Shown piece by piece: positions 1-64,000 of a stretch of 64,000 nt of DNA (position 1 is its first letter; each line of letters opens with the position of its first letter). Made by a program: the position numbers and the translations under genes. The notes below the pieces were generated by a model, which saw only the letters and a list, made by a program, of their open reading frames with translations, searched no databases and was not told the DNA's origin. Source of the stretch: Vibrio sp. NTOU-M3 (GTDB taxonomy: Bacteria; Pseudomonadota; Gammaproteobacteria; Enterobacterales; Vibrionaceae). The stretch lies in the NCBI RefSeq assembly GCF_040869035.1, contig NZ_CP162101.1:434001-498000 (forward strand), given 5' to 3'.

Positions 1-425
1 CAACCCACTTCAGCAGAAACAATCGCACCATCAAACTCATGCCAAAACTCATAACGCTGCTTAAGAAACGTAACAATTTCATGCACGTTGTCGGTCAACG
101 CATAGACTTTATATCCCTGACTTTTGAGTGCTCTTAAAAGCGCTAATGAACCATAGATAGGAATTAAGCTTTCCTTTACGTAGAAAAACAACGTATCTAA
201 CTCATCTTCAGATAGCCCTAGCTCGATTTGATACTGCTTTTTGACGTCTTCTTCGGTAAATTCTCCACGATTGAGCGCCAACCAAAGTTCATGACCAAAA
301 ATCGCTTTAGCTTTTACTTGTACATCAACATCATTACCAAACGTCAATCGCACAATCTCTTCTGGTGCCCAGCGCACCAGCACATTGCCAACATCAAAAA
401 CCACATTTTTAATTGGACTAAGCAT
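1..425 (-). CDS. HAD-superfamily hydrolase, YihX-like (3' end outside window)
   Basis: Read on the minus strand from an ATG at 425, the frame stays open to the left edge (141 codons). The N-terminus reads MLSPIKNVVFDVGNVLVRW, a HAD motif I in which the usual DxD is DVG, as in YihX/haloacid-dehalogenase-like phosphatases. Near residue 112 an ALTDN stretch matches HAD motif II (hydrophobic run ending in T/S-D/N). The family hydrolyses small phosphoesters through an aspartyl-phosphate intermediate, in the cytoplasm. The C-terminal part with motifs III and IV lies beyond the window, so substrate class cannot be judged. A hairpin at 618-650 separates it from the MarR gene. Confidence 0.85.
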   Translation of the reverse strand, partial: MLSPIKNVVFDVGNVLVRWAPEEIVRLTFGNDVDVQVKAKAIFGHELWLALNRGEFTEEDVKKQYQIELGLSEDELDTLFFYVKESLIPIYGSLALLRALKSQGYKVYALTDNVHEIVTFLKQRYEFWHEFDGAIVSAEVG

Positions 426-617
426 TGATATGAGTTCCTTTTTGTTTGATTCACTGCCGCTGGTTTCTATAGTTCCATTTTTCGAACACGTTAAGGATGA
501 TCACCTTATCAATTTGCTAATCGTTGACACAAAACTGGCCTCATTCTCAGTTTTATCTCGTTCATTATCCTTCTGTGTGTCCATCCATTTCACATGTTAG
601 AGTCAGCCGCACAAACA

Positions 618-650
618 AAAAAGCCATCACCGAGTGAGTGATGGCTTTTT
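618..650. terminator. Bidirectional intrinsic terminator
   Basis: Nine-bp perfect stem AGCCATCAC (622-630) and GTGATGGCT (638-646), 7-nt loop, A-run on the left and T-run on the right. It ends the minus-strand marR operon, since the MarR stop lies at 672, and can also act on the + strand. The rest of 426-671 shows no gene. Confidence 0.85.
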
Positions 651-671
651 AAGCTTTATCTGAGCAGACAA

Positions 672-1100
672 TCAAATCGCCGCGACCATTTTTTGCAAAA
701 GAGCGATCATTTGCTTTTGCTCATCAGGCTCCAATGAGCTCATGAGTTCTTTATTTACCGCGACCGGGATTGGCAATAACACATCCTTCAATTGCTTGCC
801 TTCATCCGTCAAGAATATTCTGAAAGAACGGCGGCTATTCGGGTCATCTTGGCGTATGACTAAACCTAGTTTTTCCAGTTTATCCAATGTTCTGGTTGTC
901 GTTGAACTTTCAACTTTAGATTTGATAGCAATATCTTTCTGTGTTACTCCCTCTTCTTCCCATAAGCACATCATTGTTGGCCATAGGGCGATTGTAAGAC
1001 CATGTTTCTTTAATTCAGAATCAAACTTCTTTGATGCCTGGTTTGCAATTACATTAATCATCCATCCAAAACTAGTTTGCCTATCAAATGTTACACTCAT
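672..1100 (-). CDS. MarR-family transcriptional regulator
   Basis: 142 aa, the normal MarR size. Residues about 30-120 form the winged helix: the recognition-helix region carries KSKVESSTTTRTLDKLEKLG, followed by a wing with DDPNSRRSFRI and TDEGKQL, all typical MarR signatures. Such proteins are dimeric DNA-binding repressors or activators that release DNA on binding phenolic ligands or on oxidation. It starts 19 nt after the cytochrome b561 stop, so both genes are probably one transcript. The natural target is the perfect palindrome at 1782-1831, between this operon and the divergent cytochrome c' gene. Autoregulation is inferred, not shown. Only one Cys (residue 45, MMCLW) is seen, so a two-Cys redox switch is unlikely. 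Confidence 0.9.
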   Translation of the reverse strand: MSVTFDRQTSFGWMINVIANQASKKFDSELKKHGLTIALWPTMMCLWEEEGVTQKDIAIKSKVESSTTTRTLDKLEKLGLVIRQDDPNSRRSFRIFLTDEGKQLKDVLLPIPVAVNKELMSSLEPDEQKQMIALLQKMVAAI

Positions 1101-1119
1101 TAATTCTCATCTAACTCTC

Positions 1120-1743
1120 TCATGCTATAGCTACGAGAAGTATAGTAACCAATAGAGCTGCCATTAGCACGAAAAGTGCCTTAAGGTTCGAGGCGAAATA
1201 CAGTGTTTCGCGATCAGACGCTTCATTCTGTACACCAGTAAACATCGCCAGAACAAGCGGTTTAGAACGAAGCTTGTAAACAAGTATCGCGCCAACGTGA
1301 ATAAGGACTAGAGCAGGGATTATGCGAGCCAAAGCCATATGCATAGATTCAAGCACTGAAAAAACGTTGTCTGTTATGAGAGAATTAATCACTGGAATAT
1401 TGTCAAGAAAACCCGCGATCGCCATCCCTGAAATACACTGCAACAATAGCGCGGTGATCATCATTACAACCATCCATCCCCCTGCGGGATTATGACCAAC
1501 GCCCGATGACTCTTTACCACGCAAATAGCGAATAACAGTGGTTGGAGAACGAACAAATTCACGGAATCGACTGGTTTGGCTTCCGGTAACTCCCCAGATC
1601 AGTCGCCATAAGACTAACGTAAATATGGCTAAACCAATTTGGACATGAGGCCCATTTCCTGAAAACCCTGAGGCTAACAAAGCAATGCATAAAACAGCTT
1701 GAAGCCAATGATAAAGGCGTGTCGCCAAATCCCACACTTTCAT
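1120..1743 (-). CDS. Cytochrome b561 family membrane protein
   Basis: 207 aa with hydrophobic segments near 14-28, 36-52, 91-112, 134-155 and 185-206. It opens with VWDLATRLYHW, the usual start of PF01292 (bacterial cytochrome b561 / Ni,Fe-hydrogenase b subunit). Likely haem ligands are H12, H33, H135 and H149; an HNPAGGW motif lies at 84-90, between the second and third helices. The family is a dihaem quinol-cytochrome electron carrier in the inner membrane. The divergent neighbour encodes a periplasmic c-type cytochrome, the probable electron partner. Same transcript as marR. The electron donor and final acceptor cannot be told from sequence. Confidence 0.88.
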   Translation of the reverse strand: MKVWDLATRLYHWLQAVLCIALLASGFSGNGPHVQIGLAIFTLVLWRLIWGVTGSQTSRFREFVRSPTTVIRYLRGKESSGVGHNPAGGWMVVMMITALLLQCISGMAIAGFLDNIPVINSLITDNVFSVLESMHMALARIIPALVLIHVGAILVYKLRSKPLVLAMFTGVQNEASDRETLYFASNLKALFVLMAALLVTILLVAIA

Positions 1744-1781
1744 ATTTCAATACCTACCGGTTATTTTATTTAGAACCTCAA

Positions 1782-1831
1782 TTAATTTACACAACAATAG
1801 TTGCGTGCGCAACTATTGTTGTGTAAATTAA
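1782..1831. promoter_or_regulatory. Perfect 24-bp-arm inverted repeat, probable MarR operator
   Basis: Arms 1782-1805 and 1808-1831 are exact reverse complements with a 2-nt spacer (TG). The centre TAGTTGCG-TG-CGCAACTA has the length and symmetry of a MarR-family operator. It sits 39 bp from both divergent start codons (1743 and 1871), so one protein bound here could control both directions. A hairpin function in RNA is possible but there is no T-run. Confidence 0.75.
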
Positions 1832-1870
1832 CCTCTGCTCACAAAAGCTACCAATAAGAACGAGGATCAA

Positions 1871-2302
1871 ATGAAAAAGTATTTTCTTGGCGTTTTGCTG
1901 CTTGCCCCACTTTGGAGCCAAGCGCAAAACTTCGACTCTCAAATAGAGCAACGTCAGCAAGCCTTCAAATCAATTGAGCAACAAAGTGAACGAGTGGAAA
2001 GCTTGCTCGATAATCACGATCTGCAATGGAATGAGATCATTAAAGCCAGTGAACAATTAGTCTCACACAGCCAATCCTTATTCGGGTTATTTCCAACAGG
2101 GAGTGACTCAAACAGCAAAGCAAAAATTGAAATATGGCAAGACTCTGAAAAGTTTCACAATTTACTCCACCAGATGATTCTGGGCTTCACGCAACTCAAT
2201 CTTGGCGCTCAAAATCAAAACCAAACATTGTCACAACAAGGGCTAGAAGCTGCCCAGAAAACATGCCGCAACTGCCACCGAACCTACCGTTCTCGATGGT
2301 AA
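1871..2302 (+). CDS. Cytochrome c' / c556-like periplasmic protein
   Basis: 143 aa. A signal peptide of about 18 residues (MKKYFLGVLLLAPLWSQAQ) is followed by a helical body rich in Gln and a single C-terminal haem site CRNCH at residues 132-136. A single CXXCH near the C-terminus of a helical domain is the class II cytochrome c (c'/c556, PF01322) arrangement. It probably works in the periplasm with the divergent cytochrome b561 (1120-1743). RBS AACGAGGA lies just before the ATG. The next gene starts 33 nt after the stop, so the two are probably co-transcribed. The Met sixth ligand of c556 types is not evident, so a five-coordinate c' type is as likely. Confidence 0.85.
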   Translation: MKKYFLGVLLLAPLWSQAQNFDSQIEQRQQAFKSIEQQSERVESLLDNHDLQWNEIIKASEQLVSHSQSLFGLFPTGSDSNSKAKIEIWQDSEKFHNLLHQMILGFTQLNLGAQNQNQTLSQQGLEAAQKTCRNCHRTYRSRW

Positions 2303-2334
2303 CTCTCCACAACAAACACAGAAAAGGAAACACT

Positions 2335-3003
2335 ATGAATAAAGCACTTCAATATTTGCTTGCCAGTACTCTTGCTGCAACATCAGCGTACGCAACAGCA
2401 GACGACTTTGGCGTCGAATTAGTTTGGAACACCACAGATGCAGAAGAAGTCTTAAAGGTACTTCCAGAACAAAAAGATGAATTCCACAAACTCGTCAAAA
2501 AAGGCGAGATCAAAGATATGTTTTTGGTGAAAAGCAATATCGATGGTAAGCCAGCACAACTGCTTAAATTTGTCATCACTGGTAATAGCGAGAAAGAAGT
2601 AACAGAAAAGCTTCATCGCTTACCTATGTATGAAAAGGAGCTGGTTAAAATCCACAAAATCCAAAACTTAGGTGCAAAATGGCTGGATAATACACCCGTG
2701 TATAACAACTATGGCGTGACCTTTACATGGAAAGAAGAGATTGAACCACTGGAAATTGATCGTGTATTAGGTATTGATCTTCAGCGCGTGATCAGCCTTA
2801 ACCAAGCAGGGCTAGTGACATCAGCCTACATCAACACACAAAAAATGAGTAATGGCGTTGAAAGACCGATATATTCCGTCGCTTTTTTAGCCAAAGATGC
2901 ACAACACGCTCGCGAGCTAAGCAAACAATTTGAATCTGTCAATTTAGGCTATGCGTCGATCGATGTTCAATACTTGGGCCATAAAGTGAATATCACTGAC
3001 TAA
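2335..3003 (+). CDS. Periplasmic protein of unknown function
   Basis: 222 aa; not recognised. The start at 2335 is chosen because AAAGGAAA precedes it and because it gives a clean signal peptide (MNKALQYLLASTLAATSAYATA, cleavage likely before DD). The frame stays open upstream to 2263, inside the cytochrome gene. The mature part seems to contain two similar halves of about 95 residues: both carry a (V/F)xxxW and KEE/EVLKV-type segment, near residues 30-45 and 130-145 (GVELVWNTTDAEEVLKV and GVTFTWKEEIEPLEIDRV). The repeat suggests a two-domain fold. Co-transcription with cytochrome c' hints at a role in the same redox system. A terminator follows at 3011. Confidence 0.8.
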   Translation: MNKALQYLLASTLAATSAYATADDFGVELVWNTTDAEEVLKVLPEQKDEFHKLVKKGEIKDMFLVKSNIDGKPAQLLKFVITGNSEKEVTEKLHRLPMYEKELVKIHKIQNLGAKWLDNTPVYNNYGVTFTWKEEIEPLEIDRVLGIDLQRVISLNQAGLVTSAYINTQKMSNGVERPIYSVAFLAKDAQHARELSKQFESVNLGYASIDVQYLGHKVNITD

Positions 3004-3010
3004 TTAGCCA

Positions 3011-3039
3011 AAAGCACTGATGGTTTCCATCAGTGCTTT
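3011..3039. terminator. Bidirectional intrinsic terminator
   Basis: 13-bp perfect stem (3011-3023 and 3027-3039) with a TTT loop, beginning in an A-run and ending in T. It lies between converging genes 2335-3003 (+) and 3048-3284 (-) and can serve both. Confidence 0.85.
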
Positions 3040-3047
3040 ATTGATTT

Positions 3048-3284
3048 CTAATCGTCTGCCAATGATTCAAATTCATTTTTCTTGCTCTGGAACCAAGCTT
3101 GCATTGCTTGTGGGTCTTGCATGAGCTGCTGAATTTTACCCATCGCTTCAAGGTGCTTGGCATCTTGCTGCTGGTACATTTCCATACCATGCTGCTTACT
3201 CATCTCAACAATTTCTTCGAAAGTGTCTGCGCTAAATGATTTATCGCAAGCTCCTCCAAGCTGTACACATGTCATGGTTTTCAT
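3048..3284 (-). CDS. DUF1059 small protein
   Basis: 78 aa. MKTMTCVQLGGACDKSF followed by ADTFEEIVEMSKQHGMEM is the DUF1059 signature, a short domain with two conserved Cys (C6, C13). Function is unknown in the family. The start at 3284 is preferred over the frame's upstream ATG at 3302, since AAGGAGG sits 7 nt before it. The gene is 32 nt downstream of the GFA-family gene on the same strand, so both probably share the promoter facing the HxlR regulator. Confidence 0.85.
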   Translation of the reverse strand: MKTMTCVQLGGACDKSFSADTFEEIVEMSKQHGMEMYQQQDAKHLEAMGKIQQLMQDPQAMQAWFQSKKNEFESLADD

Positions 3285-3316
3285 CGTAACCTCCTTGGTC
3301 ATACTTACAACTAGGT

Positions 3317-3727
3317 TTAAAGCTCGGGCATCTTGTCAAACTTAGGGAGTTCCTGTGAAAGGTGATCCCATGAAGCTCCGCTGGATGCATAAACCACCAT
3401 CGACGGTTTAAATAACTCCAAATCATCCAGACTGCCCGCCCTAATAAACTCAAATTCTGACATACCGTTGTTTGACGCGTAGATATGTGAGCCACACTTT
3501 GGGCAAAAACCACGTGTAATGGTATTACCACTGTCGGCTTGCTTTTGATGATACGCGAGTTCACCAACAAAACTTAAACTGCCTTTAGGTACCGCTATAT
3601 TGGCAGTGTGCCCTGTACCACTCAGTTTCTGGCAGTCTTTACACTGACAATACCCTGCCATCACTACAGGTTTCGAGCAGGTATAACGTACTTCCCCGCA
3701 TAAACATCTTCCCGAGATCCCTTTCAT
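3317..3727 (-). CDS. GFA-family zinc protein
   Basis: 136 aa, full length for the GFA/CENP-V fold (PF04828). Zinc ligands are visible in order: C8/C10 (GRCLCGEV), C27, C29 and C32 (YCQCKDC), C75 and C78 (FCPKCGSHIY). The best studied relatives (Gfa of Paracoccus) were named for glutathione-dependent formaldehyde activation, but many members have no proven reaction. It is divergent from an HxlR regulator at 3858, which often responds to formaldehyde or other electrophiles; this fits an aldehyde or thiol-adduct role by inference. A second GFA gene lies at 49457. Confidence 0.88.
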   Translation of the reverse strand: MKGISGRCLCGEVRYTCSKPVVMAGYCQCKDCQKLSGTGHTANIAVPKGSLSFVGELAYHQKQADSGNTITRGFCPKCGSHIYASNNGMSEFEFIRAGSLDDLELFKPSMVVYASSGASWDHLSQELPKFDKMPEL

Positions 3728-3765
3728 TGTTTACCTCACATTAGGATTGAGTTTAGTCACTTACA

Positions 3766-3805
3766 AAATTGAAGTTACTAAAGCTTAGTCTTGTCACTTC
3801 AATTT
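3766..3805. promoter_or_regulatory. Inverted repeat in HxlR-GFA divergent promoter
   Basis: AAATTGAAGT (3766-3775) and ACTTCAATTT (3796-3805) are exact inverted copies 20 nt apart. Two direct copies of TTAGTC(A/G)CTTA flank them (3753-3763 and 3812-3822). This layout between divergent genes is typical of an operator set; HxlR binding is inferred. Confidence 0.5.
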
Positions 3806-3857
3806 CGCAAGTTAGTCGCTTATTATTATTCATTATCAGTACAACATTGAGATTACC

Positions 3858-4220
3858 GTGAAGCCTACCAATGACTTTCTGCGCTCTGGTTGCCCTATTG
3901 CAAATGGCTTAGACATTTTCGGGGATAAATGGACATTAATTATTCTAAGAGACTTACTCTGTGGTAAAACCACATACAGTGAGCTTGCTAACTCACCTGA
4001 AGCGATCCCAACAAACCGTCTCGCAGACAGATTAAAAATGCTTGAACTCAATGGCATGCTGCGTAAAGAGCTGTATCAAACCAAACCTAAGCGATATAAA
4101 TACCAGCTGACACCAAAAGGTGAAGACACATTGCCCATCCTCCAAGCAATTTCTCGTTGGGGGAACAAACACATCGAAGGAACTTGGATCCCTCCAGAAT
4201 GGTTTATGAATGCAAAGTAA
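3858..4220 (+). CDS. HxlR-family transcriptional regulator
   Basis: 120 aa from a GTG start; no in-frame ATG is available. SGCPIANGLDIFGDKWTLI contains the conserved N-terminal Cys (C12) and the xGDKWTLxILRDL segment that define HxlR proteins (PF01638), followed by the winged helix with EAIPTNRLADRLKMLELNG and the wing KRYKYQLTPKGEDTLPIL. In HypR/HxlR/QorR types the single N-terminal Cys senses electrophiles. It is divergent from the GFA gene at 3317-3727 and most likely regulates it. Confidence 0.9.
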   Translation: MKPTNDFLRSGCPIANGLDIFGDKWTLIILRDLLCGKTTYSELANSPEAIPTNRLADRLKMLELNGMLRKELYQTKPKRYKYQLTPKGEDTLPILQAISRWGNKHIEGTWIPPEWFMNAK

Positions 4221-4300
4221 GTTCACGTGAACACTTTGATACTTCGCTTAAGCGTGAAATAATCCCCCCTATTAAAGTGAACGATGTAAAGTGAATACAG

Positions 4301-4549
4301 ATGAACAATACCAATAATGTAATTGCAACACTGGAAGAACTTGAGCGCTTCTTGGTCGCCGTAGAAAACGGTGGATTGGGACTAGAAGGCGTCGCTGGCG
4401 TTGCGATGGCAACCAACAATGCTGATGGTCGTCATTTTGTCGCCGTATTAGATGACAAGCATCAACTGCTGCTCGCTCGCTGGGTGACCGATGAAATATT
4501 CAAATCCGGCCAAGATTTAGTGAAAAACGGCCCGAGAAAGAGCCACTGA
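4301..4549 (+). CDS. Small protein of unknown function
   Basis: 82 aa; not recognised. A helical N-terminal half (MNNTNNVIATLEELERFLVA) leads into a Gly-rich centre (GGLGLEGVAGVAMATN) and a beta-type HFVAVLDDKHQLLLARWV, with no membrane segment or Cys. The good terminator at 4554-4583, 5 nt after the stop, supports a real gene. A 12-bp palindrome GTTCACGTGAAC lies upstream at 4221-4232. Confidence 0.7.
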   Translation: MNNTNNVIATLEELERFLVAVENGGLGLEGVAGVAMATNNADGRHFVAVLDDKHQLLLARWVTDEIFKSGQDLVKNGPRKSH

Positions 4550-4553
4550 TAAT

Positions 4554-4583
4554 AAAAAGCCCGCTGTTGCAAGCGGGCTTTTT
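4554..4583. terminator. Bidirectional intrinsic terminator
   Basis: Eleven-bp stem AAAAAGCCCGC (4554-4564) and GCGGGCTTTTT (4573-4583) with an 8-nt loop. It lies between converging genes ending at 4549 (+) and 4595 (-). Confidence 0.9.
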
Positions 4584-4594
4584 ATTATATTGAC

Positions 4595-4873
4595 TCACGC
4601 ACTTTGTCGTCGCATTAACTCTTTTCTGTATTCATACTCTCGAAAAAGCCAGCAACCAGAACACAGCAGTGGCAGCGTAAACGTTAGCATAACCAATAAT
4701 GGCGTATGTTCATTGATAAAACGGATCATGGGTATTTCACTGCCGAGCGCAAAATACGCAACAATACGTAAAACCGCCACAAACATACTGAATATAAAGA
4801 TCCTTGAGAGAATGTAACTGAGGAATCCTCTACGACGTGTTAGTGACCATTTATCAAAGTCCTTGGCTTTCAT
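4595..4873 (-). CDS. Small inner-membrane protein, unknown function
   Basis: 92 aa from the ATG at 4873, which follows GGAAAG; a longer frame reaches 4927 but adds a poor hydrophobic lead. A basic N-terminus (KWSLTRRRGF) is followed by two membrane segments, about 20-42 (LSRIFIFSMFVAVLRIVAYFA) and 56-76 (HTPLLVMLTFTLPLLCSGCW), then a basic tail YRKELMRRQS. Family not recognised. A terminator shared with the converging gene follows at 4554-4583. Confidence 0.7.
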   Translation of the reverse strand: MKAKDFDKWSLTRRRGFLSYILSRIFIFSMFVAVLRIVAYFALGSEIPMIRFINEHTPLLVMLTFTLPLLCSGCWLFREYEYRKELMRRQSA

Positions 4874-4998
4874 ATGCTTTCCTAGCAATATTGATAAAGT
4901 CAATAATATGAGATTATATCTGAGCAAATAAACTTTCTCAGCATTTATATAATTAGCCCCATATTACAAATCCAACCGTCGCAAATTTGAGTATTGTT

Positions 4999-5625
4999 TC
5001 ACTTTACCCCTTGCCAATATTGGTACAAAGCCTCAATATCGCCGGAGGTTAATATAGGCATCGCGTCTTTAAGCGCTTTATCTGACCACTGCCACCATTT
5101 CATTTCCAGCAGCTGGTTAATTTGCGTCGGTGAAAAGCGATAACGGATATGCTTCGCAGGGTTAGACCCGACAACTTGATAGGGTTCCACGTCTTTCGTC
5201 ACTACGGCACGACTTGCAATGATCGCCCCATCCCCCACTTTAACGCCGGGCATAATCATCGCTTCAGAACCAATCCACACATCATTTCCAATAACAGTAT
5301 CACCAACAGGCTGAAAACCATCACGAGCTTGTGAAAACAACTCATCTTGCTGGTAGAAGAAAGGAAACGTACTTACCCAGTCATGTCGATGTCCTTGATT
5401 CCCTACCATCATGAAGACGGCACCGGAACCAATAGAGCAGAAGCTGCCAATGATCAGTTTATCAACGTCATCCCTTTCATCGGACAAATAACGAGCGCAA
5501 TCATCAAAACCATGCCCATGGTAATAACCCGAGTAATAACTGTAACGGCCCACAATAATATTAGGGTTCGTGACTTGTTCTTTAAGAGATTTGCCCGAGA
5601 AAGGGCTTTCAAAGTAGTTGTTCAT
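4999..5625 (-). CDS. catB: CatB-type xenobiotic acetyltransferase
   Basis: 208 aa starting MNNYFESPF, in line with type B chloramphenicol acetyltransferases (about 210 aa). The N-terminal [13 protein letters not shown] segment, the catalytic H79 in GHRHDW, and the left-handed beta-helix hexapeptide repeats from about 57 on ([36 protein letters not shown]) are all present, ending in the usual [11 protein letters not shown]. It transfers acetyl from acetyl-CoA to hydroxyl acceptors such as chloramphenicol; natural substrate uncertain. Many vibrios carry a chromosomal CatB, so this need not be acquired resistance. The start at 5625 is used rather than the frame's first ATG (5640) because it matches the family N-terminus. 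Confidence 0.88.
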
Positions 5626-5782
5626 AGCAAGAAATACCAAAGAAACAGAAACGAATAATAACGGTTATCCATACCAAATGCCTCAACAACATCGGGTTTG
5701 GACTCTTATGTTTTTTACATCATTTGACAACTGAAACATTACACATATTATTTATATACGTTTCATATGCGATTTATAATTT

Positions 5783-6010
5783 ATGGGTATAGTTAAAATT
5801 TCAGATGACCTCCATGAAGAGCTGCGAAAAGCCAGCTCCGTCATGTCTCGATCCATTAATTCTCAAGCAGAATTTTGGATTAAAATCGGTATGCTCGCAG
5901 AGCTGCATCCACAACTCTCCTTTCATGAAATAGTTTCCGACCTGATGAAATCCGCAGATGTTTCACCGACCAACATCACTACAAAAGAGGCACATAATCT
6001 TGAGCAATAA
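5783..6010 (+). CDS. ParD-like ribbon-helix-helix protein
   Basis: 75 aa. MGIVKISDDLHEELRKASSV followed by MSRSINSQAEFWIKIG is the ParD_like domain (PF11903): a short beta strand and two helices that bind DNA as a dimer. No toxin gene follows. Instead the stop codon overlaps a methionine aminopeptidase gene by 11 nt (6000-6010). The pairing of a ParD-like protein with a MetAP is therefore translationally coupled. It may autorepress the pair; this is inferred. Confidence 0.8.
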   Translation: MGIVKISDDLHEELRKASSVMSRSINSQAEFWIKIGMLAELHPQLSFHEIVSDLMKSADVSPTNITTKEAHNLEQ

Positions 6011-6785
6011 GGTAACCATAAAAACCTTAGATGAAGTAGTGTTAATGCGAAACTCAGGGAAACTGCTTGCACGTGTTTTTCACATGTTAGATGACTATAT
6101 TCGCCCTGGGATATCAACGATGGACATCAACAATCACGTTGAGCATTTCATTGTTAATCAACTCAATGCGCGTCCCGCAAGCAAAGGCCAGTACGGTTAC
6201 CCATACGTCCTCAACACATCATTAAATGAAGTGGTCTGTCATGGAATTCCTAAAGTCGACCAAATCCTCAAAGCAACGGATATTGTCAATGTTGATATCA
6301 CATTGGAAAAAGATGGTTTCATTGCCGACTCAAGTAAGATGTATGTAATGCCAAATGCCTCTCCTTTGGCCAAACAACTGGTCGATGTGACCTATCAAGC
6401 GATGTGGCAAGGGATCAAACAAGTCAAACCCGGGGCGAAATTAGGCGACATTGGTTATGCAATTCAGTCATTTGCAGAGTCTTATGGTTACAATATTGTT
6501 CGGGAATATTGTGGTCATGGTATTGGCCGAGAAATGCACGAATCACCGCAAGTTTTACATTATGGCTTACCAAACACAGGGTTAACGCTCGAAGAAGGTA
6601 TGATCTTTACGATTGAACCCATGGTGAATCAAGGAACAGCAAAAGTAAAAACAAAGAGGGATGGCTGGACGGTCGTAACCCGCGATAAAAAACTTTCAGC
6701 ACAGTCTGAGCACACTATCTTGGTAACTGAAACCGGATATGAAGTGCTTACCTTAAGAACAGAAGAAATACTATCACTTCGTTAA
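6000..6785 (+). CDS. map: Type I methionine aminopeptidase (second copy type)
   Basis: 261 aa from a TTG start that overlaps the ParD-like stop. There is no ATG at the right place, AGAGG lies at 5986-5990, and the start gives SNKVTIKTLDEVVLMRNSGKLL, in line with E. coli Map. All five metal ligands are visible: D in VDITLEKDG, D in IADSSKM, H in HGIGREMHE, E in FTIEPM and E in SEHTILVTE. It removes initiator Met from nascent proteins. Since Map is normally encoded near rpsB, this is probably a paralogue with a special role; its link to a ParD-like regulator is unusual. Confidence 0.88.
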   Translation: MSNKVTIKTLDEVVLMRNSGKLLARVFHMLDDYIRPGISTMDINNHVEHFIVNQLNARPASKGQYGYPYVLNTSLNEVVCHGIPKVDQILKATDIVNVDITLEKDGFIADSSKMYVMPNASPLAKQLVDVTYQAMWQGIKQVKPGAKLGDIGYAIQSFAESYGYNIVREYCGHGIGREMHESPQVLHYGLPNTGLTLEEGMIFTIEPMVNQGTAKVKTKRDGWTVVTRDKKLSAQSEHTILVTETGYEVLTLRTEEILSLR

Positions 6786-6894
6786 AAGCAACTTTCTTTG
6801 AGAGTTTCTTTTCAACCCATTGCGGCCTAACAATAGATATCTCCGCATTGTATACTTTGCTACACTCCATCCTTTACTGAGTAAGGCCCCTAAA

Positions 6895-7308
6895 ATGATG
6901 ACTGACGAAGAAAGAATCGAGCTGCAACGAAACAACCCACTACATGGGCTAAAACTAGAAACTATGTTGCAAGAGTTGGTGGATTTTTATGGTTGGGACA
7001 TTCTCGATACAGCAATGCGCTTTAATTGCTTTAATACCAAGCCATCGATTGCGAGTAGTGTGAAGTATTTAAAGAAAACTGAATGGGCGAGAGAGAAGTT
7101 AGAAAACTTTTACCTTTATCGATTTAAGCGTATGCCACGTGCAAGTGCAGAAGAGTACAATTTGCCACCAAGAGCACGTACTTTCCCTCATGGCCTAAAA
7201 CCGAAAGAGCCAATGGCACTAACGGTGGACTCGATTTTGAAGTCACAAGCCAAAGCGGCATCTGCATTTAAGAACCGCTCACCTCGCGGTCGCTCTCCAC
7301 GCCGCTAA
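6895..7308 (+). CDS. VF530-family (DUF2132) DNA-binding protein
   Basis: 137 aa from tandem ATGs at 6895/6898; a longer open frame from 6820 lacks family similarity. NNPLHGLKLETMLQELVDFYGW followed by MRFNCFNTKPSIASSVKYLKKTEWAREKLE is the DUF2132/VF530 domain, known from a solution structure of the V. fischeri protein and thought to bind DNA. The C-terminal 40 residues are Lys/Arg/Pro-rich and end SPRGRSPRR, a likely disordered nucleic-acid-binding tail. Monocistronic, with a hairpin after it. Confidence 0.85.
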   Translation: MMTDEERIELQRNNPLHGLKLETMLQELVDFYGWDILDTAMRFNCFNTKPSIASSVKYLKKTEWAREKLENFYLYRFKRMPRASAEEYNLPPRARTFPHGLKPKEPMALTVDSILKSQAKAASAFKNRSPRGRSPRR

Positions 7309-7326
7309 AACGACACCCTAAATGAC

Positions 7327-7364
7327 AATAGAGCCTAGCTTGAGGGAGCAAACTAGGCTCTATT
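7327..7364. terminator. Hairpin, probable terminator of VF530 gene
   Basis: Perfect 12-bp stem AATAGAGCCTAG (7327-7338) and CTAGGCTCTATT (7353-7364), 14-nt loop. The following T-run is broken (ACGTTTTAT), so efficiency is uncertain. Confidence 0.6.
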
Positions 7365-7456
7365 ACGTTTTATAGAAAACGGTGCAAGTGAGCACACCAA
7401 TTGGATAGCTTATTCCCGACGTTTTCTCTAACTAGACAACTTAAGGCCTACGTACA

Positions 7457-8707
7457 TTACTGATTACGCTTTTTCTTCTTTTTACCAGTACCTGCTGGTT
7501 TTGCGCGTGGTTTCATCGGTAAAAAGTAAGCTTCACTTTGGTCGTCTTCTACTTCAAAACCTTCAACTTGCTCACGCTCAAGCTGGAACTTATTTTTCTT
7601 TTCTATCACTTTAAAATGGTGATAGTCATCGTAATCGATAAGAGATAATCCCAGACCAACTTCACCAGCACGACCACTTCGTCCGATTCGATGCATATAG
7701 TCGGCAGGGCTACGTGGAAGATCAAAGTTGATAACAACCGGCAGTTTTTCGATATCAAGACCGCGCGCTGCAATATCGGTAGCGATAAGGACTTGAATCT
7801 CTCCAGATTTAAAACCGTCAAGAACACGAGTACGAGCACCCTGCCCTTTATCACCATGGAAAACCTCGGCCGTAATACCACGTTTCGACAGTTTTTGTGC
7901 TAGGTGGTTACAGGCATTTTTGGCATTCACAAAAATCAAAGTCTGTCGCCACTGGTGCTGCTTGATTAAGTGCGCCAGTACGGCAGTCTTTTGACCTTTA
8001 TTGACGCTAAACACACGCTGCACCAAAGTACTGGCTTCAGCGCTTTGCAATTGAATTTCAATAGGCGCTTGAAGTAAGTTTTGAGCTAAGTTGGTCACTT
8101 TATCAGGGAAGGTGGCAGAAAATAGCAGGGTCTGCTTCTTCTCTGGCAGCAAAGCAAGGATCTTATTCAGTTCTTCCGTAAACCCGAGACTTAACATGCG
8201 ATCGGCTTCATCAAGAACAAGTGTTTCTACTTTATCTAACTTAATCGCATTACTAGAGACGAGATCAAGCAATCGACCCGGTGTCGCGACAATGATGTCA
8301 CACCCACCACGAAGCGCCAGCATTTGCGGGTTCACTGATACACCACCAAACACCGAAACCGTTTTGATCTTATCTCTAAGATGGTAAGAGTAGGACTTAA
8401 TGTTGTAAGCCACCTGTGATGCCAATTCACGAGTTGGAACTAAAATCAGGTGAGACGCAAAGTTACCACGGCGAGAGTTGGCGGTATCTTGCTGAAGAAT
8501 CTTTTGCAGAATTGGCAGCGAAAAAGCAGCCGTTTTACCAGACCCGGTATTGGCTCCACCAACCAGATCTCGTCCATCCAATATATGAGGAATGGCATGA
8601 GATTGAATAGGTGTCGGTTGACTATATTCTAATGCTTCTAGTCGCTCGATTAAGGTTGGCATTAGGCCAAGGTCGGCAAACGTCGCTTGCTGTGTATTAT
8701 CTGTCAT
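7457..8707 (-). CDS. DEAD-box RNA helicase
   Basis: 416 aa. Q motif FADLGLMPTLIERLEALEY and PTPIQ; motif I GANTGSGKT (Asn in place of the usual Gln); PTRELASQ; GG and TPGRLLD; motif II DEAD; motif III SAT; then helicase C with TDIAARGLDI and HRIGRSGRAG. It unwinds RNA duplexes with ATP in ribosome assembly or mRNA decay. The tail from about 390 is basic and ends KKKKKRNQ. Length and tail fit the RhlE/SrmB-like group; which one cannot be settled. Confidence 0.9.
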   Translation of the reverse strand: MTDNTQQATFADLGLMPTLIERLEALEYSQPTPIQSHAIPHILDGRDLVGGANTGSGKTAAFSLPILQKILQQDTANSRRGNFASHLILVPTRELASQVAYNIKSYSYHLRDKIKTVSVFGGVSVNPQMLALRGGCDIIVATPGRLLDLVSSNAIKLDKVETLVLDEADRMLSLGFTEELNKILALLPEKKQTLLFSATFPDKVTNLAQNLLQAPIEIQLQSAEASTLVQRVFSVNKGQKTAVLAHLIKQHQWRQTLIFVNAKNACNHLAQKLSKRGITAEVFHGDKGQGARTRVLDGFKSGEIQVLIATDIAARGLDIEKLPVVINFDLPRSPADYMHRIGRSGRAGEVGLGLSLIDYDDYHHFKVIEKKNKFQLEREQVEGFEVEDDQSEAYFLPMKPRAKPAGTGKKKKKRNQ

Positions 8708-9010
8708 TACGTGAATGGCTCGGTGCTAAGTAAAGGCCGTGTATCTTATGTTATTTAGCGCTAGGATGTTAGCGATAATGCGGTAAAAAGAGTCAGGATG
8801 AAAATCCCACTCTTTTGAAACAATACAAGCTGTATTGTGAGATTGAATGAGGTAGCTGCGAAAGATCAAAGTGCGTGAGTAACTTTGCAAATTTAGCAAA
8901 AGGCAATGACCTGCTCCCGTTCGTTCTAACTTATTTATTGAGAGGATATTCTTGAGAAAGGTAAAGTTTGCCTTATATGCTGATGTTCAGCATATAAGGC
9001 AGCAACATTA
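8708..9010. other. Intergenic region with two hairpins
   Basis: 303 bp without a gene. It holds a small inverted repeat CAATACA-agc-TGTATTG (8821-8837), a possible operator about 115 bp before the helicase start, and a 15-bp perfect stem (8969-8983 and 8987-9001, TGT loop) just after the stop of the RidA-fusion gene. The latter may stabilise or end that mRNA, although no T-run follows on the minus strand. Confidence 0.5.
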
Positions 9011-10276
9011 TTATTTTGTTGGAGGCGTGCCTTCAGCATTTGAAACAACCGCATCAATTTGAATCAATGCGCCTGATTGTATCTTTTCAACGCCAATCAC
9101 TGTTCTTGCCGGGAGTTTGCTATTAAAAAACGTCGTGTATACCTCATCAACCATATTCAGATCAGCCATGTCAGTTAGCTGAATATTGACCTTGACCAAA
9201 TCATCCATTTCATGACCAATGCTTTCAACGATGGACTTAATGTGTGCTAGACATTGCTTAGCCTGCTCGCCAGTATTCCCTTCAACTAGTTGTCCTGTTT
9301 GTGCATCCACAGGAAGCTGAGCTGAGATATGGTTGTAGTGAGAGAAAGCAACAGTTTGCGTGGAAAGCGCACTAATAGGCGCTAAGTCAGTATTGTTCGC
9401 GCGAATCACAATCCCGTGTCTGTCTTCCACTTCTTGTGGTGGTGTGCCATCACCATGAGAAATCACCGCATCAATTTGAACCAGTGCGTTCATTGGTAAG
9501 CCCGCCGCTTGTGTCACTGTACGCGCTGGAACATAAGCAACACTGCGAGCGATGGCCGATTCAGGGAAGAAGGTCATGTACACTTCGTTCACTATCTCAA
9601 TATCCGCAAGATCTCTTACCTGAATGCCCACTTTTACAATGTCATCAAACGGCACATCAATGCTTTCTAGAACAGTCTTTAGGTTACGCAAACATTGAGC
9701 GGTTTGAGCCTTGATTCCACCTTCAACCAAAGCGCCTGTATTAGGATCAATTGGCAACTGCGCAGATAGGTTGTTGTAGTGTGAAAATGCAACTGAATGC
9801 GTCGATGTCGCACTCTTCGTCACGCTATCGCAGTTTCTTGCCTGCTTAATCAACGCACATGGTTCTTGAGGCTGAGTACCTTCACCATTAGAGATTAAAG
9901 CGTCAACCTGAATCAATGCATCATTGTTTGGTAGCTCAGCAACGGCAGACACCGTTTTAGTTGGAAAGTATTCAGTAAAGAATGTTGCCATCACTTCGTT
10001 TACGGCTTCTGCATCATCAATGTTCTTGAGGAATACGTTAACTTTAACCACATCATCCATCACATGCTCAATACTCTCTACGATAGATTTGATGTTTTCA
10101 AAACATTGCTTAGCTTGCGCCTTGATGTCCCCTACCACCAGCTCACCGCTTTTCGGATCAAGCGGCAGTTGCGCTGAGATATTGTTGTAGTGAGAGAAGG
10201 CAACGCTTTGAGTAGAGAGTGCATGGATTGGCGCTAGGTCTGTATTTCGAGATAGCTTGATGATCTTACCGCTCAT
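9011..10276 (-). CDS. Triple RidA-domain fusion protein
   Basis: 421 aa built of three RidA/YjgF domains in tandem, roughly 1-135, 140-280 and 290-421. Each carries the same anchors: STQSVAFSHYNNISAQLP, STHSVAFSHYNNLSAQLP and STQTVAFSHYNHISAQLP; DDVVKVNV, DDIVKVGI and DDLVKVNI; and end strands ALIQVDALIS, ALVQIDAVIS and ALIQIDAVVS. RidA deaminates reactive enamine/imine intermediates as a homotrimer with active sites between subunits, so one chain here could form the whole trimer. The catalytic Arg position is ART in domains 2 and 3 but TKT (Lys) in domain 1, suggesting unequal sites. Sequence identity among domains points to internal duplication. Confidence 0.88.
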   Translation of the reverse strand: MSGKIIKLSRNTDLAPIHALSTQSVAFSHYNNISAQLPLDPKSGELVVGDIKAQAKQCFENIKSIVESIEHVMDDVVKVNVFLKNIDDAEAVNEVMATFFTEYFPTKTVSAVAELPNNDALIQVDALISNGEGTQPQEPCALIKQARNCDSVTKSATSTHSVAFSHYNNLSAQLPIDPNTGALVEGGIKAQTAQCLRNLKTVLESIDVPFDDIVKVGIQVRDLADIEIVNEVYMTFFPESAIARSVAYVPARTVTQAAGLPMNALVQIDAVISHGDGTPPQEVEDRHGIVIRANNTDLAPISALSTQTVAFSHYNHISAQLPVDAQTGQLVEGNTGEQAKQCLAHIKSIVESIGHEMDDLVKVNIQLTDMADLNMVDEVYTTFFNSKLPARTVIGVEKIQSGALIQIDAVVSNAEGTPPTK

Positions 10277-10680
10277 GATGATAGGTATCCTTATAATAGG
10301 TTTGTAGGGTATTTTGATAGTTATTATTTAGGGCTTATCTTTCTAAGAGAGCTGATGGTAATTCAAGGCTATTTCCATGAGTGTGATGAATTTCAAAATT
10401 CAATTTCACTAGCAACCTGACACTTTTGGGATAATTAGTCAGGACAAAACTAAATATCCGAACGATCCAGAATAAACCTCACTATGTTTCTTTAATAAGC
10501 GTATTCATCCTCTGAAAATGAATATATAGCATTTAGAATATGCCGTTTATTTAGGGTTAGATATTCAAATATGATGGCGGCTTCACAACATACCGAGGAA
10601 ACGACCCGCTCCCTACCAAATCGAGTGCTTTGATACCCACATTTAATGAATAGATTTTTGTTTGAAATATCGCAGATACA

Positions 10681-10707
10681 AAAAAGCCGACTCTGCGTCG
10701 GCTTTTT
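10681..10707. terminator. Intrinsic terminator after broken gene
   Basis: Eleven-bp stem AAAAAGCCGAC (10681-10691) and GTCGGCTTTTT (10697-10707), 5-nt loop. On the minus strand it lies 17 nt after the stop codon of the truncated frame 10725-10937, exactly where a real gene's terminator would be. Confidence 0.85.
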
Positions 10708-10724
10708 AAACAATCTTTCTACAT

Positions 10725-10937
10725 TCACATTAAAGACTTAACAACCTCAGCTAAGCCTTGAATCTTCAGCGGGGTGATGAATTTTAGCAGCTCCATTAAC
10801 GCCTTTCTCAGAAGCTTTTTATCAAGCGGCTTTAACGGGCTTATATTTATTGCTGTAACTAATGGACATTTTTCAGTTAGCGCTTTTGCTAAATTGGTAG
10901 GATACGGATTAGGAGAGGTACAGCTCAGGTGACATTT
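10725..10937 (-). pseudogene. C-terminal remnant of an unidentified gene
   Basis: A minus-strand frame of 70 codons runs from just after a TAA (10938-10940) to a TGA at 10725-10727 and has no ATG start. It reads coherent protein-like sequence (TSPNPYPTNLAKALTEKCP, then PLKPLDKKLLRKALMELLKF) and is followed by a strong terminator, so it looks like the surviving 3' end of a gene whose 5' part is lost. An ATG in another frame (MSPELYLS, then stop) abuts it, hinting at a frameshift. Family not recognised. The Cys-Pro-rich start slightly recalls phage outer spanins, but the rest does not fit. Confidence 0.45.
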
Positions 10938-11096
10938 TTAGAATGCACTCCAAACTGAAGCACAAAAACTTTGCACAGAAGACTGGTCAATTCAAATTGT
11001 TTAGAGGTATTCAATTGTTTGATGCCACTCTCTGATCATTTTGGTGTTATACAATAAAATGCATCACAACAAGATGAATAAATTATTGGAAGTCAG

Positions 11097-12422
11097 ATGG
11101 CTAAAGTCGAAATGCAGTTATTGCTGTACCAGTTCTTGCAGAAGCATCAAACAGAGAGTTCAACTTTCACCAAACAAGAGCTTATCGCGCATGTAGGCTG
11201 GAAGCCAAGTACATTCAAATCTTACTACGGGAAGGGTCAGATAACTCAATTCTTAGCAGAGATTGGAGTTAATACATACGAAGCAATAAATGTACTAGAT
11301 GTAAGTTTTATCGAGTTCAAAAAGCGTTTATCTCAGAGTAAGCACTATCAAGAGCTAGGTCATAAATGTAAATCTAACTTAGCTAAAGCCCTGCTCAAAA
11401 AGTCCAAAGATAACATGATGCTTGCATTAGAGCTTTACAACAGACCATCACTTGAAAACAAGTTAGATGGATTTGTAATGATGTATTCAACTGCTTGGGA
11501 GCAGCTTCTAAAAGCAATTATCATTGAGCGAGATGGTGAAGAAGCAGTATTCGAGAAAGCGAATAAGCAAGGCGTAAAGAAAACAATATCTTTGAGGCAA
11601 TGCTTGGATAAATTGTTCAAAGAAAATGACAATGTAAGAAAGAATATCTCTCGTATAGCTGATTGGCGTGATGGTGCTGTTCATCTACTTATGCCTGAGC
11701 TTCAAGGGTTGGCTTCTCGCATATTCCAATCTGGTGTGCTGAATTATTCATCTAAGTTTCAGGAGTTTGCAGAGGTACCATTTATGCGTTCTCAGCATGC
11801 TGGAATGATATCTCTAGTTGGTGATTTTAAGATGCCACCAAAGCCAGTGTTGCAATCATTGTATGGTAAGGCAGCGGAAGATATGCTCGAACTAGCTCAA
11901 ACTGTGCAAGATGAAATCGAGAAAGAAGATGATATTGAGTTCGCTATACCGATTAACGTATCACTTGTGTATGCTCGTGATGAGAAAGACAGTCAGATAA
12001 TACTTGCTGCTGCTAACGGTAAAGCTCAGGACTTGGAGCAGTTGAAAAAGGCTCTTATAGTTGAGAAGCAAATAGATCCAGAGAAAACTCATACTTTCAC
12101 TCAAAAGACTGCTATTGATGCTATTAATAAGACCCTTCACACTAACTACGATATGGCAAAACTAGAAAAGTGCTTAGTAGCTCGAGACAAAAAGGGAAAG
12201 CCAACAATAAATAGTCATTGCTTCCAAGCAGCAATCTCAAAGCTGAACTGGAAAGCAACTTGTAACAAGCACCACCACTATCAAAAGATATCTAACACAC
12301 ATATTTATTCCCAAGATGCGGTTGATGAGCTCGTTAGGCAGATTACGACGAAGGATAATTTTATCAAGCAAGCAAAATCTCAAGCTAAGAAAAAAAGAAA
12401 TAAACCGGCTGCTCTCGCTTAA
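11097..12422 (+). CDS. DUF3644-domain protein with HEPN-type motif, candidate defence gene
   Basis: 441 aa. Residues 20-60 (FTKQELIAHVGWKPSTFKSY) look like a helix-turn-helix. Residues about 118-230 match DUF3644: LENKLDGFVMMYSTAWEQLLKA, SLRQCLDKLF, and RIADWRDGAVHLLMPEL. The RDGAVH at 191-196 is an RX4H motif, as in HEPN ribonucleases. The C-terminal third holds NSHCFQAAISKLNW, CNKHHHY and YSQDAVDELV, and ends in a Lys-rich tail. DUF3644 genes are often found in defence islands, so an abortive-infection RNase role is reasonable but inferred. It is an orphan, flanked by decayed sequence on both sides, and its codon usage is less Vibrio-like than its neighbours: signs of transfer. Confidence 0.7.
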   Translation: MAKVEMQLLLYQFLQKHQTESSTFTKQELIAHVGWKPSTFKSYYGKGQITQFLAEIGVNTYEAINVLDVSFIEFKKRLSQSKHYQELGHKCKSNLAKALLKKSKDNMMLALELYNRPSLENKLDGFVMMYSTAWEQLLKAIIIERDGEEAVFEKANKQGVKKTISLRQCLDKLFKENDNVRKNISRIADWRDGAVHLLMPELQGLASRIFQSGVLNYSSKFQEFAEVPFMRSQHAGMISLVGDFKMPPKPVLQSLYGKAAEDMLELAQTVQDEIEKEDDIEFAIPINVSLVYARDEKDSQIILAAANGKAQDLEQLKKALIVEKQIDPEKTHTFTQKTAIDAINKTLHTNYDMAKLEKCLVARDKKGKPTINSHCFQAAISKLNWKATCNKHHHYQKISNTHIYSQDAVDELVRQITTKDNFIKQAKSQAKKKRNKPAALA

Positions 12423-12760
12423 ATATTATCGATATAGCTCCTTTTGATATTGGCTAGGAGCCAGTTATTAATCTCCCTCTAATTTCTAGGCAGATTACTT
12501 GCGTTAGAAAAAGTAACTCGACTAAGTGTCACGCAATGCAACAATGGCGTCAGTACTAACAACGAATGGGGCACTTTCGAGCTAGAAAGTACCACGGGTA
12601 AACGTTAACTGGATGAAGATTCAGGAAAAAAACGGGTTTCCAGTTGGTCTAGTGAATATCCGGAAATGGCACAGAATTACCGCCTTTAGCAACTAAATTT
12701 CTACTACGTTACCCGTCTGATAGTGATAGAATCTCCGCATCACAATTATCGAGAAACTCT
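12423..12760. other. Decayed interval right of the DUF3644 gene
   Basis: 338 bp without an intact gene. Two short + strand stretches in nearby frames (around 12528-12606 and 12610-12690) read like coding sequence interrupted by stops, for example CNNGVSTNNEWGTFELE and VSSWSSEYPEMAQNY, so this may be gene debris. Family not identified. The last 60 bp hold the promoter and ribosome site (GAGAAACTCT) of the next gene. Confidence 0.35.
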
Positions 12761-13099
12761 ATGTTTATCCATCATGTCAACGGCATCGACTGGCTGGTGA
12801 TTACCGCTTTTGAAGAACTGAAACCTATATTTATCGAAGACGCTGGTGCGATCCCTTCTTGCTTCTCTAGCGCTAGCGAATTGAGCCTGATTGATCAAGC
12901 CAAGCGCACTTATGGATATTTGCCTCCGCTCAGCGGCGTAATCACCGATACTGGTACTTTTCAAAGCAAAGATAACGAAGAAGATTTGAACCCACAGCTT
13001 GCCTGCCTAGTTGAGGGACGTGGTCGGGTATTTATCTATCACGGCGGTTTTGTAGCATTTGTGGATGACGAGCAAACCTTTATTACCCGAATGGATTAA
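12761..13099 (+). CDS. Small protein of unknown function
   Basis: 112 aa; not recognised. It is acidic, with no signal peptide or membrane segment. It begins MFIHHVNGIDWLVITAFEEL and ends GRVFIYHGGFVAFVDDEQTF. Mixed alpha/beta pattern with two Cys (C34 and C87). A terminator lies at 13213-13243. It appears to be the first ordinary chromosomal gene after the 10.3-12.7 kb island. Confidence 0.65.
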   Translation: MFIHHVNGIDWLVITAFEELKPIFIEDAGAIPSCFSSASELSLIDQAKRTYGYLPPLSGVITDTGTFQSKDNEEDLNPQLACLVEGRGRVFIYHGGFVAFVDDEQTFITRMD

Positions 13100-13212
13100 A
13101 ACTATTCAGTAAGTTGAAATCGGCCAATTGAATGGATCTTGTTCCACGCTTCAATAACAAAAGTGATGCTGCGGTAAACTGGCAAGCTGTACCTTATCAA
13201 AGAATGAGGTAA

Positions 13213-13243
13213 AAAAGAGTCAGCCTGACGGTCTGACTCTTTT
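13213..13243. terminator. Bidirectional intrinsic terminator
   Basis: Stem AAAAGAGTCAG (13213-13223) and CTGACTCTTTT (13233-13243), 9-nt loop, between converging genes (12761-13099 + and 13373-14695 -). Nothing else is seen in 13100-13372. Confidence 0.85.
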
Positions 13244-13372
13244 AAATAAAAACACATGGTATTGTCGAAGAAACTAAAGATGCTTTGGTCGGTTGCAGTC
13301 ACTGATTACTTGGATTGGTGACCCAGCCAAATAATCAACTGACTTAAAGGCAGCATAAATTATGCGTACATT

Positions 13373-14695
13373 TTACTTAGCCACATTACCTGCAACGTTC
13401 AATGCATCCCATGTTCTGGAGAAAGGAGGAGCATAACTAAAATCGAGATAGCCTAATTGTTGGGTCGTCATCTTCGCTGTGATGGCAACGGATAATGCAT
13501 TTAATCGACCAATCGCACCTTTCTTGCCTACAATTTCGCCGCCCAGCAAAACATTAGAAGTTGGGTCATAAAGCAATTTCACTTTGATGTCTTCTTGACC
13601 CGGATAATAATCAGTCTGATTTTTGTCTTTAATAAGTGACGTTTTGAACGGCACCTGATGTTGGCTTGCTAACCACTCGGTTACCCCAGTGCTAGCTAAC
13701 TCATAATCTAACACTTTTAAGGACGCCGAACCCAAGAAACCATTAAGTACCGAGTCTTTTCCCGCCAGCTTATCTGCCATCATCCGAGCTTGTTTATTCG
13801 CTGTCGTTGCGAGTGGTGAATAGACCGTATCACCCAGTGATAAATGGTGTGCAACCGCGCAATCACCAACCGCATAAATGCTCGGAGCTTGCGTCGCACC
13901 AAATTCATCAACAAGCAATGCGCCGTTAGCAGCTTTGGACAGATTAAACATCTCGGTATTGGGACGAAATCCGAGCGCTAATATCACGATATCTGCTTCA
14001 ATCTCTCCGTTATTGGTCGCTATAATGTAACCGCCTTGCTTACCATCACTAATCCCCTCTACTAAGGTATTGGTCATCAAGTTAGTGCCTGTCGCTGCAA
14101 TTGCTTGTTCGACCTCATTAATCATTTCTGGGCTAAACTGACGACTCATAATGTGCGGTTCACGTTCAATCAGCGTAATCTGTTTTCCTAAGTCATGAGC
14201 TGCATCAAACACTTCCAAACCAATAAAACCGGCCCCTATTATGGCTAGCCGAGATTTTCCACTGTCTTGCATCGCATTCTTTAGCGCAACACCATCCTCC
14301 ATGCTCGTAAGCGTATAGATGTTCTCCGTGTTATAGTCACCAAAATCAGGAACAATAGGCCGCGCACCGGTAGCGATAATGAGCGTGTCGTAATGTAACT
14401 GTTGTTCCTCATTTTCTCGCATTAATGTAATGGTTTTTTCAGTTTGGTTAAGCGCGACTACTGCGGTGTTAAGACGTATGTCTAGGCCAGACTGTTGAGC
14501 TTGTTCCGGGGTTCTAGAAATCATCCGATCCGTATCATCAAACTTACCTCCGATGAAATAAGGTAAGCCACAAGCCCCAAAAGAAATGTAACTTCGCTTT
14601 TCTATGACAACCACGTCATCAGTGGGTTTGTTTCTTTTATATTTGGCGGCAAAGCTCATACCTGCAGCGTTACCACCTATAATAACTACTTTCAT
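13373..14695 (-). CDS. cdr: CoA-disulfide reductase (FAD/NAD(P)H flavoprotein)
   Basis: 440 aa. The N-terminal FAD site is KVVIIGGNAAGMSFAAK (GxGxxG type, here GGNAAG). The single catalytic Cys is C42 in SFGACGLPYFIGG, the mark of CoA-disulfide reductases as opposed to the CXXXXC of glutathione reductase. A second Rossmann site IIGAGFIGLE lies near 150, FAD motif AVGDCA near 277, and the C-terminal dimerisation domain ends with SYAPPFSRTWDALNVAG. It reduces CoA disulfide or CoA-thiol mixed disulfides with NAD(P)H. The start at 14695 (ATG) is preferred to the GTG at 14701 for its ribosome-site spacing. It lies 59 nt after the cystine symporter, probably one transcript under the element at 16280-16310. 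Confidence 0.88.
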   Translation of the reverse strand: MKVVIIGGNAAGMSFAAKYKRNKPTDDVVVIEKRSYISFGACGLPYFIGGKFDDTDRMISRTPEQAQQSGLDIRLNTAVVALNQTEKTITLMRENEEQQLHYDTLIIATGARPIVPDFGDYNTENIYTLTSMEDGVALKNAMQDSGKSRLAIIGAGFIGLEVFDAAHDLGKQITLIEREPHIMSRQFSPEMINEVEQAIAATGTNLMTNTLVEGISDGKQGGYIIATNNGEIEADIVILALGFRPNTEMFNLSKAANGALLVDEFGATQAPSIYAVGDCAVAHHLSLGDTVYSPLATTANKQARMMADKLAGKDSVLNGFLGSASLKVLDYELASTGVTEWLASQHQVPFKTSLIKDKNQTDYYPGQEDIKVKLLYDPTSNVLLGGEIVGKKGAIGRLNALSVAITAKMTTQQLGYLDFSYAPPFSRTWDALNVAGNVAK

Positions 14696-14754
14696 TTTCA
14701 CTACCTAAGAGATAAAGAGCACTCACACAAGTGCTCATGTGCATAAACAGAATA

Positions 14755-16167
14755 TTAAACAGCGACCTTGCTGTTTTCAGTGGTTGCCACATGGCTATCC
14801 GCATTGTATTGCGTGATATCCAACGAGCCATTGCGTTTGGCGGTGATCACACCGGAGAGCATTGAACCTGAAATATTGAGAGCAGTACGAGCCATATCAA
14901 TCAAGGCTTCAATAGAAACCAAAATCGCAACCACCGTAATATCTAAGCCCATAATCGTCAGTACCGCGACGGCAGCAAACGTCGCGCCACCTCCAACACC
15001 AGCAATACCAAATGAGGCAATAGCAATGACGGCAATCAATTGGACGATAAAGCTTATATCAACTGGAATACCCATGACTTGTGCAGCCATAATGGCCAAC
15101 ATAGCTGGGTAAATACCTGCACAGCCGTTTTGGCCAATACTGGTGCCAAACGTTGCGGACATGTTTGCGGTTTCCTCGTCAACACCAAGGCGCTGAGTTT
15201 GAGTTTCTACATTGAGTGGGATCGCTGCCATGCTAGAGCGTGAACCAAAGCCAAACACAAGAACAGGCCATGATTTTTTAGCGAATGTCTTTGGTGACAA
15301 GCCAAACAGAGCAACCAGAATCAAGTGAATGATAAACATCACGCCAATGGCGACGTAGCTAGCAAGTAAGAAGCGCCCCATTTCTGCCAATGCAAACAGA
15401 TCATTGGTCATCATGAATTTGGTCATCAAAGCAAATACACCGTAAGGGGTTAGCTTAAGAATCTCACGCACCATCGACAACACCACTTCCTTAGCCGCGT
15501 TGATGAAATCGACAAAGCTTTGCACTTTCTCTGGCTTACGTTTTTTAACCTGAAGAATACTGTATCCCAAGAACATACCAAATAGCACAGTAGACAGTGT
15601 TGATGTTCGCTCTGACCCCGTCAGCATCTGGAATATATTTGTTGGAATGACGGATAACACAAGAGATGTGAGACCGTTGTTTGTCATTAACTCCTGAGTT
15701 GATAATAGTTTGTCACTTCGTGCTTCAATCGCACTGTTGGTGCCAACAACATGAACCAAACTCTTCGCATCAATATCAAATAGATAAATGCTGGCAATAC
15801 CAACGATGGCTGAGATAGCAACCGTTACAATCAGTACGCCAATGATTTTTGGTGCAATCTTAGACAATGCCCCATTCCCTTCCACGTTCATGATGGATGC
15901 GGTCATCGCAACAAACACCAACGGGATGACGATCATTTGTAGTAGCTTTATATAGCCATTACCAAAGATAGAAATAAGTTCAGCAAAGCGAATGCCCGCA
16001 TCGCTACCAGTGCCCAGTCCCAACTGAATCACGCCCCCAAATAGAAGGCCCGCAACTAGAGCGCTAAGAACTCGATAGTTAAAGCTTCTCTTCTGTGTTT
16101 TTAAACGAGCGAGAACAAAATAAAATCCAACAAATACTATGCTTAATACGACTAGTGTTAAACTCAT
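14755..16167 (-). CDS. tcyP: L-cystine symporter, TcyP/YdjN type
   Basis: 470 aa with about ten hydrophobic segments; a DAACS-family cation symporter (PF00375). It opens with SLTLVVLSIVFVGFYFVLAR, carries IKLLQMIVIPLVFVAMTASIMN near 75, GFGSRSSMAAIPLNVETQ near 305 (the hairpin 1 serine-rich motif), and GTSIGQNGCAGIYPAML near 345. Length and motifs fit the TcyP/YdjN cystine carriers rather than GltP glutamate carriers. It imports cystine across the inner membrane, giving cysteine for thiol synthesis. It is the first gene of a unit with CoA-disulfide reductase and is preceded by the same promoter-like element found upstream of the sigma factor and gshA genes. Confidence 0.85.
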   Translation of the reverse strand: MSLTLVVLSIVFVGFYFVLARLKTQKRSFNYRVLSALVAGLLFGGVIQLGLGTGSDAGIRFAELISIFGNGYIKLLQMIVIPLVFVAMTASIMNVEGNGALSKIAPKIIGVLIVTVAISAIVGIASIYLFDIDAKSLVHVVGTNSAIEARSDKLLSTQELMTNNGLTSLVLSVIPTNIFQMLTGSERTSTLSTVLFGMFLGYSILQVKKRKPEKVQSFVDFINAAKEVVLSMVREILKLTPYGVFALMTKFMMTNDLFALAEMGRFLLASYVAIGVMFIIHLILVALFGLSPKTFAKKSWPVLVFGFGSRSSMAAIPLNVETQTQRLGVDEETANMSATFGTSIGQNGCAGIYPAMLAIMAAQVMGIPVDISFIVQLIAVIAIASFGIAGVGGGATFAAVAVLTIMGLDITVVAILVSIEALIDMARTALNISGSMLSGVITAKRNGSLDITQYNADSHVATTENSKVAV

Positions 16168-16279
16168 GAAATACTCCCAAAATTCTAATCACTCACCTAT
16201 GAAAGAGGCGTTTACTCACCTTACATACCGACACCTTGTTTCAATTGCAGATAGTCGGACTTGGGGGGGTTGTAGAACT

Positions 16280-16310
16280 AAGACGCGGGAGAGAGTTAAA
16301 AGACGCAAAA
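16280..16310 (-). promoter_or_regulatory. SigZ-type promoter element, copy 1 (cystine symporter)
   Basis: On the minus strand: TTTTGCGTCTTTT (16310-16298), 12 nt, CGTCTT (16285-16280). Read as a promoter it is TGCGTC, 16-nt spacer, CGTCTT; the CGTC in the -10 position is common for ECF sigma factors. The symporter start is 112 nt downstream. Confidence 0.7.
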
Positions 16311-16360
16311 GAATCACGTTGAAGGTACGAAATAAACGCAAACTAAATCTTTTTCACTTT

Positions 16361-16391
16361 TTTTGCGTCTTTTTCGAAATCTCATCGTCTT
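16361..16391 (+). promoter_or_regulatory. SigZ-type promoter element, copy 2 (sigma factor gene)
   Basis: TTTTGCGTCTTTT (16361-16373), 12 nt, CGTCTT (16386-16391), identical in block and spacing to copies 1 and 3. It ends 45 nt before the sigma factor ATG, which points to autoregulation. Confidence 0.72.
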
Positions 16392-16436
16392 ACTAAGATT
16401 GCTACAACATTTCTATTAATTTGAGGTTCTGTAACC

Positions 16437-16979
16437 ATGCTATCTGAATGGCAAAATCACAAAGCGCAACTTCGTAACTACATCATCAAACGTATCGATG
16501 ACACTGATGCGGTGGATGACATCCTTCAAGAGGTGTACATCAAAGCCAGTACGAACTTGCATCAGCTCAAGGCAAAGGGAAGCTTTAAAGGCTGGCTATA
16601 TCGCATTGCTCACAACACCATAATGGATTTCTATCGCGGTAGACCAGTTTATGAGGAGTTACCTGAGCATATCGCTGAAGAAGAACTAACGACCAGTGAT
16701 AGAGCCCATCATGAAATGGCGGAAGCACTGAGACCTTTAATTGAAGAGTTACCTGAAAAATATCGCGTACCATTACAAATGGCTGAGCTGGAAGGGTTAT
16801 CGCAGCAAGAGATTGCCGATAAGTTGGGTCTATCGTTATCTGGTGGCAAAAGCCGGATTCAACGTAGTCGCATCAAGCTTCGAGAGCAATTTATGGAATG
16901 CTGTGATATCGAGATAGGCAAAAGTGGTGTGATGGACTGTACACCCAAAGACCCAAGTTGCGATCCTTTTCACTATTAA
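16437..16979 (+). CDS. sigZ: ECF RNA polymerase sigma factor, SigZ family
   Basis: 180 aa, close to SigZ of Bacillus. Region 2 is at about 5-70 (DAVDDILQEVYIKA, then GSFKGWLYRIAHNTIMDFYR) and region 4 at about 95-150 (LPEKYRVPLQMAELEGLSQQEIADKLGLSLSG). The C-terminal 30 residues carry four Cys: C155 and C156, C168 and C175 (ECCDIEIG, MDCTPKDPSCDP). SigZ-type proteins often have such a tail and lack a neighbouring anti-sigma gene, as here. The tail could sense thiols or metals directly; this is inferred. The same promoter-like element lies before this gene, the cystine symporter and gshA, so these are its likely regulon. Confidence 0.85.
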   Translation: MLSEWQNHKAQLRNYIIKRIDDTDAVDDILQEVYIKASTNLHQLKAKGSFKGWLYRIAHNTIMDFYRGRPVYEELPEHIAEEELTTSDRAHHEMAEALRPLIEELPEKYRVPLQMAELEGLSQQEIADKLGLSLSGGKSRIQRSRIKLREQFMECCDIEIGKSGVMDCTPKDPSCDPFHY

Positions 16980-17001
16980 CAGGCATGTTTGAAACCTAAT
17001 G

Positions 17002-17034
17002 GCAGTTTGTGAAGTAGTGACAAACTGCTTTTTT
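17002..17034 (+). terminator. Intrinsic terminator of sigma factor gene
   Basis: Stem GCAGTTTGT (17002-17010) and ACAAACTGC (17020-17028), 9-nt loop, then TTTTTT. It separates the sigma factor unit from the gshA operon, which has its own promoter element. Confidence 0.85.
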
Positions 17035-17052
17035 ATTCCACTAATCATTATT

Positions 17053-17083
17053 TTTTGCGTCTTTTCCTTTATTTGTCCGTCTT
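17053..17083 (+). promoter_or_regulatory. SigZ-type promoter element, copy 3 (gshA operon)
   Basis: TTTTGCGTCTTTT (17053-17065), 12 nt, CGTCTT (17078-17083). It ends 33 nt before the gshA ATG. Same 13-nt block and same 20-nt period between the two CGTCTT cores as copies 1 and 2. Confidence 0.72.
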
Positions 17084-17116
17084 CATTACAAAACACAACT
17101 TATGTGAAGAGAACAA

Positions 17117-18715
17117 ATGAAAGGTATCGAAACCAAACCTTCTGAAATCAACCTGATTTCATTTCTTAATAATGAAGATGCCAAGGCCTCGTTAAAGGAT
17201 ATCCACCGTGGTATCGAAAGAGAGTTAGTCCGCACAACCTTACACGGTTCGCTTTCAGACCAACCTCATCCTAGCGCATTGGGCTCAGCGTTAACCCATC
17301 CGTACATCACAACGGACTTCGCCGAAGCTCAACTGGAATTAGTCACACCTGCGATGAACAACAGACAAGCAATGTTTAAAATGCTTGGCTCGTTACATCA
17401 CTTTGTCGCAGCTCAGATACAACCCAGTGAAACGTTATGGGGCTCAAGCATGCCTCCGGTCTTGCCAGATGAAGACGCGATTACTATCGCTAACTATGGC
17501 TCTTCCAATGCAGGTAAGCTGAAAATGCGCTATCGCCAAGGCTTGGCAAACCGCTACGGCAAACATATGCAGTTGATCTCTGGCATCCATTATAACTTTT
17601 CGCTACCGACATCGTTCTGGGAAGCCTTACACATCTACGCAAACAGCCCTCTGATGTTGAGTGATTTTATCTCTGAACGATATTTTCACCTGATTCGCAA
17701 TGTCCTCCGCTATGGATGGATAATTCCTTACTTATTTGGTGCTTCTCCAGCTGTAGATCGCAGCTACTTAGTGACTGATGAACATGACCTCAAAACTTTG
17801 GATGATGAAACCTACTACCTGCCTTGGGCGACTTCACTGCGCCTAAGCAATATGGGTTACAGCAGTACTGAACAATCGTTATTCCCGATGAGCTTTAACA
17901 GTAAGCAAGAGTATTTGACAGATTTGTGCCGGGCGTTGACGCAGCCAAGCGAACGCTACACTCACCTCAGCGCCGATAAGCAACTGAACACCTCTGTTTT
18001 ACAGCTAGAAAACGAGCTGTATGGTTCAATACGGCCAAAAATTGTAAGTTCAGAGTTAAGACCATTAATGGCAATGTGTCATAAAGGCGTGCAATACATT
18101 GAATTACGAAGCCTTGATAACAACCCCTATCTGCCTCTGGGGATCAGTGCAGAGCAAAGCCAATTTTTGGACCTATTTTTAACGTACAGCGCACTAGCAC
18201 CTAGTCCGGACATTACCGATGTGGAGCGTTCTTTAATCATTCGCAGACAAGAATTGGTGGCAACTCAAGGGCGTAAGCCAGGCTTAAAACTGCCGACGTT
18301 ACAAGGGGAATTTCCTTTAGTCGATCTCGGAGAAAAATTTCTGATGGCAATGCAGCCCATCGCCGATAGCTTTGATAGCGCGTTCTTAACCCACTCATAC
18401 ACGAAGAGCATCGCGCGAGAAAAAGCGAAGTTTGATAACAGCAATCTCACGCCATCAGCACAGGTACTGGCAGATATGAATAAAGAACAACTAAGCCACA
18501 CTAAGCTTGTGCAGCGACTCTCTATGCAACACGCGAAAGTACACCAGCAAAGCCACATCGCCTCAGAAGAAAAGGAAAAGTTAATTAAGCTGGCGGAAGA
18601 GTCTAGGCTTGCTCAAGAAAAAATGGAATCACAACAAGACGTTAGCTTTGAAGAGTTTATCCAAAAAAAGAGTCGTTTACAGTGTGACTGCGGCCCTCAA
18701 GAAGTAATGGTGTAA
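17117..18715 (+). CDS. gshA: Glutamate-cysteine ligase (GshA type)
   Basis: 532 aa. GIERELVRTTLHGSLSDQPHP near 33, HPYITTDFAEAQLELVTPA near 60, the YGKHMQLISGIHYNFSLP segment near 148 and YIELRSLDNNPYLPLGI near 325 are the hallmarks of gammaproteobacterial GshA. It joins glutamate and cysteine with ATP to form gamma-glutamylcysteine. The last residues contain a C-x-C pair (C523, C525). The gene starts an operon with an ABC exporter and a eukaryotic-type glutathione synthetase. Vibrios normally have a housekeeping gshA elsewhere, so this is probably a second copy; only the whole genome can tell. Confidence 0.88.
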   Translation: MKGIETKPSEINLISFLNNEDAKASLKDIHRGIERELVRTTLHGSLSDQPHPSALGSALTHPYITTDFAEAQLELVTPAMNNRQAMFKMLGSLHHFVAAQIQPSETLWGSSMPPVLPDEDAITIANYGSSNAGKLKMRYRQGLANRYGKHMQLISGIHYNFSLPTSFWEALHIYANSPLMLSDFISERYFHLIRNVLRYGWIIPYLFGASPAVDRSYLVTDEHDLKTLDDETYYLPWATSLRLSNMGYSSTEQSLFPMSFNSKQEYLTDLCRALTQPSERYTHLSADKQLNTSVLQLENELYGSIRPKIVSSELRPLMAMCHKGVQYIELRSLDNNPYLPLGISAEQSQFLDLFLTYSALAPSPDITDVERSLIIRRQELVATQGRKPGLKLPTLQGEFPLVDLGEKFLMAMQPIADSFDSAFLTHSYTKSIAREKAKFDNSNLTPSAQVLADMNKEQLSHTKLVQRLSMQHAKVHQQSHIASEEKEKLIKLAEESRLAQEKMESQQDVSFEEFIQKKSRLQCDCGPQEVMV

Positions 18716-18721
18716 TTACTA

Positions 18722-20530
18722 ATGAACATACTTTGGAAACTGCGCGGCTACATAAAAATGTTCGCTCGCCAGTACATTATTGCAATTGTAGTGTTGCAAG
18801 TCGTAGCCTTGTTAAACCTCGCTCCCTCATGGCTAATTGGTCGAATTGTTGACAACATCAGCTCAGGAGAACTGACATTACGGTTTTTGCTCACACATCT
18901 GGCGGGAATTATATTTGCTGCCATAGCGATGTATGGCTTGCGCTATGTTTGGCAAAGTCAGCTTTATGGTGCATCGATTGCAATTACTCAGGTATTGCGT
19001 CGAGAGCTTTTTCACAAGTTTTCTGTGCTTTCACCTACGTTCTATTCCCGTCGCAGTAAAGGCGATCTGATGGCCCACGCGACCAATGATATCAATGCGG
19101 TAGAAGAAGCAACCGGTATGGGCATTATGACATTGGTGGACTCTATGATTGCGGGCCTTACGGTAATTATCGGCATGATTTTCGTCGTGAGTGGTGAACT
19201 GACGGCCGTCGCTCTGTTACCGTTCCCGCTGTTGGTGTACATCACCCACAGATATGGCACTAACCTGCACAAAACGTTTGGCCGTGCTCAGGCAACGTTT
19301 TCGCATTTAAATGAAGAAACTCGCGAAACTGTTTCAGGTATTCGCGCTGTTCGTTCCCATGGTATCAGCCAGCGCCAGGAACAACGTTTTGGTGCTGCAT
19401 TGGATGATACGTTGAAAGCAAACTTGTCAGTGGCAAAGGTAGATGCGGCATTTGCCCCAACTATACAGATGTTCTACGGCCTTTCGTTTGTGATTTCGTT
19501 AACTTATGGCGCGTGGTTGATCAACCAAGGCAGTATTACTGTGGGGCTATTTACCACCTTCACTCTTTATCTTGGTCAACTGTTGGGCCCATTCCTGCAA
19601 TTTGGCTGGCAGTTTAATGTATTTCAACGCGGTAGCACCTCATGGCAACGATTGGAAAATCTATTCAATGAGCAGCAAGAAGTGGTGGAAGGAAGCAACA
19701 CATTGCCGCTAGAAGCCAAAGCGAGCATGGAAATCAACATTAAATCGTTCACTTACCAAGGTTCAAGCCGCCGAGCCTTAGAAGAGATCAAACTTGACGT
19801 CCCTGCCGGTGGACTAATCGGCATAACAGGACCGACAGGCAGTGGGAAAAGTACCTTGTTGCAATTGGTGTTACGACAATTTCAATTGGACAAGCAATCA
19901 AGTATCACCATTGATGGTTATTCGATTGACAGCCTAACCTTTGACTCGATGCGCAGCAAAATGGCATGGGTTCCACAAAAGCCTTTTTTGTTCTCTGGCA
20001 CCATCGCTGAAAATATCGCATTAGGCAAGACGGATTCCTCTGAGGACGAGATTATCCATGCCGCGGAGATGGCAGGCATCAAGCAAGAAATCGAAGCAAT
20101 GCCTGAAGGTTTTGATACTGAACTGAGAGAAGGGGGATCCAATCTGTCAGGGGGGCAGAAGCAACGTATTACTTTGGCAAGAGCACTATTGTCTGATGCT
20201 GACATCTTGTTATTAGATGACCCATTTAGCGCGTTAGATATGAAAACAGAGGTGGCTGTGCGACAGAATCTTAAGCAACATTATGGGCACAAAACCATAT
20301 TGTTGATTACCCAACGGCTGCCCAACCTAATTGAAGCGGATCATATTCTGGTGTTGAACGAAGGTCAGATTGAAGAACAAGGCTCACATCTTGATCTGGT
20401 TGCGAATCAAGGTTGGTATGCGCTGGTTTATCAGCGTCAAAGTCAATTGGGTAAATCTGTCAAAGATATCTCACAGCCATCTAGACTCGGTTCAGATGAA
20501 GGTCAACAAGTAGGAGAAGTTTATGCCTAA
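18722..20530 (+). CDS. ABC exporter half-transporter A (MdlA-like, degenerate site)
   Basis: 602 aa: six membrane helices in about 1-310, then an ATPase domain. Walker A GPTGSGKST is near 369, signature LSGGQKQR near 474, Walker B LLLDDPFSALD near 496. The residue after the Walker B Asp is Asp, not Glu, and the H-loop His is replaced (ITQRL near 528), so this half holds the inactive-type site. It overlaps the next half-transporter by 8 nt. Such asymmetric pairs (MdlAB, TM287/288 type) form one heterodimeric exporter. Lying between gshA and glutathione synthetase, its cargo is probably gamma-glutamylcysteine, glutathione or a conjugate, comparable in idea to CydDC; this is inferred. Confidence 0.85.
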   Translation: MNILWKLRGYIKMFARQYIIAIVVLQVVALLNLAPSWLIGRIVDNISSGELTLRFLLTHLAGIIFAAIAMYGLRYVWQSQLYGASIAITQVLRRELFHKFSVLSPTFYSRRSKGDLMAHATNDINAVEEATGMGIMTLVDSMIAGLTVIIGMIFVVSGELTAVALLPFPLLVYITHRYGTNLHKTFGRAQATFSHLNEETRETVSGIRAVRSHGISQRQEQRFGAALDDTLKANLSVAKVDAAFAPTIQMFYGLSFVISLTYGAWLINQGSITVGLFTTFTLYLGQLLGPFLQFGWQFNVFQRGSTSWQRLENLFNEQQEVVEGSNTLPLEAKASMEINIKSFTYQGSSRRALEEIKLDVPAGGLIGITGPTGSGKSTLLQLVLRQFQLDKQSSITIDGYSIDSLTFDSMRSKMAWVPQKPFLFSGTIAENIALGKTDSSEDEIIHAAEMAGIKQEIEAMPEGFDTELREGGSNLSGGQKQRITLARALLSDADILLLDDPFSALDMKTEVAVRQNLKQHYGHKTILLITQRLPNLIEADHILVLNEGQIEEQGSHLDLVANQGWYALVYQRQSQLGKSVKDISQPSRLGSDEGQQVGEVYA

Positions 20531-22340
20531 CAAACAGACAACCAAAGTCGAGGGCACCCGTTTGTTTCGGCGCTTACTGACTTATTCTTTACCACATAAA
20601 ATGCGTTTTATAGCCGCGTTTATCATGCTTGCTATAGCGATCACTGCTGAAATGGCCATTCCGTGGTTGGCGAAGATCATACTTGATGATGTGATTGTGC
20701 CAAAACAGTTTGAATGGCAGCACTTAGCATGGCTAACCGGTTTGATCATCATTTTCTATGCGATATCAGGATTGTTTACGTATTTACAGGCTGTGGCGTT
20801 TCGTCATAGCGCTTTACTGATGGTCAACGATGTACGGAAAGAGCTGTTTAGTCATGTACTTAACTTCCCTATCAGTACCTTTGACAAACTCGCTGCGGGT
20901 AAGTTGGTCTCGTACATTACCAATGATACTGAAGCACTACGTAACATGTTTGTATCGACCATCCCCACTATCATTCAGGGCAGTTTTCGTATAGGGGCAA
21001 TTTTCATTGCTATCGCGATACTGGACTGGCGCTTAATGTTACTGAGTATGGTGTTGATCCCAATCCTATTACTGACAATGCACCTGTATAGAAAGATTTC
21101 GATGCCTGTATTTGACGGTATTCGAGTGCAAATCAGTAACATCAACGGCCAGATCAATGAGTCTTTGCAGGGCATGGCACTGATTCAGGCATTTCGTCAG
21201 GAAAAAGCCTTCACAAAGAAATTTGAGCAGGAAAACAAACACTGGTTTGATTTTCGACAAAGAGCAATCGCCATAGATAGCCTGATGTTGATTCCATTAA
21301 CGCGTTTAGTGTCTACGATTACCGCTGCAGGCATAGTCGCATGGTTTGCAGGAGCATCACTTACTACTGTCGTTGAAGTCGGCACCCTATATGCTTTTTT
21401 AAACTATATCGAACGCTTCTTCGATCCGTTCCGCCAACTCTCTATGGAACTGAACAAATTGCAAGTTGCAACCGTATCATCGAAACGCATTTTTGAGCTC
21501 TTGGATAGTAAGTCTGAACGACAGTACCAGCTGACAGAGTTTGTCCCTCTACCTGCTCAGCATGATATTGAGTTTCGTAACGTCGACTTCAGTTACGAAG
21601 AAGGAACGCCAGTCCTTTCTGACGTGAGCTTTACTGCGAAAGGCGGAGAATTTACCGCAATTGTTGGTCATACCGGTAGTGGAAAAAGCTCTGTAATCAA
21701 CTTACTCATGCGCTTTTATCAACATCAGCAAGGTGAAATTTTAATTGGCGGAAAACCATTAGGCTCCTTTCCAGAGGTTCAGCTTCGTGAAATGTTTGGT
21801 TTAGTCTCACAAGACCCAACGATTTTTAGTGGTTCAGTTCTGGATAATATCGATCTATCACATAAATCACCCGACAAAAACAGAGCCATACATGCGGCCA
21901 AATTGGTGAAAGCGCACAAGTTCATTCAACGTTTAACTGATGGCTACAACTATCATACGGGGCATGGTGGATCATCGCTTTCTGTCGGCGAAAAACAACA
22001 ACTGGCGTTGGCGAGAGCAATATCTCACAACCCAAAAATCTTCTTACTGGATGAAGCCACTGCTAACATTGACAGTGAAACGGAAGAAGCAGTGAAAAAA
22101 GCATTAGAAAATATTAAGGATGGCAAAACCGTCATTACAGTTGCTCACCGTTTATCCACTATTCAAAACGCTGATCGAATACTGGTAATGAACCAAGGAA
22201 AAGTAGTTCAAAGCGGCACTCATGATGAGTTGATAGCCCAACATGGCGATTACCGAGACCTTTACCTAGCCCAAAAGGCTCAAGAAGAACACGAACATCA
22301 GAACAACACTCTCGGCTTAACAGAAGCAACCGTTGCCTGA
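20523..22340 (+). CDS. ABC exporter half-transporter B (MdlB-like, active site)
   Basis: 605 aa with the same layout as its partner: membrane domain about 1-320, then ATPase. Walker A GHTGSGKSS near 381, Walker B FLLDEATANID near 507 with the catalytic Glu, and H-loop VAHRL near 540 are canonical. Its signature is altered (LSVGEKQQ near 486, for LSGGQ). That altered signature would pair with partner A's degenerate Walker B, leaving one working ATP site made of B's Walker motifs and A's canonical signature. It starts 8 nt inside gene A, so the two are translationally coupled. The operon continues to the synthetase 12 nt after its stop. Confidence 0.85.
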   Translation: MPNKQTTKVEGTRLFRRLLTYSLPHKMRFIAAFIMLAIAITAEMAIPWLAKIILDDVIVPKQFEWQHLAWLTGLIIIFYAISGLFTYLQAVAFRHSALLMVNDVRKELFSHVLNFPISTFDKLAAGKLVSYITNDTEALRNMFVSTIPTIIQGSFRIGAIFIAIAILDWRLMLLSMVLIPILLLTMHLYRKISMPVFDGIRVQISNINGQINESLQGMALIQAFRQEKAFTKKFEQENKHWFDFRQRAIAIDSLMLIPLTRLVSTITAAGIVAWFAGASLTTVVEVGTLYAFLNYIERFFDPFRQLSMELNKLQVATVSSKRIFELLDSKSERQYQLTEFVPLPAQHDIEFRNVDFSYEEGTPVLSDVSFTAKGGEFTAIVGHTGSGKSSVINLLMRFYQHQQGEILIGGKPLGSFPEVQLREMFGLVSQDPTIFSGSVLDNIDLSHKSPDKNRAIHAAKLVKAHKFIQRLTDGYNYHTGHGGSSLSVGEKQQLALARAISHNPKIFLLDEATANIDSETEEAVKKALENIKDGKTVITVAHRLSTIQNADRILVMNQGKVVQSGTHDELIAQHGDYRDLYLAQKAQEEHEHQNNTLGLTEATVA

Positions 22341-22352
22341 GTCATCGAATTT

Positions 22353-23825
22353 ATGAGAAATACACTAATGAAAACAGAAAAACGCCCTTTTGTATCTCAA
22401 CAGATCATTGAAGACGCCTGTGAATGGGCAATTATGCATGGTGTGGCATTTAGGCAATCTGATAATACAGCGAGACACTGTCCATTTAGCATTGCACCAA
22501 TGACTATGGAGCGCAGTGTGTATCGGCACTTATTGAAAGTGACCCCATTAATCACCAAGCTCATCAACAACGTCTCGGAAGACCATGATTTTCTGCAAAC
22601 TACATTGAGAGATATGGCTAAGGCTGACCCATTTTTTGGTCGATTAATGGCTCTGCATCAAGCCGCGCACGGTGATATCAATGATAGACGTCTTGCCGCT
22701 CGCCAGCCGTTGCTCTTAATGCGCACTGATTTCATGGATGATCGACGCCACGGCGCAAAAGTCATTGAGTTCAATGGTATCGCTGCTGGCATGTCACCGT
22801 TTGGGCAGCGTGCAACTGAACTTCATAGTTTTCTACAAAACCAATGGCCAAATACTTACCGTGACTGGTTAGTAGATAACTCGGCGAAACCTGCCGATAA
22901 CGTTGGCATGGAGCAGCTTGCTTACGGCATTGCAACAGCAGCACGAAAGATTCAATCAGACTTCAACGGCCAAGGAAAACCAACTTTTCTAATGGTGATT
23001 CAAAAGAACGAAGACAATGTCTATGATCAACACCTACTAGAAGTCGAATTGCAAAAACTAGGCCTGCAAACAGTAAGGCGTACCTTTGAGCAACTAAGCA
23101 CCCAACTTTCCACAGGAGAAAACCAGCGTTTGATGTTAGAAGGCGTTGGGGGTATTGACGTTGTGTATCTCCGTGCGGGCTACCAATATATCGACTACTT
23201 CGCACCAGAACTGAAAGAGTCGATCTGCTGCCACACATTAAGCCAAACACGTCTCTTCATTGAGCAACACCACGTGGCGCTGAACGCAACCATCAGCCAG
23301 CAGCTTGCGACAAGTAAATCGATGCAGATGCTACTAACAATTATGCCTGCAGAAGAATACACGCGTTGGGGGCTCAATCTTTCAGAAGCTCAATTAGTGA
23401 AAAGCGTCCTAGCGGATATGAAACCCGTTAGTCAGAGCGCCATTGAATGGTTTAACACAACGGCAAACAAGCAAGAGTGGGTACTTAAAAATCAAGGCGA
23501 AGGTGGCGGGCATTGTATCTTTGGTGAAGATATTAGCGACAAACTCAGTCAACTGGCGAAAGAAGAGTACGATGCTTGGGCGTTGATGCAGCGCTTGTAC
23601 CCACACGAACGAGAGAAACCAACTATTGCAGTTCGTGATGGCAAACAAACGTTAGTGGAGGATCTAGTCAGTGAAATTGGTCTATTCACCGTTTACTTCA
23701 ATGGTGAGCCCGTCACCCAATATGATGGTTATGCGGGATACTTAATCCGCAGTAAACCTGCTAGTGAAAATGAAGGTGGTATCCATAGTGGGAAAGGGAT
23801 TTTAGATTCATTGATGTTAGTGTAA
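22353..23825 (+). CDS. Eukaryotic-type glutathione synthetase, ATP-grasp
   Basis: 490 aa, not related to bacterial GshB but to the eukaryotic GSS family (about 470-480 aa). Matches include VIEFNGIAAGMSPFGQRATELH (the EINTI...GL motif), DVVYLRAGYQYIDY, the Gly-rich ATP loop WVLKNQGEGGGHCIFGEDI, and the C-terminal GIHSGKGILDSLMLV. It would ligate gamma-glutamylcysteine with glycine, or another amino acid, using ATP. Its place in one operon with gshA makes the pathway complete. The acceptor amino acid cannot be read from the sequence, so a glutathione analogue is possible. An alternative start lies at 22368. A eukaryote-like synthetase in Vibrio suggests old lateral transfer. Confidence 0.8.
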   Translation: MRNTLMKTEKRPFVSQQIIEDACEWAIMHGVAFRQSDNTARHCPFSIAPMTMERSVYRHLLKVTPLITKLINNVSEDHDFLQTTLRDMAKADPFFGRLMALHQAAHGDINDRRLAARQPLLLMRTDFMDDRRHGAKVIEFNGIAAGMSPFGQRATELHSFLQNQWPNTYRDWLVDNSAKPADNVGMEQLAYGIATAARKIQSDFNGQGKPTFLMVIQKNEDNVYDQHLLEVELQKLGLQTVRRTFEQLSTQLSTGENQRLMLEGVGGIDVVYLRAGYQYIDYFAPELKESICCHTLSQTRLFIEQHHVALNATISQQLATSKSMQMLLTIMPAEEYTRWGLNLSEAQLVKSVLADMKPVSQSAIEWFNTTANKQEWVLKNQGEGGGHCIFGEDISDKLSQLAKEEYDAWALMQRLYPHEREKPTIAVRDGKQTLVEDLVSEIGLFTVYFNGEPVTQYDGYAGYLIRSKPASENEGGIHSGKGILDSLMLV

Positions 23826-23923
23826 CCCCGCACTTTCCCGCAAGCTTAGGTAATTTGGGGGTGGACTTAATATCCTCCCCCATCCACTTTTAGTACAAGG
23901 CAGAGTTTTAAAAATTACCAAGT

Positions 23924-24169
23924 CTATTCCTTGGCCTGATGGCCCGTCTTCTTCGCAAATTTTTGCATCGCCTCGGCAAACGTTGTTGTCCCGCCTTTAG
24001 TTTGAACTTGTACTACTTTATAGCCCATCTTTTCTAGCGCTTGGCGTTCTGCCAAAACAGCTTTGTCATCTTGCTGGCTACCTTGAGCAGGCTGATGAAT
24101 GTAACACCCTTCTAGTTGACCATCTTCGACCAGTTGGTGGTGTTTCAGTGCATTGATATCAAAATTCAT
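23924..24169 (-). CDS. Small protein of unknown function
   Basis: 81 aa; not recognised. Hydrophilic, with a helical C-terminal half (TFAEAMQKFAKKTGHQ) and a central YKVVQVQTKGGTTT. No signal peptide or membrane segment. It lies 40 nt after the DUF3820 gene on the same strand and may share its transcript. Confidence 0.65.
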   Translation of the reverse strand: MNFDINALKHHQLVEDGQLEGCYIHQPAQGSQQDDKAVLAERQALEKMGYKVVQVQTKGGTTTFAEAMQKFAKKTGHQAKE

Positions 24170-24209
24170 AGTAAGTCTTTTATTATAAATGGAAAGCTTC
24201 TGCGGCAGG

Positions 24210-24425
24210 TTACATTCGCTTTAACGGCTTAACAACGTTATCAAGCCCTTCTATTTTTAGTGCAAGGCAGAGTTTTAGTAGTTCACCTAGCTCCCCTTCT
24301 GGGAAGCCTTTCTTATCGAACCACAGTAAATACTCTTCTGGTAGGTCGATCAGCACTCTTCCTGCGTATTTGCCAAAAGGCATCTGCATGCGCGCAAGCT
24401 TAATTAGGTTTTCTTTTTCTAACAT
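24210..24425 (-). CDS. DUF3820 family protein
   Basis: 71 aa from the ATG at 24425, which matches the family start better than the frame's first ATG at 24455. MQMPFGKYAGRVLIDLPEEYLLWF is the DUF3820 signature (a putative quorum-sensing-regulated virulence factor family in databases, function unproved), followed by the helical GELGELLKLCLALK. It is 14 nt after the lipoprotein stop, so probably the same transcript. Confidence 0.82.
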   Translation of the reverse strand: MLEKENLIKLARMQMPFGKYAGRVLIDLPEEYLLWFDKKGFPEGELGELLKLCLALKIEGLDNVVKPLKRM

Positions 24426-24439
24426 CGTTTCTCTATGAT

Positions 24440-25105
24440 TTAAGGCTGTTGCCACCCTTGTAGAGTAACACCCAAACGCTCAATCCAATAGTTGATCGCA
24501 TCTTTTGCATCGTCTAGTGCATCCACCATCGTTGAAAAATCTTTGTTTCCGGTCTGACGGTCAATCGCAGCAAACAATGGACTCCCCGTTTGAGCGTCGC
24601 TTACCAACAGTTCCAAACTTGCCGAACCAACATTCGTATGCTCACCAGTCGTGACTTTTGAGATGGTAGAAATAGCTAATCCCACAGGCAAAACACTGCT
24701 GGTGACTGCAAGAATTGGATTGGGAGTCTCAACATTACTTAACGCAAGACTAAGACGTAATGTCTTTCCTGTAGGTTGAGTCACGATCGGTTTATAGGCT
24801 GAGAGTTTGGCTTTAAGCTGGTTAACCGTATATGTGGTAAGTTCTTGAATATCGTCATTGTCGATGGTGCCTTCTTCAGCCACAACTATCACTTGATCAA
24901 TGATCAGCGAGTCGTATTGCTTTATTTTGTCCCGAAGTCGCGCTTTGTCACGAAGATCTGCCCGGGCCCAGACCAAATCCACACCGCCGTCAGGGCCTGC
25001 GCTAAAGTCTTCGTAGTTAGTGAACGATGTTGCCTGTTGCTTTATGGGACTCGCACATCCAACAAGAAACATGGTGATAAGAAAAAGAAGAAATCGTGTT
25101 TTCAT
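24440..25105 (-). CDS. DUF3313-type lipoprotein
   Basis: 221 aa from the ATG at 25105. The N-terminus MKTRFLLFLITMFLVGC ends in a lipobox (LVGC), so the protein is lipid-anchored. The body, with SAGPDGGVDLVWAR near 30 and an Ala/Gly-rich PNPILAVTSSVLPVGLAIS near 130, then VGSASLELLVSDAQTG, fits DUF3313 lipoproteins. Function unknown. A terminator hairpin lies only 6 nt upstream of the start (25111-25145), an unusual position that transcripts for this gene may have to cross. Confidence 0.75.
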   Translation of the reverse strand: MKTRFLLFLITMFLVGCASPIKQQATSFTNYEDFSAGPDGGVDLVWARADLRDKARLRDKIKQYDSLIIDQVIVVAEEGTIDNDDIQELTTYTVNQLKAKLSAYKPIVTQPTGKTLRLSLALSNVETPNPILAVTSSVLPVGLAISTISKVTTGEHTNVGSASLELLVSDAQTGSPLFAAIDRQTGNKDFSTMVDALDDAKDAINYWIERLGVTLQGWQQP

Positions 25106-25110
25106 GACAT

Positions 25111-25145
25111 AAAAAAGCATTCTGATCCAAACAAACCAGAATGCT
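25111..25145 (-). terminator. Intrinsic terminator of XRE regulator gene
   Basis: Minus-strand stem AGCATTCTG (25145-25137) and CAGAATGCT (25124-25116), 12-nt loop, then TTTTTT (25116-25111). It lies 58 nt after the stop of the XRE gene and directly before the lipoprotein start codon. Confidence 0.85.
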
Positions 25146-25202
25146 ATACCATATAATTATTATTGTCTATTTTACAGCATCAATCATTGACGCTTTTAAT
25201 GT

Positions 25203-25562
25203 TTAGGCGTCTTGAGGATCAATGGTGTGTGCGTATTCGACAACCACTTGGTTGCCTTCAATATAAGCGCGTTGGATTTCACCATCGACACTCATGCGAC
25301 TTTCTAGAAACACGACTCGTGGCGCACCAGTACTGCTTGCTTTTAACGATGGCAGTAATTGTTGTGGTTCAACATGAAGTAAACGACAAAACTGAGAAAT
25401 AAAAGACATGGTCAGTGGCTTAGAGCCACGTAATAGCTCTGAAAACTCAATTTGGCTTACACCAAGCTTTTTAGCGAATTCCATTTGGGTAATTCGCATT
25501 TTCGCTTTTTGAGACATCCAAGTTCGGTGCAGCGCGTCTCTATCTTCTTGTGTAAACTCCAT
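25203..25562 (-). CDS. XRE-family HTH protein
   Basis: 119 aa. Residues about 20-70 form the helix-turn-helix: MRITQMEFAKKLGVSQIEFSELLRGSKPL, followed by ISQFCRLLHVEPQQLLPS. The C-terminal 45 residues (RVVFLESRMSVDGEIQRAYI) are beta-rich and may be a small sensor or dimer domain. Probably a DNA-binding regulator in the cytoplasm; target unknown. Monocistronic, with its own terminator. Confidence 0.82.
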   Translation of the reverse strand: MEFTQEDRDALHRTWMSQKAKMRITQMEFAKKLGVSQIEFSELLRGSKPLTMSFISQFCRLLHVEPQQLLPSLKASSTGAPRVVFLESRMSVDGEIQRAYIEGNQVVVEYAHTIDPQDA

Positions 25563-25717
25563 TCGTTTCCCTCATATATCAATGATGGCCATAATTTTGA
25601 GGTAATGACGGTTAGGGATGTCAGCTAACGGTGAGTTTTAGTTTAGGGTTTTGCCACACACTGACATCTGACGCGAGCCTTTACAGTCAAGGGGCTCCGG
25701 GACGAGACAAACCGCGA

Positions 25718-25747
25718 TAAAAAAGCGGACTCCCTTGGGTATCCGCT
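25718..25747 (-). terminator. Intrinsic terminator of dacA-like gene
   Basis: Minus-strand stem AGCGGA (25747-25742) and TCCGCT (25729-25724), 12-nt loop, then a T-run to 25718. It follows the carboxypeptidase stop at 25773. Confidence 0.8.
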
Positions 25748-25772
25748 CTGATATTTTCAATTTTAGTGTATG

Positions 25773-26939
25773 TTAGAACCAGCTAAGTAGTAGCCGCTTG
25801 AACCAGTCGATCAATCGTTTAAAAACACCACCTTCATCAACTTGTTCAAGTGCAACAAGCTGCTCTGAGCCAACTTCAGTATCGTCAATGCTGTAGATGA
25901 CTTTACCTAACACATCTCCTTGCTTGATTGGAGCAACCAATTCTTGTGAGTACTCCACTTCCGCTTTGAGCTTTTTAACGTCTCCTTTTGGTAGTGTGAG
26001 ATAGACATCATCAGCCACACCGACACTCAACTCGTCTTTATCTCCCATCCAGACTCGCGCTTGAGCAATCTCCTGATCCGCTTTTGTCGGCGAAATGGTT
26101 TCGAAGAAACGGAAACCATAACTCAGCAGTTGCTTGCTCTCAGACTCCCGACTTTTTGTACTGCTAGATCCCATAACGACCGAAATCAAACGCATGTTTC
26201 CGCTGGTCGCTGAAGTTGCAAGACTGTATCCAGCCCCACTGGTATAGCCGGTTTTCATACCATCGACGTTCATGCTGCGGTCACGTAGCAGCCCATTGCG
26301 GTTGTATTGAGTGATCCCATTGAAGGTATAAGAGGTTTCACTGTAGAGAGGGTAAATGTCAGGTAAGTCTCGAATAATGGCCTGACTTAACTTAGCGATA
26401 TCGTAAGGGGTGGAATACAGACCATCACTATCTAGACCATGTGGATTGGTAAAGGCACTGTTTGCTAAACCAAGCTTGTCAGCCCATGAGTTCATTAAAC
26501 TTACGAATGCCCCTTCACTCCCAGCGACATGCTCAGCAATTGCGACACTCGCATCATTACCAGACTGAACAATCAACCCACGGTATAGCTCCATTAAACC
26601 AACTTTTTTACCCACCTCAATAAACATTTTGGAAGAGTCTGGAAAGTTTTTGGCCCATGCATTTTTGCTGATCAGCACATTATCATCCAAGCTGATATTG
26701 CCGCTGTTCACCTCTTGCCCCGCAACATAAGCGGTCATCAATTTGGTTAAGCTGGCTGGGTTCAGTTTTTTGTCAGCGTTTTTGTTTACCAACACTTGGC
26801 CTGTATGGTAATCCATTAGCACATAACCTTTCGCGCCAATGGCTGGAGGATCAGGAATGATTGTTGGCGCAGAAACTGCTGCAAAAGAAATAGCTAAAGA
26901 AGACAGCACGAATGTGCGAGTAAAAATCATATTTCTCAT
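25773..26939 (-). CDS. dacA: D-alanyl-D-alanine carboxypeptidase, PBP5/6 type
   Basis: 388 aa from the ATG at 26939 (AGGCGA before it); the frame is open further upstream but only this start gives a signal peptide (about 24 residues, ending AAVSA). Catalytic motifs: SLTK at 63-66, SGND near 126, KTGYT near 229. A beta-rich C-terminal domain (about 275-365) and an amphipathic tail RLIDWFKRLLLSWF anchor it to the outer face of the inner membrane. It trims the terminal D-Ala from peptidoglycan stem peptides. Whether it is the main DacA or a DacC/D paralogue cannot be told. Confidence 0.9.
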   Translation of the reverse strand: MRNMIFTRTFVLSSLAISFAAVSAPTIIPDPPAIGAKGYVLMDYHTGQVLVNKNADKKLNPASLTKLMTAYVAGQEVNSGNISLDDNVLISKNAWAKNFPDSSKMFIEVGKKVGLMELYRGLIVQSGNDASVAIAEHVAGSEGAFVSLMNSWADKLGLANSAFTNPHGLDSDGLYSTPYDIAKLSQAIIRDLPDIYPLYSETSYTFNGITQYNRNGLLRDRSMNVDGMKTGYTSGAGYSLATSATSGNMRLISVVMGSSSTKSRESESKQLLSYGFRFFETISPTKADQEIAQARVWMGDKDELSVGVADDVYLTLPKGDVKKLKAEVEYSQELVAPIKQGDVLGKVIYSIDDTEVGSEQLVALEQVDEGGVFKRLIDWFKRLLLSWF

Positions 26940-27060
26940 AAGTCGCCTACCGTTAGACACAACTTCATTGAGTATAATCAAACCGCTTAGCTTTTCAGGA
27001 GGCTTGTAACCATTCGTTACGTTTAATCGATTTTTGTCGCAAAGGGGTGCTCCAAAGCAC

Positions 27061-27087
27061 AAAAAAACCGGCTAACGTTAGCCGGTT
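27061..27087 (-). terminator. Intrinsic terminator of 27108-27467 gene
   Basis: Stem AACCGGCTA and TAGCCGGTT (27066-27074 and 27079-27087), 4-nt loop; on the minus strand it is followed by a T-run (27067-27061). It lies 21 nt after the stop. Confidence 0.88.
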
Positions 27088-27107
27088 CTCTTAAATTCAC
27101 TGCGCGA

Positions 27108-27467
27108 TTAAGCAATCGCTTCGGTATTTTTAGGTTTTGGAGTAATGCTGTCTCGGTAACTGAACCACAGGTAAGTGATTGCAATAGAGAAGTACAAGTA
27201 AGACAGCGCAAAAATGATAGGTGAAGTGATCAAGTCAGCTGACATACTCCAACTTACGCCTGCAACAGTAATCACCAACTTAGATAGCATTCCACAAATC
27301 AAAAGAAACAGCGCGAGCTGTGGGAATCGAGTTGAGCGAAACGCAAACCAGTAGCAGCTACCAACCGCTAATGCAGAAATTGAAAGACCCAGCATGAAAG
27401 AATGAAGATGATCGGCAGACGCAACACCAGCTGATAGTGATGTCATAAGCAATAGAAATAGTTTCAT
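27108..27467 (-). CDS. Inner-membrane protein of unknown function
   Basis: 119 aa with four hydrophobic segments, near 1-18, 25-44, 51-70 and 80-102 (PIIFALSYLYFSIAITYLWF), and a short charged tail. Not recognised. GAGGTG precedes the ATG and a strong terminator follows, so it is a real single-gene unit. Confidence 0.72.
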   Translation of the reverse strand: MKLFLLLMTSLSAGVASADHLHSFMLGLSISALAVGSCYWFAFRSTRFPQLALFLLICGMLSKLVITVAGVSWSMSADLITSPIIFALSYLYFSIAITYLWFSYRDSITPKPKNTEAIA

Positions 27468-27916
27468 CGTACACCTCGCTTTTAAAACTTAAAAAAAGCT
27501 TCCTTTCATTTTTGAAAACTCATTTTGCATACATTTTCGTCTTTTTAAATTAGATTTCAAGCCCAAATTTTGCACAAAAACAGAACAAAAAATGACCGAC
27601 AGATTATTGTAAATAAAAGGTTAATATTTGTTACTACCAACTTTCTTAACTCACAAGGATTTACCCATTATTAGGCATGAAAACGAGTGCAATTTGTACA
27701 TATTTGTAACAAGAAATATTTTTCTGAATCTAATTGTTTTTGTGATACCGAACGGATGCATAAGGACGCGCTGACAGAATAAGACTACAGCGCAAACTAA
27801 GTTTTCACTTCATAAACGAACTAGCGTGACCTTTCCCACTATTCATTCATCACTCACTCGCCAACCCATAACCACTTTGATAACGTCGCGCTAATTAATT
27901 TAACCAATGACAAACC
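27468..27916. other. 449-bp AT-rich intergenic region
   Basis: No gene, tRNA or strong hairpin seen. It holds the divergent promoters for 27108-27467 (-) and the ThrE-like gene (+). The ThrE-like ATG has no clear Shine-Dalgarno site. Confidence 0.5.
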
Positions 27917-29080
27917 ATGACTTCACAATATCGCATCAGTAAAATCGTAGAGATTGGCGATACACTCCACCGCAGCGGGTGCGCACCGTACAAATTAGAG
28001 AAATACACGCAGTATTACGCCCGTAAACACGGTGTCGACGTTATGGTTCAAGCTACTCCCACCACCGTCAACTACCAATTCCCTGATGACAATAATACGG
28101 TTGTGATGCGGCGTCATAGTCCGCCGTCGATCAACCTCAGTTTGCTCGCAAACACCATCATACGAATCAATCAACCGAGCAGTGAACCCATTCCAGAGCC
28201 TATACGCTACCCGAAATGGATCACCGCTTTTGCAAACATGGCAATTCCTGCGTCATACCTGATGTTGGTTGGCAGTACGCTTGAAGCCGTTTTAATCTCT
28301 TGCTTACTTGGATTCATTGTCTGGGGGTGCCAGCAGCTATGTCGAGGCCGACGCTCTATTGCCGTCGAATTTATAGCGGCATTACTTACCGGCATTCTGG
28401 TGGCTTTCTTTGCCAGCGCAAACCACGAGATCCCCATTTGGGCGTTATGCATTGCTTCGGTGATCTTATTTGTTCCGGGATTGTCGATCGCCAACTCGCT
28501 TGAATGCCTTGCATTTAATGATTTGGTCTCGGGAACCAGCTTGCTTGGTCAAAGTGCACTAACGCTGATCAAGTTGTTTGTTGGCATCGTTATGGGGCTT
28601 AGTATTGGTGAGGCGGTATGGGGCTCTGCCACCTCGTCTGACTACATGAATGAAGTGCCGTTATGGCTCCATGTCTGCAGCCTGTTTCTGCTTTCAGTCT
28701 CTTTAAGCATCATTTTTAATGCGCGACCCATCGATATTCTCCTTGGGTTACCGGTTGCGGCATTAGGGATGTGGGGGCCTTTTTATTTGGGTTTTGATAG
28801 TGGTTGGGTTGTTGGTACATGGGTTACCACGGTATTGATCACTCTCTATGGGACATGGATAGCGAAGAAAGTGGAACTCACAGGCGCTATCTACATAGTT
28901 CAAGGGATCATTATCCTCGTTCCCGGTAGCCGCGTGTTAGTCAGTGCAAGCCAATCGTTGTTTGAGCAGTCTGTATTACCCATTCCTAGTATTGGTTTGT
29001 CTGCGCTCTTTATGTTTTCAGCAATCGTGGCTGGGCAAATAACCGCCTACTCGATTTATTCACCTAAAATCGAGCATTAA
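27917..29080 (+). CDS. ThrE-like threonine/serine exporter family protein
   Basis: 387 aa. The N-terminal about 105 residues are cytoplasmic (EIGDTLHRSGCAPYKLEKY, then VMVQATPTTVNY), the start of the ThrE domain (PF06738). About ten hydrophobic segments follow; VILFVPGLSIANSLECLAFNDLVSG near 195 and IIILVPGSRVLVSA near 330 are the two repeated PG motifs of the ThrE and ThrE_2 halves. So both halves, which in E. coli-type YjjP/YjjB are separate proteins, are fused here. Likely exports small amino or dicarboxylic acids; substrate uncertain. Its 3' end overlaps arfA (minus strand) by 17 nt. Confidence 0.82.
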   Translation: MTSQYRISKIVEIGDTLHRSGCAPYKLEKYTQYYARKHGVDVMVQATPTTVNYQFPDDNNTVVMRRHSPPSINLSLLANTIIRINQPSSEPIPEPIRYPKWITAFANMAIPASYLMLVGSTLEAVLISCLLGFIVWGCQQLCRGRRSIAVEFIAALLTGILVAFFASANHEIPIWALCIASVILFVPGLSIANSLECLAFNDLVSGTSLLGQSALTLIKLFVGIVMGLSIGEAVWGSATSSDYMNEVPLWLHVCSLFLLSVSLSIIFNARPIDILLGLPVAALGMWGPFYLGFDSGWVVGTWVTTVLITLYGTWIAKKVELTGAIYIVQGIIILVPGSRVLVSASQSLFEQSVLPIPSIGLSALFMFSAIVAGQITAYSIYSPKIEH

Positions 29081-29339
29081 CATTTAATGCATATGAAAAA
29101 GCCCTATTCAAAAACAGCGAGGTTGCTACCTTTGAATAGGGCTCTTTGCCCTTATGCTTCATCTTGCGAGTAAAACTCCCTTTTCCCTTCTTCGATTTCT
29201 CTACTTTTGACTGAAACAGCTTGCTGGTCACCAAAGCTTTAAGCATATTGTCGTTTATTTGCCCTCTTCCGCTTTCGACCGAATATTTTTTTTCTTGATT
29301 GGGTTCATCCACCTCAACCATACATTTTCTTTTACTCAT
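29064..29339 (-). CDS. arfA: Alternative ribosome-rescue factor ArfA
   Basis: 91 aa as an open frame. GRGQINDNMLKALVTSKLFQ followed by KVEKSKKGKGSFTRKMKHKGKEP is the ArfA core; the KxKKGKGS(F/Y)xRK motif enters the mRNA channel of stalled ribosomes and recruits RF2. As in E. coli, an intrinsic terminator hairpin (29096-29143) lies inside the coding region, so most transcripts end before the stop codon. The resulting non-stop mRNA makes ArfA only when trans-translation fails. The active product would then be about 70-75 residues. AAAGG precedes the ATG. The extra N-terminal 24 residues are longer than in E. coli. Confidence 0.88.
   Translation of the reverse strand: MSKRKCMVEVDEPNQEKKYSVESGRGQINDNMLKALVTSKLFQSKVEKSKKGKGSFTRKMKHKGKEPYSKVATSLFLNRAFSYALNVNARF
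29096..29143 (-). terminator. Intrinsic terminator inside arfA
   Basis: Minus-strand stem of 13 bp (29143-29131 with 29112-29100), 18-nt loop, then TTTT to about 29096, entirely before the arfA stop at 29064. This is the known arfA self-control device. It also lies after the ThrE-like stop (29080) on the + strand, but there lacks a good T-run. Confidence 0.85.
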
Positions 29340-29494
29340 AATTTACCTTTTTATATGTAACGCCTTGTCACAACAGGGCTATTGTACACTGATGACCATA
29401 AGATTACAGATGCATCATGTACTTTAAGAAACGTTATCTAACGCAAATATCTGAAAGAAATTATTTTTCTCTGACTTAACAGGATTTATTTTCG

Positions 29495-29522
29495 TTGACT
29501 TAGTAAAATGTCCATCTACACT
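29495..29522 (+). promoter_or_regulatory. Predicted sigma-70 promoter of cold-shock gene
   Basis: TTGACT (29495-29500), 16-nt spacer, TACACT (29517-29522). It would give a leader of about 140 nt. Confidence 0.55.
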
Positions 29523-29671
29523 GTAGGGCAGCTAGAAAACGGGTTCTTTGTTTATCTCGCCGTTTCGTTGAATACCATTTCTTCTAAACGCCGTACGCAA
29601 TAGCAATTTCCTTTTCCACGCTATCCGTGCCGATGAGGCGTAATATTTATTTTTATCCAAGGATATACACA
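29523..29671 (+). promoter_or_regulatory. Long 5' leader of cold-shock gene
   Basis: About 145 nt between the predicted promoter and the ATG without any gene. Length and position match the cspA-type leader, which refolds in the cold to open the ribosome site. AAGGA lies at 29659-29663. Together with 29340-29494 this covers the gap after arfA, where nothing else is seen. Confidence 0.5.
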
Positions 29672-29881
29672 ATGTCTAACACTGTTACTGGTACAGTTAA
29701 ATGGTTCAACGAAACTAAAGGTTTTGGTTTTATTCAACAAGAAAACGGTCCTGACGTATTCGCTCACTTCAGCGCAATCACTGGCGACGGTTTCCGTACT
29801 CTAGTTGAAGGCCAAAAAGTAGAGTTCTCTATCTCTCAAGGTCAAAAAGGCCCTCAAGCTGAAAACATCAAAGTTCTATAA
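29672..29881 (+). CDS. Cold-shock protein, CspA family
   Basis: 69 aa. RNP1 KGFGFIQ and RNP2 VFAHFSA are intact within the single OB fold, starting [20 protein letters not shown]. It binds single-stranded RNA and DNA as an RNA chaperone. The start at 29672 fits the family length and the AAGGA site; the frame is open 45 nt upstream. Long leader and strong terminator are usual for csp genes. Which of the several Vibrio csp paralogues it is cannot be settled. Confidence 0.93.
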
Positions 29882-29906
29882 TTTCTTTTAGAACAAGATT
29901 TTTTAG

Positions 29907-29937
29907 AAATAGCCAGCAATCGCTGGCTATTTTTTTG
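29907..29937 (+). terminator. Intrinsic terminator of cold-shock gene
   Basis: Stem AAATAGCCAGC (29907-29917) and GCTGGCTATTT (29922-29932... with the T-run to 29937), 4-nt loop. Confidence 0.9.
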
Positions 29938-29954
29938 TTTGAATAGAGACTCCC

Positions 29955-30494
29955 ATGGCACTCAAACCGACGATATTTAAATTTCGCATTGCACTCTCTG
30001 ATACCAATCGTGACTATTACGACACGGTTAACCTGACCATTGCGCAGCATCCATCAGAAAACTTACCTCGCATGATGGCACGTGTTTTAGCCTTTTGCTT
30101 AAACGCCCAAGAAGGACTGACCTTTACCAAGGGCCTATCTAACATCGACGAACCCGATATCTGGCTTCAGTCTTTAGACGGACAAACCGAGTTATGGATA
30201 GAGGTGGGTGAACCTGCTGTTGATCGCATTAAAAAAGCCTGCCGCCAAGCAAAGTCCGTTAAGGTTTACAGCTTCAACTCCAAATCCAACGTATGGTGGG
30301 AGCAAACCAAGAATAAAGTCACACAATACCCCGTAGAAATTGTCCGCTTTCCTTGGGAACCGATAGAAGAATTGGCGAACAACTTAGTCAGAACGATGGA
30401 GCTTTCCATTATGTTGACTGGAACAAGCCTCTTTATTGACTCAGACAGTGGCTCAACTGAAGTTTGCTGGGAGACATTACAAAGCAATGAGTAA
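29955..30494 (+). CDS. yaeQ: YaeQ family protein
   Basis: 179 aa, standard YaeQ length. ALKPTIFKFRIALSDTNRDYYDT, HPSENLPRMMARVLAFCLNA, FTKGLSNIDEPDIW and LWIEVGEPAVDRIKKACRQA are the family signature. The fold is a PD-(D/E)xK nuclease-like one (D-E-x-K residues in EPDIW and LWIEVGE); no reaction is proved. It overlaps the start of the next gene by 8 nt, so the two are coupled. Confidence 0.92.
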   Translation: MALKPTIFKFRIALSDTNRDYYDTVNLTIAQHPSENLPRMMARVLAFCLNAQEGLTFTKGLSNIDEPDIWLQSLDGQTELWIEVGEPAVDRIKKACRQAKSVKVYSFNSKSNVWWEQTKNKVTQYPVEIVRFPWEPIEELANNLVRTMELSIMLTGTSLFIDSDSGSTEVCWETLQSNE

Positions 30495-31026
30495 ACTGGC
30501 TTCAGCATTTGAACAAGTAGGTATCCAGCAACTCGAAGTCATCTCCCAACATCAAAAGCATTGGGTGGCGTTTTGTGATGAGAATGAGGCGTTATTTAAT
30601 AAGGTCATCGAAAACAAACCAGAGACGCCGATACATCATCATCTGCTTGGTATTTTGACCAAAGCGCATATTGAAAGCCAATCGGCTCTTGAACACAACC
30701 AAGCATCCACTCAAGCCATGCAACAGGTTTTTGAACAAAACTTAGGTCATGAGCACGCTAGGCGCTTTGAGAACCAAGGCTATAACCAACTGTTGCTTAT
30801 CACGCATGCATGGCTGTATATGCAAGGTTATTTGCGAATGGACTTTTCATTGGCTAATGATCATGCCCAACAAACCGCAACGTTGATGACCTCGATTTCA
30901 AAACTCGACTCGGAGCATATCCGTACTCAGTTCTTATCGAGCTTCTATACTGGCGCAAATGCATCACCTCTGGCCCCCAAAAAAGGCGGCCTACTTGCAG
31001 CAATAAAAACCTACTTTAAATGGTAA
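30487..31026 (+). CDS. Helical protein of unknown function
   Basis: 179 aa from the ATG at 30487, inside the last codons of yaeQ (AATGAGTAA junction). Nearly all alpha-helical, rich in His, Gln and Glu (IHHHLLGILTKAHIESQSALEHNQA), with no signal peptide. Not recognised. The C-terminus PLAPKKGGLLAAIKTYFKW is basic and amphipathic and could touch the membrane. Terminator at 31025-31049. Confidence 0.75.
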   Translation: MSKLASAFEQVGIQQLEVISQHQKHWVAFCDENEALFNKVIENKPETPIHHHLLGILTKAHIESQSALEHNQASTQAMQQVFEQNLGHEHARRFENQGYNQLLLITHAWLYMQGYLRMDFSLANDHAQQTATLMTSISKLDSEHIRTQFLSSFYTGANASPLAPKKGGLLAAIKTYFKW

Positions 31027-31049
31027 GGCTCCGTGTCAGGAGCCTTTTA
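31025..31049 (+). terminator. Intrinsic terminator of yaeQ unit
   Basis: Stem AAGGCTCC (31025-31032) and GGAGCCTT (31039-31046), 6-nt loop, T-run to 31048. It begins inside the stop codon of the upstream gene. Confidence 0.8.
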
Positions 31050-31071
31050 AGATTGCTAGAGCAGTATGCGA

Positions 31072-32244
31072 TTATAGGTAGGTATGCGGTCCAAACACCT
31101 CATAATGAATACGTTCACGCGCAACACCTAACTCTTCAAGTTGATCCACAATGCTTTCCATAAACCCAACGGGACCACATAAGTAAAAATCTGCTTGATG
31201 GAGCGGCAGTTCCTCGGCCACAAGACCGATATTCATCTCGCCTTCAAACTGAGTGGCTTGATTGAGATACCATGTGTATTGGTTCCAGTGATTTGTTTCG
31301 ATTAAGTCTGCGGTTTCCCGTGCAAACGTGTGCTGCTCTGCTCCGTTACAGGCATATAGGTAACTGACTTCCTTCTTCCCTTGATCAGATAAATGTTGAA
31401 GCATGGACTGAACTGGTGTTGCACCCACACCGGCAGAAATTAAAACAACTGGCGCATTGCGTTCTACGTAGAAAAAGTCCCCCGCTGGCGCATACAAACT
31501 CACTTTGTCGCCTTCGGAAAGCTCATCATGCAAGTAATTCGACACCAAGCCTTTGTACTCGCCGACTTCGCGTTTTACTGAGATCCGGTAATCTTGACCA
31601 TTTGGCTTTTGCGATAGCGAATATTGACGGATCTCTTTATGAGTACCAAGCGACGGCTTCACCTCGATACCAATATATTGCCCCGGTTGATAACCCAGCA
31701 CCGCCCCACCATCCGCAGGCTCCAGCACAAAGCTTGTGACCAATTCAGATTCAGGCTGTTTGCGTGTAATCACGAATTCACGGGCATTGTCCCATCCGCC
31801 AATCGCCTGTTTGCGTTGCAAATATAGCTCACCTTCTCGATCAATGAAGATCTTAGCTAAAAACAGATAAGCCGCTGTCCACGCTTCTTCCACTTCAGTT
31901 GTAAATGCATCGGGGGCAAGCTCACGTAAGGTTTCAATCAGATGATGGCCCACAATTTGGTAATGATCTGGCTGAATATTGAAACTAGTGTGTTTGTGAG
32001 CGATTCGTTCAACAGCCGTCGTCAATGCACCAAGGTTTTCGATATTTTTCGCATACGCTGCTACGGCCTCAAACAAAGCCACACTTTGACGCCCAGTTTT
32101 CTGGTGCGTCATATTAAAAATATCTTTTAGTTCAGGATTGTGGCTAAACATTCGCTGATAGAAATGCTGAGTTAAAGCCGGACCCGCACTTTCAAGTAAA
32201 GGAATGGTACTTTTGACAATCTCGATATGTTGATTGTTGAGCAT
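31072..32244 (-). CDS. hmp: Flavohaemoprotein, nitric oxide dioxygenase
   Basis: 390 aa in three parts: globin about 1-138 (with the haem His in FNIQPDHYQIVGHH), FAD-binding about 150-255 (RQYSLSQKP), and NAD-binding about 260-390 (LISAGVGATPVQSML; YLCGPVGFMESI). It converts NO with O2 and NAD(P)H to nitrate in the cytoplasm. The divergent norR gene and three GT-N7-AC boxes in the 218-bp gap show NO-dependent control. A complete sigma-54 site is not evident, but TGGCAC at 32304-32299 (minus) could be its -24 part. Confidence 0.95.
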   Translation of the reverse strand: MLNNQHIEIVKSTIPLLESAGPALTQHFYQRMFSHNPELKDIFNMTHQKTGRQSVALFEAVAAYAKNIENLGALTTAVERIAHKHTSFNIQPDHYQIVGHHLIETLRELAPDAFTTEVEEAWTAAYLFLAKIFIDREGELYLQRKQAIGGWDNAREFVITRKQPESELVTSFVLEPADGGAVLGYQPGQYIGIEVKPSLGTHKEIRQYSLSQKPNGQDYRISVKREVGEYKGLVSNYLHDELSEGDKVSLYAPAGDFFYVERNAPVVLISAGVGATPVQSMLQHLSDQGKKEVSYLYACNGAEQHTFARETADLIETNHWNQYTWYLNQATQFEGEMNIGLVAEELPLHQADFYLCGPVGFMESIVDQLEELGVARERIHYEVFGPHTYL

Positions 32245-32271
32245 GGTAATTTTTCTCCTCGATTATATGTT

Positions 32272-32282
32272 GTCGAATAGAC
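32272..32282. promoter_or_regulatory. NorR box 1 (GT-N7-AC)
   Basis: GTCGAATAGAC, within TGTCGAATAGACA, 28 bp before the hmp ATG. It fits the NorR core GT-N7-AC. Confidence 0.55.
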
Positions 32283-32392
32283 AATCTACGGTGGCTTTGT
32301 GCCACTCTCTACCTAGCGATATAGCATGTTTAATGCCAACTCATAAAAGCACTAACTTATTGGTTTTCATGTATGAAAATTCATCAAGCTAT

Positions 32393-32427
32393 GTCAAATT
32401 GACAACTTTAAATTAGGTTAATTTGAC
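32393..32427. promoter_or_regulatory. NorR boxes 2 and 3
   Basis: GTCAAATTGAC (32393-32403) and GTTAATTTGAC (32417-32427) are 24 nt apart centre to centre and both fit GT-N7-AC. They lie about 90-125 bp upstream of the putative TGGCAC of hmp on the minus strand, as for an enhancer site, and 36-70 bp before norR. Confidence 0.65.
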
Positions 32428-32462
32428 ACTACAATGATAAAAAATCACACATTCAGTTTGTT

Positions 32463-34049
32463 ATGCAAGATATTCCCGTTTCGACCCTTATTGAGATGTC
32501 CATCGGACTGGCCAGCGAACAAAACGACCACGATCGCTTCAATCGCTTACTCGACGCCATTCGTAAAGCGATTCAATGTGACTGCGTCGCTCTACTCAGC
32601 TTGCAAGGGGACACCTTAATTCCACTCGCACTACAAGGTTTAACCCGTGACACATTAGGTCGCCGCTTTCGCTTAGAAGAACACCCTCGGTTTGCTGAAA
32701 TATGTGCATCGAAAAGTGTGGTACGTTTTGATGCAAATTGCGAACTGCCCGACCCTTTTGACGGCCTATTGCTAGATTATGAAGGGGATCTTCCAATGCA
32801 TGCCTGCATGGGGTTGCCTCTCCTTTATGGGGATAAGTTACTTGGTGTGCTAACACTGGATAGCCTTAGCCCTGAAGTGTTCGATAATATTCCCGCGCGC
32901 TCGTTAGAAGCCCTCTCTGCAATCATTGCCTCATCACTCAAAGTTGCGATGACCGTTTCTCAGCTCGAACAACAAGCCAAGCAAGTACAACAGCGAATGG
33001 AGCAGCTTAACGAAGGTGCATGGGAACGGGATGGCAGCGAAATTATCGGCTCTAGCAACGCCATGTTGGCACTGAAATCCGATATTGAGGTTGTTGCGCC
33101 ATCTAACTTTAATATTTTGATCCACGGTGATACCGGCGTGGGTAAAGAGCTGGTAGCACGTCGCCTGCATCATCTTTCACCACGTCGTAAGCATCCATTG
33201 GTCTACGTCAACTGCGCCGCTATCCCGGAAAACTTAGTGGAAAGTGAATTATTCGGCCACGTCAAAGGGGCGTTTACTGGTGCCGATAAGTCTCGCTTAG
33301 GGAAATTTGCCTTAGCCGATGGTGGAACTCTATTTTTAGATGAGATTGGTGAGCTTCCACTCGCTGCGCAAAGTAAAATCTTACGAGCTTTGCAAAACAA
33401 CGAAATCCAGCCAGTTGGACAGGATAAGGTTCAAACAATAGATGTCCGCGTACTTGCTGCAACCAACCGAGATTTAAAACACGAAGTCGACCAAGGCCGA
33501 TTTCGCTCAGATCTTTACCATCGCCTAAGCGTTTACCCGATTCGAGTCCCTCCACTGCACGAACGTGAAGGGGATGTTGCCCTACTTGCTGGCTATTTCC
33601 TTGAGAAAGCGAAACTCAAACTCGGCATTGTACAGCTTAAGCTAACCAAAGAAGCTCTGGTGCATATTTCCCGCTATAACTGGCCGGGTAACGTGCGTGA
33701 GCTGGAACATGTGATCAATCGCGCCGCCTTAAAAGCTAGAGCCAGAAGTGGTACAAGAAAACTGATCAGCGTAAATGTGGAAGACATTGGCACACTTGAT
33801 AATGTTCCGACGAACTCAACCTCTACCCGCCGCAATGAGCAAACACCTATGGTTCGGGATGAGCATTTTAAAGGGTTACGCGCAGCCACAGAGCAATACC
33901 AAAAAGACATGATTTCCGAAGTGCTGATTGAGTCTGAGTTTAACTGGGCTAAAGCCGCACGGACACTCAAGACCGATCGCGCCAACCTGACTCGGCTAGC
34001 AAAACGGCTTGGTATCGTGGTAACAAAAGAACACAATATTCGTTATTAA
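32463..34049 (+). CDS. norR: NO-responsive sigma-54 activator NorR
   Basis: 528 aa: GAF domain about 20-170, which in NorR holds the non-haem iron that binds NO; AAA+ domain about 190-425 with Walker A GDTGVGKE, the sigma-54 contact loop GAFTGA and Walker [11 protein letters not shown]; then a Fis-type HTH ([24 protein letters not shown]). NO relieves GAF inhibition and the hexamer drives sigma-54 transcription. It is divergent from hmp, its evident target. Slightly longer than the E. coli protein (504 aa), mostly in the linker 440-475. Confidence 0.93.
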
Positions 34050-34099
34050 TTGCTTTTCCTTTGTAGCTAACTGGTTACAATTGTCGAATTACAATAACA

Positions 34100-34121
34100 T
34101 TCCGGAAAGCACTTTCCGGAA
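34100..34121. promoter_or_regulatory. Perfect 10-bp-arm inverted repeat upstream of glutaredoxin gene
   Basis: TTCCGGAAAG (34100-34109), CA, CTTTCCGGAA (34112-34121), 24 nt before the next ATG and 50 nt after norR. There is no T-run, so an operator or RNA hairpin is more likely than an efficient terminator. Confidence 0.5.
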
Positions 34122-34145
34122 CACCCACAGCTGTAAAGGAAAGTT

Positions 34146-34505
34146 ATGAAATTCATCCGTTGGTTTTTAGGCCGTATTATCCTATTGCTCAATGCCATAT
34201 TCTCACCAAAAGGCATCAAACGAACTGAAGACGCTCAACAACAAGCAGATGAACGTGCCAACACAATGGCATTATATCAATTCGACGCTTGTCCATTTTG
34301 CGTCAAAGTACGCCGAGCGATGAAACGCCAATCTGTAAATATCGAGCTACGCGATGCAAAAAACAACGCGGAGCATCGTAATGAACTTGAAGCTGGCGGT
34401 GGCAAAATTAAAGTGCCTTGCTTGCGTATTGAGAAAGACGGAAAAGTAGAATGGATGTATGAGTCCTCTGACATCGTCTCTTATTTGGAAAAAGAGTTCG
34501 CATAA
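34146..34505 (+). CDS. Membrane-anchored glutaredoxin
   Basis: 119 aa. An N-terminal hydrophobic helix (FIRWFLGRIILLLNAIF) is followed by a glutaredoxin fold with active site CPFC at 49-52 (YQFDACPFCVKVRRAMKR), the cis-Pro region KVPCLRI and a C-terminal SSDIVSYLEKEF. Glutaredoxins reduce disulfides or glutathione-mixed disulfides. With the N-terminal helix it probably sits on the inner membrane; orientation is uncertain. The HAD gene follows after 14 nt and probably shares its transcript. Confidence 0.88.
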   Translation: MKFIRWFLGRIILLLNAIFSPKGIKRTEDAQQQADERANTMALYQFDACPFCVKVRRAMKRQSVNIELRDAKNNAEHRNELEAGGGKIKVPCLRIEKDGKVEWMYESSDIVSYLEKEFA

Positions 34506-34519
34506 CCAAAAGGGATACT

Positions 34520-35137
34520 ATGCCTGCAATTCCACTTGATGCCGTCAACCTCAAAGCCATTGTTTTTGATCTCGACAACACTTTGGTCACGTCGGAGATG
34601 GATTTTCAATGGCTAAGGCGTCAAGTGGGCTGCCCAGCCGATCAGGATGTGCTCTCTTATGTCGATGCAATGCCCTGCTCCATTGCGAGTGCTAACGCAC
34701 ATCAACTCATTCTGCAATACGAGCTGGAAGATGCTGTCCACTCGCACCCAATGCCAGGTTGCAGCTCATTGTTAGATTTTATCGAAACTCATAAATTACA
34801 TACGGCCATCATCACTCGTAATTGCGCTCAAGCCGCTCAGCAAAAAATCTCACACAACCAGCTCAATATCAGCCGAGTCATTAGTCGAGAGCATTACCCA
34901 CCAAAACCTGCACCCGATTCACTCCTAGCCCTTGCCGATGAATGGCAATTATGCCCGGCTCAGATACTCTATGTCGGCGACTACCTTTATGACTTACAAG
35001 CCGCATTCAATGCCCAAATGCCTTCCTGTTTAGTTACGCATGCAAAAGCAACCTCGTTTACCGAACATGCTTCTGTCGCTGTCCACCATTTATATGATCT
35101 ACAAGCTTTGTTAGAACGTCACTTTTTACAAAAATAG
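34520..35137 (+). CDS. HAD-family hydrolase, phosphatase-like
   Basis: 205 aa. Motif I AIVFDLDNTLVTSEMDF (nucleophile D in DLDNT), motif II IITRN, and motif IV YVGDYLYDLQAA are all present, with a lysine in YPPKPAPDS as motif III. The helical cap between motifs I and II is the small type. It fits phosphoglycolate-phosphatase/YjjG-like enzymes; the true substrate is unknown. It follows the glutaredoxin gene closely. Confidence 0.88.
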   Translation: MPAIPLDAVNLKAIVFDLDNTLVTSEMDFQWLRRQVGCPADQDVLSYVDAMPCSIASANAHQLILQYELEDAVHSHPMPGCSSLLDFIETHKLHTAIITRNCAQAAQQKISHNQLNISRVISREHYPPKPAPDSLLALADEWQLCPAQILYVGDYLYDLQAAFNAQMPSCLVTHAKATSFTEHASVAVHHLYDLQALLERHFLQK

Positions 35138-35224
35138 TCTTTTATGATGAGTGACTTATTCACCCAAATTGGTGGAGAATGAAAATTCCAAAAATAATCA
35201 CAAAAATATAAATTTGGGGAAGTT

Positions 35225-35845
35225 ATGGTAAAGAATAAAGTCTTGGTGCTTTACGCCCACCCATCCCAACACCGTTCAGAAGTTAATCAACCTCTTATTA
35301 ACGCTGCTGAGCAAATCGAAGGGGTCACGATTGTTGACCTTTACTATGAATATCCGCATTACCACATCAATGTTGATGCAGAGCAGCAACGTCTGCTTGA
35401 GCACGATGTCGTCATTTTCCAATTTCCTCTCTATTGGTATTCGACGCCGGCCATATTAAAGGAATGGCAAGATCTGGTTCTTGAATATGGCTTTGCATAT
35501 GGACACGAAGGTACGGCGTTACATGGTAAACGTTTCTTGTGCTCTCTCACTGCTGGTGGCAAGGCTGAAGCTTATCATGCTCAAGGCTATAACCATTTTA
35601 AGATTCGTGAATTGCTGTCTCCTTTGGAGCAAATGGCCACATTGACAGGCATGCAGTATTTGGCACCTTTTACTCTGTTTGGCGCACGGACCGCCAAAGA
35701 AGAAGGCCGTGTAGACAAACACATTACTGACTGGAAAAAGCTCCTGACCGCTTTAGTTAATGATCACATTGACGTCGAAAAAGCGAGTCACGCAGACAAG
35801 CTCAACCACTATCTTGATGAATTACCTATGGAGGCCACACGATGA
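35225..35845 (+). CDS. kefF: KefF/MdaB-like NAD(P)H quinone oxidoreductase
   Basis: 206 aa flavodoxin-like fold: VLVLYAHPSQHRSEVN at the N-terminus binds FMN/FAD, followed by DVVIFQFPLYWYSTPAILKEWQDLVLEYGFAYG, the PLYWYSTPA(I/M)LK signature of KefF and DT-diaphorases. KefF both reduces quinones and activates the KefC/KefB potassium channel. Its stop overlaps the antiporter ATG by 4 nt (ATGA), so they are coupled. GGGGAAG precedes the ATG. Confidence 0.9.
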   Translation: MVKNKVLVLYAHPSQHRSEVNQPLINAAEQIEGVTIVDLYYEYPHYHINVDAEQQRLLEHDVVIFQFPLYWYSTPAILKEWQDLVLEYGFAYGHEGTALHGKRFLCSLTAGGKAEAYHAQGYNHFKIRELLSPLEQMATLTGMQYLAPFTLFGARTAKEEGRVDKHITDWKKLLTALVNDHIDVEKASHADKLNHYLDELPMEATR

Positions 35846-37773
35846 CACTCTATTTCCTTCAGGCTTTCATCTATCTTGCGGCTGCTGTTATTGCCGTGCC
35901 TATCGCAAAACGGCTTGGGCTGGGCTCCGTACTGGGTTACCTCATTGCCGGTGTGGTCATTGGGCCGATCATCGGTTTAGTTGGTGAAGAAACCACAACC
36001 ATTCAGCATTTTGCTGAGTTTGGTGTGGTTATGATGTTGTTCTTAGTCGGGCTGGAGCTCGAACCTAAAATGCTGTGGTCAATGCGTAATCGACTACTGG
36101 GTTTAGGGGGCTTACAAGTAGCAGGAACAGCAGCAGCCGTGATGGGCATTGCGATTTTCTTTCAACAACCTTGGACCATTGCATTGGCAATAGGCCTTAT
36201 TTTTGCGCTCTCTTCAACAGCGATTGTATTACAGACATTCAACGAAAAAGGCTTGTCTAAAACAGAAGGCGGACAAAATGCCTTCTCTGTCTTGTTGTTC
36301 CAAGATATTGCTGTGATCCCGATGTTGGCGTTTATTCCACTGTTGGCATTGCCGGAACTTGTCGAGAAAGCACAACAAACGGCCACCAGCGCAGCTGAAC
36401 ATCATGAACAACTCAGCTTAGTCGCCGGTTTACCGGGCTGGGCTTACGCTATGGTTATTATTGCTTCGATTATCGGCCTCGTCATTGGTGGCCATTATCT
36501 GAGCCGCCCACTGTTTCGTTTTGTCGCAAGCTCTGGCTTACGAGAAATTTTTACCGCTACAGCGCTCATGTTGGTGGTTGGTATTGCTGCTTTGATGAGC
36601 TTAGTTGGCTTATCTCCCGCTCTTGGTACATTCCTCGCAGGCGTTGTGCTAGCTAACAGTGAATTCCGCCACGAACTCGAGTCCAATATCGATCCATTTA
36701 AAGGCTTGTTGCTTGGGCTATTCTTTATCACCGTTGGTGCTGGCATCAACTTCTCAATTTTGTTCGATCAATTCTTTACCATCATTGGCTTAACTCTGGG
36801 TGTTATGCTGCTTAAAGCCCTCATCCTTTATGTATTGGCTTTTGTATTTAGAATTAAAAACAGTAACCGCTGGCTCTTTACCCTCAGCCTTGCGCAAGCT
36901 GGTGAGTTTGGTTTTGTATTATTGAGCTTTACGGTACAAAATCATGTTATTCCACCAGAGATCGCGCAAACACTTTCACTGGTTGTCGCCCTATCCATGT
37001 TCTTGACGCCCGGCTTGTTCATCTTATTCGACAAAGTCATCCTGCCAAGGTTTGAACAGGAGTCAAACGAACAACAACCTGACGACATTGATGAAAAAGG
37101 CACAGTGATCATCGCCGGCATTGGCCGGTTTGGTCAGATCGTGAACCGACTCTTAGTTTCCAGTGGTGTTAAAACCGTTGTCCTTGATCACCAAGCAGAT
37201 CAAGTCGATGTGGTCCGCCAGATTGAAACTAAAGCCTACTTTGGCGATGCCACAAGGCCTGATCTTCTGCATACTGCTGGTATTGAGGAAGCCGCTATGT
37301 TGGTGATTGCCATTGATAATACGGAAGCGAGCGTCGAGTTGACCAAATACGTCAAACATACTTACCCACATGTGAAAGTATTGGCCAGAGCCTTTGACCG
37401 CGGTCATGGTTATCTGCTTCGTCAAGCTGGGGCTGATATCATTGAATCTGAAACCTACCATTCCGCAATGGAGCTTGGCGCACATGCCATGCGTGAAATG
37501 GGCCATCATCCATTCTTAGTCGAGCAGCAGAAAGCGGCATATCGCCAAATTGAAGATAAGAAATCTGACCTACTTTACGAGGCTTGGGAAGATGACTCCG
37601 AAGGCGAGCGCTTCGATAACAACTATCGCCAGTTATTCATGCACCTAGAAGAGCAAATTAAACTAGCCATGAATACCGATCGCTTCGCAAAACATGAAGA
37701 CGGTGAACGTGGTTGGACGCCTCCACCAAAAGGCTATGCTGATCATCTCGATGAAAAGGAACCTGCAAATTGA
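35842..37773 (+). CDS. kefB: Glutathione-regulated K+ efflux antiporter, KefB/KefC type
   Basis: 643 aa. CPA2 membrane domain about 1-385 with 12 or so helices (GYLIAGVVIGPIIG near 35; QDIAVIPML near 155), then a TrkA-N/RCK domain from about 415 (VIIAGIGRFGQIVNRLL, the NAD/glutathione-binding Rossmann motif), and an acidic tail. In E. coli glutathione keeps the channel closed and glutathione adducts of electrophiles open it, acidifying the cytoplasm for protection. This ties it to the thiol theme of the window. Choice between KefB and KefC names is uncertain. Confidence 0.9.
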   Translation: MTLYFLQAFIYLAAAVIAVPIAKRLGLGSVLGYLIAGVVIGPIIGLVGEETTTIQHFAEFGVVMMLFLVGLELEPKMLWSMRNRLLGLGGLQVAGTAAAVMGIAIFFQQPWTIALAIGLIFALSSTAIVLQTFNEKGLSKTEGGQNAFSVLLFQDIAVIPMLAFIPLLALPELVEKAQQTATSAAEHHEQLSLVAGLPGWAYAMVIIASIIGLVIGGHYLSRPLFRFVASSGLREIFTATALMLVVGIAALMSLVGLSPALGTFLAGVVLANSEFRHELESNIDPFKGLLLGLFFITVGAGINFSILFDQFFTIIGLTLGVMLLKALILYVLAFVFRIKNSNRWLFTLSLAQAGEFGFVLLSFTVQNHVIPPEIAQTLSLVVALSMFLTPGLFILFDKVILPRFEQESNEQQPDDIDEKGTVIIAGIGRFGQIVNRLLVSSGVKTVVLDHQADQVDVVRQIETKAYFGDATRPDLLHTAGIEEAAMLVIAIDNTEASVELTKYVKHTYPHVKVLARAFDRGHGYLLRQAGADIIESETYHSAMELGAHAMREMGHHPFLVEQQKAAYRQIEDKKSDLLYEAWEDDSEGERFDNNYRQLFMHLEEQIKLAMNTDRFAKHEDGERGWTPPPKGYADHLDEKEPAN

Positions 37774-37813
37774 TGCAGAATCAGTCATCATCCTGTTAAA
37801 CTACCCACTCTAT

Positions 37814-37837
37814 CCCCCGGATTTTCCGGGGGTTTTT
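37814..37837 (+). terminator. Intrinsic terminator of kef operon
   Basis: Stem CCCCCGG (37814-37820) and CCGGGGG (37826-37832), 5-nt loop, then TTTTT. Confidence 0.9.
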
Positions 37838-37859
37838 ATTCTCATAAAGACAGAAATCC

Positions 37860-39188
37860 ATGGAACAAAACGCGACGCAAACACTGAGACGACAGCTCTT
37901 TACCATGACATGGCCTATGGTATTCGGTGTCCTTTCTTTAATGAGCTTTCAGCTTGTTGATAGTGCCTTCATAGGTCAACTCGGTGTTTTACCACTTGCT
38001 GCGCAAGGCTTTACCTTACCGATTCAAATGATCATCATCGGCATTCAAGTTGGGTTAGGCATTGCAACTACGGCCGTCATCGCCAAGGCATTAGGCAGCA
38101 ACGACACACAATATGCTAAGCAGCTTGGCGCTTTAGTTATCGCAATGGGCAGCATTGGCGTTGCGGCGATTTCATTACTACTTTACATCATTCGAGAGCC
38201 TATTCTTAATCTATTAAGCGCACCCCAAAGTGTATTCCCAATTATTGATGCGTATTGGATTTATTGGCTCGTCAGTGCTTGGACTGGCGCCGTGTTGTAT
38301 TTCTTTTACAGCGTGTGTCGTGCGAACGGTAACACCATGCTGCCTGGCACCATGATGATGGTGACCAGTGGCATTAACTTAGCGCTCGATCCTCTCTTCA
38401 TTTTTACCTTTGATCTAGGCATTAACGGTGCCGCTTTAGCGACCATCATCGCCTTTGGCATTGGCATACTGGTTGTTGCTCCTAAGGTGCTCAAAAAGAA
38501 CTGGATCAGTTTCGATTGGAGTAATTTAAATCTGACGAAAAGCTTAAGTGCTATTGCCAATATTATGGGTCCGGCAATGGTCAGCCAATTGCTGCCACCG
38601 CTCTCATCCATGCTGGCAACTAAACTACTCGCAGGTTTTGGTACCGCTGCAGTTGCAGCATGGGCGCTAGGCTCTCGTTTTGAATTTTTTGCCATTGTCA
38701 CAGTGCTGGCTTTGACCATGTCAATGCCGCCAATGGTTGGGCGCTTGTTAGGTGCAAATAACCTAACCGACATTCGCAAGCTGGTGAGCATCGCTTGTAA
38801 ATTCATCGTTCTTTCCCAGCTTGCTATTGCAGCCCTAACTTGGCTTGCTTCCAGCCAACTGGCTCAACTGATGACCAGCGAGGCTGAAGTGGAACAAATC
38901 CTCTCATGGCACCTTTACATCGTTCCATTCAGCCTTGGGCCGTTGGGGATTTGTATGCTAATGGTGTCGGTTTCAAACGCTCTGGGCAAATCCTATACCG
39001 CATTGACTATCTCTGCTCTGCGTTTGTTTGCCTTCTTCCTTCCCTGTCTCTGGTTAGGAGCACAACTCGGTGGACTACAAGGCTTATTTTGGGGGGCTTT
39101 TGGAGGGAACATTTTAGCGGGTACATGTGCTTGGTTGATGTACAAAAAAGCACTAAACCAAATTGAAAATAAAGCGTTAGCGATATAA
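37860..39188 (+). CDS. MATE-family efflux transporter
   Basis: 442 aa with twelve hydrophobic segments in two MatE repeats: MTWPMVFGVLSLMSFQLVDSAFIGQLG at the start and NIMGPAMVSQLLPPLSSMLAT near 240. MATE pumps extrude cationic drugs or metabolites with Na+ or H+. It lies between the kef terminator and a structured leader, so probably monocistronic. The ATG at 37860 follows the weak site AGACAGAAATCC. Confidence 0.9.
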   Translation: MEQNATQTLRRQLFTMTWPMVFGVLSLMSFQLVDSAFIGQLGVLPLAAQGFTLPIQMIIIGIQVGLGIATTAVIAKALGSNDTQYAKQLGALVIAMGSIGVAAISLLLYIIREPILNLLSAPQSVFPIIDAYWIYWLVSAWTGAVLYFFYSVCRANGNTMLPGTMMMVTSGINLALDPLFIFTFDLGINGAALATIIAFGIGILVVAPKVLKKNWISFDWSNLNLTKSLSAIANIMGPAMVSQLLPPLSSMLATKLLAGFGTAAVAAWALGSRFEFFAIVTVLALTMSMPPMVGRLLGANNLTDIRKLVSIACKFIVLSQLAIAALTWLASSQLAQLMTSEAEVEQILSWHLYIVPFSLGPLGICMLMVSVSNALGKSYTALTISALRLFAFFLPCLWLGAQLGGLQGLFWGAFGGNILAGTCAWLMYKKALNQIENKALAI

Positions 39189-39270
39189 TCCCATTAGGTG
39201 GTTGATTTTCAAGCGCCGCCTGCGTTAGGCTAAATATTCACCTAAATGGATACCACACATGAATGATACA

Positions 39271-39373
39271 GTTACCTACCTTTGGCTCCTTCTCTTCAAT
39301 ACCTGTAGCCGGTAGGTAACTTAGTGCCTGGCTACGAGAATGTAGCCAGTTGTTCTTCCCTATATCTCGTAGC
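39271..39373 (+). promoter_or_regulatory. Candidate structured leader RNA before EamA gene
   Basis: In the 211-bp gap 39189-39399 three inverted-repeat sets compete: GTTACCTACC (39271-39280) with GGTAGGTAAC (39311-39320); TGGCTAC with GTAGCCA around 39329-39348; and GGCTACGAGA (39330-39339) with TCTCGTAGCC (39364-39373). The GGCTAC arm can pair with two partners, so alternative folds are possible. No known riboswitch core recognised. Confidence 0.4.
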
Positions 39374-39399
39374 CAAATCAATGTAAGGATACGAGAATA

Positions 39400-40326
39400 A
39401 TGACCGAAAACACCCTGCAACAACGTGCTGAGCCTCACCGAACCCGTTGTGCTCAAGTCGGCACATTACTGGCGCTTGGCGGATGCGTACTTTTCTCAAT
39501 TAAGCCTGTATTAATTAAAATTGCTTACCAATACGGTGGCGATGCGACCTCAATTATGGCTCTGCGCGCGTTTAGCTCTTTGCCTTTATATCTAGTGATG
39601 TTGTTTTGGCTGTGCCGAGTTCCTGAAAACCGACGTAATGTTCAACAACACGGCTTGAAAGCGGTCGCGGTTGGGATCTTAGGTTATTACGTAGCCAGCT
39701 ATTTAGATATTGCTTCATTGGCGTATATTTCCGCTCAGCTTGAGCGTCTCTTACTGTTTTTGTTCCCTACCTTCGTTGTCCTTATTAGCTGGATTTTCTA
39801 TCGTCAACGTCCAAGCTTCCATACCTTGCTTGCTGCGCTTGTTGGTTATGGTGGCATCATGTTGATCGTCATTCATGACTTTCACGCATTTGGAGATACG
39901 GTTGCAATCGGTAGTGTATTGGCGGTTAGCTCAGCATTGATATTCGCGTTTTACTTGGTGTGGAGTAAACCACTCATTGCACAGCTCGGTAGTTCACTAT
40001 TTACCAGCATTGGTATGGGGAGCGCAGGTGCAGCCATTTTACTTCACTTATGGTTCAGTGATGTGCATATCACCACATTGAGCCCTGAACTGATTATTGT
40101 GGGTATCGTATTAGGAATTTTTTGTACTGTTATACCTTCTTATTTAGTTGCTGCGGCCATGGCACGCTTAACGCCAACACAGCTCAGTCTCACCAGTAAC
40201 ATTGGGCCGGCAATCACTGCGCTTAGCGCTGTTATCGTCTTAGGTGAAACTTTTACGCTATGGCATGGCTTGGGAATGATTTTGGTCACTGTTTCTGTTT
40301 ACCTGACCAACCGCAGCAGATCATGA
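39400..40326 (+). CDS. EamA/DMT-family transporter
   Basis: 308 aa with ten predicted helices in two EamA repeats (LLALGGCVLFSIKPVLIKIA near 23; GSVLAVSSALIFAFYLVW near 170). DMT permeases of this type usually export amino acids or other small metabolites. AAGGATACGAGAATA precedes the ATG. The upstream leader has competing hairpins, suggesting regulation at RNA level. Confidence 0.85.
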   Translation: MTENTLQQRAEPHRTRCAQVGTLLALGGCVLFSIKPVLIKIAYQYGGDATSIMALRAFSSLPLYLVMLFWLCRVPENRRNVQQHGLKAVAVGILGYYVASYLDIASLAYISAQLERLLLFLFPTFVVLISWIFYRQRPSFHTLLAALVGYGGIMLIVIHDFHAFGDTVAIGSVLAVSSALIFAFYLVWSKPLIAQLGSSLFTSIGMGSAGAAILLHLWFSDVHITTLSPELIIVGIVLGIFCTVIPSYLVAAAMARLTPTQLSLTSNIGPAITALSAVIVLGETFTLWHGLGMILVTVSVYLTNRSRS

Positions 40327-40413
40327 CAAGAAATAGGAGCGAAGACACCTGTCGTTAACCAGATTTTTCTGTAGGCATGGTTATCAATGTTGGTTTCCTG
40401 AATAGAAAAACGT

Positions 40414-41340
40414 ATGATTCAAAAACGTTTTTTTATCCCCCAATCCAACATGACAACACAACAACACCATCCAGTTCAGGGAGCGAGCTGGATGCTTACT
40501 GCTGGCCTCTCTTTTGCTATTGTGAATAGCCTTGCGCAGATGGCCAGTATCCATCATGGCCTCTCTTCAACCACAGTTGCACTGATCCAATACGGCATCG
40601 CTTTGGTCGCCATTTTGCCTTATCTAAAAACATTGGGTATTCGCAAGTCATTACGCACATCCAAGTTAGGATGGCACGTGTTCCGTGTTTTTCTCTCAGT
40701 CATTGGCATTCAATTATGGCTTTGGGCCTTAGCTTACCCAGTACCTATCTGGCAAGGTATTGCACTTCTAATGACCTCTCCTCTGTTTGCCACGATTGGC
40801 TCTGGGCTATTTCTTAAAGAGAAAGTAGGCATGGCGCGCTGGGGAGCAACTGTAACTGGCTTTGTAGGTGCCATGATCATTCTAGAACCATGGGCCGATG
40901 ATTTTAGCTGGGCAGCTCTATTACCTGTTGGCGCAGCCTTCTTTTGGGCCTGCTACTCTTTAATGGTAAAAAAACTATCATCCGATGACTCTCCATCAAC
41001 CATGGTGGTTTATCTCCTCATCCTGATCACCCCATTCAACTTAATGTTGGCGTTACCTGATTGGCAAATGCCACAAGGAGGGGGAATTTGGATGATATTA
41101 ATTGCTGCCGGCATCATGACAGCACTCGCTCAATGGGCCATAGTGAAAGCTTATGCCGTTGCTGACGCCTCATTTGTGCAGCCATTTGACCATGCCAAAT
41201 TGCCGTTGAATGTACTTGCAGGGTGGCTTGTCTTTGGTTGGGTACCACCCGGTAGGTTATGGTTAGGGGCAATGATCATCATACTGTCTGTCGCCTTTAT
41301 TACCCATTGGGAAACAGCAAAAGCAAAATCATTGAAATAA
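40414..41340 (+). CDS. EamA/DMT-family transporter
   Basis: 308 aa, ten helices, two EamA repeats (ASWMLTAGLSFAIVNSLAQMA near 24; GAAFFWACYSLMVKKL near 170). The family start is more often near the internal ATG at 40450 (MTTQQHHPVQGA); neither start has a good ribosome site. It is only distantly like the preceding EamA protein, so not a recent duplicate. Substrate unknown. Confidence 0.83.
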   Translation: MIQKRFFIPQSNMTTQQHHPVQGASWMLTAGLSFAIVNSLAQMASIHHGLSSTTVALIQYGIALVAILPYLKTLGIRKSLRTSKLGWHVFRVFLSVIGIQLWLWALAYPVPIWQGIALLMTSPLFATIGSGLFLKEKVGMARWGATVTGFVGAMIILEPWADDFSWAALLPVGAAFFWACYSLMVKKLSSDDSPSTMVVYLLILITPFNLMLALPDWQMPQGGGIWMILIAAGIMTALAQWAIVKAYAVADASFVQPFDHAKLPLNVLAGWLVFGWVPPGRLWLGAMIIILSVAFITHWETAKAKSLK

Positions 41341-41394
41341 ATTCTGACCAATGTCGTTCTTTTAAGGAAGAAAACAATTTATGGGAGAGCCACA

Positions 41395-42003
41395 ATGACA
41401 GATCCAATCAAAATCACTTTATATCGCTGGGCAGGAAGCTGGGGACCGTTCAAGGTAAATATTCCTTGCGGTGAATGTACCCTGACTAAAGATATCCTCA
41501 AAGATACCTTCGAAACGGAATTGGCAGGTATTCCTGTTCAGTTGGAAGTGAAAGATTGGTTATCGCATTGGTGGGAGCCTTTGAAGAAAGGAGCTTGGCA
41601 TGCCCCAATTATCATGGTGGAAGGCCAAGTGATCAGTCAGGGAGAAGCACTCAATCGCGGGGTACTTGTTCAGTCTGTGATCAAAGAGTGGACGAAGCGT
41701 GATGAAATGACGGGAAGTGTTGTCTATGGCAAAGCAACGTGTCCATATTGTGTCAAAGCAAAGAACATGTTGAATGAAGCAGGCATCGATTACCAGTATC
41801 ATGATGTGGTGAAAGACAGCGCAGCACTCTATCGTATGATTCCAGAAGTCAAAGCGATCATTGGCGAGAAAACGCCCGTCACGGTGCCACAAATTTGGTT
41901 AGATGGCCAATATATTGGTGGGGCTGACAATCTAAAAGCTTGGCTTGAAGAAAAGGGATTAAAAACTATCCCTGACAATGTGGTAAACCTAGAGAACGGT
42001 TAA
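41395..42003 (+). CDS. Two-domain thioredoxin-like/glutaredoxin protein
   Basis: 202 aa. Residues about 1-95 form a thioredoxin-like domain with a CGEC motif (C25, C28, in NIPCGECTLT) and a W-rich centre (DWLSHWWEPLKKG); residues about 107-190 form a glutaredoxin with CPYC (VVYGKATCPYCVKAKNML), TVPQIWLDGQYIGGADNL. Both disulfide motifs suggest electron passage within one chain, for example reduction of a dedicated partner by glutathione. Cytoplasmic. GGGAGA precedes the ATG and a terminator follows. Confidence 0.85.
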   Translation: MTDPIKITLYRWAGSWGPFKVNIPCGECTLTKDILKDTFETELAGIPVQLEVKDWLSHWWEPLKKGAWHAPIIMVEGQVISQGEALNRGVLVQSVIKEWTKRDEMTGSVVYGKATCPYCVKAKNMLNEAGIDYQYHDVVKDSAALYRMIPEVKAIIGEKTPVTVPQIWLDGQYIGGADNLKAWLEEKGLKTIPDNVVNLENG

Positions 42004-42014
42004 GCGAAAACAAC

Positions 42015-42042
42015 AAACCCCGACATGAATGTCGGGGTTTTA
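42015..42042. terminator. Bidirectional intrinsic terminator
   Basis: Stem AAACCCCGACAT and ATGTCGGGGTTT (42015-42026 and 42029-42040), tiny loop, flanked by A- and T-rich ends. It lies between converging genes 41395-42003 (+) and 42062-42196 (-). Confidence 0.88.
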
Positions 42043-42061
42043 AATTCCATTTTAGTGGCGT

Positions 42062-42196
42062 TTACTGGCTCACTTTTTTCCAACAACGTTTTAGAAATGA
42101 GCTTTTCTTCACTTTTGGCTTACCATACAACGCATTATGCATCGCTTGTTTCGCAACTAGCTGACCTAAATAGGCACTACCTAATTCGTGGTTCAT
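42062..42196 (-). CDS. Small basic protein, 44 aa
   Basis: MNHELGSAYLGQLVAKQAMH, then NALYGKPKVKKSSFLKRCWKK. A strong AGGAG lies 7 nt before the ATG at 42196 and a terminator follows, so it is a credible small gene despite its size; the frame runs on upstream to 42250 without ribosome site. Helical N-terminus and basic C-terminus; no known family. Possibly nucleic-acid- or membrane-associated. Confidence 0.6.
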   Translation of the reverse strand: MNHELGSAYLGQLVAKQAMHNALYGKPKVKKSSFLKRCWKKVSQ

Positions 42197-42264
42197 TGTC
42201 GTCTCCTGTAAAAACGACGCCGATTTTAATCCGAACCACCAACAAAACAAGATCTAAATCACAT

Positions 42265-42615
42265 TTAGTTGCGTTTAGGCTGCTTGTAAGTTTTGCCTGC
42301 TGCTTGATAGGTATCTTTACGCTTCACTTCAAACATCGCATCAAAGAACCAAGCAACAAACACAATGACATCATCACCTTCGTTCATGATGTGTTCTACA
42401 AACTCTTGCTCTTCGCCTTGGTCATTTGTTTCAAGCACTACATGGTAGATTCGCTTCTCACCCTCTACTTCGGCAAGGGCAAATTGGCCAGCCAAAGACT
42501 CTGCGGCTTGTGCTACTTCAGCGTCATCACTACTTTTTAGTAACTCTAAAGCTTGTGGAAGATTTTCTTTTTCACAAAGGCTCTTAACCAGTGTTTCAAA
42601 CTCTTTATGTTCCAT
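42265..42615 (-). CDS. Acidic protein of unknown function
   Basis: 116 aa from the ATG at 42615, placed 8 nt after GAGG; the ATG at 42621 is too close to that site. Helical N-terminal half (HKEFETLVKSLCEKENLPQA) and a beta-type C-terminal half (RIYHVVLETNDQG, DDVIVFVAWFFDAMFEV) ending in a basic tail. Not recognised; no signal peptide. It is followed after 68 nt by the 44-aa gene on the same strand. Confidence 0.7.
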   Translation of the reverse strand: MEHKEFETLVKSLCEKENLPQALELLKSSDDAEVAQAAESLAGQFALAEVEGEKRIYHVVLETNDQGEEQEFVEHIMNEGDDVIVFVAWFFDAMFEVKRKDTYQAAGKTYKQPKRN

Positions 42616-42678
42616 GAACATGACCTCAAAGGCAGGTTATCAATTTGGGTTCGCATTGTATCAATCCGTAGGTCGGTT

Positions 42679-43857
42679 TCAAGCAAACTCCTGTTGAGTT
42701 TGATGATGTCGACGCTGCAATACCAATACAATAGTCATGATGACCGCCAAAGAAACATAGAAGATACCTAAACACTCAGAAGATCCAATCCAAGTTTTCA
42801 CCAGATATCCTCCAAACAACCCTGACAGCGCCATCTGCACCGAACCAGAAAGTGCAGACACCGACCCTGCATTTTCCTTATAAGGCTCAAGCAACATCGA
42901 GATTGAGATGGGAAAAGACAAACCTTGTGCGATCGAGAATAGCGTAAAAGCAAGGATCAAACTAAATAACGAAACAGAGCTCATCATTAACCAGACACCA
43001 GCCCCCAGAGCAATACTTATCGCGCCACCTAATAGGCAGTGACGGCTAAAATACCGAATCAATATGTTCATCATGGTACTTCCCATAAGCAAGCCTAATG
43101 AAGGAATGATCATTACCGAACCATATTCCGCAGCACTCAGGCCAAGTTGGTTCTGAGCAATAAAAGGCATCACCGACAGTGACACAATAGATCCTAAGTA
43201 ACTCAACCAATTGAAACTAGCACTCATATACAACTGCGGGTTTGACAGAAGCTGAGAGTAGTTCTGAATAATGGAACGAACCCGAAACGCTCGCTTCGCA
43301 TACGGTAGCGTTTCTCTCAATACCCAATAACCTAGGCAGTAAATCGCTAATAAATATACTAATACAAAAAGAAATATCGCTTGCCAGCTGATATGAGAAG
43401 CTATCCATCCACCAGCAACGGGAGCAAGAATTGGCAAAATGGAGGCCGTTACAGAAATATACGAAAAAGCTTTGGTTAATTGAGCCCCGTCATAACTGTC
43501 TCGCAACACGCTTCGCCCAAGAACGGAAGCACTACCCGCTCCTAAGCCTTGTAGTAATCGACCACTCTCTAGCATGGTTAAATCATACGAACACAGTACA
43601 CAAACCAGTGTACCTATCAGATAAATACCCTGCCCCAGTAAGAACACAGGACGGCGACCAATACTGTCTGATAACGGGCCATAAAACAGCTGCGATAACC
43701 CAAAACCAACTAAATAAAGTGTCACGAGAAGTTGAACGTCAGCTTGGGTCGCAGATAAGCTCTCGCTAATAAGGGGTAATGCAGGTAGATAAATACTCAC
43801 ACCCACTTGACCCGTTGCAATGATCATCATCGCCAATAAAATCGGGGTTTTCTTCAT
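42679..43857 (-). CDS. MFS drug-efflux protein, Bcr/CflA type
   Basis: 392 aa with twelve helices. Signature motif A GPLSDSIGRRPVFLLGQ near 60 and motif GRLLQGLGAGSASVLGRSVLRD near 98-119 are those of Bcr/CflA multidrug pumps (the H+-coupled DHA1 group). It is divergent from a LysR regulator 115 bp away, which probably controls it. The N-terminus ATGQVGVSIYLPALP is conserved in EmrD/Bcr proteins. Substrate unknown. Confidence 0.88.
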   Translation of the reverse strand: MKKTPILLAMMIIATGQVGVSIYLPALPLISESLSATQADVQLLVTLYLVGFGLSQLFYGPLSDSIGRRPVFLLGQGIYLIGTLVCVLCSYDLTMLESGRLLQGLGAGSASVLGRSVLRDSYDGAQLTKAFSYISVTASILPILAPVAGGWIASHISWQAIFLFVLVYLLAIYCLGYWVLRETLPYAKRAFRVRSIIQNYSQLLSNPQLYMSASFNWLSYLGSIVSLSVMPFIAQNQLGLSAAEYGSVMIIPSLGLLMGSTMMNILIRYFSRHCLLGGAISIALGAGVWLMMSSVSLFSLILAFTLFSIAQGLSFPISISMLLEPYKENAGSVSALSGSVQMALSGLFGGYLVKTWIGSSECLGIFYVSLAVIMTIVLVLQRRHHQTQQEFA

Positions 43858-43972
43858 TAAAATCTCTTATGTTCACGCCATGAAATCCAGTGTAAATTAA
43901 ACGCTCATACATGATAATCACCTCATAAGGAAAAGAATTAGTTCCAGATGAGAATTAATAGGAGTCCACAAA

Positions 43973-44857
43973 ATGGATTGGCTGCAAAGTGTTGATAGCT
44001 ATGTTCGAGTTGTTGATGAAGGGAGTTTCAATGGTGCGGCGCGCAAGCTAAACACCACTAGCTCTGCGATTAGCAAAAGAGTGCATTGGTTAGAAGAGCG
44101 CATCGGTGTGCAGCTTCTGAAACGAACAACCCGCTCGGTCACTCAAACAGAAGCAGGAGCCTTATTCTACGAACGTGCGAAGAGGCAACTTGAAGAGTGG
44201 CAATCCGTCGTTGATGAAACACGTTCCGTCGATCAATCACCGGCCGGCCTGCTAAAAATTGGTGCAACACTTGCTGTGGGTTCAAAGTTTTTGGTGCAGT
44301 ACTTAGATGAGTTTTTACAAATGTATCCTGATATTCGTATTCAACTCACTACTACAATACCAGGGCAACTGCCCGATCTCAGCTTAGACCTATTCATTAG
44401 CCGTGAAATCGAGCAATTAAACTCATTGAGCTTTAAAGCTACTGCACTGTTTGAGCACAAAGCAGGCTTTTATGTGTCACCTGATTACATCGAAAAACAC
44501 GGCGAGCCAACCAAACCTAGCCAATTAACTGAACACAATATGCTGATATGGGGAGAGCGGACACAGCGTGAAATTAAGCTCTCCAATGGAAAGCGCATAT
44601 TATTACGAGGCAACTTTGCAACAACCAACCCAGAAGCATTGTTTTACGCAGCAAAAAGCGGGATGGGCATTTTGCTGACTAACGATGTCATGATGAGAGA
44701 AGAAATTCGGCTGGGTAGCTTGAAACGCATATTGGCTGATGTCACTGCTGATGAAACCACAGTTTATGCTTATTATCCGAAATTAGATTACCAACACACA
44801 CGAACTAAACTATTTTTGGACTATCTGAAACAGCGCTTACAAAAAGATCCTAAGTAA
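43973..44857 (+). CDS. LysR-family transcriptional regulator
   Basis: 294 aa. The HTH at about 1-60 reads LQSVDSYVRVVDEGSFNGAARKLNTTSSAISKRVHWLEERIGVQLL, then the substrate-binding domain from about 88. Typical length. Adjacent divergent Bcr-type pump (42679-43857) is the natural target; the 115-bp gap between them (43858-43972) holds no gene. GGAG precedes the ATG. The co-inducer is unknown. Confidence 0.9.
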   Translation: MDWLQSVDSYVRVVDEGSFNGAARKLNTTSSAISKRVHWLEERIGVQLLKRTTRSVTQTEAGALFYERAKRQLEEWQSVVDETRSVDQSPAGLLKIGATLAVGSKFLVQYLDEFLQMYPDIRIQLTTTIPGQLPDLSLDLFISREIEQLNSLSFKATALFEHKAGFYVSPDYIEKHGEPTKPSQLTEHNMLIWGERTQREIKLSNGKRILLRGNFATTNPEALFYAAKSGMGILLTNDVMMREEIRLGSLKRILADVTADETTVYAYYPKLDYQHTRTKLFLDYLKQRLQKDPK

Positions 44858-45003
44858 GTTTATTAAAAACAACAAACTAGCCAAGGACCACAAAAAAGTC
44901 CTAGCAACCAAGTTTGAAAAAGTGTGAGCGCTATACCATAGTAACCATGTGCATATACCAATAAATAGATGATAAAAAATCATCACAACATGGGTTACTC
45001 ATT

Positions 45004-46848
45004 ATGGCTAGGAAACCTCACCAGAGTGGCTCCATCAGTTTAGACATTATCAATGAGACGCTGCTACTCAATGGCGCTGAGCTGCTGGACAAAGTCACCC
45101 TTGTATTGCATAAGCACTTCCAAACATACTGCACCTGCATTGTGGAAGTCGATAAGTTTAATTTTAACGCCCAAACGCTTTCTTATGCTTGCGAGAACAA
45201 ACTGAAACGCGATAGCAGCTACTCGTTACGTGGTACACCTTGTGAACATGTCAGCAAATCTGAACGTGATTTCTGTCTGTACGCCCAGAATGTCGCGGAA
45301 TTCTTTCCTCATGACTCGTACATAAAGGAAAACCACCTCCAAGCCTATTTGGGGTTACCTTTGCGCACGCGTACTGGAGAGGTTCTTGGTGTTCTGCTTT
45401 CGACCTTTACCACACCAATTTCGGACCAAGAAGAGTTGGTGTTCTACCACAGGATCTTTGCGAATGTCGTGGTGCATGGCCTTCGCTCTCAATGGCTTTC
45501 CGCACGCTCAGACAGTTTAGTTAACCAACTGAGTTATGAAGTCTCTCACGACAACTTAACTGGCTTGCTTAACCGCAGCTTTTTGTCCGACAAATTAGAG
45601 CAACTCACTGAAAATTACCCATCACCTTTTACTTTGGCGTATTTAGACATCGATAATTTTAAATCAATCAATGATTTATATGGCAATTACATTGGTGACC
45701 AGATCATAAAATATGTAGCTTCTGCGATTAGCCAGTCTCTTCCCGAAGAACAGCTCGCCTTCCGTATTGCGGGCGATGAGTTTGCTTTTATCACTTTTTC
45801 TGGTGATCCATTAAAAGTGTGCCGGAAAATTATTAACCGACTTGAAGCCGGATACACCGACCCGGTTCATAACATCAAATTAAGTGCCAGCATTGGTATT
45901 GCACGGCGATTTGAAAATAAAATGACGGCCGATCAGCTGATACTCAATGCCAGTTTAGCCCTGAAAGACTGTAAGCAATCACGCAATACGAAAGTCCAGT
46001 GTTACGACACCCATTTAAGTACGCAGTATCATCGCAAAACAATGATCATCAACGCACTTCGTCATGAATTAAACAAATCCCCAGACATGCCAAGTGAAAT
46101 TTATGTGTTAGCCCAGCCCATTGTAAGAAAAAACAGTACGCGTTGGAGCTATTTCGAAATATTGGCCCGCTGGCAAAGTAAATCTCTTGGAGTGATCTCT
46201 CCATTAGAGTTTATCGAAGCGGCTGAACAGTCAGGCTTAATAGTTGAATTGGGAGAACGCATTGTCGAGCTTGCCTGTGAAGCAAAACTGCAGTTAGAAA
46301 AAGGCTTAGGGCACAAAGTCAAATTGGGGCTCAACTGCTCAGCACATGAGCTCAACGACTCGAAACGCTACCTCAGCCATTTAGTTGAAACAATTGATCG
46401 CTTTGGCTTCTTGCCTTACGAATTCACCATTGAACTGACAGAAACCGTCCTTTTGTCTCAGACTAACGAAGTCAGGATCATCCTCGACAAACTCAGAAAG
46501 CTCGGCTTTACTGTCGCTCTAGACGATTTTGGTACCGGTTATTCAAGTTTGAATTATATCCATAGCTACCCTATCGATTGTATCAAGATCGATGCGACAT
46601 TTATTCGGAACATGCTTTGTAACAAGACATCGGAAAGTGTGGTGTGGCTAATCATTCAACTTGCTAAGCAGCTTGAGGTCGACCTTGTTGCCGAAGGCGT
46701 TGAGAATGAAGAGGCCTTGCAAAAACTCTACGATATGGGATGCATGCAAATTCAGGGGTACTATTTCTCAAGACCTGAGCGTCCGGACACCATCGTCAAC
46801 TTTCAAAACAACCTAGGGGACCAAAATAAAAAGGTCTCTAACGCATAA
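45004..46848 (+). CDS. GAF-GGDEF-EAL protein, likely c-di-GMP phosphodiesterase
   Basis: 614 aa, no membrane segment. A GAF-like sensor (about 15-165, with CEHVSKSERDFCLYAQN) precedes a GGDEF domain (about 175-340) whose active loop is AGDEF, and an EAL domain (about 350-600). In EAL, the first motif is EIL in place of EAL, but the other catalytic residues are there: ELTETVLL, LDDFGTGYSSL, KIDATFI, and VAEGVENEEAL. So phosphodiesterase activity is likely and cyclase activity weak or lost, the GGDEF half perhaps sensing GTP. The close HxxC/CxxH-type cysteines in GAF could sense redox; speculative. Confidence 0.88.
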   Translation: MARKPHQSGSISLDIINETLLLNGAELLDKVTLVLHKHFQTYCTCIVEVDKFNFNAQTLSYACENKLKRDSSYSLRGTPCEHVSKSERDFCLYAQNVAEFFPHDSYIKENHLQAYLGLPLRTRTGEVLGVLLSTFTTPISDQEELVFYHRIFANVVVHGLRSQWLSARSDSLVNQLSYEVSHDNLTGLLNRSFLSDKLEQLTENYPSPFTLAYLDIDNFKSINDLYGNYIGDQIIKYVASAISQSLPEEQLAFRIAGDEFAFITFSGDPLKVCRKIINRLEAGYTDPVHNIKLSASIGIARRFENKMTADQLILNASLALKDCKQSRNTKVQCYDTHLSTQYHRKTMIINALRHELNKSPDMPSEIYVLAQPIVRKNSTRWSYFEILARWQSKSLGVISPLEFIEAAEQSGLIVELGERIVELACEAKLQLEKGLGHKVKLGLNCSAHELNDSKRYLSHLVETIDRFGFLPYEFTIELTETVLLSQTNEVRIILDKLRKLGFTVALDDFGTGYSSLNYIHSYPIDCIKIDATFIRNMLCNKTSESVVWLIIQLAKQLEVDLVAEGVENEEALQKLYDMGCMQIQGYYFSRPERPDTIVNFQNNLGDQNKKVSNA

Positions 46849-46878
46849 AAAAATCCCCTGATAACAGGGGATTTTTTT
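46849..46878. terminator. Bidirectional intrinsic terminator
   Basis: Stem AAATCCCCTG and CAGGGGATTT with a 4-nt loop (centre 46862), flanked by A- and T-runs. It overlaps the stop region of the converging M23 peptidase gene (46877). Confidence 0.9.
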
Positions 46879-48184
46879 AGCTGGTTGAATCGGAATCGGC
46901 TTGAGAAGCAAGTTTCATTTCTTCTTGCTTTAACATCGCGTCCCATTGATCTCGTTTAGCTCTGAAGGATGCCATTTCAGTTTTTGGTACTGAATTCGCC
47001 ATTGGGATATTGGCTCGCATCGCATTCACCGGACGACCCCGAACAATCAATTCGTAATGAATATGAGGCCCAGTAACGCGTCCAGATTTTCCTGAAAGAC
47101 CAATACGTTGTCCCCGGCTCACTTTCTGCCCTTTACGCACTAAGATCTTGCTCAGGTGCAAATAGCGTGTTTTATAAGTACTACCGTGCTGAATCACCAC
47201 GTAATTTCCAGCATAAGGGTGTTTACGAGTCATAATGACCACGCCATCACCAGTCGATACAATCGGCGTGCCGGTTGGAGTCGCCCAGTCAGTACCATTA
47301 TGCGGGGCCACGCGGCCAGTCACAGGATGCTTACGATTCGGGTTAAAGTTTGAGCTCAATCGGTAGTTACCGTTCACTGGCTTACGTTGGAAAGCACGTT
47401 GTAAACTGTTTCCGTTTTGATCGTAATATTGACCGTCAGTGTGTAAATATGCACTTAACACACGACCGCGGTTATAGATACGAATAGCCTTGATTTCACG
47501 GTTTCCTGTCAGTTTATTGCCGATATATTGGCGTGACTGAACCACTTCAAACTTATCTCCAGCACGCAGATCACGCGTGAAGTTAATCTTGTCTTTTAAT
47601 AAGGCAACGACTTGCTCTATCTCAGAACTACCGAGTCCAAGTTTATGGACCGACTGTGAAAAACTGCCTCGTATTTCACCAACTAATGGAAGCTCTTTCC
47701 ATTCACCCGGAATTTTAACTTCGTCAAACTCGTAGCTGCCATCATCTAATCGAGAGTAGACAGCACGTTCAACTAAACTAAATTCCAGCTCCATTTTTTC
47801 AAGGGCTTGGCCCTCTTTACCTTTCCAAAACCGAAGCGTATTGCCAGGCTTAAGCGTATCTAATGCCAGATAGTTAAGATCCGTTTCCATTACTTTTAGA
47901 AGATCACTGTAGCCAAAGCCCAGTTGCTCGAAGATATTACTCAAATTATCCCCTTTCTGAATGACGTATTCATAGTCTGGGATATCGTGTGTATCTTCGG
48001 TATCAATAAGGTAGGAATTTACCAGTTCGGTTTCAGGAAGAGAAAGATCAACGGTGCGTGAAGGAAGAGTTGTATTGTTGATAGAAGAAAATGCAACTAT
48101 CGCAGCAACAGGCAGCCCCAAAAGCAGTAGCTTTTTTGGTGTTGTCAGCTCAAAAAATCGAGCTTTCATTGTCTTGGCTTGCAC
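46877..48184 (-). CDS. M23 peptidoglycan endopeptidase, ShyA/MepM-like
   Basis: 435 aa. N-terminal membrane anchor (KKLLLLGLPVAAIVAFSS), a LysM/OapA-like domain (about 70-125: YEYVIQKGDNLSNIFEQLGF) and a C-terminal M23 domain with zinc motifs HNGTDWATP (HxxxD) and HIHYE (HxH) near 300 and 380. It cuts D,D cross-links in peptidoglycan so the cell can grow. The start is a GTG at 48184, because AAAGGT sits 7 nt before it, while the ATG at 48169 lacks a site. Length and layout match ShyA of V. cholerae. Confidence 0.88.
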   Translation of the reverse strand: MQAKTMKARFFELTTPKKLLLLGLPVAAIVAFSSINNTTLPSRTVDLSLPETELVNSYLIDTEDTHDIPDYEYVIQKGDNLSNIFEQLGFGYSDLLKVMETDLNYLALDTLKPGNTLRFWKGKEGQALEKMELEFSLVERAVYSRLDDGSYEFDEVKIPGEWKELPLVGEIRGSFSQSVHKLGLGSSEIEQVVALLKDKINFTRDLRAGDKFEVVQSRQYIGNKLTGNREIKAIRIYNRGRVLSAYLHTDGQYYDQNGNSLQRAFQRKPVNGNYRLSSNFNPNRKHPVTGRVAPHNGTDWATPTGTPIVSTGDGVVIMTRKHPYAGNYVVIQHGSTYKTRYLHLSKILVRKGQKVSRGQRIGLSGKSGRVTGPHIHYELIVRGRPVNAMRANIPMANSVPKTEMASFRAKRDQWDAMLKQEEMKLASQADSDSTS

Positions 48185-48345
48185 AATTTGACCTTTACAT
48201 GAATTCCGAAAAGCATAAGAGTACGTATTTCTTTAATAAATGTCACCACAGTAATGTCAAAGAAAGATCAAAAAAGGCGCAAAAGCGCCTCTTTATGTGA
48301 CATAGGTTATATGATTAGTAGTCACTAACATATCTCATCTATCGA

Positions 48346-48645
48346 TCAGCGAAATGTCGAGATCAATCCGTTATCTTCACCAAACCCATTTGGTGTAAAG
48401 CGGTCGGCATTCGGATCATTTATCCATTTTTCATTGTCGATCAAATACCTGAATTCGAAATGGCTATCTTTCGGTAAGCGAGTCTTAAACTTATAGGTTT
48501 TCGACTTTGCCACTTTTTTCATTTCTGCTGGCTGCCAATCTAAAAAATCCGCCACTAAAGCGACCGATTGGCTTGCTTGCTCTTGTGGCAACTCAAAAGT
48601 GACTTCAACTTCATTTTTTGTTTTAAAGAAGCGCTTATTAATCAT
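48346..48645 (-). CDS. Isoamylase-N/CBM48-like small protein
   Basis: 99 aa. KTKNEVEVTFELPQEQASQSVALVADFLDW, then MKKVAKSKTYKFKTRLPKDSHFEFRYLIDNEKWINDPNAD, is the AMPK-glycogen-binding (CBM48/isoamylase N) domain alone, without a catalytic part. Such stand-alone domains may bind glycogen or related glucans. Aromatic residues W51 and W74 could contact sugar. Function in vibrios unknown; cytoplasmic. Confidence 0.82.
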   Translation of the reverse strand: MINKRFFKTKNEVEVTFELPQEQASQSVALVADFLDWQPAEMKKVAKSKTYKFKTRLPKDSHFEFRYLIDNEKWINDPNADRFTPNGFGEDNGLISTFR

Positions 48646-48763
48646 TTGTTACTCCATTAACTGCTCTTATTCCATATTCATGGCTAAATAATAAGCAATA
48701 CTGGACATATTCGCCAGAAAGGAAGCAAAAACTCCGACGCCCTTTCCTGACTGGTTATCTGGT

Positions 48764-49378
48764 TTACAAAGGTTCGAGCTTATATTGCTGACTCAAATCA
48801 AACTCGAATTGTTCAGGCACATTAGGTTCTTCTGCCATCGCTTGCTGCTCGCCATGCCGCATAACCATTAAAGTTAAGCGATTGTCTTTGTAGTCAAGGG
48901 TTGTCACTTTAATTCGGTCACCGATCAATGCCACATCTGATAAAATCATCCGTTTGCGAGTAATGTCATATTCAAAGATCGCTAAGTAATAAAATATCCC
49001 GGAGCCTTGATTGGAAACCAACATAGGTGCAGAAAAAACGGTAGGTGCAATCTGAGTTAACCATTTGGTTTCAACTATAACCTCACCACGAACAACACCA
49101 TCGTCAAACGGACCAGATACAAACCCTTTCTCTCGCTCATGTTTTTTCATAAAAGCAAATGCGTTACTTTCAGGTACGCGTATTGTCCACGGATTCGAGG
49201 TAGGAATATCAAAGACTTCTCTAAGGATCAGGTCACTTTTAACCTTTGTTGCTGGAAACTTTGCCATGATTTCTTCATCACTTAAGCTAAATCGATAAAT
49301 ACCGGCAACGGCTACTATGACGAGTAAAACAATGGGAATGAGTAATATAAGTGGGATCGGCAAAAGTCTCTTTTTCAT
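48764..49378 (-). CDS. Membrane-anchored protein of unknown function
   Basis: 204 aa from the ATG at 49378 (KKRLLPIPLILLIPIVLLVIVAVAGI is the single N-terminal helix). An alternative start lies at 49399. The rest is probably periplasmic, with VRGEVIVETKWLTQIAPTVFSAPML, and a lipoprotein-like beta-rich look. Not recognised. It is divergent from a GFA gene (49457). Confidence 0.7.
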   Translation of the reverse strand: MKKRLLPIPLILLIPIVLLVIVAVAGIYRFSLSDEEIMAKFPATKVKSDLILREVFDIPTSNPWTIRVPESNAFAFMKKHEREKGFVSGPFDDGVVRGEVIVETKWLTQIAPTVFSAPMLVSNQGSGIFYYLAIFEYDITRKRMILSDVALIGDRIKVTTLDYKDNRLTLMVMRHGEQQAMAEEPNVPEQFEFDLSQQYKLEPL

Positions 49379-49456
49379 ACGGTCCAAGTTTGTCATCAAC
49401 GGAAGTTGGTGGTAAACCTTATCAATGTACTGCTGTCATCACAAGGAGCTTCCCAG

Positions 49457-49855
49457 ATGGAAAAAATCAGAACAGCTGAATGCAGTTGTGGTCAAGTTTC
49501 GCTGGTATGTAAAGGGGAACCAATACGCACAGCAATATGTCATTGCTTTGAATGTCAAAAACGTACCGGAAGTGTTTTTGGCGTACAGGCTCGATTCTTA
49601 GAGCACCAAGTTCGTCATGATGGTGAGGTTGCGTCTTTTAGTCGCATCAGTGATAGCGGTGGTAATGTTACCTATTCTTTCTGCCCTCGCTGTGGAACAA
49701 CCATGTTATTGCACTTGGAAAACGCTCCAGAATTTATCGTGATTCCCATCGGAGTGTTTAAACAACAAGATTTACCAACACCAAGCTTTTCTATCTACGA
49801 AAAAAGGCAATTTGGCTGGGTAAGTTTTGATTGTCAGATGAAACATTACGATTGA
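49457..49855 (+). CDS. GFA-family zinc protein (second copy)
   Basis: 132 aa from the ATG at 49457, with AAGGAG 9 nt before it. Zinc Cys: ECSCGQV, ICHCFECQKRTGS and FCPRCGTTM, the same three-site pattern as the 3317 gene. The C-terminal part is different (PSFSIYEKRQFGWVSFD), so this is a distinct GFA subgroup with the YE(K/R)...W ending. Function unproved, perhaps linked to thiol adducts. Confidence 0.88.
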   Translation: MEKIRTAECSCGQVSLVCKGEPIRTAICHCFECQKRTGSVFGVQARFLEHQVRHDGEVASFSRISDSGGNVTYSFCPRCGTTMLLHLENAPEFIVIPIGVFKQQDLPTPSFSIYEKRQFGWVSFDCQMKHYD

Positions 49856-49946
49856 TTGTTTAGGATCAACTGAGCTCATAGATAACTCCTATCTCATAAA
49901 GGATCAAAGCGATATAATTCTCTTTCTTCAATTTGAGGAGTTCGTT

Positions 49947-50630
49947 TTGATTTCTAAACTTCCACGCTGGGTAGAATATGGAGCTTTTCTACTGGCCTCT
50001 CTCGCAGGGATTGTAAACGCAATCGGTTTACTAGGATTTCAACATCAAGCAGTCTCTCACATATCAGGTACGGTAACACTTCTTGGTACAAGCCTTGAGA
50101 CTTTAGACGGCCGAACTTTACACTTATTTATGATTGTCTTTAGCTTCATGCTTGGCGCCGTCTTAAGTGGCACATTTATCGAAAGCACTGCTCTAAAGTT
50201 AGGCCGCCGCTACGGTGTTGCCTTGTGTATTGAGGGTGGGCTTCTCTATATTGCCTACCTTCTGTTGAAAGACAATTCAGTTTACGGTCAATACTTTGCT
50301 TCAGCCGCATGTGGTTTACAAAATGCCATGCTGACCACATTTAGCGGAGCTGTTGTTCGAACGACTCATTTAACAGGTATCGTCACCGACTTAGGGCTAA
50401 TGATTGGCGCTCGTCTAAGAGGACAACCTTTTGATTACCGCAAAGCTAAGCTATTTCTATTCATTTTCCTTGGTTTTTTATCCGGAGGCGTACTTGGAGC
50501 TAAGCTCTTTGCTGCGTACTCTTTAGGCGCACTGCTCCTCCCAGTATTCCTATCTTTAGCAATTGCTTTTAGTTACTGGACTTACTTATTGATAAAAACC
50601 AACAACAACAAACCCAATTTGCAACAATAA
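49947..50630 (+). CDS. YoaK/DUF1275 family membrane protein
   Basis: 227 aa from a TTG start preceded by GAGGAG at a 6-nt distance; there is no ATG. Six hydrophobic segments and the family start EYGAFLLASLAGIVNAIGLLGF, GTVTLLG, then CGLQNAMLTTFSGAVVRTTHLTGIVTDLG are the DUF1275 signature. Role unknown; a transporter is suspected. Confidence 0.87.
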   Translation: MISKLPRWVEYGAFLLASLAGIVNAIGLLGFQHQAVSHISGTVTLLGTSLETLDGRTLHLFMIVFSFMLGAVLSGTFIESTALKLGRRYGVALCIEGGLLYIAYLLLKDNSVYGQYFASAACGLQNAMLTTFSGAVVRTTHLTGIVTDLGLMIGARLRGQPFDYRKAKLFLFIFLGFLSGGVLGAKLFAAYSLGALLLPVFLSLAIAFSYWTYLLIKTNNNKPNLQQ

Positions 50631-50829
50631 ACCAACAATTGTATCATCTACAAAACATACATCCAGAAAGTTAATACACCTCAATATGTAACACTGAATA
50701 TTTAACTCAAATTAATGAATAGTATTGCATGAGATGATAAAACTAGTTACTCTTACATCTCGTGAATTTATACGAATGTTTAGTGAATATATATTCCATA
50801 CGATAAATGTGGATTGAACTAGTTGTAAC

Positions 50830-52212
50830 ATGGGTAAATCAATGCAAAACAACGCGCAAACTGTAGAAGAACCAAATCTGAAGAGTAAATTTTGGCTGTT
50901 CCTCATTCCTTCAATGCTGGGACTCTTTTTATTTATGGCACCGATCAGTTATCAAGGTGACATTACTATTCCCGTAGCCGTTCTCGCAAAAACACTCCAA
51001 GCGGTTTTTGGTGAGTTTCTGGTTCCAACGCTCACTTTCATTATTGCTGCCATGGCTGCTGCATCAGCAATTTGTCGTATCAAGACTCCATCTTTTATCG
51101 CTAGTTCGCCTTTTTTAAACGGGTTGTTTAACCCATCTCCACTTTGGCTAGCGGTGAGAGTTATTGGTGGCATTGCTGTCATCATGACGTACTTCCAAAT
51201 CGGACCAAAAGCCATTTGGGAGGAAAATACAGGAGGGCTTGTTTTAGACGGTCTACTTCCTACACTGTTCTCTGTATTCATTTTCGCAGGTCTTTTGCTA
51301 CCACTACTTCTAAATTTTGGCTTGTTAGAACTTTTTGGCACTCTACTAAGTAAAATCATGCGCCCATTGTTTAATCTACCAGGTCGAAGTGCTATTGATT
51401 GTATGGCTTCTTGGCTTGGTGACGGCAGTGTTGGTATTCTATTAACAAGCAAGCAGTACGAAAATAAATTCTACACACAGCGAGAAGCGGCAGTTGTGGG
51501 CACCACATTTTCTGCCGTCTCGATTACATTTAGCTTAGTGGTCATTGCGCAAGTCGAGTTAGAGCATCTCTTTCTGCCTTTCTATGGCGCAATCTGTTTA
51601 GCAGGCTTAGTAGCTGCGATTATTATTCCTCGCTTACCACCACTTAGCTTGAAAAAAGACACCTTCATTGACGGCTCAAAACCTGAAGATGATGCAGATG
51701 CCATCCCTCAAGGACATTCGACTTTTTCATGGGGAATGAACTTAGCACTGGAAAAAGCAAGCAAAGTAACGTCTGCAAAAGGTGTTTTTAAAGAAGGTAT
51801 CCAAAACGCAGTCGATATGGTGTTTGGTGTTTTACCTGTTGTGATGGGCCTTGGTACTATCGCTCTTGTTATTGCCGAATACACCAGTGTGTTTAGTGTG
51901 TTAGGTCAACCATTTATCCCATTCCTTGAAATGCTAGGGATCCCAGATGCTGCTGCGGCATCAGAAACCATTGTTGTTGGTTTTGCTGATATGTTTATCC
52001 CTGCAATCCTCGCAGCATCAATCGATAGTGAAATGACACGCTTCGTGATTGCAGCAATGTCTGTAACACAACTTATCTATATGTCCGAAGTAGGTGCGCT
52101 ATTGCTTGGCAGTAAAATCCCAGTAAACATCATTGAGTTATTTACAATTTTTATCCTGCGAACTCTCATCACTTTACCTGTTATCGCAGGTGTTGCGCAC
52201 CTTATCTTCTAA
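50830..52212 (+). CDS. yjiH: YjiH family membrane protein (nucleoside-recognition type)
   Basis: 460 aa, about eleven hydrophobic segments. FLIPSMLGLFLFMAPISYQGDITIPVAVLA near 20 and the C-terminal gate-like part GIPDAAAASETIVVGFADMFIPAILA fit the YjiH group with the Gate domain. AIDCMASWLGDGSVGILLTSKQYE near 183 is well kept. It is probably a transporter of unknown cargo. The alternative start at 50842 cannot be excluded. An AT-rich 200 bp precedes it. Confidence 0.82.
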   Translation: MGKSMQNNAQTVEEPNLKSKFWLFLIPSMLGLFLFMAPISYQGDITIPVAVLAKTLQAVFGEFLVPTLTFIIAAMAAASAICRIKTPSFIASSPFLNGLFNPSPLWLAVRVIGGIAVIMTYFQIGPKAIWEENTGGLVLDGLLPTLFSVFIFAGLLLPLLLNFGLLELFGTLLSKIMRPLFNLPGRSAIDCMASWLGDGSVGILLTSKQYENKFYTQREAAVVGTTFSAVSITFSLVVIAQVELEHLFLPFYGAICLAGLVAAIIIPRLPPLSLKKDTFIDGSKPEDDADAIPQGHSTFSWGMNLALEKASKVTSAKGVFKEGIQNAVDMVFGVLPVVMGLGTIALVIAEYTSVFSVLGQPFIPFLEMLGIPDAAAASETIVVGFADMFIPAILAASIDSEMTRFVIAAMSVTQLIYMSEVGALLLGSKIPVNIIELFTIFILRTLITLPVIAGVAHLIF

Positions 52213-52240
52213 TTCCTAATCAATATATATTCACGTAATG

Positions 52241-52266
52241 AGCCCCTCTTTTGAGGGGCTTTTTTA
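52241..52266 (+). terminator. Intrinsic terminator of yjiH
   Basis: Stem AGCCCCTC (52241-52248) and GAGGGGCT (52253-52260), TTTT loop, then a T-run. Confidence 0.92.
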
Positions 52267-52383
52267 TATCCTCATACCAAAAGTACTACTTGATATACTC
52301 ATAAATTCGTTTAAATACAGTACACTTAATCGTATACTTATTGAGAGAAACCTAATTAACATAGCGTGAGTTAAGGAATACAA

Positions 52384-52848
52384 ATGAAATGGACTCTTCT
52401 CATTAGTTTTTTGCTAGTCAGCACCTACACCCACGCCGCCGATCTCGTGATTAAGTTGCCAAATGAAAAAGTTGAAACGCTCAGTAGACAGACACTAATG
52501 AGTCAATTTCCGATCTCATCATTTACAACGCAACTACCATGGTTTGAAGAGACAAAAGCGTTCTCTGGAGTCAAAGTCTCCGAACTTTTGAAGTATTACA
52601 AACTTGACAGTGCGCTTGCCGTCTCATTTATTGCGTTGAACGATTATGCTGCAAGCAGCACAGTAAAAGACATCCTCACTTATGATCCAATCATCGCGTA
52701 TCAAATGGATGGTAAGTATATGAAAATAAGAAATAAGGGACCATTTTGGTTGGTATTTGATTTAGATTCAAACCCAGAGATAAACAATCCAACCTATTAT
52801 TCTCAAATGGTTTGGCAAATAGACGAAATTGTTATTCACAACCCATAA
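52384..52848 (+). CDS. Periplasmic protein with molybdopterin-oxidoreductase-like fold
   Basis: 154 aa. Signal peptide MKWTLLISFLLVSTYTHA, then FSGVKVSELLKYYKLDSA, ALNDYAASSTVKDILTYDP, IIAYQMDGKYMKIRNKGPFW and QMVWQIDEIVI. These match the C-terminal core of the sulfite-oxidase/YedY molybdopterin domain, but the Cys that ligates molybdenum is missing. It therefore looks like a ligand-binding or signal partner, not an enzyme. It ends 6 nt before a membrane diguanylate cyclase gene and is probably co-transcribed and a sensor for it. Confidence 0.75.
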   Translation: MKWTLLISFLLVSTYTHAADLVIKLPNEKVETLSRQTLMSQFPISSFTTQLPWFEETKAFSGVKVSELLKYYKLDSALAVSFIALNDYAASSTVKDILTYDPIIAYQMDGKYMKIRNKGPFWLVFDLDSNPEINNPTYYSQMVWQIDEIVIHNP

Positions 52849-52854
52849 TATAAT

Positions 52855-53946
52855 ATGGTTAAGCATTACAAAGAACAGCAACTACCAATACTCTTGTCTC
52901 AAGCGAAAACACTACTCATTGTGTTTTCGGCGATACTTATCGTAGCTAACTTATACTTTCTATCTGCAACCAGAGAGCTTGCACGTTCGTACTCGGAGCA
53001 GCATAACCAAGCATCTTGGTTCTTATTTCAGCTCACTAAGGAGTTTTCTGAGCTCGTTAGTATCACCCCCTTTGCAGCGGATCATACTGAATATGATGAA
53101 CGTATGAAGCTAAAATATGAGCTTACTTGGAGTCGCTTTGATGTCCTCATGCACAGCAAAGAGTCGGACGATATTATGGCTCTTGAAGGGGCATACAGCT
53201 TTTTCAGCGAGATGTTTACTCGCTTCAAGGCGCTTGAAAACCAATTGGAGGTCAAAAGCTCAGAAGAAGCGAAACAGCTCAGTCAAGCATTTAACAATAT
53301 TTACCTGACCACAATACAATACGTGAACGCGAACTTTCGCTTAAAAAGCCCGTTGTATCAAGCTCAAATGCAGCAAGCCCAAATGCTGACCCACGTTCAA
53401 TTTCTTCTGATGTTTCTTCTATTTACCTGCGCAGGATTGGTAAGTTACATACTCCATAAAGAAGCACTGCACCATAAAAGCCTTGCCATAACAGACCCTT
53501 TGACAGGAATTCTCAATCGGTTAGCCTTGCTCAAAGCCCTTGAGTCTAATATTCAACGCCAGCGTCCCTTCACCTTGTTTATCCTAGATCTTAATGGCTT
53601 CAAATCCATTAACGACTCATACGGCCATCAAGCTGGCGATCATTTACTTAGAGTATTTTCACACCGACTTTCAACTCAAAGTGATTCGTTAAATTATCAA
53701 GTTTATCGTATTGGAGGGGATGAGTTTTCAATTATTCTGAATGATATCGAGTGCGGAGCTATTGAAAATATTGAACAAATGGTACGGCAATGCGTGAAAG
53801 AAAAAATCGAGCTCTCAAGTAGCTATGAGTATTTATCAACAAGTGTGGGGATGGCCAGATACCCTGATGATTCAACAACAATGAATCAGTTGATCTCTCA
53901 GGCCGACCACAGTATGTACAAAATGAAGTTTGCGGATCGGCCTTAG
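52855..53946 (+). CDS. Membrane diguanylate cyclase
   Basis: 363 aa. TM1 about 16-38, periplasmic helical sensor about 40-175, TM2 about 176-200, then GGDEF from about 205 (DPLTGILNRLALL; RIGGDEFSII near 296). The active loop GGDEF is intact, so it should make c-di-GMP from two GTP. There is an RxxD-like inhibition site possibility in QRQRPF only loosely; not clear. The preceding gene for a secreted molybdopterin-fold protein probably supplies the periplasmic signal. Confidence 0.9.
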   Translation: MVKHYKEQQLPILLSQAKTLLIVFSAILIVANLYFLSATRELARSYSEQHNQASWFLFQLTKEFSELVSITPFAADHTEYDERMKLKYELTWSRFDVLMHSKESDDIMALEGAYSFFSEMFTRFKALENQLEVKSSEEAKQLSQAFNNIYLTTIQYVNANFRLKSPLYQAQMQQAQMLTHVQFLLMFLLFTCAGLVSYILHKEALHHKSLAITDPLTGILNRLALLKALESNIQRQRPFTLFILDLNGFKSINDSYGHQAGDHLLRVFSHRLSTQSDSLNYQVYRIGGDEFSIILNDIECGAIENIEQMVRQCVKEKIELSSSYEYLSTSVGMARYPDDSTTMNQLISQADHSMYKMKFADRP

Positions 53947-53956
53947 CTCACTCGAT

Positions 53957-54397
53957 CTATTGTAGGCGCTTTCTCCAGCTCTCACAGGCTTGTTCTATCG
54001 CCTGGTAAGCCACTTTGTATTCTCGCTCTCCTTTGCCATACGGATCACTAATGGTACCTGTAGACCATTGTCCTAGCAGAAATGTTTTGCTTCGTGCAGT
54101 TGAAGCAATATCTGCTACCGAATAAATATGAGATTCTTCCATCACTAAAATCAGCTCCGCCCATTGGCAAAGTTCAGGGGTTAACTGTTTTGCCTGATGT
54201 GTGGAAAGATCAATATTTGCATCTAGCGCTAACTGAATCATTGGCTCACTGGCTCTGGCGCTGATTAAGTTACTTTTTTGCGTAATTAAACCTGCAGAAT
54301 CCAATTCTTTATCGGGCATGATTTTCGATAGCATTTCTTTAGCGATCGGAGAGCGACAAATATTGCCAGCACACACGACGAGGATTTTATCAAACAT
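53957..54397 (-). CDS. wzb: Low-molecular-weight protein-tyrosine phosphatase, Wzb-like
   Basis: 146 aa. Active loop CAGNICRS at 9-16 (C-X5-R) and the general-acid DPYGKGEREY near 117 are those of LMW-PTPs. In capsule and exopolysaccharide loci Wzb removes phosphate from the Wzc tyrosine kinase. The start overlaps the upstream O-antigen-ligase-like gene by 8 nt, so they are coupled. The matching kinase is not in this window. Confidence 0.9.
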   Translation of the reverse strand: MFDKILVVCAGNICRSPIAKEMLSKIMPDKELDSAGLITQKSNLISARASEPMIQLALDANIDLSTHQAKQLTPELCQWAELILVMEESHIYSVADIASTARSKTFLLGQWSTGTISDPYGKGEREYKVAYQAIEQACESWRKRLQ

Positions 54398-55784
54398 AAT
54401 CTTTCTCTGAACGTCTTGAGATTTTCATTGAAGCACTGCAGCCAGCCAAAACTAAGATTGTAAGAAATGTCACTGCATTCGCTGGCGCTTGGAGCATGAA
54501 GTCGACTGATATATGAATCAGCATCGCTAGTATAGCCATAAAACATCCTAACGCCGTGCCTTTTAGTGTCCGACTATTACGGGTTCTCATACTTTTAACG
54601 CATAACCACAATGCCCATAAGCAAGGAAAGCCCAACAGCAACGTTGCGGGGATACCCGCTTCAACAGCAAACTGCAGGTAGTCATTATGTGCGTGGTCAT
54701 AGAAGCCAATATTATATTTTGAATAAGCTGGAAAAACAGAATAAAAACTCCCCATCCCTGTTCCAGTCAATGGAAAATCAGAAATAATCGGGAGACTCCA
54801 CTCTACAACTTCATCACGAGTCTCTTGAGTAAATGAAGTCTCAGCGATACGCTGCTGAACTTTACTCACACCAAATAAGGATCCGACTACAATCGCATCG
54901 ATCATCAAAACACTAATAATAAGAGCAACTAACGCTCTTGGTTTCTGCTTATAAAACAGTAACGCAACAATTCCACCTATGCATGACGCAACAAAAAACG
55001 CAGTATTCCCCATTCGAGATCGAGACATAACTAACGCTATCACCACCACAACCATTGCCAAGCGAACCAGCATTTTCCCCGACAAAATGGCGCTGATCCA
55101 ACGCTGAAAGCGAACGAACCAAGAGCCAGAGGAAGTTGCATGTAAGTTCGCCACAATTAGTGCGATACCTGAACATAAGCACATAACTAGATAGTTAGCA
55201 AAATGGTTTTTATATATAAAAGAACCAGTAGCAGCTCTGTCAACTTGTAGCTCAAATATTAAGCTTTGTTCTACACCAGAAAGTATTTCAAAAGCACCAT
55301 AAGTCGCTTGAAACAATCCGCTAAGTAGTAAAGTTAGCAACACATTCTTAACTCGGTTTGGAGTATTAACAAATAAAATCACACACAACACAAATAACGT
55401 AAATGTAATTCCTTTAAACAGATTCATTCTTGTAGCGACAGGATCAAGTGTTATTGGTGCGAAAGAGTGACCAAATTGTTTGTAAAATACATAAGCATTA
55501 GGAGAAATGTAACTCAAAGTATCAATAGGAATCGGTACTAACTGTATAAAAGCCCATATTTGATAGGTGACTAATGGAAGAATTAACCAGAAAAATCTAG
55601 TAAGTCTTTCGATAGGAAATTTTCTATTTGCTAAATAACTTGAGATAATAAAAAAAATAAATACAAAGCTGACAGCTATTTCAAATAATGACCAAGCCCA
55701 TAATCTATTAGAGCCAAGAGGTATTGGTAACCACACTAGTAGCAACAGCAAAGCATAAAAACATGCTTTATCTACTTTATTCAT
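54390..55784 (-). CDS. O-antigen ligase/Wzy-like polymerase
   Basis: 464 aa with about twelve hydrophobic segments and a large periplasmic loop near 320-365 containing LTGTGMGSFYSVFPAYSKYN and HAHNDYLQFAVEAGIP. The H-x-H-N-D-Y-L motif is the Wzy_C/O-antigen ligase (PF04932) signature. It joins or polymerises surface sugars in the inner membrane. With wzb downstream and the VpsP-like, CabA and regulator genes nearby, it belongs to a surface polysaccharide region. Confidence 0.87.
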   Translation of the reverse strand: MNKVDKACFYALLLLLVWLPIPLGSNRLWAWSLFEIAVSFVFIFFIISSYLANRKFPIERLTRFFWLILPLVTYQIWAFIQLVPIPIDTLSYISPNAYVFYKQFGHSFAPITLDPVATRMNLFKGITFTLFVLCVILFVNTPNRVKNVLLTLLLSGLFQATYGAFEILSGVEQSLIFELQVDRAATGSFIYKNHFANYLVMCLCSGIALIVANLHATSSGSWFVRFQRWISAILSGKMLVRLAMVVVVIALVMSRSRMGNTAFFVASCIGGIVALLFYKQKPRALVALIISVLMIDAIVVGSLFGVSKVQQRIAETSFTQETRDEVVEWSLPIISDFPLTGTGMGSFYSVFPAYSKYNIGFYDHAHNDYLQFAVEAGIPATLLLGFPCLWALWLCVKSMRTRNSRTLKGTALGCFMAILAMLIHISVDFMLQAPANAVTFLTILVLAGCSASMKISRRSEKDYV

Positions 55785-56108
55785 TCTATATATCCAAAAT
55801 CATATTGCTTGTATAATGTACATTTCATACATAAATTCGTTAAAATAACTTGTCAGTACTCAAATACTAGTCGCTATTTAGTACCAAAGTAGCATTATAA
55901 TGAAATTGCACTTTCTGTCAGCAAACTGTCAAAAATATCCTCTTATAAAAACAATGCATCTCATACTTAAGACAAACTTGTTGTAACAATTGTAATATAG
56001 TGATGCCCTGAGATTAAAAAGTTCAAGCTTTTTCTTATGTAATGACATCGAATGAAGTGTACTATCGAAAAAAGCTTACTTTCAAACTGGTTTCTTGATG
56101 GAAAAATG
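55785..56108. other. 324-bp AT-rich divergent promoter region
   Basis: It lies between the O-antigen-ligase-like gene (-) and the porin (+). It contains AAATACTAGTC (55862-55872) followed by GCTATTTAGTACC, closely resembling the element upstream of CabA-1 (59662-59672 and the GGTACC next to it). No gene seen. Confidence 0.45.
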
Positions 56109-57077
56109 ATGAAAAAGACTTATTTAGCTACAGTACTAACTCTCACGATTGTAGGACCTGTTAATGCGTACGAGCTTATCAATACAGATCAAGCTTACTT
56201 AGATATTTATGGAAGTATAAAAGCCCAAGCTAAGATTATGGATGAAAAAGATAATCGCTACACTTTTGGCGATTCAAAAATAGGTTTAACAAGTCGATAT
56301 GGTGTAACTGACACGTTAGCGTTAGCTGCTGGTCTTGAAGCAGAAGTAAATTTGGACGCAGATGAAGATAAGAATAAGGACGACTTATATCTATCCCAAT
56401 ACTACGCCGGTATTTACTCAGAATCACTTGGCTTATTAACTTATGGCAAGCACTCAACTTCATCCGACGACCTTGGGGGAGTCGATTTTTCCGAAGGTTT
56501 TGGGGGATTATCTGACTTAAATAGTGTAGGTGTCAAAGGAGACACTATCAAGTACCGTTATAATAACGACTTATTTAAAGCAAGTATTACATATGGCCCA
56601 GAAGCCGGTGCACGTAAACGTGAATTAGCAGAGTTTTATGGCAGCTACACCTCAGCAGATATAACGTTTGTTGCAGGTATTGGCCAATCTTCGACCAATA
56701 CATCATCCGATCAAACTAACTCTTTATATGGTCATACATCCCTTTTTCTTGATATGGGTGACTATAATCTTGGTGCTACCTATTACTATAATTCAACTGA
56801 AGATGAGTTAATTAGTTCACGTTCTGTAGATAAGAATGCTTTTGCACTAGGAGGACAATTGGCCTTCGTAGAAAATACCACTCTATACTCGGGTTATGAG
56901 TTCATCATGCAAGATTCTGAAACTATGTCACAAGATGGAAATCTACACAATGTATACACAGGTATATCCTATTTAATAGTTGATTGGACTAAAATATTTA
57001 CTGAACTCGGCTATAAAGAACCAATAACTGGGCCTAGCGAAGTTAACTTCTCATTAGGTGCTACGATCACTTTCTAG
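56109..57077 (+). CDS. Porin-like outer-membrane protein
   Basis: 322 aa from the second of two tandem ATGs (56106/56109); the open frame from 56052 would mask the signal peptide (MKKTYLATVLTLTIVGPVNA). It reads DIYGSIKAQAKIMDEKDNR, alternating hydrophobic residues typical of beta strands, Asp- and Gly-rich loops, and a C-terminal VNFSLGATITF ending in Phe as in trimeric porins. Gram-negative porin family (Porin_4). Its place opposite a polysaccharide gene may mean it helps pass sugars, inferred only. Confidence 0.8.
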   Translation: MKKTYLATVLTLTIVGPVNAYELINTDQAYLDIYGSIKAQAKIMDEKDNRYTFGDSKIGLTSRYGVTDTLALAAGLEAEVNLDADEDKNKDDLYLSQYYAGIYSESLGLLTYGKHSTSSDDLGGVDFSEGFGGLSDLNSVGVKGDTIKYRYNNDLFKASITYGPEAGARKRELAEFYGSYTSADITFVAGIGQSSTNTSSDQTNSLYGHTSLFLDMGDYNLGATYYYNSTEDELISSRSVDKNAFALGGQLAFVENTTLYSGYEFIMQDSETMSQDGNLHNVYTGISYLIVDWTKIFTELGYKEPITGPSEVNFSLGATITF

Positions 57078-57078
57078 A

Positions 57079-57118
57079 AAAAAAAGGAGCTAACACTTTG
57101 TTTGCTCCTTTTTTTATT
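57079..57118. terminator. Intrinsic terminator of porin gene
   Basis: Stem AAAAAAAGGAGC (57079-57090) and GCTCCTTTTTTT, 13-nt loop, ending in T-rich sequence; it may also serve the converging gene ending at 57147. Confidence 0.88.
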
Positions 57119-57146
57119 TTGCTATAATTATAAAATTCTTACATGC

Positions 57147-57584
57147 TTAATTTCTAGAGATCGAAGCCTTAGGACTTACTGGCGTAGGCCTAGGAGTAAC
57201 AGTCTCAATACCTGCCGCAGTTTCAGCAGCTACGAGTGTTGGATCTATACCTGCATCGATTGCTGCAATCGTTACAGTTGAACTACTGACCCCATTTTTA
57301 AGAGCAATCTGAGCTAATTGAGCAGCATTCTCTGGCATCAATCTCATCGCTGAAGATATTACATCTAAAGTAGCTTCTGGCTTTAGTTGTAACAATAAAG
57401 CAAATACTTGCGATAACTCGTTTCCTTGATTGTAATCAGCAAGTATGTCAGTTGTAAGTTCACGAGGTTCAGATTTAGAAGTTGTAACTATTTCAGTTAA
57501 TGCATCTAAATTTAAGTTATTAGCAACGGAAACTTGAGGAATTCCACATAACATTAAACTGACCAGCATTACTTTAGCATTCAT
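57147..57584 (-). CDS. Small secreted protein of unknown function
   Basis: 145 aa. Signal peptide about 1-21 (MNAKVMLVSLMLCGIPQVSVA), then Ala-rich helices (NAAQLAQIALKNGVSSSTVTIAAIDAGIDPTLVAAETAAG) and a Pro/Thr tail (TVTPRPTPVSPKAS). AAGGAG precedes the ATG. Not recognised; similar Ala-rich repeats near biofilm or capsule loci have been noted. It lies between the porin and the VpsP-like gene on the minus strand. Confidence 0.7.
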   Translation of the reverse strand: MNAKVMLVSLMLCGIPQVSVANNLNLDALTEIVTTSKSEPRELTTDILADYNQGNELSQVFALLLQLKPEATLDVISSAMRLMPENAAQLAQIALKNGVSSSTVTIAAIDAGIDPTLVAAETAAGIETVTPRPTPVSPKASISRN

Positions 57585-57647
57585 ATATACTCCTTATGCT
57601 TCTTTAAATTAGTAGCATGTATTTTCAGTTCTTAAATTTTATCAACT

Positions 57648-58379
57648 TCAATCACACCCATTAAAATTACGGCCGCCAAATTTAGTAATAGAGCAAAATC
57701 GCATCTTTAATAAAGGTTGGGTCAATATTCTACGAAAATGATACTCATTCAAACCATATTTTGAACCATTGAATATCATTGAGATTGCATCCTCTTTGTC
57801 ATCAACAGTAAGCATAGGCCAAAAAGCCAAGTAGAACTCTAAACTATTTGACCCGGTAACCTTTTCATAAGGGCCTTGTTTTTTTGACAAATCGATAAGC
57901 CCTTTTATTTTCATGTAACTAGCTCCGTTTCTCCATTCTTCTTTAGCCAATGATGCATAGCCATATGCATCATATGGTTTCAATAAAATAAATGATTCCA
58001 TCATTTTTTTACTTCTTTCAGAGTATTCACGAGCTAACCACTCGTCGTTAAGTCTAAGTGTTGCTATGTAGCTAGCCCATGCATAAAAATTTGATGCATA
58101 AGAAAAATAATCAGGATGATTGGAAGAGGAAGATAACCATGAATCCAGTTGTTCAGGGGCTAATTTATTAGAAATACTTACTACATCAGTTGTCTCAGCA
58201 ATCTCATATTTGATTTGTTCACCTTTTTGCTTTATATCATGTAGTAAAAAATTATTCTTAATAGCAACAAAACCATTTAAAAAAATGGCCAAGCACAAAG
58301 CTAGTAAGGAAGATGTAACAACTAAAGAGTGATGATTGGAAAATAGATACACGCTAAGAAAATGTAGTAAAAATTGCAT
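57648..58379 (-). CDS. VpsP-like polysaccharide-locus protein
   Basis: 243 aa with one N-terminal hydrophobic segment (about 19-39, SLLALCLAIFLNGFVAI) and a mostly helical rest with tetratricopeptide-like look (YASNFYAWASYIATLRLNDEW; AYGYASLAKEEWRNGASY). Size, topology and context fit VpsP of the Vibrio polysaccharide loci, where its role is unclear. The match is by pattern only. It is 63 nt upstream of the small secreted-protein gene on the same strand. Confidence 0.55.
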   Translation of the reverse strand: MQFLLHFLSVYLFSNHHSLVVTSSLLALCLAIFLNGFVAIKNNFLLHDIKQKGEQIKYEIAETTDVVSISNKLAPEQLDSWLSSSSNHPDYFSYASNFYAWASYIATLRLNDEWLAREYSERSKKMMESFILLKPYDAYGYASLAKEEWRNGASYMKIKGLIDLSKKQGPYEKVTGSNSLEFYLAFWPMLTVDDKEDAISMIFNGSKYGLNEYHFRRILTQPLLKMRFCSITKFGGRNFNGCD

Positions 58380-58530
58380 ATAAAAGACTTTACATATTCT
58401 TAAGAGTAAAACAAAAGGTATATTTTAAACAAAACCAGAAAATCGCATTTATGAGATAAAATGTAACACTATTTGCTTCAAATGATGAGCATGTCAGGCT
58501 GGCAATTTTAGGTTGGTTATGAACAAGGCA

Positions 58531-58561
58531 AAAAAAAACCGACAACAAAGTTGTCGGTTTT
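58531..58561 (-). terminator. Intrinsic terminator of CabA-1 gene
   Basis: Stem AAAACCGACAAC (58535-58546) and GTTGTCGGTTTT (58550-58561), AAA loop; minus-strand T-run to 58531. Only 20 nt after the CabA-1 stop. Confidence 0.9.
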
Positions 58562-58580
58562 AAGGTATGACTAAATCACA

Positions 58581-59486
58581 TTATACTAGAAAGTCAGCAT
58601 CATCTGTTAGGATAGTGAATTCATCACCAGATTCTGTAGTAAATGTTACAGCCGTAAATTCGCTTGAGTCAAACCCTTCATCACCAAGATGATCTGCTTG
58701 ACTAGCAGACAGCTCAGATACAGTGTAAGACTCAACACCTTCACCCATTTCTACGTCTAGGTCTGCAACAATCAAACCGAATTCAGAGTCAGCATTGTTT
58801 GCAAGTGCAGCAGCATCCATTTCTAGTACAGAGTCAACACCTTGGCCTTTACCTTGAACAACTTCAAAACCTTCAAAAGTTAGGTTAGCATCGCCATTTG
58901 TGTAAAGAACATCTAGACCTTCTCCGCCATCAACATGACGTAATTGACTTTGATATTCTGCAAGCTCAAGGTTTGAGAAATCAAATTTATCATTACCATT
59001 GCCTAAATTAATATCAAATTCTGTATACTTTGAATTTTCAATGTTCATCATTGATACAGCATCATTGCCTTCACCAGTGCTTACTTCAAATAAATTGCTC
59101 CACTGCACACTGTTACTTTTAACACCAATCATGATGCTGTCGTCAGAATCTACACCAGCAGTATTGATGAATGCACGTTTAACGTTTAGTACGTCAAGTT
59201 GTGAGTGACCTAAATCTGATTGGTTGTCGATGTATACGTCGACAAAGTTATTGATTTGAATAACTTCATCAGTAGAACCTTCAACTTTCACTTCTTTTGG
59301 AGAGTTCCATACTGATGTGTCTGCTTCAATTTCTGAGAATGAGAACCCTAACTCATCTTCATCAGTAACATTGATATTTACGCCATCTTGCTGGTAATCA
59401 TCATTGACCAAAATACCGTTTTCTTCGTTTAAGTCAGCAGCAGAACCTGTACCATCAGTATTAGTAGTACCAAAAATAACGCTCAT
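58581..59486 (-). CDS. CabA-like Ca2+-binding secreted matrix protein, copy 1
   Basis: 301 aa, strongly acidic, no Cys and no signal peptide. It has RTX-type GGxGxD-related turns (GEGNDAVSM near 139 and LGNGNDKFDF near 161, and HVDGGEGLDVLYTNGDA near 185). N-terminus MSVIFGTTNTDGTGS and C-terminus FTILTDDADFLV match those of copy 2; a C-terminal DDADFLV tail fits type I secretion signals. V. vulnificus CabA, secreted by CabBC, binds calcium and shapes the biofilm matrix; the same job is inferred here. Length 301 aa agrees. Confidence 0.8.
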   Translation of the reverse strand: MSVIFGTTNTDGTGSAADLNEENGILVNDDYQQDGVNINVTDEDELGFSFSEIEADTSVWNSPKEVKVEGSTDEVIQINNFVDVYIDNQSDLGHSQLDVLNVKRAFINTAGVDSDDSIMIGVKSNSVQWSNLFEVSTGEGNDAVSMMNIENSKYTEFDINLGNGNDKFDFSNLELAEYQSQLRHVDGGEGLDVLYTNGDANLTFEGFEVVQGKGQGVDSVLEMDAAALANNADSEFGLIVADLDVEMGEGVESYTVSELSASQADHLGDEGFDSSEFTAVTFTTESGDEFTILTDDADFLV

Positions 59487-59642
59487 TATTCTATCCTTTG
59501 TTAAGGTTTAATATTACGCCCAATTAAAACCATACTTCTTCTAATTGGAAGCTGATATAGGAAATCTAAATTAGATGTCCAAGCGATGGAACCATCTTAT
59601 TCATTTTCTCCACTAGGTGTCGACAATTAGAGATTGATTTAA

Positions 59643-59657
59643 TATTTTTTTGGTACC
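59643..59657 (-). promoter_or_regulatory. Shared upstream element of CabA-1
   Basis: TATTTTTTTGGTACC on the + strand (GGTACCAAAAAAATA on minus), 157 bp before the CabA-1 ATG. An identical 15-mer lies 170 bp before CabA-2. Confidence 0.5.
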
Positions 59658-59858
59658 ATTGAAATACTAGTCTCTATGTTTAAATAAGACTGACAAATGA
59701 TTTAATCATTCATTTAAATAATACACTCCACAAACGCACAATCATTCACAACTCAAATAAAATACACATGATATAGCTTAACTTTAACAAACAATGATTT
59801 ACAATTGACATTGTTTAATTCATGCAAAACCAAACATCTAAAACTTTTTACTTAATCA

Positions 59859-59904
59859 ATGATAGAATGATGGAATGATGGAATGATAGAATGATAGAAT
59901 GATA
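59859..59904. repeat. Tandem 8-bp repeat ATGAT(A/G)GA, about 5.5 copies
   Basis: Units begin at 59859, 59867, 59875, 59883, 59891, with a partial copy at 59899. Octamer repeats of this kind change number by slipped replication. It lies about 370 bp upstream of CabA-1 and about 260 bp downstream of CabA-2. Confidence 0.75.
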
Positions 59905-60113
59905 TTCAATATAAGCTTAGAGATCAGAGCAATCGATATGTGAATTTAAAAATCTTTTTGTGTATTTATTAAACAGAAATAAATTTTGTATACAACGGAA
60001 TATTAGACTAACTATGAATGGTAAAAACATAGCCATCACATAATCAATTTGAGTAGCATATGAGGACGAGGGGATTCAGAGTTAGAGCTTATTATTTATG
60101 TGCAACCTAAATT

Positions 60114-60140
60114 AAAAAGAGCTGACGATTATGCCAGCTC
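60114..60140 (-). terminator. Intrinsic terminator of CabA-2 gene
   Basis: Minus-strand stem GAGCTG and CAGCTC (60140-60135 with 60124-60119), followed by T-run to 60114; 23 nt after the stop. Confidence 0.75.
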
Positions 60141-60163
60141 CTTTAAACTAATATTTATAAATA

Positions 60164-61072
60164 TTATGCAAGGTAATCCGCGTCATCCGTTAGAACAACA
60201 TACTTCTGACCGTCAACTGCAACCTCAACGGCGGCAAAGTTTTCCGCATCAAAACCAAGCTGCTCTACATAATACTCTTGGAAAGCATTAAGATCATGAT
60301 GGATTGAACCATCGATTGATGCTTCATCAAAGCTTAGATCTAGGTTAGAAACAACAAGACCAAGAGGGTTAGCATTATTTGCAAGCGCTGTTGCATCAAG
60401 TGTTAGCTGGCTACCAGCCCCGAAGTTATCGCCTTGAATAACCTCAAAACCACTGAATACCAATTGCGTATCACCATTAGTCACTAAAACGTCCAGACCT
60501 TTACCACCGTCAATGATACGTTCTTTAGAACCATCCAACGCAGTTTGCAGTTGAGAAACATCTGCAGTGTCATTTCCATCACCAAGAGAAATATCGAACT
60601 CTGTATGTTTAGAGTTTAATACGTCAACCATTTCGATAACGTCGTTGCCCGCACCTGTTTCCACAACAAACTTGTTTGACCAAGTGTTGGTGTTACTTTC
60701 TACAGCAATGAAGATGCTGTCATTTGAATCAGAACCTGTTGTATCAATTTGACCACGTTTGGTGTTCAATAGATGAATATGAGAAAAACCAGAATCAGCA
60801 GCATTCTGGATATCAACATCAACAAAATCTTCAACTGTGATCACTTCAAAAGAGCCATCAATTTTGGCTTCTTTGTAGCCGTCTTTGTTCCACTCGTCTG
60901 AAACTACAGTTACTGTATCAAAATCGTAAGTATCTTTTGACGTACCAGTAACAACACCGTCAACACCATCTTCATGGTACACTTTATCAACTTCGCCTGT
61001 TGCATTACCTGCGTTTAAGTTTGCTGATGAACCAGTACTGTCAGTGTTAGTAGTACCCAAAAATACACTCAT
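60164..61072 (-). CDS. CabA-like Ca2+-binding secreted matrix protein, copy 2
   Basis: 302 aa and acidic, clearly a paralogue of copy 1: shared MSV(I/F)xGTTNTDxTGS start, FVDVxIxN, TGAGNDVIEM and LGDGNDTADV turns, GGKGLDVLVTNGDTQLVF, ALANNAxxxGLxVxxLD, and end VVLTDDADYLA. The paralogues differ a good deal, roughly half identical by eye, so the duplication is not recent. No signal peptide; export by the type I system at 62368 onwards is inferred. Having two different CabA proteins may give a mixed or switchable matrix. Confidence 0.8.
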   Translation of the reverse strand: MSVFLGTTNTDSTGSSANLNAGNATGEVDKVYHEDGVDGVVTGTSKDTYDFDTVTVVSDEWNKDGYKEAKIDGSFEVITVEDFVDVDIQNAADSGFSHIHLLNTKRGQIDTTGSDSNDSIFIAVESNTNTWSNKFVVETGAGNDVIEMVDVLNSKHTEFDISLGDGNDTADVSQLQTALDGSKERIIDGGKGLDVLVTNGDTQLVFSGFEVIQGDNFGAGSQLTLDATALANNANPLGLVVSNLDLSFDEASIDGSIHHDLNAFQEYYVEQLGFDAENFAAVEVAVDGQKYVVLTDDADYLA

Positions 61073-61463
61073 AATGAATTCCTTTTGTATAGAGGCCTAA
61101 GAATTGCAAACTAACTTAGAGACACTCTGTCAATAAAAATAATTATAAAAAATAAAACAAATGAATCTTATGCATCAAATGGATGCAGGATTGATCTTAT
61201 ATAAAAACAACAAATATTCCATGCTCAAAAATGAGATTTGGTATTTTTTTGGTACCTTTACAATAGGCGAACCAAAGTTATAAATTATCCCTAATGCCAA
61301 CTAAGCCTAAAGTACCTCGCTTTAGGTGCAAAGCATGTTTCAAACTTAATAACAGTAGTGTAAATTCTCAAAAACCAATGACATTAAGAAACTAAGTATT
61401 TAGTATTTGTTAAGGTGATAATTAGTTTTCTTTCTAGGAAAAACGTCTAAGTTAACTGAATTT
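61073..61463. other. 391-bp divergent region of CabA-2 and the regulator
   Basis: No gene. It holds the shared element at 61242-61256 and promoters for CabA-2 (-) and the VpsT/BrpT-like gene (+), so the regulator may act on itself and on CabA-2. Confidence 0.5.
61242..61256 (-). promoter_or_regulatory. Shared upstream element of CabA-2
   Basis: Same 15-mer TATTTTTTTGGTACC as at 59643-59657, placed 170 bp before the CabA-2 ATG, same orientation. Confidence 0.5.
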
Positions 61464-62120
61464 ATGAGTGACAAAGGTATCAAAGGCATCCTATTCATAT
61501 CTAGTTTGAATAACCAAACTAAAGCAATAAGTGATGTGCTAACATCTATTTTAAGCTTACCCGTAGAAACGTTGGAGCCAGCACAATTTATAAAAACACC
61601 AGTACACAATAAACGAAAGTTGTTAATCGTAGACTATTCAGCTCTTCAAAAAGATGAAAAATCAACACTAACTGAACATGTCGAGAAGCTTAACCTTGTA
61701 ACTGTTATTGTAAACAGCCCTGAAAAGCTGTCTTTCAGTGAGATTATCCAATGGAAAGGGATCAAAGGTGTTTTTGGAAAAAACTGCGATATTGCACAAC
61801 TTAAAAATGGTCTAATGGCTATACTGAGTGGAGATAACTGGCTACCTCGTAATGTTGTAAATAAACTTCTCGATCATTACGAAGCAAATCTAAAACCGAA
61901 ACAATTAAAAAAATCGAATGTTGCATCACCGTCTTCATTGACAAAGCGTGAAAGACAGGTTTTGAAAGCTCTTTCAGAGTCAGAGTCCAATTCTCAACTT
62001 GCTGATTCTCTTTTCATTAGTGAGCATACTGTAAAAACACATTTAAATAATATATTTAAAAAGATAAATGTCTCCAATAAACTCGAAGCCTTAGATTGGA
62101 GTAAACAGCATCTTGATTAA
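61464..62120 (+). CDS. LuxR/CsgD-family regulator, VpsT/BrpT-like
   Basis: 218 aa. Residues about 1-120 form a receiver-like domain lacking the usual phosphorylation pocket order; the C-terminal HTH is LTKRERQVLKALSESESNSQ, then ISEHTVKTHLNNIFKKINV at about 155-210. VpsT-type regulators bind c-di-GMP through a W(F/L/M)(T/S)R motif; here the aligned residues are WLPR at 126-129. It lies between CabA-2 and the type I secretion genes, as BrpT does near cabABC in V. vulnificus, so it likely activates matrix genes. Monocistronic with a terminator. Confidence 0.82.
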   Translation: MSDKGIKGILFISSLNNQTKAISDVLTSILSLPVETLEPAQFIKTPVHNKRKLLIVDYSALQKDEKSTLTEHVEKLNLVTVIVNSPEKLSFSEIIQWKGIKGVFGKNCDIAQLKNGLMAILSGDNWLPRNVVNKLLDHYEANLKPKQLKKSNVASPSSLTKRERQVLKALSESESNSQLADSLFISEHTVKTHLNNIFKKINVSNKLEALDWSKQHLD

Positions 62121-62170
62121 AGATAACATTATAAAAATTTATCCTTCCATTATTACATTTTAAACTTAAA

Positions 62171-62199
62171 AGCCACCTTATTTATAAGGTGGCTTTTTT
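62171..62199 (+). terminator. Intrinsic terminator of VpsT/BrpT-like gene
   Basis: Stem AGCCACCTTA (62171-62180) and TAAGGTGGCT (62185-62194), 4-nt loop, then a T-run. Confidence 0.92.
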
Positions 62200-62310
62200 C
62201 TGCTACTAGTTCCTTTATGTATGTCGTTACTTAGAGCAAAAAGAAGAGCACGAAACTAAATAAGTCATTGTCTGATATAACTATCCTTTTAACTCTTTGG
62301 TTTTAGGGTA

Positions 62311-62335
62311 AAAAAATGCCCGATATAAATCGGGC
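62311..62335 (-). terminator. Intrinsic terminator of type I secretion operon
   Basis: Minus-strand stem GCCCGAT and ATCGGGC (62335-62329 with 62324-62318), then TTTTTT to 62311; 33 nt after the membrane-fusion gene stop. Confidence 0.85.
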
Positions 62336-62367
62336 GTTTCATTAGTAAACAAGATTCTCGGCAAAGC

Positions 62368-63696
62368 TTATGAAGCTTCTCTAAATGCTCTTAGTAACCC
62401 TATTTCTAGTGGTTCTAATAGATAATCCATAGGAGAACGTTGCTTGATTAAAACATATACTTCTGCCGGCATACCGGGATGCAATTTGATTTCCGGATAG
62501 TCAACAAATGCATCCTTTTCAATAGCAACTTTAATCTTAAAACCAGGGTTTTTAGATTCTCTTTCTTTTTCCAAAATACGGTCAGCAGCAACATTAACAA
62601 CAATACCTTCGAATAATGGTGTGGTTCTCGCATTGTAAGCAGCCAATCTAACCATCGCTTTCTGTCCTAATGACACATCATCAATATCTTGAGGTTTAAT
62701 TGTCGCTTCGATAATCAAACGGTCTTCATCAGGAACAATTTGCATTAGTGGCTCACCAGGGCGAACGACATCGCCTTTACTAAAGACGGATAGCCCGACG
62801 ACCTGCCCAGAATATGGGCTAGTTATCGTTACACGATCAGCGATATCTTTAGCATGTGTCAGCTGCTCCATACCTTCATCTAGGCGTTGATTTATATCCT
62901 GCAACTCACTTTCAATTTCACTGTAGTACTCTTGTTTCACCGCATGCATTTGTTGTTTCACTTCTGCTTTTGAAATAGAAACACTCTGCAATTGACCTTC
63001 AATTTCGGCGAGGTCACCAGCTAATAACGCTAGACCTCTTTTGAGTTCAATCGCTTGCAATTGAGAACTGTAGCCTTCTTTCAATAGTTTTTCATGCATA
63101 GAAAGCTCTTGTTCTAACAAATTGTATGCTTTGCGTTGCTTCACAGTTTGCTTTTGGTAGGACTTTTCACTACTCACAAGACGCTCTAATCGAGTGTCCA
63201 GAACCGCTAATTGACTGCTCAAGCTTTCTTGCTTACTAGTAAACAAGAGAGTTTGAGTTTCCAGAACCGATGCAAGAGAACCATAGCGTTTCTTGGCTTC
63301 AATTAACCGTTCACTAAAAATTAACTGTGCATCCCCTTTACGCTGGCTTTCAAGGCGTTCTTTTCGTGCTAGGTTATTGAAGTAACGTAACTCAAGCTGT
63401 GCCAATTGTGCTTTAGGAGCTACAGAAGCCAACTCAATTAATGGTTCACCCGCTTTAACCATATCACCTTCAGAAACCAGAACCTTCTCGACAATCCCCC
63501 CTTCTAAGTGAGCGACAGTCGCACGATTACCTTCAACCCCAACTACACCGCCGGCAATAGCAGCAGAAGATAACTCAGCTCTGATTAACCAAAAATACGT
63601 GAATAAGCAACCGAGAATCACACACACCATACCAATCTTGATATATTTCTTGTGGGTGAACTCCAACTCTGGATTTTCACTAACTTTTTTATTCAT
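62368..63696 (-). CDS. Type I secretion membrane-fusion protein, HlyD/CabB-like
   Basis: 442 aa. Basic N-terminus, one membrane helix at about 20-40 (YIKIGMVCVILGCLFTYFWLI), a lipoyl half (GVVGVEGNRATVAHLEGGIV near 52), a long coiled coil (about 95-280), and the second half with ITSPYSGQVVGLSVFSKGDVV and the C-terminal beta domain. This is the HlyD/PrtE adaptor (PF13437-type) that links the inner-membrane ABC ATPase to TolC. It begins 6 nt after the ATPase stop; cargo is probably the two CabA-like proteins. Confidence 0.9.
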   Translation of the reverse strand: MNKKVSENPELEFTHKKYIKIGMVCVILGCLFTYFWLIRAELSSAAIAGGVVGVEGNRATVAHLEGGIVEKVLVSEGDMVKAGEPLIELASVAPKAQLAQLELRYFNNLARKERLESQRKGDAQLIFSERLIEAKKRYGSLASVLETQTLLFTSKQESLSSQLAVLDTRLERLVSSEKSYQKQTVKQRKAYNLLEQELSMHEKLLKEGYSSQLQAIELKRGLALLAGDLAEIEGQLQSVSISKAEVKQQMHAVKQEYYSEIESELQDINQRLDEGMEQLTHAKDIADRVTITSPYSGQVVGLSVFSKGDVVRPGEPLMQIVPDEDRLIIEATIKPQDIDDVSLGQKAMVRLAAYNARTTPLFEGIVVNVAADRILEKERESKNPGFKIKVAIEKDAFVDYPEIKLHPGMPAEVYVLIKQRSPMDYLLEPLEIGLLRAFREAS

Positions 63697-63701
63697 TTAA
63701 A

Positions 63702-64000
63702 TTACCCACGAATATTCGCGACTTTGTTCGAAGTAAGACGTTGAAGTACGTCATCTCGTTTGCCTGCGTCTCTAACTTGTCCTTTCTCCATAACGACAAC
63801 CCAATCAACTGCTTCAAGAAGCTTATTTCTGTGGCTCACTAATACGATAGAAGTACCAAGTTGTTTCAATTTTTTGAGGACAAACAATAACTGCTGTTCA
63901 GCATGTGGGTCTAAATTAGAGTCAGGTTCATCTAATAACAAGATTTTAGGTAATTTATATACCGCACGAGCAAGAGCAAGTTGTTGCTGTTGCCCTCCTG
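63702..64000 (-). CDS. Type I secretion ABC ATPase, CabC/PrtD-like (5' part outside window)
   Basis: The last 98 codons are visible up to the right edge. The frame begins in GGQQQQLALARAVYKLPK (ABC signature), then Walker B ILLLDEPDSNLDP, and the H-loop VLVSHR; it ends at 63702, 6 nt before the membrane-fusion start. The membrane domain and Walker A lie outside. The C-terminal part is like PrtD/CabC exporters of RTX proteins. Its cargo is probably the two CabA-like proteins. Confidence 0.88.
   Translation of the reverse strand, partial: GGQQQQLALARAVYKLPKILLLDEPDSNLDPHAEQQLLFVLKKLKQLGTSIVLVSHRNKLLEAVDWVVVMEKGQVRDAGKRDDVLQRLTSNKVANIRG

Follow-up and report, generated by a model that had tools for sequence, protein, structure and literature searches.

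A SigZ-linked Vibrio operon predicted to make and export a gamma-Glu-Cys-based thiol, with ligase relatives near arsenic-resistance genes

Introduction

Several described systems resemble parts of the locus reported here. Eukaryotic glutathione synthetase (GSS) and homoglutathione synthetase have in common with its ligase the fold, the ATP and Mg residues and the pocket for the glutamyl part of gamma-Glu-Cys, and the genome's own housekeeping GshA-GshB pathway shares with it the GshA family (TIGR01434). Exporters of the SmdAB/MdlAB type, the nearest curated family to its ABC pair, are likewise built from two half-exporters, one ATP site being degenerate. CydDC is a heterodimeric ABC transporter that exports thiols, an idea that the locus would share, and eukaryotic MRP/Ycf1-type pumps export glutathione conjugates; we treat the latter as a works-like model, in which a thiol and an ABC exporter would together carry thiophiles out of the cell, and claim no homology. 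Lastly, ars operons for organoarsenicals (ArsR, ArsP, ArsH) have GSS relatives inside or beside them. In a literature search on the locus, GSS acceptor residues, GSS in ars operons and the function of SigZ, mostly confined to journals outside subscription, we recognised no description of the locus.

Results

A four-gene operon with a eukaryotic-type ligase

The window, by which we mean the whole 64,000-nucleotide stretch of Vibrio sp. NTOU-M3 DNA that was analysed, had been described in a sequence-only reading as holding an operon of gshA, a heterodimeric ABC exporter and a GSS-type ATP-grasp enzyme. Our annotation bore this out, with four long ORFs lying head to tail at 17117-23825, their domains confirmed, and a 6-bp gap, an 8-bp overlap and a 12-bp gap separating gshA2, abcA, abcB and GSS in turn (Table 1). 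The range given was right for the four genes but left outside it sigZ, the divergent gene pair and three promoter sites; likewise the operon genes had been read correctly, while the regulator, the regulon, the arsenic link and the altered loops and cysteines of GSS had been missed.

Table 1. Features of the locus, with positions in the window
Feature	Position	Strand	Basis
CoA-disulfide-reductase-like flavoprotein, second gene of divergent SigZ-type unit	13373..14701	-	NF007123
SDF-family symporter	14755..16167	-	PF00375, 299 bits
SigZ-type promoter site before symporter/reductase unit	16281..16309	-	perfect TTTGCRTCTTTT-N12-CGTCT match
SigZ-type promoter site before sigZ (predicted autoregulation)	16362..16390	+	perfect match
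sigZ, ECF sigma factor ending in a CC...C tail	16437..16979	+	NF007215, TIGR02959
Terminator-like hairpin GCAGTTTGT...ACAAACTGC-T6, between sigZ and gshA2	17002..17034	+	read from sequence
SigZ-type promoter site before gshA2-abcA-abcB-GSS	17054..17082	+	perfect match, conserved in alignment A1
gshA2, second glutamate-cysteine ligase	17117..18715	+	TIGR01434, 503 bits
abcA, half-exporter with degenerate ATPase motifs	18722..20530	+	PF00664 + PF00005
abcB, partner half-exporter	20523..22340	+	PF00664 + PF00005
GSS, predicted eukaryotic-type gamma-Glu-Cys:X ATP-grasp ligase	22353..23825	+	PF03917/PF03199
GSS C292-C293, vicinal Cys pair, insertion in substrate loop	23226..23231	+	
GSS C388, glycine-rich (ATP) loop	23514..23516	+	
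GSS H478-S479, acceptor (A-) loop	23784..23789	+	

The placing of the GSS gene in the eukaryotic family, not with bacterial GshB, also held. PF03917 (208 bits, cut-off 25) and PF03199 (69 bits, cut-off 20.9) both matched, a Pfam search found no match to the GshB families PF02951 and PF02955, and the closest solved structures were the GSS enzymes of potato, yeast, soybean and human. Supporting this assignment, a predicted model (pTM 0.83, mean pLDDT 77) was matched by Foldseek to 3kal (E 2e-30) and 2hgs (1.2e-28) and has the fold of the plant, yeast and human enzymes, with pLDDT below 50 at residues 278-288, 384-386 and 472-484, stretches that lie within the substrate, ATP and acceptor loops. 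Our GSS tree had four eukaryotic tips and partly weak inner supports.

Ligase chemistry is well supported as a prediction from the sequence. The ATP, Mg and gamma-Glu-Cys residues are invariant or nearly so, and the glutamyl pocket (human Q211, E214, N216, Q220, R267 and Y270) together with R125 is identical in all 114 bacterial sequences outside the deepest branch, apart from one gap at R125. Unlike the eukaryotic enzymes, the window's GSS lies within a SigZ-type regulon, scores below the glutathione synthase equivalog model TIGR01986 (243 bits, cut-off 329.8), and has Ala/Gly for Ser149/Ser151, GEGGGHC for REGGGNN in the G-loop, HS for AA (or LP) in the A-loop and a Cys-Cys insertion in the substrate loop. 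The inserted pair is CC in 110/114 non-deep bacterial sequences, 0/7 deep and 0/4 eukaryotic ones, and the position of C388 is Cys in 113/114 non-deep and 0/7 deep sequences and Asn in all four eukaryotic ones. In the A-loop, the position of H478 is His in 121/121 bacterial sequences and that of S479 is Ser in 113/114 non-deep ones, the equivalents being Ala-Ala in human, potato and yeast (human A462-A463) and Leu-Pro in soybean homoglutathione synthetase.

GshA2 scored above the TIGR01434 cut-off of 393.3 bits, and at 14 positions that we take to be the active site of E. coli GshA, residues were conserved in 20-23 of 23 gshA2 sequences. In the exporter, abcA has Walker B DD and an H-loop of TQR (by pattern search, DDPFSA in 32/33 sequences and TQRLP in 14/33), and abcB has an intact Walker B (DE) and H-loop and the signature LSVGE (DEATA in 25/33, AHRLS in 32/33, LSVGE in 27/33). 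In contrast to SmdAB/MdlAB, the pair falls short of both equivalog cut-offs (NF008055, 567 versus 845 bits; NF008056, 487 versus 746) and has ~40% identity to E. coli MdlA; it also misses those of CydD (TIGR02857, 264-288 versus 435) and CydC (TIGR02868, 215-239 versus 329).

A predicted second pathway beside the housekeeping one

Whole-genome profile searches found another gshA on C1, scoring higher (556 bits) than gshA2, and a normal gshB, also on C1 (PF02955, 275 bits; also PF02951), so the possibility raised by the sequence-only reading, that this is the ordinary pathway in an unusual place, falls away. Compared with the housekeeping GshA-GshB pathway, the locus has separate genes, a different second enzyme, a different promoter and a linked exporter. 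Housekeeping gshA was present in 296/296 family genomes and gshB in 295/296. Natural replacement of gshB by GSS in genome G086 was considered and rejected, as its whole 6-kb gshB region was unmatched while two sister genomes were matched, which makes an assembly gap likely.

Across the same genomes, GSS matches occurred in 117/296 (short remnants included), an exporter orthologue (≥60% identity) in 42, and a gshA2 orthologue (≥55% identity) in at least 29, a lower bound with partial copies possibly missed. When positions were compared by eye, all 29 gshA2 genomes fell within the 42 exporter genomes, and the exporter started within ~4.2 kb of GSS in 42/42. This recurrence argues that the locus is not a chance arrangement. 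A genome of Aliivibrio fischeri also has this operon (L022). GSS is the constant part, with the exporter in 42/117 and gshA2, which is optional, in at least 29/117 GSS genomes; thus the description as a complete second pathway stands for the present locus but not as a general rule, and genomes with GSS but no gshA2 presumably use housekeeping gamma-Glu-Cys. GSS loci of the V. splendidus type adjoin LysR and adenosine deaminase genes and gave no functional lead, and an apparent GSS fusion in G996 was rejected as merely an upstream open frame.

A predicted SigZ-type regulon

The sigZ product passed both family cut-offs (NF007215, 220.6 versus 212 bits; TIGR02959, 202.1 versus 168.65), and its tail carries a CC pair and a further Cys, each in 38/38 sequences. 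The bipartite promoter motif has exactly three perfect copies in the 4.86-Mb genome, all at this locus. Allowing at most one mismatch, we found a site no more than 400 bp ahead of either sigZ or the GSS operon in 60/84 loci of the SigZ-linked clade (≥59% identity to the window's GSS), 0/37 other GSS loci and 1/1000 control segments; the 24 clade loci with no such site include some with a broken gene or misplaced start. In clade loci, sigZ is the target of 21 sites, a PLP enzyme of 11 and the symporter of 4; sites also precede a rhodanese in L036 and, with two mismatches, an ArsP_1 permease in L057. It is well supported that the gshA2 operon belongs, together with sigZ and the divergent symporter/reductase unit, to a small predicted regulon, and from the position of the sites we infer that SigZ acts at the motif. 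The hairpin between sigZ and gshA2 has a loop of 9, which exceeds the limits of the hairpin scan, and hence was not listed by it.

The divergent reductase matched NF007123 (622 bits, cut-off 458) and scored 418 bits against TIGR03385, below 578.8, with NADH oxidase NoxA-3 and CoA-persulfide reductase as the closest solved structures; a similar gene lies near GSS in five other named loci (L016, L036, L037, L047 and L062). The symporter had weak NCBIfam matches to GltP/DctA/SstT, its closest solved structures were archaeal Glu/Asp symporters, and it may resemble the cystine importer TcyP. Since the two genes occur jointly near GSS in only five clade loci, recovery of oxidised thiol or cystine by them would not be a core part of the system.

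Arsenic-resistance genes near GSS relatives

Of 32 survey loci outside the SigZ-linked clade, 17 have ArsR, an ArsP-type permease or both near GSS (15 within 3 kb), compared with 2/40 control windows; Fisher's p for this enrichment, 5e-6, treats loci as independent and overstates that independence, as neighbouring loci are related. ArsP, defined as Pfam ArsP_1 or likeness to it and so possibly including other permeases, was found at 11 of these loci and in none of the 40 controls. The deepest bacterial GSS branch had ArsR within 2.2 kb in 7/7 loci and ArsP in 6/7, and two loci have GSS inside longer ars operons, ArsR-ArsP-GSS-ArsB-ArsC (L158) and ArsR-ArsD-ArsA-SBF-ArsC-GSS (L165). No ArsR/ArsP was found at the remaining 15/32 outside-clade loci, and among five named loci of intermediate identity only one had either. 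Only 2/84 SigZ-clade loci have an ars gene (L066 and L075), the former being a bridge locus with ArsP and ArsR-sigZ-GSS. The ars query set found no ars gene in the 28 kb around the window's operon; where the ars operons have ArsR and ArsP, this operon has SigZ and the ABC pair. The presence of GSS relatives in arsenic-resistance operons suggests that the purpose of the thiol would be the export of toxic metalloids, a role that for the window's locus is carried over from those relatives.

Discussion

Taken together, we think it somewhat better than even (a probability of roughly 0.55) that SigZ controls the locus as a thiol regulon in which thiol-reactive, probably arsenical-type, stress would lead to synthesis and export of gamma-Glu-Cys-X. 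SigZ, with its invariant vicinal Cys pair and further Cys, would be activated by such stress and would transcribe its own gene, the divergent symporter/reductase pair and gshA2-abcA-abcB-GSS. GshA2, judging from its family and residues, would make gamma-Glu-Cys, to which GSS would join glycine or a different amino acid as acceptor, giving a putative glutathione-like thiol beside the housekeeping pool. Operon membership suggests that the ABC heterodimer would export this thiol, either free or complexed with the thiophile responsible for the stress, and the symporter and reductase may reclaim oxidised thiol or cystine. Because GSS relatives outside the clade often have ArsR/ArsP close by or belong to complete ars operons, the inducing stress would most likely come from trivalent arsenicals or from a thiophilic metalloid that behaves similarly; in the window's lineage the regulator ArsR would apparently have been exchanged for SigZ and the efflux partner ArsP for the ABC pair, with the ligase retained. 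A more specific version, thiol-conjugate efflux with its own supply, in which a CC...C SigZ sensor and a ligase with three loop cysteines would serve a non-glutathione gamma-Glu-Cys-X exported as an arsenical or thiophile complex and descended from ArsR-ArsP-GSS, we put forward only tentatively and consider improbable as a whole.

The thiol could instead be a second, non-glutathione one with a non-glycine acceptor, exported for extracytoplasmic redox or signalling, with arsenic merely an ancestral use. The exchange of human A462-A463 for His-Ser in 113/114 sequences together with the changed G-loop would fit this, as would the linked exporter, the few ars genes near SigZ-clade members and the near-universal gshB, which would make another glutathione-forming enzyme superfluous. 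Against it, the A-loop holds glycine by main-chain groups, and some eukaryotic GSS have His and Ser besides Ala at these two positions (PMC2845819), and one nematode enzyme prefers glycine despite its altered loop residues (PMC5919673); given these counter-examples, we dropped the changed A-loop as proof of a non-glycine acceptor and regard this alternative as unlikely. We doubt to a similar degree that the locus is a plain stress-inducible booster of ordinary glutathione run by SigZ with a multidrug-type exporter alongside. The catalytic residues retained in GshA2 and GSS agree with it, and so do the exporter's nearest curated model and its likeness to MdlA, but the GSS loops and cysteines are unlike those of all four glutathione/homoglutathione synthetases compared, and the exporter, below the SmdA/SmdB cut-offs, had its orthologue only beside GSS in the family genomes.

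Glutathione synthetase reportedly has an arsenolytic role in arsenate reduction (Nemeti et al. 2012). That GSS here works in this reverse direction seems very unlikely to us: arsC is close to GSS in L158 and L165, but the ars neighbours are mostly ArsR and ArsP, the latter described for trivalent organoarsenicals and not arsenate, and in the window GSS accompanies gshA2 and an exporter, consistent with synthesis.

If the regulon reading is true, bacteria would have another enzyme route to glutathione-type thiols, a regulon, a promoter and a likely signal would be defined for SigZ, and the genes known from arsenic operons would come to include a thiol ligase. With the promoter motif in hand, the regulon can be tested directly across many marine bacteria. 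Matches to the GSS family also occur on several hundred enterobacterial plasmid records, so the activity would be mobile, which makes it relevant to metal co-selection.

The sequence-only reading had proposed a second thiol pathway with an exporter at this locus, and a search of the whole genome (two contigs, 4.86 Mb) bore this out: a stronger gshA was found elsewhere (556 bits), and the other contig carries a normal gshB, so the pathway encoded by gshA2 and the eukaryotic-type glutathione synthetase gene (GSS) is a second one. Across the family, gshA was matched in 296/296 genomes and gshB in 295, the single exception probably reflecting an assembly gap, and all 29 gshA2-bearing genomes gave two or more gshA matches. 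Judged by their motifs, the products of abcA and abcB would pair as a heterodimer in which one ATP site is degenerate.

Features of the GSS operon and its SigZ-type sites (positions in the window)
Feature	Position	Strand	Description
SigZ-type site	16281-16309	minus	perfect match; before symporter/reductase pair
SigZ-type site	16362-16390		perfect match; before sigZ
SigZ-type site	17054-17082		perfect match; before gshA2
gshA2, two ABC half-exporter genes, GSS (eukaryotic-type glutathione synthetase)	17117-23825		four genes, head to tail

Substrate residues and loop cysteines of GSS

The window's GSS matches the solved enzymes of potato, yeast, soybean and human in sequence and fold. We placed its residues and those of its relatives on human numbering, with contacts as described in PMC2845819 and PMC5919673. 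The glutamyl pocket (Q211, E214, N216, Q220, R267, Y270) is retained, as are R125, R450 and the ATP/Mg residues, no position showing more than one exception, whereas S149 and S151 are replaced by Ala and Gly in window-type GSS, the G-loop REGGGNN of eukaryotic enzymes reads GEGGGHC, and the Ala-Ala of the A-loop is His-Ser. In nematode effectors that have lost glutathione synthesis, Lilley et al. (PMC5919673) describe a changed glutamyl pocket with the cysteine side kept; since this pocket is intact here, gamma-Glu-Cys is the likely donor on residue grounds. The acceptor cannot be read from the A-loop, because the natural variants at both positions reported by Fyfe et al. (PMC2845819) include His and Ser.

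Within a substrate-loop insertion, a CC pair was present in 110 of the 114 bacterial GSS outside the deepest branch, in 0/7 of that branch and in 0/4 eukaryotic sequences, and C388 of the G-loop in 113/114. All three extra cysteines lie on mobile loops, and the substrate loop covers bound glutathione in PMC2845819. The structure model has low confidence in the G-loop, the A-loop and the residues immediately preceding the CC pair; at a guess, the CC pair and C388 might form a metalloid site.

Distribution of the module

GSS was matched in 117/296 family genomes, some matches being short remnants, orthologues of the exporter (identity 60% or more) in 42, and gshA2 (identity 55% or more) in at least 29, a count from which partial copies may be absent. 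The 29 gshA2 genomes all fell within the 42 exporter genomes and all 42 within the 117, with the exporter starting no more than about 4.2 kb from GSS in 42/42 (places compared by eye). GSS is thus the constant part of the module, and the exporter and gshA2 are nested within its distribution. Of the 34 exporter-bearing loci that were named or fetched, 10 had no full gshA2 by the thresholds used, and two of these 10 (L024 and L069) had a partial copy. Short GSS remnants (e.g., in genomes G094, G136, G123, G087, G225 and G263) suggest repeated gene loss. More widely, PF03917 was found in 10/398 genomes of the phylum survey, all from the window's order, where a protein search found GSS in 50/394 genomes; named relatives elsewhere (best 80 of 110) included Marinobacter and Endozoicomonas. 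The nearest GSS relative among the matches listed came from V. algarum (86%).

A SigZ-type promoter set

The sigZ gene lies upstream of the operon and has its own terminator-like hairpin. Comparison of upstream regions revealed an element in two parts, always 12 bases apart, which has exactly three perfect copies in the 4.86 Mb genome, all at this locus; with two mismatches it matched four more times, versus two for a reversed control pattern. We then used a relaxed site (CGTCTTTT-N12-CGTCT, at most one mismatch), looked for from 400 bp upstream of the start of sigZ or of the GSS operon's first gene to 60 bp inside that gene. This was present in 60 of the 84 loci of the SigZ-linked clade (GSS at least 59% identical to the window's), in 0/37 other GSS loci and in 1/1000 control segments, and also preceded GSS in V. 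splendidus-, V. harveyi- and Photobacterium-type loci without an adjacent sigZ. Further targets were the symporter, a class I/II PLP enzyme (PF00155) that we take, by likeness, to be a C-S lyase, a rhodanese-domain gene between reductase and sigZ (L036:4925-5332) and, with two mismatches, an ArsP_1 permease in locus L057. All 38 SigZ sequences have a CC pair in the tail, and all 38 have another cysteine there. In Enterovibrio loci (L063, L065, L067, L069, L070, L074, L078) GSS is followed, not preceded, by a divergent gene of SigZ likeness, 31-34% identical at the protein level to the window's SigZ.

We propose that thiol-reactive stress would free or activate SigZ, which would transcribe the three units before which its conserved sites stand. 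GshA2 and GSS would, from their residues, make gamma-Glu-Cys-X (X for the acceptor), the ABC pair could export this thiol or its conjugate, and the symporter and CoA-disulfide-reductase-like protein may return and reduce the disulfide. As symporter and reductase are both near GSS in only five loci of the SigZ-linked clade, they are not a core part.

Arsenic genes near GSS relatives

We surveyed 46 further fetched GSS loci (all 31 order-survey matches outside the family and 15 lower-identity family copies) and 80 named loci (best 80 of 110). Outside the SigZ-linked clade, many GSS genes have close by a gene for ArsR or for ArsP, the latter an efflux permease for trivalent organoarsenicals according to PMC6205960. 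One or the other occurred in 17/32 such survey loci, in 15 of them within 3 kb, versus 2/40 control windows, which were drawn from 14 of these genomes and had ArsR in both cases (Fisher p 5e-6, which relatedness among the loci makes too strong); ArsP was also present at one of the five named loci whose identity is intermediate (L079, L081, L083-L085). In a GSS tree of 125 tips, rooted on its four eukaryotic sequences and with some inner supports under 0.7, ArsR lay within 2.2 kb in 7/7 loci of the deepest bacterial branch and ArsP was present in 6/7. Locus L158 holds ArsR, ArsP, GSS, ArsB and ArsC, and L165 holds ArsR, ArsD, ArsA, an SBF-family transporter (presumably Acr3-type), ArsC and a split GSS.

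An ars gene was nearby in only 2/84 SigZ-clade loci (L066 and L075) at the thresholds used, and the 28 kb surrounding the window's operon yielded none; the link of this operon to arsenicals is suggested by its GSS relatives. L066, with ArsP divergent from ArsR-sigZ-GSS-PLP enzyme, is a bridge between the ars-linked and SigZ-linked loci. All parts of the module are known families; the literature searched, covering few subscription journals, yielded no description of a second GshA and eukaryotic-type GSS with a linked exporter and SigZ-type promoter set, nor of GSS within ArsR/ArsP operons. In L173, L176 and L181, GSS adjoins a gene or stretch resembling a sigma factor, closer in type to that of the plasmid ars island, and an ArsP_1-like gene (28-31% identity, below the counting threshold) is nearby.

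Plasmid-borne GSS

GSS of the window's type (about 49% identity) matched 352 plasmid records, mostly from Escherichia (208) and Salmonella (102). Among the plasmid loci compared (L117, L118, L120, L139-L141), both GSS copies examined for loop signatures had those of the window's GSS. IS26 was present in five of seven plasmid stretches viewed, and GSS was the only gene listed on one 3.3 kb IncN plasmid; the product label, where given, was mostly glutathione synthase. In L140 a frame-broken GSS ends a large ars island, which also encodes, between arsH and arsD (L140:2012-2557), a SigZ-like sigma factor with a Cys-containing tail (30% identity, E-value 1e-24), suggesting that arsenic-linked SigZ relatives exist.
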